Positions 1 through 64,000 of a stretch of DNA of 64,000 nucleotides are shown here, in pieces; positions within the stretch are counted from its first letter, which is position 1, and each line of letters opens with the position of its first letter. The translations under genes and the position numbers were made by a program. Source of the stretch: Nannochloropsis oceanica (Eukaryota; Sar; Eustigmatophyceae; Eustigmatales; Monodopsidaceae); assembly GCA_004519485.1 (NCBI GenBank), contig CP038122.1, forward strand, positions 544,086-608,085, written 5' to 3'. Under the pieces are notes generated by a model, which did not search any database, was not told where the DNA came from, and saw nothing but the letters and a program-made list of their open reading frames with translations.

Positions 1-2270
1 TTTTTGAGCCACCGCCATCTTTTGCAAGGCCTCTCGATCGAGCTCATCGTCCGTTATATTTAAAAAATTCAAAATGAAGGGGGCCACACCCCAGGTCCGA
101 TCGTAGCCAGTGATGTATTGCTCCACTGTCCAGACCTTGGGAGGGAAGGAGGGTGGGAGGGAGGGAGGAAGGGAGGATTGAGCGCCAAGATCTGAAGGGG
201 CTACTGACGGTCTTTGGGATCACACATTTTCGCTGGGCCAGACAAAGAGGCGATATTTGTCTCAAAGGGAGGGAGGGAGGGAGCGAGGGAGCGAGGGAGG
301 GAGCGAGGGAGCGAGGGAGGGAGGGAGGACGTACCCGCAGTGTTTGAATGACTCGCTGCCGCTCTATTTGCCCTTGAGAGTGAGCGGTCTTAAACGCGGC
401 GGTCAGCATCTCCCACATCGTCATGTTTGTGCCCGCGGTCGAGAGAGAAGGGAAGGTGTGGGGGAGACCAGTCGCGGTAGGGGTGTGAGGACGAGGGGGG
501 GAAGGTTGAGGAAGAGGGGGAGGGGGAGGATGAGGGGCTTGACGGTGAGGGTAGTTGGGGAGTAGGGGAGGGCTGCTGTTGCTGTTGGTGCTGCTGATGC
601 TCGAGTCGCTGGTGCCTTGGGGGGCTGCAGGGACGAGAGGGAAGAAAGAAGGGAGGAAGGCAGGGAGAATGTTGGTGCAGCTGCTGCTGCTGCTGCTGCT
701 GTTACTTCTCCTGCTGCTGCTGCTACTACTACTGCTGCTGCTGCTGCTACTACTGCTGCTGCTGCTTCCACTGCACCCACTATTTTGTGCGGGGATCGGA
801 ATGTCCATACTGCTGCAAGTGCTGCTGCCGCTGCTGCTGCTGCTGCTGCTGTGGCTGCTGCTGCTGCTTCTAGAGGTGCTGGTCGTGCTCCTGCTGCTGC
901 TGCTGCTGTAACTGCCACACCGTGCAGAGGTCGAAATACTCAAGCTCCTGCTCCCACTCAGCTCCTTTTTAGGCCTTTCCCTTCCGCTCTGTCTTTCTTC
1001 CCCCCTCTCCTCCCATCCTCCTTGATTTTGCTCCTCCTGCTCCTTGGCCCTCTTGTATTCCCCCTCCTCCATTTTCTCTTCCTTCTCCTCCGCCTCCTCC
1101 TCCTCCTGCTGCGGCTGCTGCGGCTGCAATCGTTCTGGTAGATCTTGATTATAACAGATGCTGCTGTCAGCAGAGCCGGTTCCTCCTGCCCCTTCGCCCT
1201 CTCCGTCCTGCTCCTCCTCCCCTTCCTCTCCCACTTCCATCTCTTGCTTCTCAACAGGTGACTCCTCAATACTTACTTGCATCCCTCCTTCCCTCCTTCC
1301 CTCCTTCCCTCCCTCCGACCCCGCCGTCTCCCAAACGTTTCTGCGAGTAAGGTAGCCCACTTCGAGACGCCCCCTCCCTCCTTCCCTTCCTTCCTCCCTT
1401 CTCCTTCCTATTTTAATAGCGTGTCCTCCCGATTTTCCCACAAAGGCCGTACCTGTTGCTTTCCCGTCGTCTGCTGATGATGATGCTGCTGCTGCTGATG
1501 TTGCTGCTGCTGCTACTACCGCTGTCGCTGTTGCTGTTGCTGGTGTTGCTGTTGCTGTCGCAGCCGCGCTTTTTCCAGCCGCTGTGGCTTCCGAGGCTGT
1601 CGTCGTGGTTGCTGCTGCTACTACTGCTGCTGCTGCTGTCACCTCGCGTGACACACAAACGGCGCAGTGAGACCGCCATTCATCGTTACCATCACTGTCA
1701 AGTCGAGTCTGAGGAAGGAATGAAGGGAGGGAGAAATGGGGAGAGGGAGGGAGGGAGGGAGGAAGGGATCAAAAATACTTAAGTTTAGGGTAACGCCTTT
1801 CATTCCCTCACTCCCTCAATCCCTGTTTTCATCCCTTCGTCCATCCCATAGAGGCTTACCATCGTCATGCGATTGGATTTCTCACAAGAGCTCCTCATGG
1901 TGCTGCTGCTGCTGCTGCTGCTGCTGTTGCTACTGCTAGCGGGAATCGGCAGGGAAGGGGGAAAAGACGTCGTACTCATAAGCATGCCGCAAACGGATGG
2001 AATAAACTTATAGGACTCCGCATCCTCGTTCGTCTCCTCGTTCGCCTGCTTCAGATACCACGCCCGCTGTTGCTGTTGCTGTTTTCTTTGTCTTCCGCCC
2101 GTTGCCACTGTGGTTACTGTTGAAGTGGTTGCTCTTTTTCCCTTTGCTGGTACTACCGTTGCTGCCGGTGTTTTCTGCGTTGCAGTTCTTCTTGTTCTCT
2201 GCTGTACTTCCTTCGAGGACTTCGGTCGATTGTTTCCCGACTCCCTTCTCCAGCTCCCTCCTCCTTGTCT
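1..2270 (-). CDS. Unknown low-complexity protein, 3' part only
   Basis: A minus-strand multi-exon gene whose 3' end lies left of the window. Exon candidates read from the right: about 1862-2262 (Q/S-rich, containing RAWYLKQANEETNEDAESYK, ending at a GTAAGC donor near 1861), about 1500-1692 (starts after a CCTCAG acceptor, contains NDEWRSHCAVC, then long Ala/Thr runs), about 957-1290 (acidic, Glu- and Gln-rich), about 343-420 (contains MTMWEMLTAAFKTAHSQGQ, ends before GTACGT), about 185-255, and about 1-138 (contains EQYITGYDRTWGVAPFILNF). CTG/CAG triplet runs encode Gln, Ser or Ala depending on frame. The non-repetitive segments look coding, but I recognise no domain. Exon joins in the triplet-repeat part are uncertain and the start is not identified. 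Confidence 0.4.
680..912. repeat. CTG/CAG triplet-repeat tracts
   Basis: Several imperfect (CTG)n blocks separated by short non-repeat DNA. On the minus strand they read as CAG/AGC/GCA and contribute Gln, Ser or Ala runs to the unknown gene. Similar short blocks occur at about 1481-1640 and 1900-1926. Confidence 0.85.
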
Positions 2271-3697
2271 TTATTTCTTGTTGTTCTTGTTAGTGCTGCC
2301 GCTGGTGCATAAGATGATGTTGGAATGAGTGGGGATTTATGCATGCATTCTTTTAGACTGAGGAAGAGAGGAAGGAAATGTAGGAAAGCTTTGGGGATGA
2401 GGGCTGGAGTAGATAGGAGGCGGAATGGAAAGACGAACAAGGAAAATGAGGGGGCGGCGGAGGCGGGAAGGGAGGCGGGCGAAGAGGAAGTCAACGTTCG
2501 ACTTTAAAGAGGTAGCGAGGATCCTATATCACGTGTGCTATCTCAGCAAGGTATCGGCTGATGACTGTTTTGCGTTACCACCCACCTTCAGGGCATCCAA
2601 AACGGTGCGACTAATACTGCTGCCCTTGTCCCTGGTGGTGCTGCAATACGTGTAAGTCACAGTGTTGGACCGCTTTGCGCCGCAAGTTGACGCTTAATCA
2701 CGCACACACGCTTTGTGATGATTGAGGGGATCCGTAATAAATGTATTCTGTGGTGTTGTGCATGCGGGGACAGGGGAGTCAGGTGGGTGAGATGAAAAGA
2801 AAGGTGAACACGGGAAGGACTACAACTGACGGATCTACTGGACTAAGCATGCTTTTAAACAAGGAAAACAAGTTAGAGTTGTGTAGCGCAATGAGCGACC
2901 ATGACGGCGCCCCCGCCGAAAGAAGGCATGCATTTGTGCACCTCTGCAGTACGGGCTTCAGCCCAACAGCTCGGGCAATTTGATGTTCCGTCATGTCGTT
3001 AGGGGATTTCGGTTTAAAGGCCCTCTAGTCTTCCCTTTCCTGTTGTGAGTATGGTGGCAATGTTGGACAAAAGGCCCGCATCGCGTCAGTACATTATTAA
3101 TAACACTGAATCGGAGAGGCGGGATGCCCAGGCACGGACCAAACGGCGGTCAAAGTGCGAGAGGCTCGTCCGAACGCTGGTGCTGCCTTCAACATGTGGC
3201 CTAAATAGTCGCCGCACCATATGGCCATGAGAGAGACTTCCTTCTCGTGCACTTCATCACGCTCGATGAGTGTCGAGGGGAAAAGAACAATGACATGTGC
3301 AAGTACAACATTCTTTCACGAGAAGGAAAGGGTGGAATCGGGAAGCCGTTTGGTCGGTTTGGTCCCGACGAGAGGACGGAAGGGGAGATAGAAAATGCTG
3401 TGACACCTCGAATTTCTATGCCTTTTTTGAAAACTCCACGAATATAATGTTACGGCACAATTTTGGTGTCAAGAGTAGGCAAGAGAGCTTCATGAAAAGC
3501 ACGGCAAGATTAGGCAAGAAGAAGCTCTGGGACATAGATCGGCCGCATTATAGCACTGACGGTGACACGACCGATAGTTGACGGCGACCATTGCGGTCGA
3601 GCTTGGCTGGAGGTAGTGCTGGCAAACACAGGGAAACTGGGTGGGTTACAGCGAAATATGGTACAGGATGCCACTGTCCTTGAGTACGGGCGGGCAG

Positions 3698-3747
3698 CTT
3701 TCATTCATCCCGTAATTTCGCGTTCGAAATTACGGGATGAATGAAAG
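3698..3747. repeat. Perfect 23-bp inverted repeat, 4-nt loop
   Basis: Left arm 3698-3720 (begins CTTTCATTCATCCCG) and right arm 3725-3747 are exact reverse complements, separated by CGTT. It could extrude as a cruciform or form an RNA hairpin. No T-run follows, so this is not a bacterial-type terminator. It may be the end of a small mobile element or the scar of a foldback event. Confidence 0.9.
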
Positions 3748-4259
3748 AGGACCAGAGAGTGGACTTGCGAGGCTAAAAAGAGGCAGGCACGACCAACATG
3801 GGAAGGTCACAAAACAAGTAAAATCGTCAATCGCTCGTGATGAAGAACTGTATGCACGCAGCGATGTAGCCTCTAGTAGAGGCTGTGTTCGCAACCCCTC
3901 GAAAAGCGATTCTTCCCTCACTTTTTGACGGGTCTGCAAACCCCTCATACTTTGGTAGCTCTGTTTGAGGGGTCCCATCTTAAACCCCTCAAAAAGCATC
4001 GAATACATATCAACAAGCCCCTCGATTTGATTTTTGAGGGGTTGGGTGGCGATCATAGCCTCTACTGCTCGCAGAAATCTATCTTTTCTTTTATTTGAAT
4101 GGAGCTCGCAGAAGGCCACTTTGCATGCATGCCTACGAACCACAAAAAATGTGGGCCTATGCCAACCAACCCATCTACTAACATTTGTCCAGGCAGAACA
4201 CATTCCAACAGGGATAATAAAGATATAAAGAGATCATGCAATGCTCTGGGAGGGGGGAG

Positions 4260-4335
4260 GAGGCGGTGGGACCTCCCTGTCCTTCAAAATTTTTATTGAG
4301 GCGGTGGGACCTCCCTGTCATTCAAATTTTTTATC
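4260..4335. repeat. 38-bp tandem duplication
   Basis: Copy 1 at 4260-4297 and copy 2 at 4298-4335 both begin GAGGCGGTGGGACCTCCCTG and end in an AT-rich stretch, with only a few differences. Each copy contains the partly palindromic GTGGGACCTCCC. No gene is associated. Confidence 0.85.
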
Positions 4336-4540
4336 GAATCGACGGGACAAATATGGCCCACAGGTGGCACGTTTCGTGCCTCGTGTACTGGAAAATGCAT
4401 CAGAATCGAACGTTCGGGTAGTGCAAAGTTCAAAGGTGTGGATGGTTCTCAGGCCAACAAGTCTTCCTCCCGCTAAGATTTGCCAGTGAAAACCCCTGTC
4501 ATAGCCGCTCACCAACTCAGACCAGATATGGGGAAGCATA

Positions 4541-4618
4541 AGAAACATTTTATTGTTGGAAGGCTTCCACTCGTATGTCATCCTGTGATGTGGTGAAGGT
4601 TGCATGCGATAGTAATGG
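4541..4618 (+). repeat. Dispersed repeat, copy 1
   Basis: Shares spaced blocks with about 14070-14143 in the same orientation: AACA.TTTA.TGTTGG, then AGGCT..C.CTCGTATG, then GGTTGCATGCGATAGT. The copies are diverged but collinear, which suggests an old mobile-element fragment or a conserved untranslated element. I cannot assign a family. Confidence 0.55.
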
Positions 4619-5115
4619 GTAGTACTGGTCCTGAGAAGAAACCGAGAAACTTCCCAAACTATTTTCAATAATTAAATATCTCTATCACAACATAGGCCAG
4701 TGTTTCAAGGCATTGGCAAGAAAAAAACTGATAAACAAGGGACCTTCTCCGTGAGGCCGTGTCGTATTATTAATTTTCATTAAAAAAAACAGATGGGCTC
4801 GCGCAGAAAAAAGAAACACTCGCGCAGTCATCAAGCCTGAACGTATGCAGTAAGATGGAGCTAGAAGGCTGCTTGTACCGGTGCCCCGTATGTCTCGCTC
4901 TCGTTCAAATACACCTGTGCGGACAGCGCATCTTCATCCCTGTGTGTGGGATATGCCGGCGTGGCTTTGCACGGACGACGAGGCCTGTAATCACCTCCAT
5001 AAACCCACCAAGACACGCAAGAGGAGATACATCCCTTCCTCCTCCCATTATCACATCATCCAAACAATGACCCACGTACTCCAACATGCAACACAGCGCT
5101 CACATCCACCCCTAA

Positions 5116-5234
5116 ATGCTGTGCCAGCTCCTTGCCCGGACAAGCCGTACGGCAGGGGGTCGCGTGGTAGGGGTTGGAGTCACGCCTTGCTCCTGCACTC
5201 GCGCGGCCTCCTTCTCCTCCCTTCCCTCCAGCAG

Positions 5235-5267
<33 letters not shown>

Positions 5268-7313
5268 TAGGACGTCGCCAAGAAAAGGGAACATTCCCAG
5301 CACCAATATAGTCCTCTCCCCTTCCCTCCTGCGACACTTTGCCAGAATAAGCGTGTCCTCTCCCTCCTCTTCCTTTTCCACCAACGCCCGCGAAGCCACC
5401 CCTCCTCCTCCCCCTCCTCCCCCACCTCCCTCCTCCTCCTTTTCCTCTTCCTCCGTCCTCCCCTCCAACCTCTACCTGGCCGACGCCTCAGTCTTGACCC
5501 GATATAAGCCCGTGCCTCTCGAGACGCTCATTCAGAGAAAAGAGCAAATGGAAGGCATCATCGACCCGGCAGCACTGACGTTGCCGGTTCGCAGGGCATT
5601 AGGAGCAGGAGTCGGAGGGGAAGAAGAAGAAGAGCAAATGAGCTTGGATGCACGGTGAGTCATTGATATAGAATGGAAAAGAAAAGGGGGTGGAGGACAA
5701 GGGGAGGGGGGCGATTGGGGTGGAAGGAAAGTACAGCGGGCGAACCATCTGACCAATATACATTCCCCCCCCATCCCTCCCTCCCTTCCTCCCTTCCTCC
5801 TTCCCTCCCTCCCTCTCTTCCTTCCTTCTTTGGCAGCGTATTCGGCGTCCCTGTTCGCAAGGACATCATCCACCGGGTCGTTACGTGGCAACGGGCGAAG
5901 AAACGCCTCGGCCTTGCCTCTACCAAGAGGGTGGGTGACATCCGGGGGTCCACAAAAAAACTTCGGCCTCAGAAGGGGAGCGGACGGGCGCGTGCAGGAA
6001 AGAAACAGTGAGTCTGAACGGAGGGAAGGAGGGAGGGAGAAAGGGAGAGAGGGAGCAAGTGAGCAAGGCAAAGGAAAGTTAAAGAGTTCCTCCATCATTC
6101 ATCCTAAACCCTCCCTCCCTCCCTCCCTCCCTCCCTCCCTCCCTCCCTCCCTCCCTCCCTAGCGCTGCCCAGTTTCGCGGTGGGATGAAGGCCCACGGAC
6201 CCGTCCAACGCGATTTCTCCTTTAAGCTTAACAAGAAAGTGAGGGCACTCGGCGTCCGCATGGCCCTCTCGGCCAAGGCGCGGGAAGGTGAGGAGGGGAG
6301 GGAGGGAGGGAGGGAGGAAGGGAAGGGGAGGGTTGTGCAGACAAGGCGCGGGAAGGCAAGAGATGCCTCCCTTCCTCTTTCCCATCCTCTCTTTCCGTCC
6401 CTCCCTCAGGCGAACTACTCCTGTTAGGCATCTCTCCTGAACCTTCCCCTGTCTTTGCCTCTTACCACCTTCCCTCCCTCCCTCCCTCCCTCCCTCCCTC
6501 CCTCTCTCCCTCCCTCCCTCCCTCCCTCCTTTTCCCCCGTTAGACACGTTCCTGCTTATCGCATGTCTCTATAATCGCTCCTTACTCACATCCATCCATC
6601 CCTCCCTCCCTCCCTCCGTCGCTCCCTTCCTCCCCCCCTAGGCAAGATAGTCGTCGTCGACGCCCTCTCTCTTCCGGAACCCAAGACTCGCCTGCTCGAA
6701 GCCGCCCTAAGGGAGGAGGGCCTGGAGGAGGAGGCGGAGGAGGGTGAGATGAGGAGGATGAAGAAGGTCCTGCTCATTGATGGTACGTGCCCGCAGAATG
6801 GGATGCCCCTCCTTCCCTCCTTCCCTCCCTCCCTCCCTCCCTCTCTCCTGACTTCCGGGTTTTTTTCATCTAACAAGGGCAATGTGAAACAGAGTCTCCC
6901 TTTCCCTTCCTTCCTCCTTCTTCCCTTTCCTCCCTCTCCCTATCGCCTTCACTCCCGGGCTCACTCCTTCCCTCCCTCCTTCCCCCCCTCCCTCAGGCGA
7001 GGCCCTGGAACGAAACATGGCCCTGGCAGTGCGTAACCTCCCCTACGCCCGAGGGCTACCGCAGCTGGTGAGTGATTGAAGGGGAGGGAGGGAGGGAGGG
7101 AGGGAGGGAGGGAGGAGATGCGTAAGTTTCCAGTTTTTTGTGGATCTCCTTGAGTAGTAGGAGTAATCCTACCCTCCCTCCCTTCCTCCCTCCCTCCCTA
7201 TCTCTTTTCCTCTTGTCCTTCAGGGCGCCAATGTCATCGACATCGTGGCACACGACACCTTGATCGTAAGCAAGGAAGCAGTCGCTATGCTGACCGCGCG
7301 CCTGCGCCCGTAG
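5116..7313 (+). CDS. Mitochondrial large-subunit ribosomal protein uL4
   Basis: Structural protein of the mitochondrial large ribosomal subunit, lining the peptide exit tunnel in homologues. Six exons with consistent phases: 5116-5654, 5837-6007, 6163-6287, 6642-6782, 6997-7067, 7224-7313 (about 378 residues). The first ~120 residues are Ser-, Arg- and Pro-rich and fit an organelle-targeting presequence plus a poor linker. The uL4 core starts around [10 protein letters not shown]. It contains the hallmark loop [20 protein letters not shown], then [13 protein letters not shown], the [18 protein letters not shown] strand-helix, and the C-terminal [16 protein letters not shown]. Stramenopile plastid genomes encode their own rpl4, so a nuclear copy with a presequence is most simply mitochondrial; that is an inference. 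The ATG at 5116 is the first Met of the exon 1 frame. Introns carry GGGA runs after the donors and CCCT runs before the acceptors. Confidence 0.9.
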
Positions 7314-8052
7314 GGTTGTCGGGAGGGATGACAAGAGGGAGGAAGGGAACGAGGGAGGGAGAGATGGAATAGAGGCAACACGAAGTGGAAAAAGAACAAG
7401 AAATGACACGACAGTATTCCTTTGTGATACTGAGTCTCGAGTGCATGAGATGTTACGTGCCCGTTATGGTGCCTTGTCATTTGGCGGAGACTCACTTACC
7501 CCTCCAGCTTACTGATTGACTCGTACACATCCTACACTACATGTGCTTCAGGCAGTGCCCGTTCTCGTCATATACACACATGTGACACGTGAAGACTTCA
7601 CGAGTGTCCAAGATAAACATTTCGCACTGCTTACGTTTGGTGTAACAAGACGCGGCTCCTATCCCGACATAGAATAGGGTTCAGGAAAACAGTGATCATG
7701 AAGGCTCTCTGGTCTTCTAATGCGTGCGATGCATAATACGATGACGTGAATTCATGGGACAAGGGCAAATGCTTTGGGTGTGATTTAAAAGAAAAAAGAA
7801 GGCCATGGGCCATCGAGAGGAGGGACGAAGGCTGGCTACTGAGCAGCTGAATGAGGAGACCACACATGCGTAACACGACTCCAATAAAAGCATGATACAA
7901 ACACAAAGCTCTTGCACGACCAGCGTGCATATTTGCGTCCTTGGTAGATTCATGGACGATAGTTGTTGTGAACATAATCTGATGAGGGCTTTCTTCCGCG
8001 TCGCAGTACAGTAGTAGCATCACATTCATCTAATCACCCACCCCCGCTAATC
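7314..8052. other. Intergenic: uL4 3' end and Na+/H+ exchanger promoter
   Basis: No supported gene. Short ORFs on both strands lack codon bias or recognisable protein. The interval presumably holds the uL4 3' UTR and poly(A) site and the promoter of the downstream exchanger gene. Confidence 0.5.
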
Positions 8053-11000
8053 ATGTCCACCCCCACCCACGCACCGGCATTCATATGCACAGATCTCATA
8101 ATGGCCACCGCTCTAGCAGGTGCCTTTGTTCGGCTTCTCTTTGTCATTGGTACGTCGTTTTCTTTCGTCCTCCCTCGCTTTTTCCCTCTATCTCCCTCCT
8201 TCCGCTCCCTTCACCATTCCCATATTGTGAGGGGCAGACATGTATTGAGGCCGGCGGCATGCAGCAATGGCTTTTGTGCATCGATGATTTCTTGCCCTTC
8301 ACCGCTTCTCTAATTCACATTCCCTTTCATTCATTTCCGACCTCTTCAGGAGACGATGCCCCAGCAGCGACTAAGGCCGCAGCAGAAGCAGCGGCAGCAG
8401 CAGCTGCGAACGATGCGGCCATGGCACCAGCTCCAAGCGTCTCGCATGAATTTGGGGCGCTCAATACGTTGCTTCTGGTCCTTGTGCTTGGTACGTGGGA
8501 TTGGGGCGGGAGGGAGGCGGGAGGGAGGGAGGCAGGAGGGTCTGCTTCTTACCACCTGATGACACTTCTACAGGCCTCTGCATCCTCTCGGCCTACCTCG
8601 TCAAGGCATTCAAGTTTTACTACCTGCCCGAGTACGTGCCTTCTTCTTTCTCTCCCTGCTTCCCTCCCTATGTCCTACCCCTCACCCTCTGTCCTTCCTT
8701 AGGTCCGCCGCTGCCATTCTTGTCGGTCTTATCGTCGGTGGTTTCGCCCGGCTGTTCTCGCCCTCGAAGGATGAATTGGACTTCCTCTCGTTTCGTCCAG
8801 AGCTGTTCTTCTTTCTCTTTCTGCCACCCATCATATTTGAAGCCGGTACGTGAGGCAGCAGCGAGGGAGGGCGGGAAGGCAGGGAAGGCAGCGATGCGGT
8901 GAAGCTATGAAGAACGACGTCCTACTCACCCATCCCTCCTCCTCCCTCCCTCCCTCGTGCTCTCAGGCTACACCTTGAGGAAGAAACAATTTTTTTCCAA
9001 CTTTTGGACGATTCTATTTTATGCTGTGGGCGGTACCTTGCTCTCGACCTTTATGGTGGGGGGATTGACGTATGGGCTGGGGAAGGTGAGGACGGGAGGG
9101 AGGGAGGGGGGGAGGGAGGGCTGAGAGAGAAGGGTGTGGTGCCGGGGCAGTGTACGGGGATATTTTAAGGCGCATTTCGTCATGGGTTTATCTCCATCAT
9201 CGCATCGGGCGCGTGAAGCCCTTCACTCCCTCCAAGCTCCCTCTCACCCTCCCTCCCTCCCTCCCTCCCTCCCTCCCTCCCTAGATGGGCATTATCCCTA
9301 TAGACACCCACAACCCCATGGAGGCCCTGTGCTTTGGCTCTCTAATCTCGGCCGTGGATCCGGTGGCCACGCTCAGTATCATAGGGTAGGGAAAAAGGGA
9401 GGGAGGGAGGGAGGGCGGGCTCTCTCACATCTCGAACGTGGATCCGGTGGCCACGCCATATGCCTTCAGGCGTCGATTCACCCTCCATCCTTCCCTCCCT
9501 CCCTCTCTCTCCCCCTCTCTCCGTCCCTTCCCCCGACCCTCCCTTCTTCAGGTCGCCCGAGCTTCATTGCAACCCCCTTCTGTACTCCCTTCTGTTCGGC
9601 GAGAGTGTCCTCAACGACGCGGTCTCCATCGTCCTCTTCCACACTTTCTCGTCGGTGAGCAACAGGGAGGGCGGGAGGGAGGGGGGGGAGGGAGGGAGGG
9701 AAGGGGGAGGGGAGGGAGGGGAGGAGTCATCATTGTAAATTCACGCACCTTGATCCTCCTTCCCTCACTCCCTCCCTCCCTCCCTCCCTCCCTCCCTCCC
9801 TCTCTCCCTCCCTCCCTTCCTCAGTACTACTCTGCTGACGTTCCTTTTTCAGGGGCGACCCTTCGCGCAGCCATCTCCAACTTCACCGTGGTAGGGAGGG
9901 AGGGAGGGAGGGAGGGAGAGAGAGGGAGGGAGGACTTTGAACAACAACAACCACAACAACAACCACAACAACCACAACAACAACAACAACAACAACAACA
10001 TGAATGTAACGCATCCTCCCTCCCTCCCTCCCTCCCTCCCTCCCTCCCTCCCTCCCTCCCTCCCTCATCAGGTCTCCCTGGGCAGCATCGTGGCCGGCGT
10101 GGGCATGGCCCTCGCCTGCTGCTACATCTGTCGACACACCGCCCTCCGACGCTCTCCTAAGCACGAGATTTGCCTTCTCTTCCTCTTCTCCTACGGCTCC
10201 TACGCCTTTGCTGAGGCCATTTCCCTGTCAGGTGGGGAGGGAGGGAGGGGAAGGTGGTAGATGAGTGAGAGAAGGAGGGAGGGAGGGAGGGAGGGAGGGA
10301 GGGAGGGAGGGAGGGAGGGGTTTCCTTTTCTCTTGATGATTGCCTCGTTTCAGCCCTTCAATTCTTCTCCGCCGCAGCAACTCATCTCCTCCCTCCCTCC
10401 TCCCTCCCTCCCTCCCTCCCCCCTCGCATCCACAGGCGTGATGGCCCTCTTTTTCTGCGGCGTCATTCTCTCGCACTACAACAGCTACAACCTTTCCAAG
10501 CACTCCCAGGTGCTGCCTGAGGGAGGGAGGGAGGGAGGGAGGGAGGGAGGGAGGGAGAAAGAAACCGAGGGAGGGAGGGAGGGGGGGAACCATGGCCATA
10601 GACAACGATAGAAGTGAACCTGAGCCCTCCATTCACATCACCTTCCCTCCCTCTATCCCCTCCTACATCCCTTCCTTTCTCCTTGCTTGTTGCTACCCAT
10701 CTCACCTTCCCTCCCTCCCTCCCTCCCGCCCTCCCTCCCTTCCCAGATCGCGTCAGAGACCATCTTTAAGGCCCTGGGGGTCGTGGCCGAGTATCTTGTC
10801 TTCCTTTTCATGGGCACGGGGTAGGGAGGGAGGGGGGGAGGGAGGGAGGGGTGACGGGGGAGGCAGAGAGGGAGGGAGGGAGGGGAAGGAGAAAGGGGGA
10901 GAGGGAGGGAGGGAGGGAGGGAGACGTCATGTGACCCTTGTGCTTCTTTTTCTTGGGACACTCTCTAAACCATTCCCTCCCTCCCTCCCTCCCTCCCTCC

Positions 11001-12845
11001 CTCTCTCCAGCTTCTTCACCGGCCGTTTTCGGGTGTGGAATGTGGCCTTTATCCTCTGTGCCACCGCCTCCTGTCTCCTCGCCCGCGCCGCCCATATATT
11101 TCCCATCTCCTACCTAGCCAACCTTGGGAGACGGCAGAAGATCACGTGGAACATGCAGGTACTGCCCTCCCTCCCTCCCTCCCTCCCTCCCTCCCTCCCT
11201 CCCTCCCTCCCTCCTTGATTCATGCGGCAGCTCTCTGGGTGGTCAAACGTAGATCTATCCCCCTCCCTTCCTCCCTCCCTCCAGGTCGCCATCTGGTTCT
11301 CAGGCCTTCGAGGCGCCATCGCCTTCGCCCTCGCTCAGAACATGCCGGGTAAATGTGTTCTCCCTCCCTCCCTCCCTCCTTCACAAGGACGTGTATACTA
11401 CCACCACCCTCTGCATCTGCATTCTCACTCCTTCCCTCCCTCCCTCCCTCCCTCCCTCCCTCCCTCCTTCACAAGGACGTGTATACTACCACCACCCTCT
11501 GCATCTGCATTCTCACTCCTTCCCTCCCTCCCTCCCTCCCTCCCTCCCTCCTCCAGGCCCTCACAAGGACGTGTATACTACCACCACCCTCTGCATCTGC
11601 ATTCTCACCACCTTTGTCTGCGGAGGACTCACAGAGCCCATGCTAGAGACGCTGGGAATGAAGGTGGGGAGGGACGGAGGGAGGGACGGAGGAATAGGAG
11701 GGAGGGAGAGGAGACATCCAATGAGGGAGGGAGGGAGGGGCGGGCGCCGATTACTCACGTAGCTCTCTTCGTTTCCCTGTAGATCAAGCCCGGCACGACC
11801 TCATGCACTGACCTGGAGATGCCCATCGCCCACTACAACGAGGTAAGCCCCTCCCTCCCTCCCTCCTTCCCTCCCTCGCCTGCCCTCTTTTCTCCTTCCA
11901 CCGGAACTTCAACACCTGCCCGCCCTCCCTCCCTCCCTCCCTCTATTTCTTGCATTCTCCCTTGCGTGTTGACTCTTTTCACCCGAACGTCCTGGCCCGT
12001 TCACCCACCCTCCCTTCCTCCCTCCCTCCCACCCTCCCTCAGTCCCGAGCCTCTCCCCGCGGAGAGGGAGGGGACGACACGGACGCCTTCCCCAGGAGGA
12101 GGACGAGCACCAACGGGAGTTATGGGCCGGGGATGGAGAGGCCACACCGAGGCATTCATAAGCTTTGGAAGGTGAGGGAGGGGGGGAGGGAGGGAGGGAG
12201 GGAGGGAGGGAGGGGAGGGAGGGAGGGAGGGAGGGAGGGAGGGAGGGAGGGAGGGAGGGAGGGAGGGAGGGAGGGAGGGAGGGAGGGACGTGATCGATCA
12301 TACGTAGTATGACGAGTAGGGCTCAACGCTGGCGCTCTCCTCTCCTCCTTCCCCTCCCCCCTTCCTTCCCCTCCATCTCTCGCCTCCCTCCCTTGCATCT
12401 TAGAATTTCGATACGCAATACATGAAGCCCGTGTTTGGGGGCAACGAGGAGGAGGAGGAGGAGGAGGAGGAGGAGATCTACGTCTGTGGAGGGAGGGAGG
12501 AAGGGCGGGCGGGAGGAAGGGAGGAAAAGGAAAATTTGCTCGTCTTCTCGACGGCTTCTGAGCAAGAGGATGAGGAGATACAGGTGATCAGGGGAGGGGA
12601 TTGAGGGGATTATGTGAGGAAATGCGTTTTGGTGTGCGATCCGAGATGTTGAGGACAGTAGGGAGGGAGGGAAGGAAGGGCATGACTAACTTATGGCCTA
12701 TGCTTCTGGATCTCCCCAATAGGAACTCAACGAGTCTCGCTATAAGTTTTCAAAGCAGCAGCAGCAGCAGCAGCATTATCAAGAGCAACATCAACAACAG
12801 CAGCAGCTGCGTCACCAGCAGCAGCAACAGCAGCAGCGTCACTAG
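8053..12845 (+). CDS. NHE-type Na+/H+ exchanger (CPA1 family)
   Basis: Electroneutral Na+(K+)/H+ antiporter, probably of an endomembrane such as Golgi or endosome by resemblance to NHE8-like proteins. Eighteen exons with consistent phases: 8053-8149, 8350-8490, 8574-8631, 8703-8845, 8967-9085, 9285-9385, 9552-9654, 9825-9890, 10072-10231, 10436-10509, 10747-10820, 11011-11158, 11285-11348, 11557-11663, 11783-11842, 12043-12171, 12404-12583, 12723-12845 (about 648 residues). Visible hallmarks are the amiloride-site-like FFFLFLPPIIFEAGY, the ion-site region SAVDPVATLSI, the FGESVLNDAVSIVLF helix with the conserved Asn-Asp, GVILSHYNSYNLS, and WFSGLRGAIAFALA. The cytosolic tail is acidic and then Gln/His-rich. 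An N-terminal hydrophobic segment may be a signal anchor. Introns 6 and 13 contain decoy copies of exon sequence (see findings). Confidence 0.93.
9421..9457 (+). repeat. Partial copy of exon 6 inside intron 6
   Basis: The intronic block resembles the end of exon 6 (about 9339-9375). Both contain CTC..ATCTCG..CGTGGATCCGG followed by TGGCCACGC. The copy lacks a good donor in register, so it is read as a duplicated, non-functional exon fragment embedded between GGGA and CCCT tracts. Confidence 0.75.
11381..11608 (+). repeat. Triplicated exon 14 core in intron 13
   Basis: The block starting TCACAAGGACGTGTATACTA and continuing to the end of the ILT codons occurs at 11381-11428, 11469-11516 and 11561-11608, at spacings of 88 and 92 bases, separated by CCCT runs. 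Only the third copy has an AG acceptor in correct phase (exon 14 begins 11557) and continues into unique coding sequence. The first two copies can be translated but are preceded only by CCCT repeats. Confidence 0.9.
12176..12288 (+). repeat. (GGGA)n tract in intron 16 of the exchanger
   Basis: An almost uninterrupted GGGA tract follows the exon 16 donor. CCCT-rich DNA lies near the acceptor of the same intron (before 12404). This is one of the longest G-rich runs in the window and is a candidate G-quadruplex or half of an intron hairpin. Confidence 0.9.
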
Positions 12846-13206
12846 CAGCTGCCATCCTGGTCTCAGAAAAAAACAAGGGGAAATCGCTAGGGCCGCAGGA
12901 AGAGGAGCAGGAGCAGGAGCAGGAGGGGGGGGGAAGAGAAGGATGGAGGGGGAAAGGGCGTTGTATGGATGGATGTGGAAGGAAGTCAATCGCTGGGTGG
13001 ATGGGTGGGTTGGGAACATCTGCCGGTTGACGAGAAGGAGAATCGGATTAATCCGCTCCCTGGCTACCCTTTCCAATCGACGTGGGTCCAAACTTTAGGG
13101 TTATGAGTGACTGGTTGTACCAGCAAGAGTTGTAGTGATGAAGGCGCAGCCAGAACCCTCTGTGCTTTGTAAGTAACAAGTCGAGTATGTTCGCTCCCCG
13201 CCTCTT

Positions 13207-13806
13207 GTGAGTGGTGGTGGCAAAGTAAACAAAATCCTCTCAACCAAATTCAACAAGACTTATAATTTTTTTAAAAGAAATCAAGTAAACAATGCAGTGA
13301 ACAGTAGTGCTAGTGCTGGCAAGTATTTGGTTTGCGTTGACAAGTCCCATGCATTTTCTTGTTGGGCACGTAAAAGCACAATCCAACCTCCCCAGCAGCA
13401 GCACAACGGTCAGCCTCTACCATACGAAGTAGCACACATACAAGATCCACGGTCACAGCGCCAACCATCTACACTCCCACCCTTACCCGTCATGATACCC
13501 GCCGAGCCCGATAACACGCCTTCAAGAAGCATCCCAACCAATTCTACCAATCACAGCAGCAGCAGCACCACCACCACCACCACCACCAGGGAAAGACCCA
13601 TTGCCGCAATGCCAATGCCACAACAACAACAGCCACCACTACAATTACAACGAAAACTCATTCCTGTGGACCCTACCTGGGAGGACAAAGTGGTGTATGT
13701 CATGGCTCAGTACTACCAAGAAGACAGAAGATATCTTGTAGGCCATTTGAGAAAAGTGTGGTCTGTTGAAGGATTCCCCATAACCCCCCATGAAACCTTC
13801 CTTTAA
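13207..13806 (+). CDS. Hypothetical Gln/Thr-rich ORF, doubtful
   Basis: An uninterrupted 200-codon frame that has no early ATG; the first in-frame Met is at 13492. It reads as a basic N-terminal part (KILSTKFNKTYNFFKRN), a Gln/Ser/Thr-rich middle, and a more protein-like end containing WEDKVVYVMAQYYQEDRRYL. I recognise no family. It could be a 3' exon of an unpredicted gene, a remnant, or chance. Confidence 0.25.
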   Translation: MSGGGKVNKILSTKFNKTYNFFKRNQVNNAVNSSASAGKYLVCVDKSHAFSCWARKSTIQPPQQQHNGQPLPYEVAHIQDPRSQRQPSTLPPLPVMIPAEPDNTPSRSIPTNSTNHSSSSTTTTTTTRERPIAAMPMPQQQQPPLQLQRKLIPVDPTWEDKVVYVMAQYYQEDRRYLVGHLRKVWSVEGFPITPHETFL

Positions 13807-14069
13807 GTTGCTGGGTACATATCCGACTTCACCGTGGTCGGGCTTGATGGAGGCCATAAGCTTTCTTCTTTCGCCTAAATCCTAGTTGTTAGTCACCGGC
13901 GGCAAGATATGCGGACACTCTATGTGTTGCCTCTCCTGTGACTTCCTCTTTTATCCCCCCCCGCCTCTCCCTTCTCCTCCTGGCCCTGTGTGGGCTATCC
14001 GGGGACTTAACTTGATGAAAACCCTGTCAAAGTCGTTAGTAAAACTCGGACAAAATAAGGGGTGAATAT

Positions 14070-14143
14070 GCAACAATTTACTGTTGGGAGGCTCCCCCTC
14101 GTATGCAAGTCCTAGAGGACGTCAGGTTGCATGCGATAGTTCT
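14070..14143 (+). repeat. Dispersed repeat, copy 2
   Basis: Counterpart of the copy near 4541-4618, in the same orientation and with the same order of conserved blocks, including GGTTGCATGCGATAGT. It lies about 200 bases before the nuclease start codon. Confidence 0.55.
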
Positions 14144-14343
14144 AGAGGGATGGAGGAACGGGCAGAAAAAAATAACTAGTAGTTAGCCATCATCATGGCA
14201 TCATGGCATCATGTACATCATGTATCATGTTCATGTTCATGTCTGCTTGCCCTTCCCTCCCATCGCCTGTCCCTCAATCATTTATATGCACATATATACA
14301 CAATTAAAAGATCGGTGGGGAACTTATAGTCAAGGAGAGAATC

Positions 14344-17130
14344 ATGGGGGTTCAACGACTTTGGAGTTGGAGCAAAGAAAAGGTAAGCGCTTGCTCCACC
14401 TTGCATGTCGGCTCCACGCCCCACCCTCCACATATCTCCCCCCTCGCCCCACTCCTCCTCCACCCCTCCGCTCCTACTCTTCATTCTCCCTCCTAAACCA
14501 GTCATAAAGGCATGTACTATAGCTACAGAATAAAGAAGAATTTTGCTGCGTGCGCCTCGCATATGACCTCATGATAATAAAACCACACATGCATACAGCA
14601 ACAACGTGACCTCCTTTACGAGCCGACCGACCTCGTCGACTTCCGCGGCAAGCGCATCATAATTGATGCGGCTTCCTTCCATCATTGGGTCTATGAGAAT
14701 GTGATGGCAAAAAGAGACATGTACTACTTGGGAGATTATGGACCAGACGTTGTGGCGGCGAATCGCTACTTTATTCAGTCATTCTTTATCGACTATGGCA
14801 TCCATACTGTGTGGGTACATGACGGGTCTTTCAATCCTGCCAAAGTAGCGACTCAAATGTCCCGCCGTGCAGAACGAGTGGCTCCGGCCGCGGACTTGAT
14901 TAGTCGGCTCTTTGCCTGCTTGCGGAGCGCGCCCCGCGCCTGGTCCCCAAATGAGTCCTTTCTCACGGTTGCCAAGGAAGTGAGCAAAGGCTTGAAGGAA
15001 ATGGACTGCTGGATGGAAGGTTGCACGGGCTGTGATGATTCTCTCTACATGCTTTTGGATGAGCTGGCAGCTGCAAGCCAGCAGGTAGGCGGCCCGTCGC
15101 TGACACATGTCAGGACAATTCTTGAAGCGGATGCCTACATCGCAGCACAGTGCCTTGAGCAAGGCTTCGATGCCGTCATGTCCTCAGATACTGACTTTTT
15201 GGTGTTGGACTGTCCCTGGATTCCTCTTGATTTCGTCCAGCACCGCAGTGGGCCTGATTCCTGTCCCTGTAAGTTTGTCCCGAAGGGCCGCTTCTCCGAA
15301 GTAATGTACAACGCGGCCCTGCAGAGCCTGCAGCCTTTGCTGCGGACGGTCATGTTTCAAGGCAACTATGTGGGGGCGCATTCCTTAACAGGTTTTCGGC
15401 GGTTGTTGCCTGACCTGGCTTGTCTTCTCGGAAACGACTTTTTCTTTCCCACGGATCCACTGTCGGGGCAAAGCAAGGGCTTTGTAAAGAAGGTTACAAT
15501 ACCGCTGATCGGTGTGCAGCCGTGAGACAGAATGGGAGAGACAAAGGTGCCTGCAGTTGTGACGGTGACTTGCGATCTCGCATCTCACGACAAGGTTCAA
15601 TGTGCACGCTTTCTGCTTGTTTGCCTCATCAACGGATGGGTCGAAGAAATCAGTGGGGTCCTGGATTTGACAGGCTCCTGCTCCGCTACGAGTTCTCCAA
15701 AATCTAAAAAACGGTCGTCTGCGTCAGAGTCTTCCTCGTTCTCTTCATCTTCGCCCTTAGCTGCCCTCCTATTTCCAAATGCACACCGGCGCCTCCAGGG
15801 GTATTTGACTGCTCGGGACCAGTACAAATTAGAGAGCAGTATGGCCAAGAATCGAATGCCTACTATTCTCGTTGATGCTGGCATTGCGGCACAGTACGCT
15901 ACCTGTCGTTCAAGATCTCACTATGCAAGCTTCTTGTGTCATAGTGGCGTTGATGATGACGATGGTGATGACAATGATGACGATGAAGAAGATGAAGAAG
16001 ACGAAGGGGAAGACGGAGAGGGGAAGGCGTCCAAAAGGGGTACCGATTCGAAAGAGCTGACCGAAAACCCACGCAGCTGCACCCTGGCTTTCCTCTTGCC
16101 AATGCAGCGATTTCAATTCCCCATGCTCAATCTGACATCGCAGAGACAGATGATGTACGAGTTGTTGTTCTACCGGGCCCTCAAAGGGGAGGAAACGGCC
16201 TTACAGCCAGGGATGATTTCTGTCGTTGAAGAATACGTACGCATCAACCAAAACACGGGGAAAGTGGATTTGCGGCACCCTTTCCGATCAGTGAGAGTGG
16301 ACTTGTTTTGCGAAGATGAAATAGAAGGCTCCAACGATATGGAAAGGAAGGACTGGCGGCTCAGCCAATCCAAGCGCGTAGAGCGCTACAAGCAACACGG
16401 CCCCAACTTTTATCTTCATCCGCTAGAGTCGCGCCTAGCTTTTTTCCTTGCCCTCCTGGGTTATTCTCAAGGTCTAGATGGAGAATTACGGGATGCCGTT
16501 GACATTGTCATGCAGAAGACTCTGGAGGAAAAAGAAAGTGGCGAAAATGAGCTTCGAGACGAGGTGCTCGCGTTTGTCCTCTCTTTGCGGGTCCTCATCG
16601 TCGCCTACGGTGCGGACTCTGGCCTCTCTCTCTCCGATCCTCCGCAACGGAACTACGACGCTTATCGCGCCTTGCTTTTTGCGGCAGCATCGACGCTGCT
16701 AGAATGGGGAGAAGAGATGATGCCAGTTTCCATTATTTTTGATCCTACCGCCCGCGGTGTCCGTCCTTCCTACCCGTCATGGGTCACAGAAGAAGAAGAA
16801 GGCGTCACACCAGCCGCACGTTTGCGTGGCATAGCGTTCTTAATATGTTATCGAGTGTGTTTGCGTGATGTATTGGAATTGTCAGACATCCTTGGAAGAG
16901 TCCTGCATCTCCGCCGGCCCCTAGCTCTGGATCTGTCACATATTTACGTGCAGCGGTTTGTGGGCGGAAAATGGAACGCATTAGAGCAGAACACATCTGG
17001 AATAAATGAGGGCCGACTCCTGGACGTGGCGCGGGCGCTGGAGCATGCAGTACTTTTGGGGATTTCAGACGAGATGGCGGTGTGGTATGGCAAGGGAATA
17101 GCACAAGAAGAAAGCAAAAGAAAAAAGTAA
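14344..17130 (+). CDS. FEN1/XPG-type (asteroid-like) nuclease with in-frame TGA
   Basis: Structure-specific 5' nuclease fold (PIN-like), likely acting on branched DNA or RNA. Exon 1 (14344-14382) encodes MGVQRLWSWSKEK, a variant of the family's MGV start. Intron 14383-14598 is GT-AG and phase 0. Exon 2 starts at 14599. All expected metal-binding acids are visible: IIIDAASF (Asp ~36), VHDGSF (Asp ~88), ILEADAYIAAQC and SSDTDFLVLD, as in FEN1. The frame stops at TGA 15523-15525 after about 321 residues, then reopens in the same frame with ATG at 15532 and runs 532 codons to 17130. The second part has an Asp/Glu-rich loop and an otherwise globular composition. No GT-AG intron that removes the TGA and keeps frame was found. 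Readings: nonsense allele, sequence error, readthrough, or two separate proteins. The asteroid assignment rests on the MGV-XPG layout and is moderate. Confidence 0.75.
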
Positions 17131-18177
17131 CAAACGATGCATCTTCCCCTACTCTTCTTCTTTGAGATGTCTGCTTTTGCTTTTTCATTTGTTCTGCATC
17201 CCACCGTAGGTGTTGTTATTGGTGTTATGAAGTGGGGAAAAGGAAGGCTGGACCGAGATGCGGCACAGTTGAGGATTGTGGGGTCTTCCGGATCGTGTAT
17301 GTTTTGGATTGATTCGAGGCCCGGGTAATTAGGAATTGATTGGGCCGTGATAGTGAGGTTTGTTGTTTATCTCTCTCTTCCTCGAGCTCACTGCTGATGA
17401 TCGTCATATTTCTTGTGCTCTTTTTGCTGGAGTGTCTTATTCCCTTGTCTCGCGTGTGCTTTGACGGACACATGACGGACAGATCAGACAGTGGTTGGAG
17501 GAAAAGATGGATATAACGGGACTGGCGTAAGTCGGATATTGTATTTTCCTTCAGATTAGAATTAGTGTTTTCGGGTGTCTCCCACTCGCAGCTGCCGTGA
17601 TCCCTCCCTTGTGGTTTAGATTTAATCTGGCTGCTACTCCGTCTTCAACTCTCTCTCATTTCTTCGGTGCGTGGCTTCCGATGCCGGTTCTGACGATGAT
17701 ATAAAAAAGGCGGGGGCGCCCATTAACAGACAAGCAGACATTGGGTTAATTTATAAACTTTTCCTCGCACCCTTTCCTCCTTTTTTCATACTTCATCCCC
17801 GCCTTCCCCTTCAATACCAATACTCCTTTTCACTCTCTTCCTCCTTCGCTCCCTCCCCTCAGCTCCTTCTTCCCTCCCTTTCCCGCCATTATTAGTTCTT
17901 GTCGAGTAATTATCCCCTCACACTCTCTCTATATATAATTATTTGCTGGATGGGTCTTTAGATGCCCCAAAACGAGGACATTTGAAGAGACCCAGAAAAC
18001 GGCGCCCGTCGCATTCCATGACGAGGACCTGATCGTCCCTCCCTCCTTCCCTCTCTCCCTCCTCCCTCCCTCCATCCACTTCTCACTCCCATTTTTGCTT
18101 TAAGAGCAGCTTTCCCGTCTTCCCTCTCCCTTTTCGAGGGAAGGAGGGAGGGACGGAGGGAAGAAAACTCTCTTTCC
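17131..18177. other. Convergent intergenic region
   Basis: Lies between the 3' ends of the nuclease (+) and the BET gene (-). AT-richer than the surrounding DNA, with scattered pyrimidine tracts. No gene supported; presumably 3' UTRs. Confidence 0.5.
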
Positions 18178-21085
18178 CTATCCTAGAGAGCCCCCGGAGT
18201 CCGAATCGTCGTCTGAGTAGGCCAACGTAGACATGGTCGCCTGTCAGGGAGGGGGGGAGGGAGGGAGGGAGGGAGGGAGGGAGGGGTGAGCCTACTGAGA
18301 TTTCAGAGAAGGAGGGTGAGTATGGAATGCAGGAAGGAAGGGAGGGAGGGAGGGAGGGAGGGAGTTTAAACGTACTTGGGCCATCGTCGTGCTCCTTCCC
18401 CCCATCCCTCCTCCTCCTCCTCCTCCCCCTCCCACACCGCCTCGTCCTCGTCCTGCCCCCCGTGAACCACGACCGCCGCCTCTGGCGCCCCTTCCCCCCC
18501 CTCGTCCCCGTCCTCGTCCTCCCGTCGAGGAAGACACACACGAGGCGACAAAACTACGGTTGGGGAAGAAGAGAAGGAGCGAGGGAGAAAGTGATGAAGA
18601 TATTAGATAGATATTGATATTATATGATATTATATTAGATAGATATTATTAAGATAACTTTGAACATGACCGATTTCTCCCTCCCTCCGTCCCTCGGTCC
18701 CTCCTCCCTTCCCTCCCTTCCCCCCCTTCCCCCCCTCTGTTCCTCCCTCCCTTCCTACCGCTGCAAGTCTCGTAGCACGGGTGTGTCGAGACGCTCCATG
18801 TCTACCTCCACCTCGCCGTCCTCGTCCAAGGGCAGGTTCGGACACTTTGCCTACAAGGGAGGGAGGGAGGGAGGGAGGTAGGGAACGCGGGAGGGGGGGA
18901 GAGAGGGAGGGAGGGAGGGAGGGAGGGAATGAGGGAGGGAATGAGGGAGGGAGGGGAGGGAGGGAGTCAGGGGAGGGACGAGGCTTAAATATCTATTTTC
19001 TCCCGGGAAGGCGGGCGTTTGAGAGAGGGAGGGAAGGGCACGGATGAGGGGAGGGAAGAAAGGTGTTTGTCGTACCTGGATGATGCTCAAAACCTTCATG
19101 GCCTTCTCAGGGGGGAGGCGCTCGATGGAGGTGCGGAGATTCCTCTTCTCGTCGTGGGTCAGGGGCTGCGTGGGATCGAAGCTGATGAAGGGGGGGAGGG
19201 AGGAGGGGAGGGAGGGAGGGATGGAGGGTGAGTGGAAACTCTGGGGCACTTTATTGACTTACAGAGGTGAGGTAATGGTATCTTACGACAAGACTCTTCC
19301 CCTTCCCTCCTTCCCTCCCTCCCTCCCTCCCCACCTCGGAGCTGCTGCTGCTGCTGCTGCCGCCATTGGCACGCTCATTCCTCCCGCAGCCACCCCCCCT
19401 CCCACTCCGCCGCCTCCTCCTCCTTGTGCCTGAAGTTGTTTTTCCAACGCTTCGATGCGAGCAAGGAGGGCAGCCGCCTCTCCTCCCCCTCCTGCGGCTG
19501 CTGCTGCTGCTGCTTTCGCACCCATGCCGCTGTTCCGTTTGGCTCCTCCACTTCCTCCTCCTTTCCCTCCCCCCCTCCCTCCCCCTGCCCCCCCTGCCCG
19601 ACGAGCTTTTTTGGTGGATGACGAAGCGGATGTGACAGAGACGGCATCTGGAAAGAGAGAGGGAAGGAAGGAGGTCGGGAGGCAGGGGAGAAAAAAAGAA
19701 TGAAGAAGCGGATGTGACAGAGACGACATTTGGAGGAAAAGGGCGAAAAAAGAGAGGGAGGGCTGGGGGGAGGGAGGGAGGGAGGGAGGGAGGGGCCTCA
19801 TACCGCTGGCGGCTGCACCGAGGGTCGGCCCGCTGTAAAATCCGCCAAAAACACCGCCCCCTCCGAAATCCCCGTCGTCCAGGTGGGCGAAGACAGGAGT
19901 GTAGGAGGAGGAGGGCTCGTCTGGCGAGGGAGGGAGGGAGGGAGGGAAGGAGGGATGAGTCATCTTGTTGTTGCTACCACTTCTCTTGTCAAACGCCGGG
20001 TAAGCCTCCCTTCCTTCCGCCCTCTCTCCCTCCCTCCCTCCCTCCCTCCCTCCATCTATTCGCTCTCACCTCTTCCACTTTCATAATCTCCACCAAAGGT
20101 GAAGTCATACCCCCCCCCTCCCTCCCGTCCTCCCTCTCCTGTGTTATTGGCCCCTCCTGCATGCTCGCTGCGGCGACGCTTCTTACTGCCATTTGTGCTG
20201 TTGTTGGAGCCTGGAAGGAGAGAGGGAAGGAGGGAAGGAGAGGGAGCAGAAAATGAGTGAGCATGGCAACGGAGGACATGAAAGGGGAGGAATGGAAGAA
20301 GGAAGGGAAGGAGGGAGGGAAGGAGGGAGGGACGACGGAGGAGACCTCTGAAAAGAGGAGTGTGTGAAAAATCTCAAATCTCTCTCCCTCCCTCCCTCCC
20401 TCCCTCCCTCCCTCCCTCCCTCTATCACGCTTACCCATGCTGGCCCTCTGTGTCGCTGCGGCTGTTTCTCGTGCCACCTCTCTGGCCGCCTCTCTCACTT
20501 GCTTCGACGACAGTTTCTCGTCCTGGGCCGCTTGTGCTGCTGCTACTGCCGCTGCTGCTTCGGCCGCCTCCTGTGGGAGAGGAAGGAAAAGAGGAGGAGA
20601 GGGAGGGGGAAGGATGAGGAATTTGCTTGACGATGCGTCCGTCGCCCGAAAGAAAAAGGAGGGAGGAAGAGAGGGAGGGAGGGAGGGAGGGCATCACCCA
20701 CCCGCTCCTTGATGTCCGCCTTGTGGATGGGTTCGAAGCGGGCCTCGAATTGCGCGGAGAGAGCCTCGGCCGCCTGCCGGACAGGATGCTCCTCCTGAGG
20801 GGAGGAAGGGAGGGAGGGAGGGAGGGAGGGAGGGAGGGAGGGAGGGGGGAAGGGGAATCACAGGTTAGAAATCAGTTGATGATGGGGATGGTAGTGATGA
20901 TGATGACCCGCCCACTGTTCTCATGCTATTCTCATGCTCCCTCCCTCCCTCCCTCCCTCCCTCACCATGACGTTATACTGCAGGGCATTACGGAAGACGA
21001 GGCGGACGCGGTCTGCGTAGACGGAAATGTTCGGAATTAATCCCGTCTCCAACTGCGTCCGGATGGTTCCCAGGTCCATCGGTTC
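18178..21085 (-). CDS. BET-type bromodomain-NET protein, 5' end lost in gap
   Basis: Acetyl-lysine reader that recruits transcription machinery to chromatin. Exons in transcript order: 20966-21085, 20702-20794, 20435-20570, 20070-20210, 19804-19920, 19335-19647, 19076-19181, 18759-18850, 18376-18553, 18178-18240, all in phase. The first gives the bromodomain second half: EPMDLGTIRTQLETG and YADRVRLVFRNALQYN, including the conserved acetyl-lysine-binding Asn. Alanine-rich, basic (SKKRRRSEH) and Gly-rich linkers follow. The NET (extraterminal) domain is split over two exons: PLTHDEKRNLRTSIERLPPE and KVLSIIQ, then the acidic DEDGEVEVDMERLDTPVLRD and LQRFVASC. An RGG-rich stretch and a short acidic Ser/Asp end (SDDDSDSGGSLG) close the protein. 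The ZA loop and start must lie in or beyond the 100-N gap at 21119-21218. A candidate upstream segment at about 21310-21420 is unproven. Only one bromodomain is visible. Confidence 0.88.
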
Positions 21086-21118
21086 CTGGGAAGGGAGGGA
21101 GGGAGGGAGGGAGGACGG

Positions 21119-21218
21119 NNNNNNNNNNNNNNNNNNNNNNNNNNNNNNNNNNNNNNNNNNNNNNNNNNNNNNNNNNNNNNNNNNNNNNNNNNNNNNNNNN
21201 NNNNNNNNNNNNNNNNNN
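21119..21218. other. Assembly gap of 100 Ns
   Basis: Exactly 100 Ns, the conventional size for a gap of unknown length. It is flanked by a GGGAGG tract on the left, so assembly probably failed in an intron repeat of the BET gene. Confidence 0.99.
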
Positions 21219-22537
21219 TGCTGTGTCGTGCGTGATGGGGAGGGAGGGAGAAAGGGATGAGCACACACGTAGTGGGGAGAAGGAGGGAGGGCTATTGCCT
21301 CCTCCCCCCTCATCTTTTTCATGGTGAACAACCAGTGGTAAGCCAAAACATAGGCGGAGTCAGCATCGCTCCTCCTCCATGTCTTCGTCCTCTCTCTCCG
21401 CATACAGGAGAAGTGACACAAAGGCCCGGCAATTGTGCGGGTGAAGGGGGTGGGCAGGAACGGTCGGCCATGGCCAACAGCAAGGGAAGAGTCAGGCAGC
21501 ATGGCCCAAAGCCCTTTACCTCCCTCTTTTTCTCCCCCCCCTTTTCTACCCCAAGGGCCGCTCCTACCCTGCTGCCCATCCTCCTTCCCTCTTCAGCTGT
21601 GTGTGTGGAGAATGTGACCGAAGACCTGGGCGAAAAAGCGGTCAAAATGAGCACAAACGACAATGTGGGGCAAATGCACCCTCGGTTCCAACTCTCCGCG
21701 AGACCGAAAAGTTATCAGCAGGCGCTCTTCCTGCCATTCCCTTGCTCTCGGCACAAAAGGTGTCGAAGGTCCACACGCCTGGCAGGCTTATGAATCACTT
21801 CTCCATGACCCAAGCAATGATTCACCAGACTCTTGGCCTGCAGCATGGACAAGGGCGGGCGGACGACGGGAAGCGGGAGGCCTCGAGTCCAAATCATCAC
21901 CAGCCTTCTTGGTTGGTCTGTGGTCGGCGCGCGAAGGAGAAAGATAGCGGGCGGGCCTGTGTTGCGAAGGGCAAAAGAAAGAGGTACAAGTGACTAAGTA
22001 GGACTCTGGAGGCGAATGTACGTGGATACAAGGCAAGATAGTGGCACGGGAAAGTCCCGCAGGCCAGGCGTTCCCGCCCTTGTGCCTATCGTAGCAACCA
22101 AAGGCAAAGGCAAAGGCAGAGAAGAGGGCGCGAGAGATTGTAGTGATCCCCGAAATCCCGCGAGAACATAAGGCGAAAGCTTCGTTCCCTCGACCTCGGA
22201 CCTATTCCTCGAGTCCTCTGTTGGAGTTCATGTATGGCTGTGTGTCATTGTTTTTGTTGTTGTTACTCTCATCGTTGTCGTTGTGAATCTCATTTTTTCG
22301 TAGTCATGTCGTCTTAACTTTTCAAATCGCTCCCTGCCTTCCGCACATCTCACTTCATGCAGGTCTTGCCCTCCAGCCCTTCACCTTACCATTGCTACCA
22401 TTTTCACCTCATTCCTCCTCTTCGTCCAGCGCCCTCTCCTCGTTGTGTCTAACCAGCGTCTCCTTTGCTTTGCCTCGAGCACCCAGGCCTCCACCCGCGC
22501 TGCTCCCCTCTTCGTTTCACGCACGTTGAAGCCTCTC
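21219..22537. other. Head-to-head region between BET (-) and CCR4-like (+) genes
   Basis: Should contain the missing 5' exon(s) and promoter of the BET gene on the left and the CCR4-like promoter on the right. Overlapping ORFs on both strands (about 21257-21990) show no recognisable protein. (AAAGGC)n-like microrepeats occur near 22100. Confidence 0.4.
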
Positions 22538-25184
22538 ATGCGCGCCGCAGCCTCCTCCTCCTCCTCTTCTTCGATGGCTACCCCAGCGGCGTCCTCCCTT
22601 CTCCTCCCTCGACGCTTCCTCCCCATTGTCGTCAACAATGAGGAACATGAAAGAAGGACCAACACTGGCATGTCCGGTGGGGAAGAGGGAGAGGAGGAAG
22701 AAGACTCATCAATTTTTACCTTGCTTCAGGTTTGCAATACTGCCATTTTTAATCTCTTAGCGTAGCCTTTTTTCCTCCTTCCATTCCTCCCGTCTCCTCC
22801 CATCCCTCATTCCCTTCTCTTACAGTGGAGCATCGTGTTGTCGTCTGTGCCTCCCACTCTTACCGCATGGACATATGTCTCTCCCTTACCATGTGGATGC
22901 ATATGCTTCTCCTCTCCCCACACGCGAGTATCCTCCATCTTCTCATTCCAGGCGCTCTCCCCATCTATTCTCCTTGTCCTTTCTCTTCACCCCTCCCTCC
23001 CTCCCTCCCCCTCCCTCAGTGGAACATCATGGCCGACACATTTTCCTCCCCCTCCCTTTACACCCGTGTGCCCGCCATAGGGGTCATGGAATGGGGCTTA
23101 AGAAGGGTGAAAATCCTCGAGGAAATCACCCGCTGGCAGCCGGACGTCGTCACGCTACAGGTATCCCCACTTACCCTTCCCTCCCTCCCTCCCTCCCTCC
23201 CTCCCTCCCTCCCTCCCTCTGCACCCTCCTTCCTTTTGGCATGGGACACACATGTTTTGCTTTTTCTGTTCATTCGCAATACTCGCACAACCCACACACC
23301 CCTGTTACTCTCTCTCTCCTGTGAGACACCCTCCTCTCATTCTCCGCCTCCTCCCTCCCCACAAACTCTTCCATTATGGTGGAATAATCTTCCACGCGAA
23401 TCCCCCCTTCCTCCCTCCCTCCCTCCCTCACTCAGGAGGTGGATCACTTTTTTGATGACCTCCAACCCGCCCTCCAACGCCTTGGCTACACCGGACTCTT
23501 TGTTCGTAAGCCCCTCAATGCTGATGGTATGTGGCCTTCCTCCCCCCCTTCCTCCCTTCTTCTCTCGCCCTCATTCTCAGGTGATGTCTTTTACACCCTG
23601 CCGCTGCTCAGGCTTCTCCCTCCCTCCCTCCCTCTCTCAGGCGCTGCCACCTTTGTCAAGACTTCCTCTCTGGAGGTCGTCTCTTCCCATGCCTACAGCT
23701 ACCTTGAGGAGGAGGAGGAGGAGGGGGAGGGAGGGAGTGAGGGAGGAGTGAGAAGCAGGCCTTCGAATCAGGTGGCGCTCGCGGTGATGGTGCGGAATAG
23801 GAAAGGAAGAGGGAGGAGGAAGGGGAAGGAGGAGGAGGAGGAGAAGGGAAGGAGGGATGAGTGGCTCGTCGTCAACACGCACTTGAAGGCCGTGAAAACT
23901 GCGGCGGGGGAGCAGGTACGAACGGAGAGAGGGAGGGAGGGAGTGGGAGAAGCACGAAAGGCCCATATAGCCGGACACGTCCGGCCACTACTTGATGACA
24001 CACTCACCCTCAACCCTTCTCTTCCTTTCTTCTTTCCTTCCTCTCTCCTCTCTCTTTCCCTCCCTCCCTTTCTCCAGGTACGGGCCTCTCAAGCCCGGCA
24101 GCTGGTGGCCCATATACGGGCACAACGTGAAGCCTACAGGTGAGTCCTTCCCTCCCTCCCTCCCTCCCTCCTGCCTCCCTTTTCATTCCTCTTTCTCTTT
24201 GCGCACTGACCAGCCTTCCTTCCCTTCCCCTCCCTTCCCTTCCCTTCCTCCCTCTCCCCAGCCGTGCACATGGACGCTCACTCCCTGTCCTCCTTTGTGG
24301 AGACTTTAATGCTGCTCCTCACGACAAGGAGGGAAGGGTCACCTCTCCCTCCCTCCCTCCCTCATCTTCCCCTCCCCTAGAAGGAGGAGGAGGAGGAGGA
24401 GGAAGGGGGGGATACAGAGCTGAGTGTGTACCGTTGCTGCGGAGGGAGGGTTTCGAGAGCGTGTATGACCTGGAAGAGTAAGACTGGAGGGAGGGAGGGA
24501 GGGAGGGAGGGAGGGATAGGGCGAGTCTTCATATGTCGCTTTTTTTCTTGACTAATTCCTCCTCTTCCTCTTTCCCCCCCCCCTCCTCCTCTTCCTCTTC
24601 CCCTTCCTTCTCCTCTTCCCCTTCCTTCTCATCTTCCCCTTCCTTCTCCTCTTCCCCTTCCTTCTCATCTTCCCCTTCCTCCTCCTCCTCCTCTTCCTCT
24701 TCCCCTTCCTCCTCCTCCTCCTCCGTCACTCAGTCCCAATCTATTTACCACGTGGAAATTTCGTCCCTCCTCCTCCTCCTCCTCCTCCTCCTCCTCCTCC
24801 TCCCCCTCCTTCTCTTCCTCCTCCTCCTCCTCCTCCCGCACTTTCTCCGAAGGCGAAACAAAGCACTGCATCGACTACATCTTCCTCATCTCCTCCTCCT
24901 CCTCCTCCTCCTCCTCTCCCTCTTCATCCACCTCCACCCTCCTTCCGTCAGCCTCTACACCAGCTCCGACCCCCTCCTCTTCCTCCTCCCCCCCCCTCCC
25001 CTCCTTTTCCCTTCTCCCTACCCATCTCCTCTCCATCCCCTCTCCAGCAGAGATCGGTCCTCAGGCCCTCCCTTGTCTCAGCTACCCCTCCGATCATCTG
25101 GCCATTGGAATGCGTTTTCGTCTCGTGAGGGGGAAGGACGGAGGGATGGAGGGAGGAAGGGGCGGAGGGAGGGAGGGATTATAA
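22538..25184 (+). CDS. CCR4/nocturnin-type nuclease (endonuclease/exonuclease/phosphatase fold)
   Basis: Mg2+-dependent hydrolase of the EEP superfamily. Relatives remove mRNA poly(A) tails or dephosphorylate NADPH (nocturnin). Exons: 22538-22729, 23020-23160, 23436-23526, 23641-23915, 24078-24139, 24262-24477, 24734-25184, in phase. Diagnostic blocks in order: FTLLQ+WNIMADTFSSPS (the WNILA-like motif), QPDVVTLQ+EVDHF (catalytic Glu), FLVVNTHLKA-type WLVVNTHLKA, RSLPVLLCGDFNAAPHDKEG (catalytic Asp/Asn), YRAECVPLLRREGFESVY, PNLFTTWKFR, ETKHCIDYIFL and LSYPSDHLAIGMRF (catalytic Asp-His). Long poly-Ser and Glu/Arg inserts interrupt the catalytic core between these motifs. One CCCT tract (about 24345-24378) is read in frame as coding. 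The start is uncertain: the frame is open upstream, but 22538 is the first ATG I find. Confidence 0.85.
24570..24912 (+). repeat. Pyrimidine microsatellites (CCTCTT / CTC)n
   Basis: Intronic (CTTCCTTCTC)-type repeats up to 24732 are followed by exonic (CTC)n runs that encode the poly-Ser insert of the CCR4-like enzyme between FTTWKFR and RTFSEGE. Confidence 0.85.
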
Positions 25185-26754
25185 AGTAGTGAGTGGTTTC
25201 TTGGCTCATCTGTTCCTTAGCGAGGGGGTTGCGCGTTCGGATGAAGAGGGAGGGAGGGAGGGAAGGATAGAGGGAAGAAGGGAGGGGTGGCGATGCAAGG
25301 AGCCGCGCCAATACCCTAGTAAGGCTCTTGACAGATGTTGTAATGACTGTGCACAAACTTTAAGAATTCATGCAGAGGGCGAAAGCTCCTTATTATCAAA
25401 TCAGTCTTGGATGTGTGATTGACTGCTGTCTAACTTGCAACGTCCGTCTGCCTGTGTAGAGTGATGGTTACTTTCCTCTATTTTTTTTTGGCCTGCTCCC
25501 TTCGTCAGTCCCTGCTTTCGTCGCTCTTCTACTTAGCGCATTATGTCCGGCTCGAGTGCCTTAATAACAGTTTCATTAAATTGTCGGTGCGCTTGAATTT
25601 CGCGGTAATAGGAGAATGAAACCATCATAATAGGAAGAACAGTGATCCTCAGTCTCACGCAGGACAGCGACGACTAGTTCGGCAATGGCACGAAAAATAC
25701 CGGCATCGAGTCCCAGACAAGAGAAGAAGAAAGGTGGGAAAGCAAAGACATAGGAATTTGAGTAATTCTCCGCTTGATGCCTGCTCGTTCATTTTTCCTT
25801 TTTCTTTCGCTCCGTCTCCTCCTGGAATGTATTTTCCGTCCCAACTACACTCCTGTGTTCTGGCCCATGTGACCATGCACAAAGTTAAAAATAAAAAAGA
25901 GGAAAAAAATGTCAATCGAAAATGACACACTCACTCATTCCTCTTGGTCGATCAAAGGAAGCAGGCAGGCAGGATACGAAAGAAAAGACCCCCCGAAAAA
26001 TTAAAAAAGAAAAAGAAAAAAAAGGACCGTCTCTTTCTGTTGTCTTGTGTGTTGCTGGCTGGCTTGCTCGGGCTGGTGGGGGGATTGTCTGATCTAGAGT
26101 CTATCATCTTGTATAAATAAATATATGTATGTGTGTATGTATGTATGTGTGGCGCTCCTCTCTTAGTCGTCCATCTTATCCCTCTCCCACTTGTAGCCGG
26201 AAACCTCTTCCTCACTCCCACCATTATTTCTTGTTGTTTAAGTCATGCAAGTTGAGAAATCAATTAATTGGTTACGGGGTAGGAAAAGAGTGGAGTGTCT
26301 CTCTGGTTGTGTCTCTGTCGGTCTATGTCGATCGATTTTTCTATTACTGTCTGTGTGCACTGAAGTTAATTATTTAAAATTATTTAAAATTATTCAAATA
26401 GGGAAAGGAGGAGGAAAAGACAGAAGGGGAAGATAAGAGGGGGGCCTCGAATGCAGAAACTCACCGCGCACCATCGTTCCGATCTACCTCTTCTCTCCCT
26501 CCTGCTGTCTTCGTATCGCTGCTGTCCTTGATCTACCGCTTTCTGACAGCCTCGTCGACAATCCCTCTCCACTCGAAAGGCAGAAACTCATAGACGAAAT
26601 GGCGTGATGATAACGACCTCTGAAAGGGTAGCCCGGATCGAAGCCTAATCAAATGTTATCTAGCTTCGAGAAAGTCTAATCTAATCGAATCCCCAGAGAG
26701 CTCTCACCTAAGCTAGCCCTGAGAGAAAGAGAATAAAGTGGACAGCGTATTCGT
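25185..26754. other. Convergent intergenic region
   Basis: Between the CCR4-like (+) and F-box (-) 3' ends. Mostly unique, AT-richer sequence with a (TATG)n microrepeat near 26125-26150 and duplicated ATTATTTAAA near 26375. No gene supported. Confidence 0.5.
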
Positions 26755-26843
26755 TCAAATTAATCCCAAAGAATATCTGGCTGCAGAAATTGATAAGCCT
26801 TCTCTTCCTCCCTCCATTTCTCCTTCCCTCCTTCCCTCCCTTT

Positions 26844-29730
26844 CTAAATCGACATCCGTCGGGGTCTCGGCCTCGTCCGCGGACCCTCCTTCCCTCCCTT
26901 CTTCCCTCCCTTCCTCCCTCCCTTCCTCCCTCCCTTCCATCCGCCCTCCCCTTGCTCCTTTCCCCCCTCTCCCTCGTCCTCCGCTTTTTCAACCGACACG
27001 AGTCGCCCTCCTTCCCACCCTCCCTTCTTTCCTCCCTCCCTCACAAACACCAGCCCTGGGAGAGGCACGCCGCTCACGTCCACCTGTGAGAGACAGACGT
27101 AGTAAAAATCGTAGGCTTCTTCAGCACCCTCCTCGTCCGGGCCTGGAGGGAGGGAAGGAGGGAGGAAGGGAGGGAGGGAGGGAGGGAGGGAGAGAGAGAG
27201 GGAGGGAGTGAGGGGTGAGTATAAGAGAATATTTGGTACTTACAGGCGGTCCTTAAGTCCTCCTTCCCTCCCACCCTCCCTCCATCCTTCAGGCCTCCCT
27301 CCCTGCTTACTCAGAGTCTGACGCTGCTGCTTCCCCTCCAGGACCAGCACTATCTCCCCTCCTAAAAAGAAGGCGGGCCGGGAAAGGGTGAATCGTTGCT
27401 CCTGAGGGAAGGAGGGGAGGAAAGAGGGAGGGAGAGAGGGTGAGACTGACGATGCCCAGGATATGAAATGATATCGGGAGGGAGGAAGGGAGGGAGGAAT
27501 GGAGGAGAGGGATTGAAGGTAGTCCTCAGCACTCACCACCATGACTCGTGACACTGCAAAAGCCTCGCTCTCCCAATACACCTGCCCTGGTCCCTCCTTC
27601 CCGCCCTCCTTCCCTCCTTCTCCCTCCTCCTCCTCCTCCTCCTCCTGGCTGTTGTTCATCCTCGAGCGGAGGAAGGAGGAGGACGCTGCTGGGGAAGGAA
27701 GGGACGAGGATAGCAGGGAGGATGGGAGGGAGGGATGGAGAGAGGAAGGGCAGGGCCAGCGGAACTGCAGCGTGGCTCGTTGAGGGGCGTAGCACGGGTT
27801 TTGAGCTGGAATGGAGAGAGGGAAGGAGGGAGGGAGGGAGGGAGGGAGGGGGAGGGAGGGAGGGAGGGGGAGGGAGGGAGGGAAAGATGAGTCGGAGTTG
27901 CAGTTGTTGGGACGAAAGAATGAGGGGAAAAATCGGAGAAAAAAGGAAAAAATCGGAGAAAAGTGGGCGGGAGCGAGGGGGGGAGGCGGGGAGGATGGGA
28001 GGGACTTACGGTGCCAGAAGGCCTGATAGGGGGTGAGAGCGAAAGACGTTACGAGCGCAACGGCCGTGGAGGGGGTGTAACGGATGTACTCGTCCGTTTG
28101 GTCCGAGGGGGAGCCGCGGCTGCGAGGAAGGAGCGCAGGGAGGAAAGGAAGGTGAGGACGGTGAGTATCAGGAAGGGAGGGAGAATGGGAGGGAAGGAGG
28201 GAGGGAGGAAGGGAGGAAGGGAGGGAGGGAGGGCGTACCTGGAGTAGTAGCACGGCATGCCTTGGCAGCAGCCGCAATAAAACTGACAGCGAATCCCCAG
28301 CTGCTGGAGAGGGAGGGAGGGGGAGGACGGGCCCGAGGAAGGGAGGGAGGAAGAGGTGGGGGGCGTGGAGGACGGGGAGGAGGAGAAGAGGTGACGCGCC
28401 CCTTCCTGCTGGCGGGTACCGGTCTGGAGGGGGAGGGAGGGAGGGAGGGAGGGAGGGAGGGAGGGAGGGAGGGAGGGAGGGAGGGAGGGAGGGAGGGATG
28501 GAAGATGAGTAGGATTACCGAGGAAGATGGCCTCGATGGCCAGCTCCTTTCCTTGATCCCTCCCTCCCTACCGAGGGTGGCGATGCACACGGAGGGCTTG
28601 AGGGTGTTGCCCGCTCCTTCCTCCTCCCTGTCCTGGGAGGAAGCTCCGACGCACGAGGCCAGAAGGGGGCGGACACGCGCCGGGTGGGGGATGCCCGCAC
28701 TCATCCTCTCCTTCTCCGCCGCCTCCTCCTCCGTCCCTGTCTCGTCCTCGTCCTCATCCTCGTCTTGGTCGAGAAGGTACGGGTTGACACGACGACGGCC
28801 CGAGAGGCAAAAGCTCGAAGAGGTGCAGGAGGACGAGGAGGCGGAGGAGCCGAGGGAGGAGGAGGACGGGGAAGAGGAAGGAGAATGATGGGCGAGGAGG
28901 AGGAGAGGTGGGGGGGGCGTATGACTGCACGTGCTCTCTGTATCGGTGTTGTCGCCGCCGCCGCCTCCTCCTGCTCCTCTTCCTCCCCCCTCCCTTTTCC
29001 CTCCCTCCTCCTTCCCACTATCAAAGTCGTCGTCCATATAGATGCTGTAGTTGTTGTTTAAGGCGCTGTTCCGCTTCTTCCTCCCTCTCTCCCTCACTTC
29101 CTCCCTCCTCTTCCTCCTCTCTTCCAGAGAGGGGGGCACGCTGGCCACCAAGCGTCGGACAAGGGAGCGGGCGAGGGAGGGAGGGAGGGAGAGGTGGGAG
29201 GCATTGCTATACCACATCTGCAAGCATGAGTGGAGGAAGTAGGAGGAGGAGGAGAGAGGGGAGGGGAAAGGGGAGGAAGGGGGAGGTCGGCAGGATTCGA
29301 GGAGGAGGGAGGAGGAGCGTTCGAGAGTGAGGTAGTCCGACAGGGCGAGGAAAGATTGAAGCTCGTGTTGCACGTCCATGGCGAGGGAGGAGAGAGAGGA
29401 AGGGACGGAGTTATGAACGGTTTCGATGAGAGGAGAGGAGTTGAAGAAGGAGGAGGAGGATGAGGTGGTGGTGGTGGTGGAGGTGGAGAAGAGCGTGGTC
29501 TTATCTTGGTTGTTGTTGCTTTTGATCCAGGCAGCGGCGACCGGGGAGAGGAGGGAGGGGGAGGTAGTTCCTGTTGGTGAGAAGAAGGTGAGGGGGGCAA
29601 GGAGGGAAGGAGAGAGGGTGCGTGGCGGTGGTGGTAAGGAGGAGGAAGAGGAGGATGACGGACGATCGTCAAGATCACCAAGGGAAGATGTCTCGCGCTG
29701 GTCAATGCCCAATTTTAATAAACAAAACAT
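26844..29730 (-). CDS. F-box protein (plant At4g00755-like architecture)
   Basis: Probable substrate adaptor of an SCF ubiquitin ligase. Exons in transcript order: 28519-29730, 28239-28423, 28010-28119, 27537-27805, 27311-27401, then 27142 leftwards, all in phase. An F-box-like helix is seen at MDVQHELQSFLALSDYLTLE. After long Ser- and Asp/Glu-rich linkers comes a C-terminal domain: GIRCQFYCGCCQGMPCYYSS, YTPSTAVALVTSFALTPYQA, YAPQRATLQFRW, QVYWESEAFAVSRV, RFTLSRPAFFLGGEIVLVLE, GKQQRQ and YDFYYVCLSQVDVSGVPL. This order matches the domain I recall from plant F-box proteins of the At4g00755 type (fkLp.p..lGG.l.i.L.G+.q+Q ... YY+Cv..V.v.G.p). Recognition is from memory. The last exon may end at a GTGAGG donor after LPGLVF, with a final exon near 26885, or read through to the stop at 26844; both are open. 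The ATG at 29730 is the first Met of exon 1. Confidence 0.7.
28431..28500 (-). repeat. (GGGA)n tract in F-box gene intron 1
   Basis: Near-pure GGGA on the plus strand, hence a CCCT pyrimidine tract just before the acceptor on the coding (minus) strand. It illustrates that the repeat orientation follows the transcribed strand. Confidence 0.9.
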
Positions 29731-29852
29731 CCATACATAGATAGATATATAGATTGAGGGAGATGTGTTTCTATTGCCTACTCATGCTCTTTTGTGCATT
29801 TATAGTCCACGAACATACGAAAGGGTGAGCCCTCGCTTTACAGCCACCATGG

Positions 29853-30135
29853 CTAGGCGAGCAGAACACAGGCGTGACACCCCGTCATCCCTAACGGTGA
29901 TTCTTTCCTCCCTCCCTCAATTCGTCTCTCCATACCTACCTTTTCGCGGGGAAGTCGGTGCAGTAAACAGGCGGCGCCAGCCGCCGAGAAAGGAGAGGGA
30001 GGGCGTGGTGGAGGACGAAGAGGACGAGGCGGAGAGGAGCGTCGGAATGGAGATTGGGGCCGGGGAGGATGAAGCGGCAGCTTGTTCCCGCCTCTCCTCC
30101 CCTTGGCCATGTGGGGCATATGCAACGCGAGCCAT
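29853..30135 (-). CDS. Possible two-exon micro-protein, 77 residues
   Basis: Exon 1 30135-29940 begins with ATG (MARVAYAPHGQG), is Ser/Ala-rich and ends FLGGWRRLFTAPTSPRKG. A GTAGGT donor follows, and the 49-base intron contains the local GGGAGG signature and a GTTAG acceptor. Exon 2 29890-29853 completes the frame to a stop (ends ACVLLA). Total length is an exact multiple of three. No family is recognised. The basic/hydrophobic composition could suit an organelle peptide, but this is speculation. A plus-strand ORF covers the same DNA. Confidence 0.35.
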
Positions 30136-30907
30136 CCGAGCTATGGATGCGTCTGGAAAGACGGTGGAATGGTCTAGGGTGGTCTGAGGGTGGAATGAAG
30201 GAGGGTGATGAGAGTGACATTTGGGATACTCTGCCTGGTTGAAGGAGCACGCGCATCGACACGGAGCGTTCCAGTGCGCTTGAAACAGTGCGTAAAGAAT
30301 GGCCGTCGTCCACGCAAGCCTTCACTGAGTGAATACGAGCTTATGCAGCCTATTAATTCAAGGGTAGCCTGGCTGAATTTCGATCGACAACACAACAGAA
30401 CTGCGCCTTCAGGTTGTGTATTGAGGAAGGGAAAGTAGTAGAGGGGGTGTCAAGCTTTGGCGATGAGCATCAACTTGAACGAGAAAGGGGTCGGGTTGAA
30501 TTTGATTAAAAAATCAAGAAGCTAAAGTGTGGCAAAGAGAACATGTTTCCATGAAAAGAAATCAGGGATATCTTAGTTGATGCATTCTTGGAGGAGATTT
30601 GCTTTGTTTGAGCTTGGGGGGTGAATGGTTGCCTTTTTTGGCCTTGACATTGTGAGAGTAAACCGACGAGATGGGCCACTCGCAGCAAAGCAAACAAACG
30701 GGCAAAGCTAATCGTTAAAGAGTAAAAGAGGAAAAGGAACACAAGACATGATATGCTCAGTCAAATCAGCTAAAAACTGCATTGTGAAAAGTAAAAGACG
30801 AGTGTCAAGACATAATCTTACTTCCCCCCCCTCCTTTTTCATCCTTCACCCTGTCTCTCCCCTCCCCTCCCTCCTTCTTTATCCCCTATCTTTGACCCAC
30901 CTTCTCC
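30136..30907. other. Intergenic, no supported gene
   Basis: Unique AT-richer DNA downstream of the TPR gene stop. Several AAAG-rich stretches (about 30700-30800) may belong to its 3' UTR. No conserved protein seen. Confidence 0.5.
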
Positions 30908-33781
30908 CTAAGGCACCACCAAAGATGCCGCACGTTGTCCCCCTTCCCTTTCTTCCCATCGCACTTTACTCTCAATCTCCCCTTCAAACATTCCCACGGG
31001 CGTAGGTACCATTAATCGCCATCCTTCCCTCCCTTCCCTCCCTTCCTCCTTCCTCCCTCGTCCTCCTTCACGTCCTCCTCCACTTTCTTTCAGGGAAGAA
31101 GAGGACGGGCTGGTAAAAAAGCTTCTATCCACGTACTCCATCTCCACCCCCATCCACAACCCGACCATTAAGCACAAGAACGAAATCAGCACGACAAACA
31201 CCCTCCTCCCCATCCCTCCCTCCCTCCCTCCTCCTCTCATCCTCTTCACAAAAACGCCCCTCTTCACCCTCCCTCCCTGCTTTCCCTCCTCCGAACGAGG
31301 GAGAGAGAGTAAGAGAGTGTACAAGGCCGCAGCTACAGAAGGGTCGTCCAGGTCCAGCCCCAGAGAAGTAGCAGCCGCGACGCGGAGGGCGGGAGGGAAG
31401 ACGAGGTGTTGCGAGGAGGAGGGGATGGAGGAAATGGAGGAGAAGCAAGGGAGGGGGGGATCAGGGGAAGCTTGAACAAGGCTGTTAGTACTGCTGGCCC
31501 TACTCGAGGAGCGAGAGGATGTCAACAACTGCTGCTCGTGGTGGTCGTGATGCTTCTTGTGTTCATTCCCTTCCTCCCTCCCTTCTTCCCGCTGCTGGTG
31601 CTGCTGGTGCTGGCGGTGCTGCTGCTGTCGAAGAAACGTACACACCCCTGTACTTGCTTCTCCTCTTCCTCGTGCTGATTGTGACGCTAACAAACGTGCT
31701 CTCGACGCAGAGGAGGAACGGGTGGATGAAAAGGAGGAGGAGGAGGAGGAGGAGGAGGAGGAGGAGGAGGAGGAGGAGGAGGAGGAGGAAAGCACTCTAT
31801 GCCCTGTGGCTCTCTTCTTCCCCAAAGGCGAGGACGAGGGAGGGAGGGAGGAACCGGTGACTTGCGCATACCCCTCCAGCCATGCTCCGCTCTCCGCAGC
31901 AGCCGCTCGCATCTCCCTTGCCTCTCCTACCCTTCCCTGGGCCTCGCTCTCCCTCGCCACCCATTCCAATCGTCTCCTCTGCCCTGCAACACTCGTGGGG
32001 TGCAAGGCCACGAGGAAGGGTGGGAGGGGGGGACGTGTGGAGGGTGCCCCTTCCCGTCTTTCCCGCCCTCGGCCCGAAGCCCTCCTCTCACGCGCCACCT
32101 CTCCCGCCATAGGCAAGAGTTGAGAGGAAGTCGGGGAAGAAGGGAGGGAGGGAGTCTCTACCTGTGGCTGCTGCTCCGTCACGAGAGTGAATGCTTGGGC
32201 TGCAGCCAGGGAGGAAGGGGCGGAGGAAGGGAGGGAAGGCCGGTGGGAAGGATCAGGGTCTGTCGGCTCCTCCTCTTTGGTTTCCTCCCCCTCCCACTGC
32301 TGCTGCTTCTGCTGCTCCTCCTCATCTTCCTTTTCTTCCTGGTTCTCTTCTCCACTTGCTTTGTTCACCGTCTCCTTCTTCTTCCCCTCCAAGCTACCTG
32401 ACAACCCTCCCTCCTTCCCTCCCTCCCTCCCTCCATACCCTCTGGCCACGGCAAGCAACCGCAACCATGTCTGTCCCTTCCACTTGCCTCGCCCTCCCTC
32501 CTTCATTTCCTCCTTCCCGCCCTCCTCCTTTATGAGCTTTTTCACTCTAAAGTACTCACTGCGGACTTGACGATTGTTTGGATCTTCCCGTAAAGCCTCT
32601 TTGAGGTCTTTCACGGCAAGGGAGAAGAGGAGGGAGGGCTGCTGCTCATGCTGCTGACGCTGCTGGGGCGACTGCTGCTGAAAAACTTGTCGGGGAAGCG
32701 AAGGAGGAGGGGAGAGAGGGGCAGGAGAAGCTGGCTTCGATCTCCTGGTCTGTTCTTCAACTTCCTTTTTGTCTACACCCTTGAAGCGTACGCTTCCTTC
32801 ATGCTGCTGCTGCTGCTTTAGGTGTTGTTCTTGTCGCTTGTCAAGCATTCTCTCACCCTCCGCGGCTCTGGCTTTGCCGCGCCAGTAGAGGAGGCGGGCC
32901 CGATCTGCAGGTAAGAAGAGAGGCTTAGAGGACGAGGTGGGAGATCGGGCGTTAGAGGCGTTTATCGGTGCTTCCTCCCTCCCCCCCTCCCTCCCTCCCT
33001 CCTGGAGGAGCATGGCATCTTGGCTCGCAGCGATCACGGACTTGTAATCACCCAGATGGAAGTAACAGATGGCCAGGTGCGAGTAGCATGAGAGTGCAAG
33101 TGCCTTGGCTGCTGTAGAAGAACTGGGAGTACATAGGGGGAAGGAGGAGATGGAGGAAGAGGAGGAGGAGATGGGGGTGGAGGAAGAGGAGGAGGAGGAG
33201 GATGAGGATAAGGAGGAGAGGAGGGGTTGATAGTCCTCGTAAAGAGGAGAGGTAGAAGTTACTCCAAGTGATCCAGCGGCAGCGACAGGAGCGGCTGCGT
33301 TCCACTCCTCACATCCATTTCTATCTCCAGCGATAGTTGACGAAGGGTACGGACGGAGGTAGCGAAGGACTCCCAAGGCGCTTTCCAGCTCGATTACGGC
33401 ACGTGCGTAATCCGCATCAGCAGTCAAATGCGACAGAGCCCGGTCGCGAAAGGTCCTCCCGGCCTCCACCCGCTGCTCTGGCAAGGGCAGACCCCGCGCG
33501 GACAGCACATTTGCGGACGGATGCAGGGAAGCTTGGAGAAAGCGGGAGAGGGTGGGGAGCTGGGCAGCCGTGTAGGCGGAGGGGGAGAGAGGGTTGGTGA
33601 TGCTGTCGCAACTGCTGCTGCTCTGTGAGGCAGAAGTGGCCGTTGTCACTTTCTTCTCATGCTCTGAGGCCTGATATTGGTCGTTTGTCATACGAAGCAT
33701 CGTTTCCAGTGTCCTGTGCGGGGGTATCGGTGGCGGGTTTGTGGAAGGTAATGAGTTGGGAAGAAGCAAGTGGAAGCCCAT
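30908..33781 (-). CDS. TPR protein with one membrane span, FKBP8-like layout
   Basis: Apparently a single-exon gene of 957 codons starting with ATG at 33781. The N-terminal third contains a first TPR-like helix pair (ARAVIELESALGVLRYLRPY), a poly-Ser loop, then AKALALSCYSHLAICYFHLG and DYKSVIAASQDAMLLQ, typical of TPR helices A and B. A last TPR-like unit (AVKDLKEALREDPNNRQVRS) resembles the third repeat of large immunophilins. The middle is low complexity (Glu, Gln, Ser runs). Near the C-terminus is one clear membrane segment (VFVVLISFLCLMVGLWMGVE) followed by about 70 basic/Gly-rich residues. No FKBP catalytic domain is present. Possibly a membrane-anchored co-chaperone adaptor; this is inferred from layout only. 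An [10 protein letters not shown] stretch shows the GGGA repeat inside coding sequence. Confidence 0.7.
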   Translation of the reverse strand: MGFHLLLPNSLPSTNPPPIPPHRTLETMLRMTNDQYQASEHEKKVTTATSASQSSSSCDSITNPLSPSAYTAAQLPTLSRFLQASLHPSANVLSARGLPLPEQRVEAGRTFRDRALSHLTADADYARAVIELESALGVLRYLRPYPSSTIAGDRNGCEEWNAAAPVAAAGSLGVTSTSPLYEDYQPLLSSLSSSSSSSSSSTPISSSSSSISSFPLCTPSSSTAAKALALSCYSHLAICYFHLGDYKSVIAASQDAMLLQEGGREGGREEAPINASNARSPTSSSKPLFLPADRARLLYWRGKARAAEGERMLDKRQEQHLKQQQQHEGSVRFKGVDKKEVEEQTRRSKPASPAPLSPPPSLPRQVFQQQSPQQRQQHEQQPSLLFSLAVKDLKEALREDPNNRQVRSEYFRVKKLIKEEGGKEEMKEGGRGKWKGQTWLRLLAVARGYGGREGGKEGGLSGSLEGKKKETVNKASGEENQEEKEDEEEQQKQQQWEGEETKEEEPTDPDPSHRPSLPSSAPSSLAAAQAFTLVTEQQPQVETPSLPSSPTSSQLLPMAGEVARERRASGRGRERREGAPSTRPPLPPFLVALHPTSVAGQRRRLEWVARESEAQGRVGEAREMRAAAAESGAWLEGYAQVTGSSLPPSSSPLGKKRATGHRVLSSSSSSSSSSSSSSSSSSSFSSTRSSSASRARLLASQSARGRGEASTGVCTFLRQQQHRQHQQHQQREEGREEGNEHKKHHDHHEQQLLTSSRSSSRASSTNSLVQASPDPPLPCFSSISSIPSSSQHLVFPPALRVAAATSLGLDLDDPSVAAALYTLLLSLPRSEEGKQGGRVKRGVFVKRMRGGGREGGMGRRVFVVLISFLCLMVGLWMGVEMEYVDRSFFTSPSSSSLKESGGGREGGRGRKEEGREGREGWRLMVPTPVGMFEGEIESKVRWEEREGGQRAASLVVP

Positions 33782-33982
33782 TTTTGAGTTGAAACGACCA
33801 ACTCTGTTGCAGGAGAGGGGAGGTTTTTAACGAGAGGATTGGAGTGAGTGAGTGAGACTGAGGAGATCCAGCATTTTAATGTTGAATGTGCACAATACGT
33901 CAGAACAGAAGACTTCATTGGAAAGCCTTAGGCAAAAGAGACGAAGAATCAGGGCGCGACGAGTTCTTGGCCTGGCGCATGG
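33782..33982. promoter_or_regulatory. Short divergent promoter between TPR (-) and calpain (+) genes
   Basis: The two start codons are only about 200 bases apart (300 if the calpain starts at its second Met, 34085), so both 5' leaders and a bidirectional promoter must fit here. A GAGTGAGTGAGTGAGA repeat lies at about 33842-33857. No TATA box is obvious. Confidence 0.5.
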
Positions 33983-36900
33983 ATGACGCACAATCAGACA
34001 GTGATGCCTTCTTTCCCTGTTGTACAATGTTTCCACACCAAACTCATACACCACGCACGTCCCGCATGTCCACTACGACAGGAAATGGTGCTGCCGATAC
34101 GGCCATCGCACGTGGACGAGGCTGTCTGGTCATCGTTACCTGTTGAGATCCGATTGGAGTTGGCCACTGCGTCTACAGGAGGCGGGGGCGGAGCCGGAGG
34201 CGGTGGGAGAGCAGGAGGAAAAATGGCCAGCAAGAATGACTTGATTGATTTGGTGGACGATGAGGAGGAGGAAGAGGAGGGGGAGCATATGCCGCCACAA
34301 GGGCAGCAGCACGAGCAACTGGAGGCGCAGGGAAAGGAGAGCAGCAATAGCAAGCGACCGCGATCGCAGCCTCCTCCACCATCACAACCCTCCACGGCAG
34401 CTGTAGCACCAGCAGGAGCAGCAAGAGCAGCTGTACCATCAGCACCACCATCGATAGCACCACCAAGAACGGAAAAGAAATGCACGGCTAGGGATGACGA
34501 TGAGATCATCATCCTTTCATCTAAAGTGACAGCCGCAAGAAGGTCGAGAGAGGAAGCGGATGAGGAAGATGACGTCCGCATCCTCCCTTTAACCCCGGGT
34601 CTTTCTCTCCCTCCTTCCACCACGTATGCGTCAGCCGCTGCTTGTGTAAGATATAATAGCTGGAGTGGCAGTGGGGGCGGGCAGCCTGTGACGAAGAAGC
34701 TGAAGAAGAAGTTACGGCAAGGGGCCGTGTATGTCTACCTAGGAGGAGAAGGCGAAGGAGGAGGTGAAAAGGAAGGATGGGGAAGAGGAGGAGGAGGAGG
34801 AGGAGGAGAAGGAGGAGGAGGAAGGGAAAGAGATGGAAGCGATGGAAGGTGTGGGAAAGTGGGAGGGTGGAAGGTGAGTATGACGCAAGAGGAAGAGGCG
34901 GAGGAATCGCTGCAGGAGTGGGCACGCGTGGTAAGAAGGAAGGAAGGGAGTAAGGGAGGAAGGGAGTAAGGGAGGGAGGGGTAGAAGAAGGTTGGAGACG
35001 AGGACTACCCGTCTAAATATTTTGCATCCCTCTCTCTCGTTCCCCCTCTTTTCCTAGGTTGATTGGCAAGAGGGGCGCACCGGAGCTGTCTACACCGACG
35101 ATGATTTCCCCGCGGACCTGAGTTGCATTACGGGTAATCCGAAGGACAAGGGCAAGAGAGGCGGCAAACTCCCGGATGGAGGGCAGCAGCAGCATGAGGA
35201 GGGGGTGGAAGGGGAAGAAGGTAGGGAGGAGAGGTAGGGGAGGTGGTTGGGCCTTGCTTTTTTCAGTGCATGACGCGGTACTTGCCTTCGGCATCCCTCC
35301 TTCCCGCTCTCCCTCCCTCCCTCCCTCCCTCCCTCCCTCAGCCCCTCTCCCCAAGTGCCGTTGCCCCGATCAGAAAGATGCAAAGCTTCTGAAGGTCCTT
35401 AAGGTATGCTCCCCATCCCTCCTTCCCTCCCTCTCTCCATCCATTCATCGTTCCCTTCCTCCCTCCCTCCCTCCCTCTACAGGACGGACCAAACCAAGGG
35501 CGTATGTTCTACGGCTGTGCCGTGGGAGCGAAAGATAAGGTACCTTCCTCCCTCCCTCCCTCCCTTCCTTCCTTCCTTCCTCTCTCTCACCCTCCTTTCT
35601 CTCCAGTGACCCACGCGCCCCTCCCTCCCTCCCTCCCTCCCTCCCTCCCTCCCTCCCTCCCTCCCTCCCTCCCTCCCTCCCTCCCTCCCTCCCTCCCCCC
35701 CAAGCGCGGCTGTGGCTTCTTCCAATGGGCGGGCGACACACCCACGCGCTGGAAAGAGGGTCCTATTGAGTTTATGCGCTTTGCGGTGGATGGGGAGTGG
35801 GCCGTCGTTAATAACAAGGGTTTCCGCTCGGAGGATGTGGTGCGTACTACGTCCTCCTCCCTCACTCCTTCCCTCCCTCCCTCCCCTCCTCCTGTCCCCT
35901 TCCATCCCCTTTCCACACGTCTCCTTCCCTCCCTCCCTCCCTCCCTCCCTCCGTCTAGAAACAAGGGGGGCTGGGCTCGTGCTGGTTTCTCTCGGCTCTG
36001 GCAGTGGTGGCGGAACGACACGACCTGATAGGTATGCCACGGAGGGAGGGAGGGGGGGAGGGGGGGAAGGTAGGAGGAAGGGAAGACAGTGACGCGGGTT
36101 TTCTGGTCGATGAAGATGCAGCCTTTTTACATGTTTATCACCTCTCCCCTCTCCCGCCCGCCCGCCCTCCCTCCCTCCCTCTCACCCACCCTCTCTCAGC
36201 CCGCAATATGATCACTCGCGCTGGCCCTGCGGCTGGAGGAATGTTCGGAGTCCGTCTCTTCATCGATGGCCGCTGGAAGGTACCTATGCCCCCTCCCTCC
36301 CTCCCTCCCTCCCTCTCCACTTCCCTTTCTCCCTCTTCTCGGGGAAAAATCCATAAATCCCACCCACCCCCCTCCCTCCCCCCTTCCCAGGTCTACCCTA
36401 TCGACGGCTACCTCCCCCTCCGCCCCCCCCCCCCGCTCTCATCGATCCGACGCCGCCGACCACCTCCTCCTTCACGCCTCGGGACGGGTCATGGAGCTTA
36501 AGTACTGCAAAGGTACCCTCCCTCCCTGCCTCCCTTCCTCCCTCCCTCTCTCCCTCTCTCCCTTCCTCAGTGTTTGCCGCCCCTACCCATCCACAGGACG
36601 CAACCGGCAGCTGTGGCCCTCCCTCCTCGAAAAAGCTTATTCCAAGGTATTCCCCTCCCTCCCTCCCTCCCTCCCTCCCTCCCTTCCTCCCTCCTCCCTT
36701 CAGCACCACCCCATCCATCTGTCGTGATAGGACTTCATTCTTGCACCTCCCTCCCTCCCTCCCTCCCTCCCTCCCTCCCTCCCTCCCTCACCAGGCCCAC
36801 GGCTCCTACAGGGCTATCTCAGGCGGACATATCGCAGAGGGTATGTTCGATCTCACTTCTTTTCCTTGCGGTAAGCAGGGAGGGAGGGAGGGAAGGAGGG

Positions 36901-39900
36901 GGGGAGGAAGGGAGGGAAGGAGGGAAGAAGGTATCGACACGTGGAAAGGACGATCACTCACACCACCCTCCTTCCCTCCCTCTCTCCCTCCCTCCCTCCC
37001 CCCCTCCCTCTTCAGAGATGATCCAATTCGGCGCCGGAACATTTGACAGCGAGCAATTCTGGGCCCGCCTCTGCTCCTTTCAGGTAGGTAGGGAGGGAGG
37101 GAGGGAGGGAGGGAGGTTGACTTTGTGTGGGTCCATCCCAGCCCTGCCCTTCCCTCCCTCCCTCCCTCCCTCCCTCCCTCCCTCCCTCCCTCCCTCCCTC
37201 CCTCCCCCTTCGTTCAGAGCTCGGGGTTCACCATGGGCGCCTCATGCGGACAGTCGCATGAGGGGCTGGTCGGTAATCATGCCTATAGCGTTTTGTGTGT
37301 CAAGGTAGGGGGAGAGGGAGGGAGAGAGGGAGGGAGAAAGGAAGGAGGGAGGGAAGGAAAAAGGGAGAGAGGGAAGGAGGGTGGGAAGGAGGATACCATC
37401 GCAGGGCTACTCGTCCACATGCATTATTCATACTCGCTTCCTGTTCTTATTCATACTCGCTTCCTGCCCCCCTCCCTCCCTCCCTCCCTCCCTCAGGAGC
37501 TACAGGACGTTCCCGTGGGACAGCAGAAGAAGATCAGTGACTTCTTCTCCCAGCGGTCGCAGATAGCGTCATTGGAAGGAGGAGGAGGAGGAGGAGGAGG
37601 AGGAGGAGGAGGAGGTGAGTTCCTTTTAGGGTTTCACTTATTGGCTTGTCTTACTCCCCTTGAAGCATTCTTGCCGGGCTCTCATGCCTTCCCTCCCTCC
37701 CTCCCTCCCTCCCTCCCTCCCTCCCTCCCTCCCTCCCTCCCTTCCTCCCTCCCTCCCTTCTCCAGCCACTGCCTCTCCGACGAGGTCCCTCCCCCCCTAC
37801 CTCACCCCAGACGGCGTGCTCCGTCTGATCCGTCTCCGAAACCCGTGGGGCTGCCAAGAATGGAAAGGGAGGTGGGGAAGGAGGGAAGGAGGGAGGGAGG
37901 AAGGGAGGAAGAGGGAGTCAGGAAGGGATCAAATTAGATATGAAAATATTTAATCTAAGAGACGTGACGGCTCACTTACAGCGGGCCTCCCTCCCTCCCT
38001 CCCTCCCTCCCTCCCTCCCTCCCTCCCTCCCTCCCTCCCTAGCTTCGGCCCTGGGTCAGATGAATGGACTCCGGCTCTGCGGGAGGCCCTGGAGGGGAAG
38101 CACTCCAAGAGCAGCAAGGGCGACGGGTGCTTCTGGATGGTATGTACCTCCCTCCCTTCCTCCCTCCCTCCCTCCTCCCCATCTTTCCTTTCGCCCTTCG
38201 CAGCGTTCCATGCAGTACACAAACCTCTTGCCTTTCTTCCTCCCTCCCTCCCTCCCTCCCTCCCTCCCTCCCTCCCTCCCTCCCTGGCAGGCGTACCACG
38301 ACTTCCTCCGCGTCTTCTCGGGCGTGGACGTGTGTAAGGCTCATCGTGGCTGGTTCGTCAACAGCCTTCAGGGCTACCTACACAGGCAGCAATGGCACCC
38401 ACAGCACGTACGCCCTCCCTCCCTTTCTCTATTTCGTTCTCTCTCTCTTCTTCCTCAGTCTGCGGAAGTTCTCATTGCCATCCTTCCTCCCTCCCTTCCT
38501 CCCTCCCTCCCTCCCTCCCTGCAGGCCGTCCACCTCCGCCTTCCCTCCCACTCATCCGTCTGGCTGCACCTCTCCCTTATCCAGCCCTCCACGCGGGGCA
38601 AGGCCGGCAGGGGCGGGTTCTGGCACTCAGACATCTCCCTCCTCGTCCTCCGCTTGGCAGAGGAGGGGGGGGAGGGAGGGAAGGAGCAGCGGTGGCGAGT
38701 CTTAGGTAGATGGCTGGGAGGGAGGGAGGAAGGAAAGGAGGGAAGTTCAATCAAGCAGCCATTTAAAAAGCAGAGGAACGTCGGCGATGAGAATGTGGGT
38801 GTACTGGTCTAACACCCCTCCCTTCCTCCCTCCCTCTCTCCCTCCCTCCCTCGCAGGCACGGAGCACGTCCGCCTGTCCGGACAGGGCAAAGTGCACCAC
38901 ACCGAGCTCGTGCTGGGGGAGGCGTCTTGTAACGAGGGAGGGAGGGAGGGAGGGAGTAAGGGAGGGAGGGGTGGCTCATTCCTGTTTCTGCATGTCGTCA
39001 GCACGTGTCTCGCTCACACATACCCCTCCCTCCCTCCCTCCCTCCCTCCCTCCCTCCGCCCCTGCCTAGCCTCCACCCCCTCCCACTACCTCCTCCTCCC
39101 CTTCTCTCTCAACCGTTGGGCCCTGCTCTCCGACCCTGCCATCCGGGGCAGCCGAGCTGCCCTCAGGAAGAAGGCACTGGAGACCGCTCCCTTCACCCTC
39201 CGAGTCTTTTCCGCAGCACCCGTGGAGTTGCGGGAGGTGAGGGATGGAGGGAGAGAAGGAGGCGAGGAGGGACAGGGGGAAAGAAAGGTAGGAGAAGACT
39301 ATGGACAATATTCCGGTCGTCTCACCCCCGTTCCCTCCTTCCCTCCCTCCCCCTCGTCCTCCATCCGTCCCCTTCAGGCTCCCTTCCCCACCCACAAACA
39401 CACACACTCGCCGAGTGCCCTTGTCGTCGATCAGCTCCTGCGCGCCCTGTCTGACAGAGCCCTCCTCCGAGACTCCAAGTTCTTTGCCCCTCCTGTGGTT
39501 ACGAGGGACGTTGGAGGGTGAGGGAGGGAAGGAGGGAGGAAGGGAGGGAGGAAGGGAAAGAGGGAGGAAGGTTGCGGCCAGGCAGACGTTTACCCTCTAG
39601 CCTAGCGCTTGCCTCCTCATGATCAGCGTTTGAGAGCCAGTGGACGGAACGCCCTAGAGAAGAAATATAGACACACAGACGACTTGGACTGAGAAACACT
39701 GGAACGATCCTTCACTCACGTCCCTCCTTCCTCCTCTCTGGACGCATCTGTGTACTCACCACAGGCTGGCTGGTGTGACCCTCTTCCAGTACGAGTGCTC
39801 TGGCGCCTCCCTCGTTGTCCTCGAGAATGGCTTGGTCGAACAAGAGCTCTACGTGCGGTGCCGTTTCGTCCTGCACACCAGCGACAGCAGCGACTGGGGG

Positions 39901-40334
39901 TCGACTCACAACCCCACGCAGGAACCTGGTAGGGAGAAAGGAAGTGAGCGAAGAAGGGAGGGAATAATGGAAGGAGATGGAACAGGAGTGACGATAAAAA
40001 TGGGGTGGTCAGCTCCGCTGCGCTCTTGTAGCAAAATATCGAGAGCCCTCCACGACCCCACCACCAACCAGTCCACTTCCATTCCCTCCCTCCTTTCCTC
40101 CCTCCCTCTCCCACATCCCCTCCCTCAGAATGGCGCGTGGTCGGTCCAGGCTTCAAGAGCATCGTGGGTGTGCTGGGGTCCTCCTCCCAAATGGCGCAAT
40201 TTGAGCTGGAGGCCATGGGAGAGGGAGGGACGATTGTGATGGATCGCGTGCAGGTGCAGGCGTTGCCACATGAAGAGATTAGACCACAAGAGCTGGATGG
40301 GGCCCGAGGGATTTTCGCTTGGAAGAAGGCATGA
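33983..40334 (+). CDS. Modular calpain with UBM, SIM-like, GRF zinc finger and PIP box
   Basis: Calpain-family cysteine protease, about 1085 residues. Exons: 33983-34930, 35058-35220, 35342-35403, 35483-35539, 35705-35839, 35959-36031, 36200-36279, 36391-36512, 36597-36646, 36795-36840, 37016-37083, 37218-37304, 37497-37614, 37766-37871, 38043-38139, 38291-38407, 38525-38705, 38857-38928, 39070-39236, 39378-39517, 39765-39928, 40129-40334; all in phase except a one-base problem in the exon 8 poly-C. Order: UBM-like VDEAVWSSLPVEIRLEL (~44-60); SIM-like DLIDLVDDEEE (~86-96) and DDDEIIILSS (~171-180); calpain anchor YTDDDFPADL; GRF finger with Cys ~376, 378, 403, 413 and GPNQGRMFYGC, CGFFQWAGD; catalytic QGGLGSCWFL (Cys ~463), VGNHAYSV (His ~622), IRLRNPWG (Asn ~695); PIP box QKKISDFF (~640-647); FWMAYHDFLRVFSGVDVC; then calpain C2-like domain(s). 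No EF-hands. Start could be Met35 (34085). Confidence 0.9.
36423..36434 (+). other. Poly-C run causing a reading-frame break in calpain exon 8
   Basis: Twelve Cs follow the codons for YLPLR. As written, the frame runs into a stop at the end of exon 8. One C fewer restores a frame reading ASGRVMELKYCK, which joins in phase to exon 9 (RNRQLWPSLLEKAYSK). The family has LLEKAY here, so the downstream frame is certainly coding. Confidence 0.85.
37424..37466 (+). repeat. 20-bp direct duplication in calpain intron 12
   Basis: The block beginning TTATTCATACTCGCTTCCTG occurs at 37424-37443 and again at 37447-37466, three bases apart, inside an intron. Confidence 0.85.
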
Positions 40335-41083
40335 GGGAAGGAAGGAGGGAATGGGGAAAGGAGAGCTGGCAGGAGTCAGGGACCTTGACCACGTTTTGTA
40401 AAGACGGGTGTGATGAGGGGGGAAGAAGAAGGGACGTGGTGAAGGGAGGGAAAGAGGGGAGAGGGCTGGACAGAGACAGCGTGTATAGATGCTTGTAGAT
40501 GATAGGTAGACGAGTCGCGTAAAGAAGAACGCCAGTGTGAATATCAGCAATTGTTATTTCTTTCTTGTTACCCTCTCGGAAGCCCTACTCTATTTTTGAT
40601 TTATCGATGGATTGATTGGTTTTGTGAGATCGATATCAACCATGACTGAGCGTCTTGATTCGATGGGTCGTTGATTTATTGATAGATTGATTCTTTGATG
40701 AATGCAATGCTGACCTTGGGATGGAGTTTTTCCAACCTCCTGCCCCCGCTTTAACGCGGCGAACAAACGGGGGCAGATTGAGGTGTAACGGCTCGGGGTG
40801 CCCACACTCGTGCATCCCTCCCTGCCTTGCTTGGCCAACCACACCCATTGCAGACCCCAGCTCTTTCCTTCATGGGTTCTCGATAACACGAAACTATCTT
40901 GGTGATGGTAGTTGGGAGGAGGAAGCGGGGTTTGCGTGGTACTCAGCTGCCTGCTTTGGTACGCGCAGACTCTCAACCGCATCCCATGTCCAACATTGAA
41001 GCACACACAATCGCATCTCTAACCCCACCTCCTTGACCCCTGCTGCCTAATCACCGCACAAATTCCCCCCAAGATCTCATTCA
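40335..41083. other. Intergenic
   Basis: Calpain 3' UTR and Spinster-like promoter. Contains GATTGATTGATT/ATCGAT-type short repeats at 40600-40700. No supported gene. Confidence 0.5.
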
Positions 41084-44000
41084 ATGCCTACTTGCTATTC
41101 TAGCCGGTCAACCATGACAACACCCAGATCGCACAGGGAGACCGAGGAGGCAGCGGCGATTGCAGAAGCCGCACCTGGGCCTTCCCCTGTGGCAATTGGC
41201 CTGAGTTATCTCGCAGGCGTACCAGCCGACATGTCCTCCTATTTATGGACGCCGAAGGACGAGGAGGCCCTGACGGAGGAAGAAGAACCCTTGCCATCGA
41301 CTCGAGCGAAAGGAAATAACTTGCGGTACGTTGGAAGAGAAGCGGGGCGGAGGGAGGCAGGAGAGGGGTGAGGAGTGCAGGCACAAATGAGTCCCCTTGT
41401 CCCTGCTCTGAGTACAATTACCTAGAAAGCTATCCACAGCCTCACTCCATTCCTCCTCCTCTTCCCCCTCTATTTCCTCCCATGAACACTGCTCATGGCA
41501 TCGTAGCCCGGGGGAGGCCACCATCCTTACCGGCAGCGCCGACCACCGACTGCCCTCGTCCGCAGCCGCTCCCGCCATCGACGCCGGCCACCATCACCAG
41601 CACCATCACCACAAACACCGCAAGCACCATGGGGAGGGCAGCACGAAGAAGATGACCAGTAAGTCAGGACGGCAGCCGGGGGCCCGGTTTGCCTTGGCGG
41701 TTCTGACACTGATCAACCTCCTGAACTATGTCGATAGGTGCGGAAGAGGAAAGGGGGGAAAGGAGGGAGGAAGGAAAGGCAGGATTGGCCTCAATATCTC
41801 CTCATGGTTTATCTCAGGGCATACCTTGCCATTGATGTACGCTACTTTACAATCAGAAGCTCTCCCACTCACTTCCCTCCCTCCCTCCATCCATCCCTCA
41901 GATACGTGCCTTCAGCTGTGAAGGATCTAATCAAGGAGGACCTCAATCTGACGGATGCTCAAACGTCCTACCCTCTGACGGTGAGCGAGGAGTGGAGGTG
42001 GGGAGGGAGAGTAGGAAGAAAATGCGCGTAATTTTTACTCCCCCAGATAGACACAAGTGGACTCAATCGACCCCTCCCTCCCTCCCTCCCTCCCTCCCAT
42101 CCTCCCTCCTTCCCTCCCTCCCTTAGGGCATGATCCTCGTGTACATGATCTTTAGTCCTATTTTCGGCTGGCTCGCCGACTACCAGATTTTGGGCCGTCG
42201 TCCCCTTCTCACGGCGGCAGTGGTGTTTTGGAGTGCAGCCACCGGTATGAGGTCCCTCCCTCCCTCCCTTCCTCCCTCCCTCCATCGCACATTTATAGGC
42301 ATAGAAGACGATGTCAATCAGAACCCGCATAATCTTTGCACGATCATCCCTTCCCTCCCTCCCTCCCTCCCTGCCCCCAGCCGTGGCCGCCCTTTCCCAG
42401 GACCTCATCAGCCTCATAGCGCTCCGCTCTCTGGTCGGGGTGGGCGAGGCCTGCTACGTCGTCATCGCCACGCCCATGATCGCCGACTTCTTCCCCTCCA
42501 AAGAGCGCAACGTGGCCCTTGGTGCGTGCTTACCCTCCCTCCCTCCCTCCCTTTCTCCCTTCCATGTGTAACCACCTCTCCTCCCTCCCTCCCTCCCTCC
42601 CTCCCTCCCTCCCTCCCTCCCTCCCTCCCCCCAAGGCATCTTCTACCTGGCTATCCCTCTGGGCGCTGCCATTGGATACGCCCTTGGAGGGATCCTCGGA
42701 CAGGTACCTGCCTTCCCTCCCTCCTTCCTAATTTTCCTCTTCTGTTTCGGCTTTCCTTCATCGCTGCCGCGGCTCTTTCCCTCCCTCCCTCCCTCCCTCT
42801 CTCCCTCCCGCCCTCCCCTTCTTCTAACCCTTTCTCCCCTCCTCCCTCCCTCCCTTCCTCCCTCCCTTTCCAAGGCCTTTGGCTGGCGGGCTGCCTTCCT
42901 TTTCTGCGGTGTCCCCGGTCTCGTGGTGGCCTTCCTGGTCATGCTCATCAACGTGAGAAGGGAGGGAGGGAGGGAGGGAGGGAGGGAGGGAGGGAGGGAG
43001 TGAGGGAGGGAGGGAAGGGGAGCTCCTTGGGTTATGTGCTCATTCATCATCGAACTCTTTCTCCGCCCTTCGAATGCCATGGACGCAGGACCCTCCGCAC
43101 GGCGTGAACGACGAGCCCCACACAGGTACGACAAACACCTTCCTCCCGCCCTCCCTTCCTCCCTCCCTCTGCTCACCCACCCTTCCTTCCTTCCCTGAAT
43201 TCGCCCTCGGCAACTCCCTCCATCCCCCCCTCCCTCAGCCGCCGAGGCCGCCGCTGCGGGTGCCCGTACCCATCGAGGCGACTACAAGCTCATCTTCACC
43301 AACGCGTACTTTGTTCTGGGGCTGGCAGGCATCACGGCCAACTGTTTCTGCCTCGGCGCTCTCGCGGTACGATCCCCCTTCCCTCCCTTTCTCCCTTCCT
43401 CCGTCCCTCCCTCGATCCATCAATCTCTGCCCGACACTACCCTGTCTCATTCTTTTCCCTCACCTCCCTTCTCACCCTCCATCCCTCCCCCCCTCTCTCC
43501 CTTCAATCCTCTTCAGGACTGGATGCCCACCTTCCTCGTCCGTTATCGGGATATGGAGCTCCAGCACGCGGGCTTCGTCATCGGGGTGGCAACGGTATCT
43601 ACGTTCTCCCTCCCTCCCTCCCTTCCTTCCTTCCTTCCCTCCCTCCCTCCCTCCCTCCCTCCCTTCCTTCCTTCCTTCCTTCCCTCCCTCCCTCCCTTTC
43701 TTCCTTCCCTCTCTGCATCCCTCTCCTTCCTCCTTGCTCTTCTCCACGTAAAGAGAAGTCATTCATTGTACTCCCCCCCTTCCTCTTTCCCCCTCCCTCC
43801 CTCCCTCCCTCCCTCCCTCAGGTGGCTGGTGGTGTTGGTGGGCTCTTCCTCGGGGCCTCAAGCAGCGATTACTTCAAGAGGAAGGGGGTTAAAAACGCCT
43901 ACTTCCTCGTCTCCGCCGCCTACACTCTTCCCGTAGGTTCTTTCACCCTGCCCTCTTTCCCTCCCTCTGTCCCTCCCTCCCTTCCTCGTCTTCTCAGATT

Positions 44001-45350
44001 GCCTCAGAGATGGCCTGGTCGTGTGTCATCTTACCCTCCCTCCCTCCTTCCCTCCCTCCCTCCTTCCCTCCCTCCCTCCCTCCCTCCCTCGCCTCCTCCC
44101 TCTCTAGGGCGCGATCTTCATGGCTGCGGCCATCAATATCGACAGCGAATTGGCATCTTCCGTGCTCATCACACTCGCTCAGATCTTCGTATGGACCTTC
44201 AACAGCCCCATCTCCAGGTACACCCTCCCTCCCTCCCTCCCTCCCTCCCACCCACCCTCCTTGCATCGCCTCCCTTCCTACTCTTACTCACTGGCGCCCC
44301 ATCAACGTTTCCCTCCCTCCCTCCCTCCCTCCCTCCCTCCCTCCCTCCCTCCCTCCCTCCCTCCCTCCCTCCCTCCCTCCCTCCCTCCCTCCCTCCCTCC
44401 CTCCCTCCACAGCACCATGATCAACTGCCTCCGACCTGAGCTACGGGCTCGTGCCACGGGGGCCCAAATCTTCGTCCAACACATCTTGGGTAAGGGATGG
44501 AGGGAGGGAGGGAGAGAGGGAGGGAGGGAGGGAGGGAGGGAGGGTGGTAGGGAAGAGTGGTCGATGTGCAGGCCTTTTGAAGCAAGCGTGCACGCGATTC
44601 CAACCCCTCCCTCCCTCCCTCCCTCTCCCTCCTTAGGCGACGTCATTTCTCCGCCCATCATTGGCGCCATTTCGGACCGCACGGGCAGTCTTAAAACCGC
44701 CCTGGACATCCTGCCAGCCTTCATTCTCCTCTCAGGTACGACCTCCCGCCCTCCCTTCCGCCCTCCCCCCCCCCTGCGTATGCCCTTGTTTACTGCGGTC
44801 CCCTTCTCACTCTCCCTCCCTTCCTCCCTCCCTCCCTTCCTCCCTCCCTCCCTTCCTCCCTCCCTCCCTTCCTCCCTCCCTCCTAGGTGCCTTCTGGGCT
44901 TACGCCGCCTGGCGCCTCCCTGAGCTCCCTTCCACGCTGAAGAAGCAGCTGAGGGTGAGGGAGGGAGGGGCGGAGGGCGGGCTCGAGGAGGTAGTGGAGT
45001 GGGTGCACGACGACGAGCGCGTCTCCTTCTTCAAGGTATGTGGCTGGACTCCTCACTCCTTCCTTCCCTCCTTCGCTCGCTTTCCATCCCATCCTGTCTC
45101 CTCATACGCACACTCCGGCTTTGTTCCCTCCTGCCTTCCCTCCCTCCCTTCCTCCCTCCCTCCCTCCCTCCCTTAGGTCCTGTGCGCCAAAGAGCAGCCC
45201 AACCCGGAAGACGAAGTGGAGCATGTGGAAGGAGTGGGGGAGGGAGGGAGGGAGGAATGGCGGAAGGGCGAGGGGCAGGGGGAGGTGGGCATTGCCTTGA
45301 TTGATCAGGAAGAAAGACGGAGTAGCAGCGGCAAGTCGCCAGTGGCATAG
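41084..45350 (+). CDS. Spinster-like MFS transporter
   Basis: Major-facilitator membrane protein of the Spinster type; animal and plant relatives move lysophospholipids or sphingolipids across lysosomal or other membranes. Sixteen exons in phase: 41084-41325, 41507-41737, 41902-41980, 42127-42244, 42381-42521, 42636-42703, 42875-42952, 43089-43125, 43239-43366, 43517-43594, 43822-43932, 44108-44217, 44413-44489, 44637-44735, 44887-45035, 45177-45350 (about 639 residues). The first membrane helix is LAVLTLINLLNYVDR. The MFS loop follows as GWLADYQILGRRPLL. Helices 4-6 read LRSLVGVGEACYVVIATPMI, ADFFPSKERN, GIFYLAIPLGAAIGYALGG and AFGWRAAFLFCGVPGLVVAF. The second half has the loop GASSSDYFKRKG and ends DVISPPIIGAISDRTGSL. 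The N-terminal tail has an acidic patch and a His cluster (HHHQHHHHKHRKHH) that may bind metal or be plain low complexity. Substrate cannot be inferred. Confidence 0.9.
44310..44408 (+). repeat. Long pure (CCCT)n tract before an acceptor
   Basis: About 25 uninterrupted CCCT units directly before the CACAG acceptor of exon 13 of the transporter, one of the longest pure tracts in the window. Confidence 0.95.
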
Positions 45351-47100
45351 GCGTAGGGAGGCAGGAAGGGAGGGAGGGGTATAGAGATTTAGCTTGGTTC
45401 GACGAGAAGAAAGAACATAAAAGGAGGCACAGAAGGAGGAGGAGGAGCAGGAGTAGGCGCAGGAGGAGGAGGAGGAGGAAAAAGGAGGTGGGGGATGCTT
45501 TGGGGGTTGGAAGGGGATAAATGGCGAGATGAAGGAGAAGAATAGGAGAAGAATAGGAGGAGGGAGTTCGAGAATAAGTTGTAGGAGGAGGAGGAGGAGG
45601 TGGTGGTGGGGGAGGACTAATTGTGTGTAATTTATTTATATTAACGAGGGAGGGATGGAGGAAGCGAAGGAGGGATCTTTGGTACGACAGTACCGACGTT
45701 GAGAAAGACAGGACGAATCGCCAAGCATCCTTCGAGCGAGAGTGGGAACAATCGCAGGTACAGAAGCAGCAAAAACTGTAGAAGTAGCAGCAGCAGCAGT
45801 AACAGCAGCGGCAGAAGCGGCAAGTGATAGCAACGGTGGGATCGCAAGCAGCCAAGAGAGAATGAGGATAACATCGACGAAGAATGAACTGAAGGGGAAT
45901 CGCCAAAGCACGCCTGGGAAATGATTATTTTTAAATGCCTAGAGAGAGGTCACTTAATCAAATCAAAGAGGCTTCAGGGACAAGCATCTACACGGACTAG
46001 AAATGAACTGAATTAGTTTATAAATTTGGAAGGTGGGAAAACTCCTGCGGCCACGAGTCGCCCTTGTCGCCCTCATCCCTCCTTGGTGGTGTAATAATGG
46101 GGAAGGGAAAGACGATTCATTCTGGTTTCTTACCGAACAACTCACTATACCTCAAAATCACTTGGAGCACCATTTGTTCTCTATCTACAAGGAGGCAAGG
46201 GAATTGTCCTTCTATTTGTCAAGCCAGTCCATCTATATCTCCCCCTCGCCATCTTTTCTTTCTTCCATTGCCGTCACCAAATGTTTCTCTCTCCTCATTT
46301 TCTCATCAAATACGTATCCTGTCAGACATGCTCTGTGCCATGGTTGTGGCGGCGACGTCAGATATGCTGAATGATTCATGCTATGGATTGTTCTTGTTCT
46401 TGTTTTCTTGTTCTCATCCCCCTTCAAAGCGGACATGGGCCGTGGATGAACGAGGACGGCACATGCTTTTTCCACCTTACCACTATGACCCATGGGAGCA
46501 ACATTAAAACCTCAACAAATTATGCCACGCACCGACACATATTTGAACCTAGTGGTATGGCGTGAATGCACTCAAAGCAACACCAGGAGGATCTGGAACA
46601 GCGCGCAAGATGCGCTGTAAGCGATCATGCGTGTGCGCCACCTTCAAATTTTTGCTCGGCTTCACCCTCCATCTGATCCCTCTGACCTCGGCACGGTAAA
46701 ATATCTCGCACGCGCACTTGTCGTGATTTCGTACTTGATCAGCATACCTTCGCTCATATTTTCATGACTGCCCGTGAGAAGCATATCGTGTTTATCTTTA
46801 CTCCCCCCGCGTGATGAATCAACTCGTTCACAGCTCATCCAGGAATCGATCAAAAATCAATCGCTCTTTCAATGCAAAAATCAACACGTCCTCGCCGTCG
46901 TGTTCACGAGGGATGCCGGCCCGTCGGCACGACTTCTGAAGACGGTCCTTGCTCCCGACCAGTCAACTTTCATGATTCGATAGACCTTGTAGAATACCTT
47001 TGCTAAATATGCCTTGACTGACTTGCCGTCCCTTTCGCTTGCCCATCTGCCCTCTTCATTCCTCCCCCCTCCCATTCTCCCTACAAAAGCAGCAGCAATC
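45351..47100. other. Intergenic, 1.75 kb
   Basis: Holds the transporter 3' UTR with (GGA)n and a CAG-rich patch (about 45785-45830), then unique AT-richer DNA to the protease start. Short ORFs at 46033-46565 show no recognisable protein. No RNA gene supported. Confidence 0.45.
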
Positions 47101-50100
47101 ATGAAGAGGGGACTCGTCCTCCTTGCGCTCTATGCGGGTTGCGCGGCCGCTGTCGTCCAAATTCCTTTAAAGGTAGGCAAATTGAGGGATCGGGAGGACG
47201 GCGGGTGTGGAAAGGCAGGGAAAGCGGGAAGCAAGGGAAGAAGATGGTGAGGGATGAACATGATATTTGAATGAGGAGAAGGCCACCGTGCAGGGTGACG
47301 GCGGAAGTGTCTATCGGAATCAGAGATATGCGGTGGAAGATGCAAGGAGGGAAATTGTTTGAAAGTGGTTTTAAAAGAGGAGTCGCATGTCATAAAGACC
47401 TATGTGAAGCCCCGCCTCTACTTACGACGATCCTCCATCCCTCCCTCTCTATTCCCCCCCCCTTCCGTGTTCACGTACAGCGGATGGAGCAGACCGAGAA
47501 CAGGATGAAGGCGGCATTGACCAGGATCAAGAGGTGAGAGAGGGAGGCATGGGGGAGAAAGGGAGAGAGGGAGGGCAGAGAGAGCAGGAAGGAGGGAAGG
47601 GAGGGTGTGGAAGACGTCGGTGTTTTGAAAGAAGGGCGGCAACGGAGTGTGTCTGCCTTTGAGCACATGCGAGTTGCTTTAACGCAAGAAAGATGGAGAG
47701 AAGATCGCGTCTTCTCCTGCAATTCAGGAAAAGTCCCGAATTTGAAGTCTCCTTTTTATCACCCCTCACTCCCTCCCTCCCTTCCTCCCTCCCCCCCTCC
47801 CTCCTTTCCCTTTTCTCCGTACGACTACAGCCGCGTCGACAGCGCCAACAAGCAGGCCATGGCCCGTCTCCGCGGATCGGGGGAGGACCCCGCCCTCCTC
47901 ACCCCTATGAGCATGGAAGACCTCGCTGGTAAAGGAGGGAGGGAGGGAGGGAGGGAGGGAGGGAGGGAGGGAGGGAGGGAGGGAGGGAGGGAGGGAGGGA
48001 ATGGGGGAAATGGAGGAGAGGTGTGGGGTCAGTTGATGGAGGGCAATTCGGCAGTCCCCTCATCCTCGGGGTCTCAGTAGATTGATACCTGCGTGTTTTG
48101 TTGATGGTACATTGGAATTTGCCCCTCTCAGGCAAGGGGAGCGTGTACGGGCCTTTCTATCTCGGGCTTTCAGCGGTCTTCCTCTTTTTTTTTTTTTTTC
48201 CTCTCTCTCACACGCATACATCAACACATCCACACATCCACACACTCATCAGGAGGGGACAAGGCCGTGAGCGCTCCCCGAATCCAGGGAGAGATCATCC
48301 TCAAAAACTACCAGGTACGCCCCCCTCCCTCCCTCCCTCCCTCCCTCCCTCCCTCCCTCCACGTTACATTTCATCACTCTTCTCCCTCCCTCCCTCCCTC
48401 CCTCCCTCTCTCTCCCTCCCTCCCTCCCTCCAGAATGTGGAGTACTTTGGCGAAATTCAGATCGGGTCACAAAATCAAACTTTTTCGGTACGTCCCTCCC
48501 TCCCTCCCTCCCTCCCTCCCTCCCTCCCTCCCTCCCTCCCTCCCTCCCTCCCTCCCTCCCTCCCTCCCTCCCTCTCTTTCCTTGCCGATGTCCGATCGTC
48601 CCTCCTTCCTTGCCTCCCTCCCCCCCCCCTCCGTCGCAGGTCATCTTCGACACGGGAAGCAGCAACACATGGGTACCGTCCATGAAGTGCGCCTTGTCAT
48701 GCACGGGCAAGAGCCTCTTTCGGGCCGCCGACAGCTCCACCTTCAGGGAGGTCGGCGACGAGTTCAAGGTAGCCCTCCCTCCCTCCCTCCCTCCCTCCCT
48801 CCCTCCCTCCCTCCCTCCCTCCCTCCCTCCCTCCCTCCCTCCCTCCCTCCCTCGCCACCCTGTCCAGCTCCTCGAGTCCTCGAAATGACTTTCCCGCCTC
48901 CAGTCGAAAACTTTTTTTCTGATGGCGCTCCCCTCCCTTCCCTCCCTCCCTGCCTCCCTCGCCCCTTAGGTCCGTTACGGCTCGGGTACTGTCAAAGGCT
49001 TCTTCTCCGAGGACTCCATGACCGTTGCGGGCTTTCGCATCGAGAAGCAAATATTCGCCGAAGTCACAGACGCCAGTGGCCTAGGGCGGTACGCAAGCAC
49101 TTCCTCCTTCCCTCCCCCCCTCCCTCCCTTGATCTTTTTTCTTTCCTCCAATTTTCTCTTTCTCTCCTTCCATTGTGTCCGCTCCGTCGAGCTTGACTAG
49201 GAAGACATCCTTACCTACCCCCCATCCACCTCCCCACTCCCCACCTCCCTTCACGACCGCCCTCATCCTTCCCTCCCTCCCTCCCGCCCCTCCCGCCCTC
49301 CCTCAGCACCTACCAGATGGGCCAATTCGACGGTATCCTGGGCATGGGATTCGAGTCTCTGGCCGTCGGGGGCGTCAAGACCCCGATGTTCAATCTCCTT
49401 GATCAGGTACGTCCTCCCTCCCCCCCGCCCTCGCCACCGTGCTCGCCTTGCCCTCCCTCCTTCTGTCTCCGTCCCCCCTCGCCAATTTCTTTGTTGTTGC
49501 ATAGAAGAGACGAGTGCCCATTTCACCTCCCCTTCCCTCCCTCCCTCAGGGCCTGATCGAGGAGGGTGTCTTCGCCTTCTTCCTAGGCGCCGACGAGCCG
49601 GGGGAGCTGACGGTGGGGGGGGTCAATCACGATCGGTATGAGGGTGAGCTCGCCTACACGCCTCTCAAGAACGCTTCCTATTGGGCAGTCGCCCTGGTAC
49701 GTCTGCCCGACCTCCTTGCCTTCCTCCCTCGATCCCAGCCTTCTCTCTTGCATGCTCATCCTCTTTCTCTTCTTTTCCTGCTGTCGCCTCCCTCCCTCCC
49801 TCCCTCCCTCCCTCCCTCCTCACCAGGGCACGGTGGTATCCTTGAACGGGGCGGGCCACCGCCAGGAGTACCATAAGGCCACCACCGCCATCATTGACTC
49901 AGGTACATTTTCTTTCCCTCCCTCCCTCCCTCCCTTCCCCCCTTCCGCTCGTGTGCTCATCCATTCCTTCATCATGATTTTCGTTCGTCCATCCCTCCCT
50001 CCTTCCCTCCCTTTCTTCCCCCGTGCCCTCCCTTCTCCCAGGCACTTCCCTTCTGGTCGGTCCCGAGGAGGAGGTCAAGGGAATCGCAAGGGTAGGAGAG

Positions 50101-51184
50101 CGGAAGCAAGCGAGGGAGGGAGGGAGGGAGGGAGGGAAGGAGGGAGGGGAAGGGGGGCACCATCACGCGTCCTATTCCACCTAGACTTAACGTACACCTT
50201 CCTCCCTCCCTCCCTCCCTCCCTCCCTCTCTCAGTCGATGGGCGCGGTATTCAACCATTGGGAAGACGTGTGGGTGCTTGACGACTGCCTGCACAGGGAC
50301 ATTCCTTCGCTCACCTTCAACATCGGAGGTCGGGAGGGAGGGAGGGGATGGGAAGAGGGATAGACGGAGGGACAAGGGAGGTTCCCCACTCACACGACTT
50401 TCTTCCCTCCCTCCCTCCCTCCCTCCCTCCCCCCTGCCTCAGGCAAAGAGTACCTGATTGAGAAGGAGGACTACATTTTCTACGACCCGAGCTCGAATCA
50501 GTGCGTGCTGGGCATGATCACCTTCCCCTACCCCATCTGGATCCTCGGCGACGTGTTCATGCGGCGGTACTACTCCGTCTTCGACTACGAGAATGAGGTA
50601 GACCCTTCCCTCCCTCCCTCCCTCCCGTCCTCTTTTCCCTTTGCCGCCTCCCTTTGTGTGTAGGGTTAGAGTGTCTGTCAGTAGCGCATCTCTCCTCGCC
50701 CCCCGTCCTCCCTCCCTCCCTGCCTGCTTCCCTCAGCGCCTCACCCACACACACTCATTGACCCCTTCCTCCCTCCCTTCCTCCCTCCCTTCCTCCCTCC
50801 CTCCTTTAGCGCCTCGGCCTCGCCCCTGCCAGAGCAACGGGTTCGGCTCCTAACGCGACGGACGCTCGCGCAGGCAAGCCCCCCGTGCCGAATGCCATGC
50901 CAGGGTAAGGAGGGAGGGGGGAGGGCGGGAGGGACAGGAATTGATTGGGAGTGAAAGAAGAGGAAAGCGGGAAGGAGGGAATGAGGGGGAGATTCACTGT
51001 CAAGCTTCAACCTTGTCGCTATAAACTTACACAACGTACCTTCCCCCCTTTGCGCCCTCCCTCCCTCCCTCCCTCCCTCCCTCCCCCCTTCCTTTCACAT
51101 TTCTTTCTCTCCTTCACTTACAGCGGCGCGGGCGGCGACGGCGTCGCCGTTCCTTCGATGGAGAATGCAGATGGCAAGAATTAA
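47101..51184 (+). CDS. Pepsin/cathepsin D-like aspartic protease (family A1)
   Basis: Secretory or vacuolar aspartic endopeptidase. Exons in phase: 47101-47172, 47481-47533, 47831-47928, 48253-48314, 48434-48487, 48640-48768, 48970-49088, 49307-49406, 49550-49696, 49827-49902, 50042-50091, 50235-50328, 50443-50597, 50810-50904, 51124-51184 (about 454 residues). A signal peptide is clear (MKRGLVLLALYAGCAAAVVQ), followed by a basic propeptide region (KRMEQTENRMKAALTRIK). Mature domain: NVEYFGEIQIGSQNQTFS, first catalytic VIFDTGSSNTWVPS, flap VRYGSGTVKGFFSED, QFDGILGMGFESLA, second catalytic AIIDS+GTSLLVGP, DDCLHRDIPSLTFNIGG, and the terminal WILGDVFMRRYYSVFDYENE. Both Asp residues and the flap Tyr are present, so it should be active. 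There is no plant-specific insert. A Gly/Ala/Pro-rich C-terminal tail of about 50 residues after ERLGLAPA is extra to the family. Confidence 0.95.
48779..48853 (+). repeat. (CCCT)n tract in protease intron
   Basis: Pure CCCT units inside the intron between exons 6 and 7, with a comparable tract at 48493-48572 in the preceding intron. Useful as hypervariable markers. Confidence 0.9.
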
Positions 51185-52704
51185 AGGAGGGAAGGAGAGA
51201 GTGAAGTCGAAACATCACGAATGCAGAAGATGCTCAGATAGAGAGGAAGGGAAGGAGGGAGAGAGAAAGGGAGGGAGGGGTGTTTGTTATCCTTGAGGAG
51301 GATGTACAGTAAGAGGAGGGAACGAGGAGGAAAGAAGAGGATGCGGAGGGATAAAGAGAGGGAGAGAGGGAGGGATGGATGGAGCGAGAGAGAATGGTGC
51401 GCGCGCCAACCGATGCGACCGTTCTTGAGGTTGGCATGAGGAAAGGAGCATGCGATGGATACATAAGGTAGCACCCACCGCCTTCCTGGTCCTCGAATTT
51501 CTCTCTTTTCTCCTTGCACGTCCCTGAATACTCGCGCGCGCACACACGAGCAGCAGCAGCAGCAGCAGCCGGGGCAGCAAGAGGAGCATGAAGAAGGGTA
51601 GATGGATTGAGAGAAAAATCGTATAAGGCAGAGCCTGTATGTTTGTGTGTGTATTTTGTCTTGGGGATAGTGGTTGCTGTGAAGATTTCCATGAAGGAAA
51701 AAGGGTAAATAAGAGAGAGGGGAAAGGAGGGAGGGAGGGAAGAAGCTGTGAAAGGAGGGAGGGAGGGAAGGAGCTGAGAAAGAACAAGAGGCCAGTACAG
51801 ATAAAGGGGAATAGGACAAGGAGCCAAAGAATCAGGAGAATGGAAAAAAAAAGAGAAACGAAAAGGGCGACCGTGCATTATCTCAAAAAAACCACGTCTC
51901 GGCGCGCTCTCGCACGTCAACACAGAAACACGGACGCATTTCCCGTGGTGGGAGATGATGATTTCTTTACACAATGATGGAAACGATAATGGATATATGA
52001 CTCAATGCATGACAACCCCTTTCGTTCACTCAGCCTCTCCCTAGTACATATATATAGACACGACACACAGACAGACACATGTACACCCATTGTTTCCATT
52101 CAGCGAGGTAATGGGAGGAAGAGAGGAGGCCGCGATTACCGCCTTGATTTCCCTATACATATCATATCAATCTTTGGTTCTTTTTCAATGTGCTTGGTTT
52201 TCAGTCATTGCGAGGTCATGCAATTCTGAGTGTGCTGCTTGCGTCTCTGTCGCATCCTTTCCTCTTTTCTTTACAAAGTGAGATGAGTTAATGGTGTGTA
52301 AGATGGTAGTCACAGTCCTGGTGACGGTGGAAGTGCCCGGACACAAAAACGGCAAGGCGGAGGACGGGCTGGTGGAACGGAGGGAAGGGGAGAGTCTTTT
52401 CTTAAGACTAGTACCCTCACTCTCTTTTGAAGAGAAGCCTGCGTGATTTTCGGCTTGTCGATCGTCACCATCTTCTCCTCACTCTCCTCTCTCCTTTTAC
52501 TACTCTTCCTTGCTTGCTTGCAAACAATTAAGTGATTTCTTGGTACAGGGGCGCCCTCGCAATACGCAGGCGAGTACATTAACGCCCTTCCTCGTTTGTG
52601 GGGGCTATCCAGTCAACATATCAACACGTTGCACATACGCACACGCACATACACACACATACACGCACATCAAGGCATTTGTCTGGCCACTTGAATTCCC
52701 CTCT
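51185..52704. other. Convergent intergenic region
   Basis: Between the protease (+) and CW-protein (-) 3' ends. Contains a (CA)n-like patch near 52625-52680, a short CAG run at 51551-51570 and purine-rich stretches. No supported gene. Confidence 0.45.
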
Positions 52705-55700
52705 TCATCCCTCTACTTTCATTCCCTCGTCTACGTTTCCCTCCATGCTCTGCTCTTTCCCTTCAATGCCCCTCTCATTATCTCCCTCCCCCCTGCTCTG
52801 CTCTTCCCCCTTACTGCGCTTCTCCTTCTCCCCCCCCTCTCTCCCCTGCATCAGCACTTCCTCCTTCATTGACATGACTGCTGGCAACCGCTTGTTTATG
52901 TTGCTCCTTACTCGCTTGGCCTCCAGCCGGTCCCCATTTCTTTCCTGCTCCTGCTTCTCTGTGCGCGTCACCGCGGGAGCCTCGGCAAGGGCCAGAGCAG
53001 GAGCAGGAGGGAGAGCAGGAAAAGAGGTGGGAGAGGAGACAGGAGACAGGGAGGGAGGGAGCAGAGGAGAAGCGAGCTCGGCAATTGTGGTGGATGCATC
53101 TGTTGCTGCTGTTGTTGCTGCCGTTATTGCTGCTGCTGTTGTTGTTGCTTCTACTGCTCCTGCTATGGCCTCCATCTCTTTATGCTTTCCCCCATCAGCT
53201 GCTGTGACTGGGTGTGAGGGGAGAGATAGAGCGGGTTCAACGACCGTAGGCGCTGCCCCCTCCTCAGTCCCTGCCTCTCTCTCCACCATCATGTCCTCTT
53301 CTCTTGTCTCCTTCATTTCATCTCCTTTCAGTATCACCACAACGGCAGCCGCGGCCGCCGCTGCCGCCTCGCTCTCCTCCTCTCCCTCCATCTCCTCCTC
53401 CTCCCTTTCCTCCTCCTCCATCTCCTCCTCCTCCCTTTCCTCCTCCTCCTCCTCCTCCTCCTCCTCCTCCTCCTCCTCCTCCTCCTCTTCCTCCTCTTTT
53501 CCTTCCCCATCCCTCCCTCCCTCACTGCCTCCCTCCCTTCCTCGATCCTCCCTCAATTGCAACAGGGCAGCAACGGCAGCGGCAGCGGCTGAGGCCCGCC
53601 AGGCCCTTCTGGCTTTGGGAGGGCGGGACGCAAAGAGAGGAGGGGGGAAAGGGGGGAGAGATGCAGCAGCAGTTCCGTTTCCCCTCTCCTTGGTCTCTTC
53701 CTCCGGGTAGCTTACGGGCGGGGCTAAGGCGTAAAACGCGACGTGCTTCTTACTCCTTCCCGCCTGTACCCCACTCTCTGCCCGAGAAGAGGGGGCCGAG
53801 AGGGATGGAGGCAGAGGCCGCAGGGTCTTGCGGAGGAGACCGTCGGCCAGGAGGAGGGAGAGGGCGTCTACGAGTCGGCTCTTGTCCTCGCTCATGGCCA
53901 TACGCACGCTTTCCCAAGAGGGGCAGGAGTACCGACGGGCTTGGACCACTAATGGAAGGAGGGAGGGAGGGAGAAGAGAGAGGGAGGGAGGGAAGGGCGA
54001 ATGAGTTGAAGAAGCGGTGTAGAGCGATGTACACAAGGGAGGGAGGTAGGGAGGACGGAAGGGAATAATGAGGACAGGGAGAAGGGACGAGGGAGGGAGG
54101 GAGAGACCTCCTTACATACCTGCCCAAAGCATTTCCTTTGTCAACCCCCTCTCCAGATGCTGCTGCAGCGGCTGCTGCTGTTGCTGTTGCTGGGCTTCCA
54201 CCAGCACCCCTAAGACGATTCCTCGTTCCATTCCGCTCCGCTCGTGGCTTGACGTGGCCTCCCCCAGCGCTGTCGATGGACCGACGGCCGTCCAGGCCTA
54301 GCACGAGAGGGAGGGCGGGAAGGAGGGAGGAAAGGAGAGGGGGGCGGAGGGTGAGTGTACTCGGTAGTTTTGGTGACTAGAGGGTTCGCGGGAAGGAGGG
54401 AGGAAAGGAGAGGGGGGCGGAGGGTGAGTGTACTCGGTAGTTTTGGTGACTAGAGGGTTCGGCCGTTTCTCTGATCCCTGTGTGTCTCTCCCTCTCCCTC
54501 TTTCCTTACCTCCTTGGCCGCTTTCCCGTACATTCTCCGGGCGCCTTCTAGAAGCCCTTGGGAAGGGAGGGCGGTAAGCGCCGCAAGGCGGGACGAAGGA
54601 GGGGGCTGGAAGAAGGGGGGAAGGGAGGGAGGGAGGGAGGAATGGATGAGAGGAAGGGAGGAAGGGAGGGAGGAATGATGAGTGACTGAGAGCATTTCGG
54701 ACGGGAGAGCAGGGAGATCTAACTGGCCAGGCGGGAGAAGAAGTGTAGGAGGGGTGGGCGAGGAGGTAGGGAGGGGAGGAGAGAGGGAAGGTAGGACGTG
54801 CCGTGCCGCAACATGCGACATACCTCTTCCCGGTGAGGGTTAGGATTCATTAGAATTGAGAGCCACCGCAGCAGACAGACCCAGCGAGCGGGAGGGAGAG
54901 AGGGAGAAAGGAAGGGAGAAAGGAAGGGAGGGAGGGAGAGGAACGTACCTTGTAGCACGCACTGCGGATGAATACGCCCTCCTTCCCGTACGCCTGGTCC
55001 CGCGGGTTGAGCGCCACAAAGGCCGACACGGCCGGGGCCCCCTGACCCTGCGACGAGGACGACGAGCCTCCACGCTCCGCGTATTGGGCTCGGACCCGGC
55101 CTGGGGAGGGAGAGAGGGACGAAGGGAAGGAGATAGGGCGGGAGGGCACGAAGGGGAGGTGAGTCGAGGAAGGAAGATAGATGAGCGTCCGTGCCATCTC
55201 TCCTTGATTCTTTTCCTCCTTTCCTTCCTTCTTCCCTTTGTCGTTCCACCATTGCCGCACGTCATGGCAGACACGCCAAGAGAGTTTGCTTACCACTTGC
55301 AATCCTCGCTCTTACTCCCCCCCCCTCCCTCCCTCCCTCCCTCCCTCCCTCCCTCTCTTTCGCCCGTACCATCGCTGCCAAAGATCATGTCGCGCCAGGA
55401 GAGCTTGTTGGAGGGACGCCCCTGATTAGCCCCGCCCAGGAAATAAGACCCTGGAAAAAGGGAGGGGAAAAGGGAGAGAGGGACGGGTAAGGAGGATCGC
55501 CCGCTGCCATGGACCACGGGACAAGATAGCTTCACCTTCGATCTTCCCATCCCTCCCTCCCTCCCTTCCTTTTCACCTCCTCCTCCGCCCTGGTGCATAT
55601 CCCCTCGAGAGGCAGCAGATAATGCCGAGCTCTCCGTGTACCGCTCTTCCGGCGCATTGCAGTGGTTCCTCTCTCGGTCCCATCGATTCATCTCGCAGTA

Positions 55701-58224
55701 CCTAGGAAGGAAGGGAAGGCGGGGGGAGGGAGAGTCAAGCAAGATGACAAGAGAGAAAGGGGAAAAAAGTGGAGGGAGGGAGGGAAGGCCGGAGAGAGGG
55801 AGGGAGGGAAGGCCGCAGGGAGGGAGGGAGGGAAGGAGGGCATGAGGGTACGCACCACTTGTCCGGCAGGGAATCGGGATTGACCAGGTCGGGCAGCTTC
55901 CTCCACTTGGAGCAGCGCTCGCACTCCACCCACGCTACTTCCTTTGCCTGCATTCAAATAATGGAGGGAAAGGGGAAATGAGAAAAGGATAAAGTGAAAG
56001 AGGTGAGCGGATTATGTATGGGAGGCCGCATAGCTCAAAGCTCCCCTCCCTCCATTCCTCCTTCCCTCCCTCCCTCCCTCCCTCCCTCTTTCCCTCCCTC
56101 CGTCTTCACCTCGTTTCCCCCTTGAGAATCATGCATGTCTGTGCCCCCTCCTCCGCCTCCTCCTCTTCCCCTCCCTGCTGTTGCCACTGCCGCCGTCAGG
56201 TTCCCACGCGAATTGCTCCGACTGCTCCCTCCCTCCCTCCCTCCCTCCTTCCCTTGAGGAGGGGTGCGCCTCCCTCCCTCTCTAGGAGAAGGAAGCAAGC
56301 CCCAGCCGCTGGCATCCCCGGCACTGCCCCGTCCCTTTTTGTGCCCGCTCCCGCCCCCCCCTCCCCCTCCTCCTCCTTTCCCACTTTCTTTCGTATCTCC
56401 AGCAACCCTCCCCCCCGTCATCCCTCCCGCCGCACTTGCTGCTGCTGCGGCCGCCGCGGCCCATTCGAGCTCTTCGTCTTTGCCTCCCTTCGAACCCGAG
56501 GACGAGAACGACGGTATGCCCGACCCTCCTGCTGCGGCTCTTCCTCCTCCACCACCAACGGTCTGGTTCCGGGGAGTCACCAGCACAGGCGGGAGCAGGG
56601 GCACCGCCGAGGACAAGGACGACGGGATGGGGGGAGGAAGGGCGGAGGGCGGAAAGGAAGACAAGGGAAGACACTCCTCCTGGCCCTCGGGCACGGCGCA
56701 CGTGAGGTGGGTGGTGGTCCACGTGGACATGTGGCAGTACCAGGCCTCGGGCAAAGCCGCGGTATCGACAGAGGCAGGGACTCGCCGCCACTTGCCGCAC
56801 CCATCGCAACACACCCATTTCTTGGCCGCAGCCACAGCCGCAGCTGAGGCGGCGACTGCAGCGGCTGCGCTTGCGGAGGAAGGAGGGAGGGGGGGAGGCT
56901 CGTTGCCGTCGAGCGGGCCGACGGGGAGAGTGTAGTGGCCAGGGGCAGGGTCGAGGCCAGGAGGGTTGGAGGGAGGGAAGGCGAAGATTTCGGGGGGGGA
57001 GGAAGAGGGAGGGAGGAGTAACGACTGATTGCTATTGCGAGGCGAGGCCGCACTCTTCTTGCCGATGATGCCCCCAATCGCCCCTCCTCCTGCTTTTCCA
57101 CCTCCTCTTGCTGCTCCTGCTCCTCCTCCTGATCCTCCCACCTTATAACTGTTCTCATTTTCACCCCTGTCCAAGAACTCCTTCGCCGATATGACCGACA
57201 ACTCCGACTTCCCTCCCTCCCTCCCTCCCTCCCTCCCTCCCTCCCCTCCCTTCCCTCCTCCTTTCGGACAAGCGGCTCCTGTTGCCGCCGCCAACGCCTT
57301 GGCCCTCTTTCCCTCCTCCCCTCCACCTCTCCCTCCTCCTCCTCCTCCTCCTCCACCTCGTCCCCCACCTTCCATCTTCCCTCCTGGCTGCTGCTGCGGC
57401 TGCTGCTCCTGCTGCCATTCCTCCTCCGGTGCCTGGCAAGAAGCCCGCGGCAAATCCCAGGTGTTGAGGGAACAGAACCACTGATCAGGAAGGGGTGGAG
57501 GGGCCGAAGGGGGGAGGGGTAGACGCCGCCACTTCTGGCATTCATCACACTGGATCCATGCCACAGAGGAGGTGGAGGCTGTTGCTGCAACAGAGGAGGT
57601 GGAGGTGGAAGGTGTGAGAGATTGCCGGTTAGTAGGGGTCGAGCTGCTTTTTTTGGTTTTCTTTTGGACGGAGAAGGAGTTGTTGGAGGAGGAGGAGGCC
57701 GTGGAAATGACCGAGGAGGCCGACGCGGGGGGAGGAATCCCACCAAACTGCTGCTGGCCACCCGTAGCAGGCGGCAAGGGGAGGAAGGCCGAGGAGGATG
57801 GATCGAGGGAGAGCGGGCGGGGAGAGGGAGTACTGCTTGCCACCTGGGCCGGCGGCTGCTGCTTCTTTTTCTTCTTCCCACCTCCTCCCTCTCCTCCCCC
57901 GTCTCCCGCGCCCGTTCGTAGCTTGGGCGGGGCAGGAGCACATGCATCCTCCCAATCCTCCGCCCCTCCTCCCCCCCCTGTCTCCTTTCCTTTTCCCTGA
58001 ATTCCAAGAACCGACATTTGTTCCTGTTCCTGCTCCTCTTGTTGGGGTGGTGGTGGTGGTGGTGGTGGTGGTGGTTCTTGTTGTCCTCGTTGTCCTTCTC
58101 GTTGTTGTTGCTGCTGCTGCCGCTCGTGTTCCTGCTCCTCTTGTTGGGGTGGTGGTGGTGGTGGTGGTGGTTCTTGTTGTCCTCGTTGTCCTTCTCGTTG
58201 TTGTTGCTGCTGCTGCCGCTCGTG

Positions 58225-58273
<49 letters not shown>

Positions 58274-59409
58274 CTTTCATGATCCTTCCCTTCCTCCTCC
58301 ATCTTTTCCTCCCCCTCGTCCTCCACCTCATCTCTATCAGCCAGGCCCTCCGACAGCGAACGAGAATCCTGTTTCGCGCTCCTCCCTCCCTCTCTCTTTT
58401 CTTGGACCCCATCTTCCCATTTCACCACCCCCGTTGGCATTGAGGGAGCGGGGGAGGGGCGAGCGGGGGAGGGGCGAGCGGGAGAAAGGGAGAGCTTCTC
58501 AGGTGAGGACTCGCTGGAGACAGCCTCGTCTGAATCAATCACCATTTGATCCGAAGGCCTGCTGGTGCTGCTGCCACCAACGCTCCTGCTGCCGTTCCTG
58601 CTATTTATGGCTGCTGCAGCTGCACGGTGAGAGGTGCTGCTGTTGGCTTTGCCGCCAGCTGTCTTGCTCTTCTTCTTCTTAGCGTCTGCTGGGGCTGCTG
58701 TCCTTCCTCCTGATGATCCTCCCTCGTGCTTGACGCTTTCATCCCCGATTATCTCTGTCCGCGGCCGCTTTTTATTCCCACCGTTGAAGATGCTGCTGTA
58801 CGTCGTCGCTCCCCCTGCTGCTGCCACTGCTGCTGGTGCTGGTGCTGGTGCTGCTGCTGCCACAGCCTTCTTTCCTCGCCCCTCCGGAGGGGAAGATGCT
58901 GCCAAGGAGGAGGAGGACGACATCCTCTTACCCCCGATGCTCTTCCGACTGGTCAATTGTAGCTCCCCCGCTTCCGACGTCTCCAATACCACCCCGATGC
59001 TGTCAAGGTCAAAGGCCTCGTCTTCCTCCTCGTCTTCGGCCTCCTCGAACTCGATCCAGCCCTTCCCCTCCAGGTAGTCCACCGCACTCACCGTCCCCGC
59101 CCACCACCCCTCCCTTCCCCCCTTCCTCGACCTAACCCTCGCGCCCACTATGTATCTCAGCCCCTGGGCCCGTCGATACATCCCAGGACTGGGCGGGGCT
59201 ACCATCCCTCTCCCTCCCTCCCTCCCTTCCACTTCCTCCACCTTTGTTTCCTCCCCTTCCTTCGCTGGCTTCTTCGCTGGCTTCCTCTTGGCTCCTGCTG
59301 CTGCTGCTGCTACTACTTCATCTGACGCCCCCGTACGTCGGCCCCGCTCCCCCTCCCCCATCCTTCCCTCACTACTCTCACTCCCTCTTTCCTTTGTCCT
59401 CCCTTCACC

Positions 59410-59454
<45 letters not shown>

Positions 59455-60232
59455 AACCGCATTCTGCTCCCCTTCCTCCTCGTCCGAGTCCTCCAACTCC
59501 TCATTTGCTGAGCCTTCCTCCTCGTCCTGCTCATCATCCTCCTCCCCTGCCTCCGAGGAGGAGGAAGAGGAAGGGGCACTAAGGCTGGAGTCCTCAATGC
59601 TTGCCCCCGAGGAGAGCTTTCGGAGTGGCTGGGTGCCGGTACGTGAGCTACTTATCCCTCCCCCACTGTTCGAGACGCTACCACTGCTGCTGCTCTTGCT
59701 GCTCTTCATCGTCTTCTTGACATTCTCCTTGAACTCCTTCTTGTGCCGTATTTGCTTGCTGCTGCTCAGGCTGCTGCCGCTGGATGCCACACCCTTCTTG
59801 GGGCCCTTGATTCTTCCTTTTCCTTCCCCTCTTTCGCTACAGCTGCTGCTGATGCTGCTGTTGCTACTACTATTGCTGGGCTTGCTCTTGTGACCAGCCT
59901 CCTGAGAAGAGTGGATGGAGGGATAAACGTAAGGGCGTGAATGGATGCGGGGGGGAGAGGGAAGGCGGGACGGTGTCCTGCGAGGGCTTGCTTGCTACCC
60001 CCTTACGATACCCCCGTCACTTCCTACTATCCCTCTATTCCTTCTCTACGTGACTTACTCGTCCCTTCAGCTTCGCAAAGCTCCCTCCCCCTGATCCTCC
60101 TGCTCCTGCTGCCTGTGGTGGTCGCCGCTGTCCCCCACCTGCCCCTTCGCCTGTTCTAGCGGCTGCACCTGTTACCCCTGGTACAGGAACTGCCGTCTCC
60201 AGGGAGGCCTTGATGGCCAGACGGAGGGACAT
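52705..60232 (-). CDS. Large multi-CW zinc-finger chromatin protein
   Basis: A protein of well over 1700 residues with three CW-type zinc fingers, modules that read methylated histone H3 lysine 4 in other proteins. Well-supported exons in transcript order: 60059-60232 (ATG at 60232, MSLRLAIKASLETA), 56110-59901, 55856-55947, 55577-55701, 55370-55450, 54949-55100; phases agree. Further exons toward the 3' end include one ending AARRMYGKAAKE-like at about 54510, one near 54117-54300, and 52705-53950 with a long Glu/Lys tail; their joins are provisional. CW1 (about 57440-57590): WIQCDECQKWRRLP, DQWFC, CQAPEEE. CW2 (about 56675-56825): WVCCDGCGKWRRVP, EAWYC, TCAVPE. CW3 spans two exons (55856-55947 and 55577-55701): WVECERCSKWRKLP, WYCEMNRWD, HCNAPEE. 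Each keeps four Cys and the Trp pair. Before them, at about 59030-59200, a Tudor-like segment reads YIVGARVRSRKG, WWAGTVSAVDYLE. Linkers are Gln-, Pro-, Ser- and Gly-rich. Confidence 0.8.
54315..54460. repeat. Perfect 73-bp tandem duplication
   Basis: 54315-54387 and 54388-54460 are identical, beginning GCGGGAAGGAGGGAGGAAAG and ending in the unique GACTAGAGGGTTC. It lies in an intron of the CW-protein gene. Perfect identity points to a very recent duplication or an assembly artefact. Confidence 0.9.
58034..58270 (-). repeat. In-frame duplicated Gln/Pro block (coding VNTR)
   Basis: On the minus strand the block EHERQQQQQQREGQRGQQE followed by a Pro run and QQEEQ is present twice in tandem, preceded by a longer Gln run. 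Both copies stay in frame in the CW protein. The Pro runs differ in length (8 and 10). Confidence 0.85.
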
Positions 60233-61516
60233 GCTGCTTCTGTCGAAAGATTGGCAGGAAGGGCGGGAGGGGAGGGGATCGACTATGAGGACTATGAGCA
60301 TAGGAAATCAATGATGATGGTGGTGGATGAGGGCACAGCAGAAAACACCCGGCCCCAAAGGATGAACAGCAATCAGCGTGCCGAGAATAAGATGCTGCTG
60401 TAGCCTAGTCTGAGAGGTCTTAAGCAAGAAAATTGCCTCTGGCCCTTGGCATGCATTGCCGTGCTTGTAACCAGCCGCAATGAGATAGAGGGCGCGTTGC
60501 AATAGTGAGGTAGGAACAAATTAATTGATCACAACCCAAAATCAGCCCGCGCCTGGCAACATCCGCGCCCTTCAGATGATGCCACGGCCAATGGTGTGTG
60601 GGAAGATTGGGACTGGAGGGGCAGTGTGAGAGGTTTGTGGCGAAAGGGGCACCCCCATAGCCAAGCAAGAGGCAGCAGCATGTCTGCCAGGCGTCATAAT
60701 TTGGAGGAGCCAGCAGTTAACCAGTGTGCCTTGATGAGCCTAGTTCAATGGACCCGGGGCCACCACATGTCTGGCAACATATATTTAGCTGTGTAATGCG
60801 GAAGGGAAGATGCAGGTGGTCGGGAAAGGCGGGAGTGTGGTGGTTGCGAGAGGGTGGGTGGAGGGGCAAATAAATTGGAAAAGCCAGGCCTGGCTGCATC
60901 TCTGAGATGACGTCCAACGCCTGCTTTCAGAAGAAGTTCTTCGCAAGAACTTTTGCCTGCGGTCTAACATCAGGTTTTCTCAGTTCAGCGCCAAATTGTC
61001 AGAGTGTGACAGTCAGCATAAAAATTCAGCTCTTATGTAGGTTATCCCAGAACGCAGCAGCATGCAGCATGAGCCAGGCATTGTCACGCTCGCCATATCC
61101 TCCGTCGGTCTGCAATATTCATGCGCTTGCCTTCCGCGCTGGCCTTTCCTAACTCCATTCGGTAGACCCTAACCAAAGACACGCTACATAATCGACCTCA
61201 ATCGTACACAGAGGGAGTAACAATCCTAGCTGGGGTTCACATCAAGGGTTTTTTGGTTGTCTTGACACGTTTTCCTCGACATCGAGCGCGCCTCTAGGAA
61301 GCAGTAGACCCCCGGCCTTTGTCGTTCTCCTCATTTGAGTCCCGAGCCTTCATAGAGAGCAATCTTATTTCATAATTTCCAGTCTTATGTGATAATTACC
61401 CGATTCTTGTCAAAGTCCTCATCACCCTTTCTGTCGCTTTTGGCCCTACTCACCCAACCCGTCGTTTTCTACCCTCTCTCGCTCCTTCGCTCAACTTCCT
61501 CCCTCAAGACAGAAAT
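60233..61516. other. Divergent intergenic region
   Basis: Between the starts of the CW-protein gene (-) and the rhomboid-like gene (+). Both promoters should lie here. Short ORFs lack splice or family support. Confidence 0.5.
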
Positions 61517-63046
61517 ATGTCCTCCGGCGGCCCCGCTTCCGCCACGGGGCCTAGCCCTCCCTCGTTATTCACCTCATCGAGAGACTGGTATGCGAATTGG
61601 TGCATGACCACGCCGTTTGTGGCTCGAAGCACGCTGCACTTGCTCTTGGCCCTCTACCTCTTCTCCTGGCTGGTGGACTTGGCGCCTTACGTGAGCAACA
61701 TTCCATACCTGACCATCTACAAGTTTCAACTCTGGCGGCCCTTCCTCTCCCCCTTCTACACGGAGGGGCTGCTCTCAGTGGTATTTCTGTGCCTGTCTTT
61801 GGGGGGAATGGGCGCAACTCTTGAGCAGGTAGGGAAGGAGGGAGGGAGAAAGTGGCCTCGATTAGATGCGATTGTCACTTTTTCTTCTTCTCCTGCGATC
61901 TCTTTTAAATTTCGGCATGTTTCTCACTCCCCGTCCCTTCTACATCGCAGGCGAAAGGCAGTACTTCCTTTTTCTGCTTGATGGCCGTCATCTCCCTCCT
62001 TACCAACTTTCTCTTCCTCCTCGTCTGCCTCCTCCTCTCTCTCGTCATGCCCTCTGCCTTATTCTACTCCGCAGGCTCCTTTTGGATGATCGTCATGGGG
62101 GTCATGACTGGTAGGTGTTCCGGCAGGGAAGGGGAGGTATTGAAGGAAGGAGAGGAAGGCGGCTTGGATGATCGTATCCAGCCAGTCACGGATGATCTCT
62201 GGGGAGGCGAAGTGGGTCATTCATTTCCACCGTGCTGATTCTCCATCCCACCCCTCTTCCCTTGCTTTATCTCACATTTTCCTCCCCGTATCTTTCATCG
62301 TAGTCGATTGCCTTGCCTCCGGTATACCCACCCGCCGGCTCTTCATGCTGCCCTACCATATCCCCTCGCTCTACTTCCCTCTCCTTCTCTTACTCCTCTT
62401 CTCACTCTTCGCTGGCCCTCGTCTCGATCTCGGCCTTGCCGTGGGCGTCGGCTACGGCTGTGCGTGGGGATGGGCTGACGCATTCCTCCCCGCCCTTCCT
62501 TTTCTCACTCGATTGGAGGACGAGGGAGGGAGGGTGGGAGGGTGGTTGGAGAGGAGGGCGGGCTTTGTGAGCGCGGCAACGGCCAGGGGGACGCAGGCAT
62601 GGTTGCCCACAGTGGATCCAGGAGCAGGAGGGGGAGCTGGGGGAGAGCTGGGAGGCGAAGGAGGTGGGGGAGGAGGAGGAGGAGGAGGGAGGGGTTTCGG
62701 AGTCGCGAGAAATCCGCCCACTATTCATAATGGTGGAGGTGGAGGAGGAGGGGCGGCAGTAGGAAAGGCGCTGGGAGGAAGGGGGGGGGAGGTTACCACC
62801 TCGGCATTTCAAGGGAGCGGACAGGCTTTGGGTGGAGGAGGAGGAGGCGGAGGAGGAAGAGGGGGATTTCTCGGAATGGGGGGAGGGAGCAGCAATGCCA
62901 GCAGTGGCAGAAGCAGCAGTACGAAGCCGAGCAACCCTAAAGACCTGGCAGCGGCGAGGGCCGCAAAGTTTGGAGCACCAAATGGACCCATGGCTCCGGC
63001 CTCCAATGAAAGTGAGGAGGAGACGGCCACGCTATTGCAGCGGTAG
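61517..63046 (+). CDS. Rhomboid-like multi-span membrane protein, probably not catalytic
   Basis: Three exons in phase: 61517-61828, 61951-62110, 62304-63046 (about 404 residues). About six hydrophobic helices occupy the first 240 residues, e.g. STLHLLLALYLFSWLVDL, then IYKFQLWRPFLSPFYTEGLL, GGMGATLEQAKGSTSFFCLM, and LLTNFLFLLVCLLLSLVMP. The K.QLWR...SPF motif and G..LE...GS are rhomboid-superfamily hallmarks (also Derlins and UBAC2-like pseudoproteases). The GxSG serine motif is not seen; the corresponding region reads YSAGSFWMIVMG. No clear catalytic His is seen, so a pseudoprotease is more likely. Family members of this kind act in ER quality control or Golgi trafficking. The C-terminal 150 residues are Gly-rich and end in an acidic stretch. 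It is the last gene before the telomere. Confidence 0.75.
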
Positions 63047-63703
63047 AAAGTGAGGAAGGGATGGGAGAAGGCAACTGAAAATGTGGGGATTAAAGCCGGG
63101 AATAAAGAAATGACATGTGTAGGCGGCTTTCACACTCCCGTGTCGCCTAGGATGACTTTACGGGAAACGGGATGGGGGAAGGATGAGAAAGGGAGCGTGG
63201 CAAAAGTGGGGAGTGATCACGAACAGCCGTAGCATGCGCAGCAACACGCAAACTGATCATGGTCTTCACCACTACCAGCTGTGAAAACATCATCAGCATC
63301 CGGAGCTCCATCATCTCAGTGACGACCGCCGTCTTCCCCTCCTCGTCCACCACCACTACCACCAGTTCCTCGATATTCCACAGGCTTGCAAGATGCAGGC
63401 ATTGCTTCGCACCGAGGATTTTTCAAGTAAAGATGCACGAAGGTATGGAGGCAATGGGTACGTGAGATACACTAGCTGGTTCCATTTCATGGAAGCCAAG
63501 GATTCTACGGCGAGCCTGTCACCCAATAAATCTAAATAAAATCAAGAAATATCGGTGACTTTGTACCTCAGAACCAGTTTTTGGTGTGCCTGCAAATACA
63601 GAGAATGAAGTAACGTGTGGTTTCTTTCATCTAATGCTATAATCCCCTATAATCTTACCACTCTATAACCATATATATCATCCTATATTCTTATGATCTT
63701 CTG
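63047..63703. other. Short subtelomere without supported gene
   Basis: Only about 650 bases separate the last stop codon from the telomere. The sequence is unique-looking, with AT-rich DNA and near-repeats such as CTATAATC.. and CTATAACC in the last 80 bases. No subtelomeric repeat family is visible within this span. Confidence 0.6.
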
Positions 63704-64000
63704 TTAGGGTTAGGGTTAGGGTTAGGGTTAGGGTTAGGGTTAGGGTTAGGGTTAGGGTTAGGGTTAGGGTTAGGGTTAGGGTTAGGGTTAGGGTTAGGGT
63801 TAGGGTTAGGGTTAGGGTTAGGGTTAGGGTTAGGGTTAGGGTTAGGGTTAGGGTTAGGGTTAGGGTTAGGGTTAGGGTTAGGGTTAGGGTTAGGGTTAGG
63901 TTAGGGTTAGGGTTAGGGTTAGGGTTAGGGTTTAGGTTAGGGTTAGGGTTAGGGTTAGGGTTAGGGTTAGGGTTAGGGTTAGGGTTAGGGTTAGGGTTAG
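63704..64000 (+). repeat. Telomere, (TTAGGG)n
   Basis: About 49 head-to-tail TTAGGG units run to the window end with the G-rich strand 5'->3' outward, the polarity of a right chromosome end. At least two variant units occur near 63900 (TTAGG) and 63931 (TTTAGG). Confidence 0.99.

Follow-up and report, generated by a model that had tools for sequence, protein, structure and literature searches.

A gene on the forward strand of the window, the whole stretch of 64,000 nucleotides that was analysed, was found to encode a calpain whose protease core is joined in a single protein with a UBM-like ubiquitin-binding motif, SIM-like patches, a GRF zinc finger and a PIP box (33983..40334, + strand). This set of elements suggests a protease that would remove proteins trapped on DNA during replication. 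As the most likely explanation, with a probability of about 0.5, we propose a GRF-class calpain that would be guided by ubiquitin, SUMO and PCNA and tethered to DNA at replication-fork chromatin, where it would cut trapped proteins.

The rebuilt gene model comprises 22 exons coding for approximately 1,085 amino acids, and all of the 21 introns are of the GT-AG type. Its coordinates and the numbering of the catalytic residues Cys463, His622 and Asn695 agree with those given in a preliminary description of this DNA. A break of the reading frame in exon 8, absent from that description, was located at a homopolymer of 12 C (C12; 36423..36434, + strand), where the frame had to be bridged; the joined protein of 1,085 residues contains three filler residues, in a single place. 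Upstream of C12, the frame of exon 8 yields the calpain-like stretch WKVYPIDGYLP, and downstream a different frame yields the remaining core. In the assembled sequence, a stop soon past C12 closes the frame within exon 8. Since C12 is the longest run of C within the 64-kb window, the break most probably stems from an error in run length or from polymorphism, a dead gene being less likely. The junction between exons 1 and 2 is in phase, joining the N-terminal exon to the core in frame, and falls just before the FPAD stretch, which we take to be part of the calpain start. Because of this in-phase join and its position before FPAD, an origin of the N-terminal exon from a separate gene is unlikely.

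The calpain core was recognised by Pfam as Peptidase_C2 (8.5e-48, over the cut-off), and a search of PDB sequences returned calpain 1 at 3.1e-22, together with other calpains. The catalytic triad, previously described as intact, was confirmed to be so, with the codons of Cys463 (35980..35982), His622 (37278..37280) and Asn695 (37840..37842; all + strand) in place; His622 occupies the triad position, and Cys463 and Asn695 were aligned with calpain-1. Core and triad are intact past the C12 break. The alignment with calpain-1 also revealed LGDCW to be changed to LGSCW in the algal protein, the Asp of LGDCW presumably being a calcium ligand in the calpain core. When the whole joined protein was subjected to the domain search proposed earlier, Peptidase_C2 and the GRF finger were returned over their cut-offs, but the expected UBM was without a match; at E up to 1, Pfam gave nothing beyond these two domains, and a SprT-like or WLM metalloprotease domain was absent from the calpain protein at the same threshold. 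Judged by its sequence, the protein is a calpain and lies outside both of the metalloprotease families represented by SPRTN and Wss1. The C-terminal region after the core (38525..40334, + strand) gave zero Pfam matches for its 309 amino acids at E up to 10. The region may correspond in position to the SOL-homology (SOH) domain of CAPN15. A second calpain was found elsewhere in the genome (contig C3:622398-623387), with the core in one long open frame and with motifs that are CAPN7/PalB-like by eye.

The complete four-Cys GRF finger that had been noted beforehand was recovered in exons 3–5 (35342..35734, + strand; residues ~375–420), with the cysteines at positions 376, 378, 403 and 413. Pfam Zn_ribbon_GRF matched residues 378–419 over the cut-off (3.8e-12), the catalytic Cys lying further on at 463. 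Comparison with PDB sequences gave the NEIL3 GRF finger at 5.4e-15, APE2 at 9.8e-4 and ZCCHC4, an RNA methyltransferase that also carries a GRF finger, at 0.005. With landmarks set by eye, the landmark-to-Trp spacing before the core amounts to 93 residues here versus 18 in the C3 calpain, and this enlarged space is filled by the GRF finger. The finger and the calpain core, joined in one protein, constitute the Zf_GRF-CysPc architecture.

A search of the genome (29.3 Mb, 32 contigs) revealed three other GRF genes, read as TOP3, a RecQ-type helicase and an APE2-like nuclease. This count is a lower bound, because the finger of the calpain described here, divided among three exons, was not listed by the search; a search of the same kind caught only a 23-residue piece of that calpain's core. 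In the TOP3 gene, GRF was over the cut-off, and the end of the Topoisom_bac domain was found at 9.2e-7, below the cut-off in a partial piece. The nuclease showed Exo_endo_phos over the cut-off and GRF over it in one search and just under it in another. For the helicase (contig C16:309034-309168 and its frame), which is RecQ-like by eye, DEAD, GRF and SAP were over their cut-offs in one frame; to our knowledge, GRF and SAP with a DEAD-type helicase in one frame is not a standard combination. Identity of the calpain finger was highest with TOP3 (29/49), followed by the helicase (21/48) and the nuclease (14/46). Going by these assignments, the company of the GRF finger in this genome is DNA repair and topology.

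The UBM-like motif spans residues 44–60 (34112..34162, + strand). A phmmer comparison with 177,635 distinct PDB sequences (E up to 10) gave REV1 as the sole match. Its E value of 0.048 applies to the whole chain and results from adding two weak stretches, one for each REV1 UBM (6.3 and 8.4 bits), neither of which is significant alone. The ubiquitin contacts of REV1 are D1016, V1019, F1020, L1023, P1024, L1027, E1030 and L1031 (PMC8468184), and D45, V48, W49, L52, P53, I56, E59 and L60 of the calpain stand at the same spacing, with W in place of F1020 and I in place of L1027. The UBM with its Leu-Pro, as originally claimed, stands as regards these filled contact positions, but the Pfam UBM model (PF14377) was without a match on the whole protein or on two N-terminal pieces. 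A Pfam UBM search of the genome at E up to 10 gave four matches, none of them the calpain gene; a single one, on contig C7:447648-447725, was just over the cut-off (23.6 bits, E 0.00138), the other three being below it. The motif patterns tested by shuffling, here and below, were set after the sequence had been seen, and therefore the shuffle figures flatter the case somewhat: in two modes of shuffling, the tight UBM pattern occurred in 0 of 20,000 shuffles each, and the loose pattern in 7.5–9.0% of 20,000.

SIM-like patches were present as claimed, but a pattern scan revealed three of them rather than two, located at residues 86–99 (34238..34279; hydrophobic, then acidic), 171–182 (34493..34528) and 194–205 (34562..34597; all + strand). 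Under the rule that a region needs three or more flanking acidic residues (regions at residues 87, 175 and 198), at least three SIM-like regions were obtained in 0.03% of 30,000 whole-protein shuffles in each mode; when shuffling was confined to residues 1–330, the frequency was 0 of 30,000. A fourth region, at residue 817, satisfies a laxer rule only. A basic cluster, KKLKKK, at residue 238 could be a nuclear signal. The SHP motif, which mediates VCP binding in SPRTN, was sought in the calpain protein with one simple pattern and was not found.

The PIP box QKKISDFF (residues 640–647; 37524..37547, + strand) was retrieved by the strict pattern Q-x-x-[ILM]-x-x-F-F, in agreement with the preliminary description. 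It is situated in the loop between the catalytic His and Asn, whose spacing is 73 residues here versus 21 in the C3 calpain, the PIP box lying in the extra part. The strict pattern occurred in 0.7% of 20,000 shuffles and a looser PIP pattern in 2.2–2.5%. Most PIP peptides are short, and the zero matches of the PIP stretch among PDB sequences are weak evidence, because that comparison covered chains of at least 20 residues.

Calpains of the Zf_GRF-CysPc type form a published clade in SAR, Hacrobia and Plantae, catalogued since 2012 (PMC3563603). UBA_4-zf_GRF-calpain is known from the green algae Ostreococcus and Micromonas (PMC4631099), and a red alga, Phytophthora and Plasmodium have been added to the record on such calpains (PMC13413365). 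The algal protein described here shares with the clade a GRF finger placed ahead of the calpain core, and with the Ostreococcus and Micromonas members a ubiquitin-binding domain still closer to the N-terminus. It differs from the clade, as portrayed in the accessible portions of these sources, by a UBM in place of the UBA domain, by its three SIM-like patches and by the PIP box located in an extended His-Asn loop. CAPN15 is a ubiquitin-directed protease that acts on E-cadherin and requires ubiquitin binding for its function (PMC12805371). Ubiquitin-binding elements before the core and a C-terminal region behind it are shared by CAPN15 and the other SOL calpains, but these have NZF fingers where the algal calpain has UBM and GRF, the target of CAPN15 is E-cadherin, and a PIP box is not mentioned in the accessible part of that source. 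NZF/RanBP fingers were without a Pfam match in the algal protein (whole protein, E up to 1; first 129 residues, E up to 10). Ubiquitin-guided calpains and GRF-calpains are both already known. The earlier statement that no calpain with this set had been described therefore holds for the full set, as far as searched, but has to be narrowed in view of the GRF-calpain clade (PMC3563603), its UBA members (PMC4631099) and CAPN15 (PMC12805371). Within the accessible open-licence literature, no report was found of the UBM, SIM and PIP set in a calpain or of GRF-class calpains tied to replication forks or crosslinks; judging by titles, an algal calpain study in Nannochloropsis was not evident there either.

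Removal of crosslinked proteins has been described for SPRTN, Wss1, FAM111A, Ddi1 and the proteasome; SPRTN combines a PIP box with UBZ, and Wss1 has two SIMs (PMC9240642). The algal calpain resembles these two enzymes in uniting a protease with PIP and ubiquitin binding (SPRTN) or with SIMs (Wss1). SPRTN and Wss1, however, are metalloproteases with VCP/Cdc48-binding motifs, whereas the calpain, a cysteine protease, is unrelated to them. By analogy, SPRTN (PIP, UBZ) and Wss1 (SIMs) are the putative functional analogues of the calpain. Activation of SPRTN by ubiquitin on the crosslink shows how gating of this kind can matter (PMC12279946). DNA polymerase iota carries UBMs and a PIP box (PMC8468184); the calpain shares this combination, and with REV1 the type of UBM-like motif, but REV1 and DNA polymerase iota are polymerases and not proteases.

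From the domains and motifs seen in the sequence, we infer partner binding, nuclear location, activity and substrate. The UBM would bind ubiquitin and, together with the PIP box, would provide a bipartite hold, most likely on ubiquitylated PCNA, in the manner of DNA polymerase iota. Further contacts to SUMO-marked proteins may be added by the acidic SIM-like patches, and single-stranded DNA would be held by the GRF finger, which sits next to the core. Proteins trapped there, be they DNA-protein crosslinks, stalled replisome components or repair factors, would then be cleaved by the cysteine protease. The replication-coupled crosslink protease that was proposed in the preliminary description is supported in part, in that the elements are present, jointly exceed the shuffles and include a finger nearest to that of a topoisomerase; the crosslink substrate was left unsupported. 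DNA-protein crosslinks are a conjectural substrate, and our confidence in them is lower than in the fork-guided reading as a whole.

It is possible, if doubtful, that the gene encodes a CAPN15-like, ubiquitin-directed calpain that has no role in replication and whose GRF finger serves to bind RNA or DNA; the PIP-like sequence would then have arisen by chance in a loop of low complexity, and the SIM-like patches would be acidic linkers. CAPN15 has E-cadherin and not DNA as its target (PMC12805371), and cytokinesis has been put forward as a shared, general job of calpains (PMC13413365). A function outside replication would also be compatible with ZCCHC4, which demonstrates that a GRF finger can sit in an RNA enzyme, and a chance PIP box with the frequency of the looser pattern among shuffles. 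Chance is argued against by the rarity of the strict PIP pattern and of three SIM-like regions (0.7% and 0.03% of shuffles, respectively), and the likeness of the finger to that of TOP3 speaks for the fork-guided calpain.

Two further explanations were weighed against the fork-guided calpain. It is improbable that the gene is decaying or misjoined, with a genuine frameshift at C12 and a long reading that is an artefact of bridging; the closure of the assembled frame in exon 8 would be expected from such a gene, but the remaining exons are open and bounded by GT-AG introns, core and triad continue intact past the break, and length errors are to be expected at the longest C run of the window. 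It is more improbable still that the PIP box serves as a PIP degron by which CRL4-Cdt2 destroys the protease on PCNA in S phase, leaving the enzyme to act outside replication. PIP degrons such as that of Cdt1 carry Thr-Asp and are marked by a basic residue at +4. The Ser-Asp at positions 5–6 of the calpain motif and the basic residues nearby resemble the degron, but the +4 residue is Ser and not basic, and a degron would need neither the UBM nor the SIMs.

If PIP box, UBM and SIMs are functional, fork proteolysis by a calpain becomes a concrete hypothesis for the GRF-calpain class, for which, although catalogued since 2012 (PMC3563603), a replication-fork role has not been proposed in the portion of the literature found. 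It would add a cysteine-protease solution to the job described for SPRTN, Wss1, FAM111A, Ddi1 and the proteasome (PMC9240642). A wider version, which we regard as speculative and rather unlikely, is that the GRF-class calpains form an unrecognised cysteine-protease type of replication-coupled protease, next to these five and extending across algae and further SAR and plant-side lineages. The algal copy would then be directed to ubiquitylated PCNA, SUMO and single-stranded DNA and would stand in for SPRTN in a genome in which no SPRTN was detected.

A SprT-like (SPRTN) domain gave no match in the genome at E up to 10, in a search that intron-split genes can escape; the same search on 14 control genomes gave matches in nine, seven of them over the cut-off. 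Because introns can hide genes in this way, the absence of SPRTN is to be taken as a lead and not as a result. A Wss1-like metalloprotease gene was found on contig C8:859217-859928; its WLM, UBA and PUB domains scored over their cut-offs, and a ubiquitin-like stretch scored below its own. With this gene present, there is not necessarily a gap for the calpain to fill, and the idea of the calpain as a replacement for all crosslink proteases is weakened. Relatives of the calpain were sought by tblastn with two protein stretches in non-eukaryote genome-contig and viral-contig collections, where none was found; pattern matches numbered 24, 1, 33 and 2.

At the locus itself, an open frame on the opposite strand upstream of the calpain gene (30911-33826, − strand) encodes 972 amino acids with long low-complexity stretches and showed a weak TPR match (E 0.0014, below the cut-off). 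Within the calpain gene, 19 of the 21 introns (window positions 34931-40128) contain CCCTCCCT, with pyrimidine runs of up to 84 bases. A GGGAGGGA or GGAGGGAG stretch is present in 11 of the 21, and given these stretches, some of the introns could fold back on themselves.
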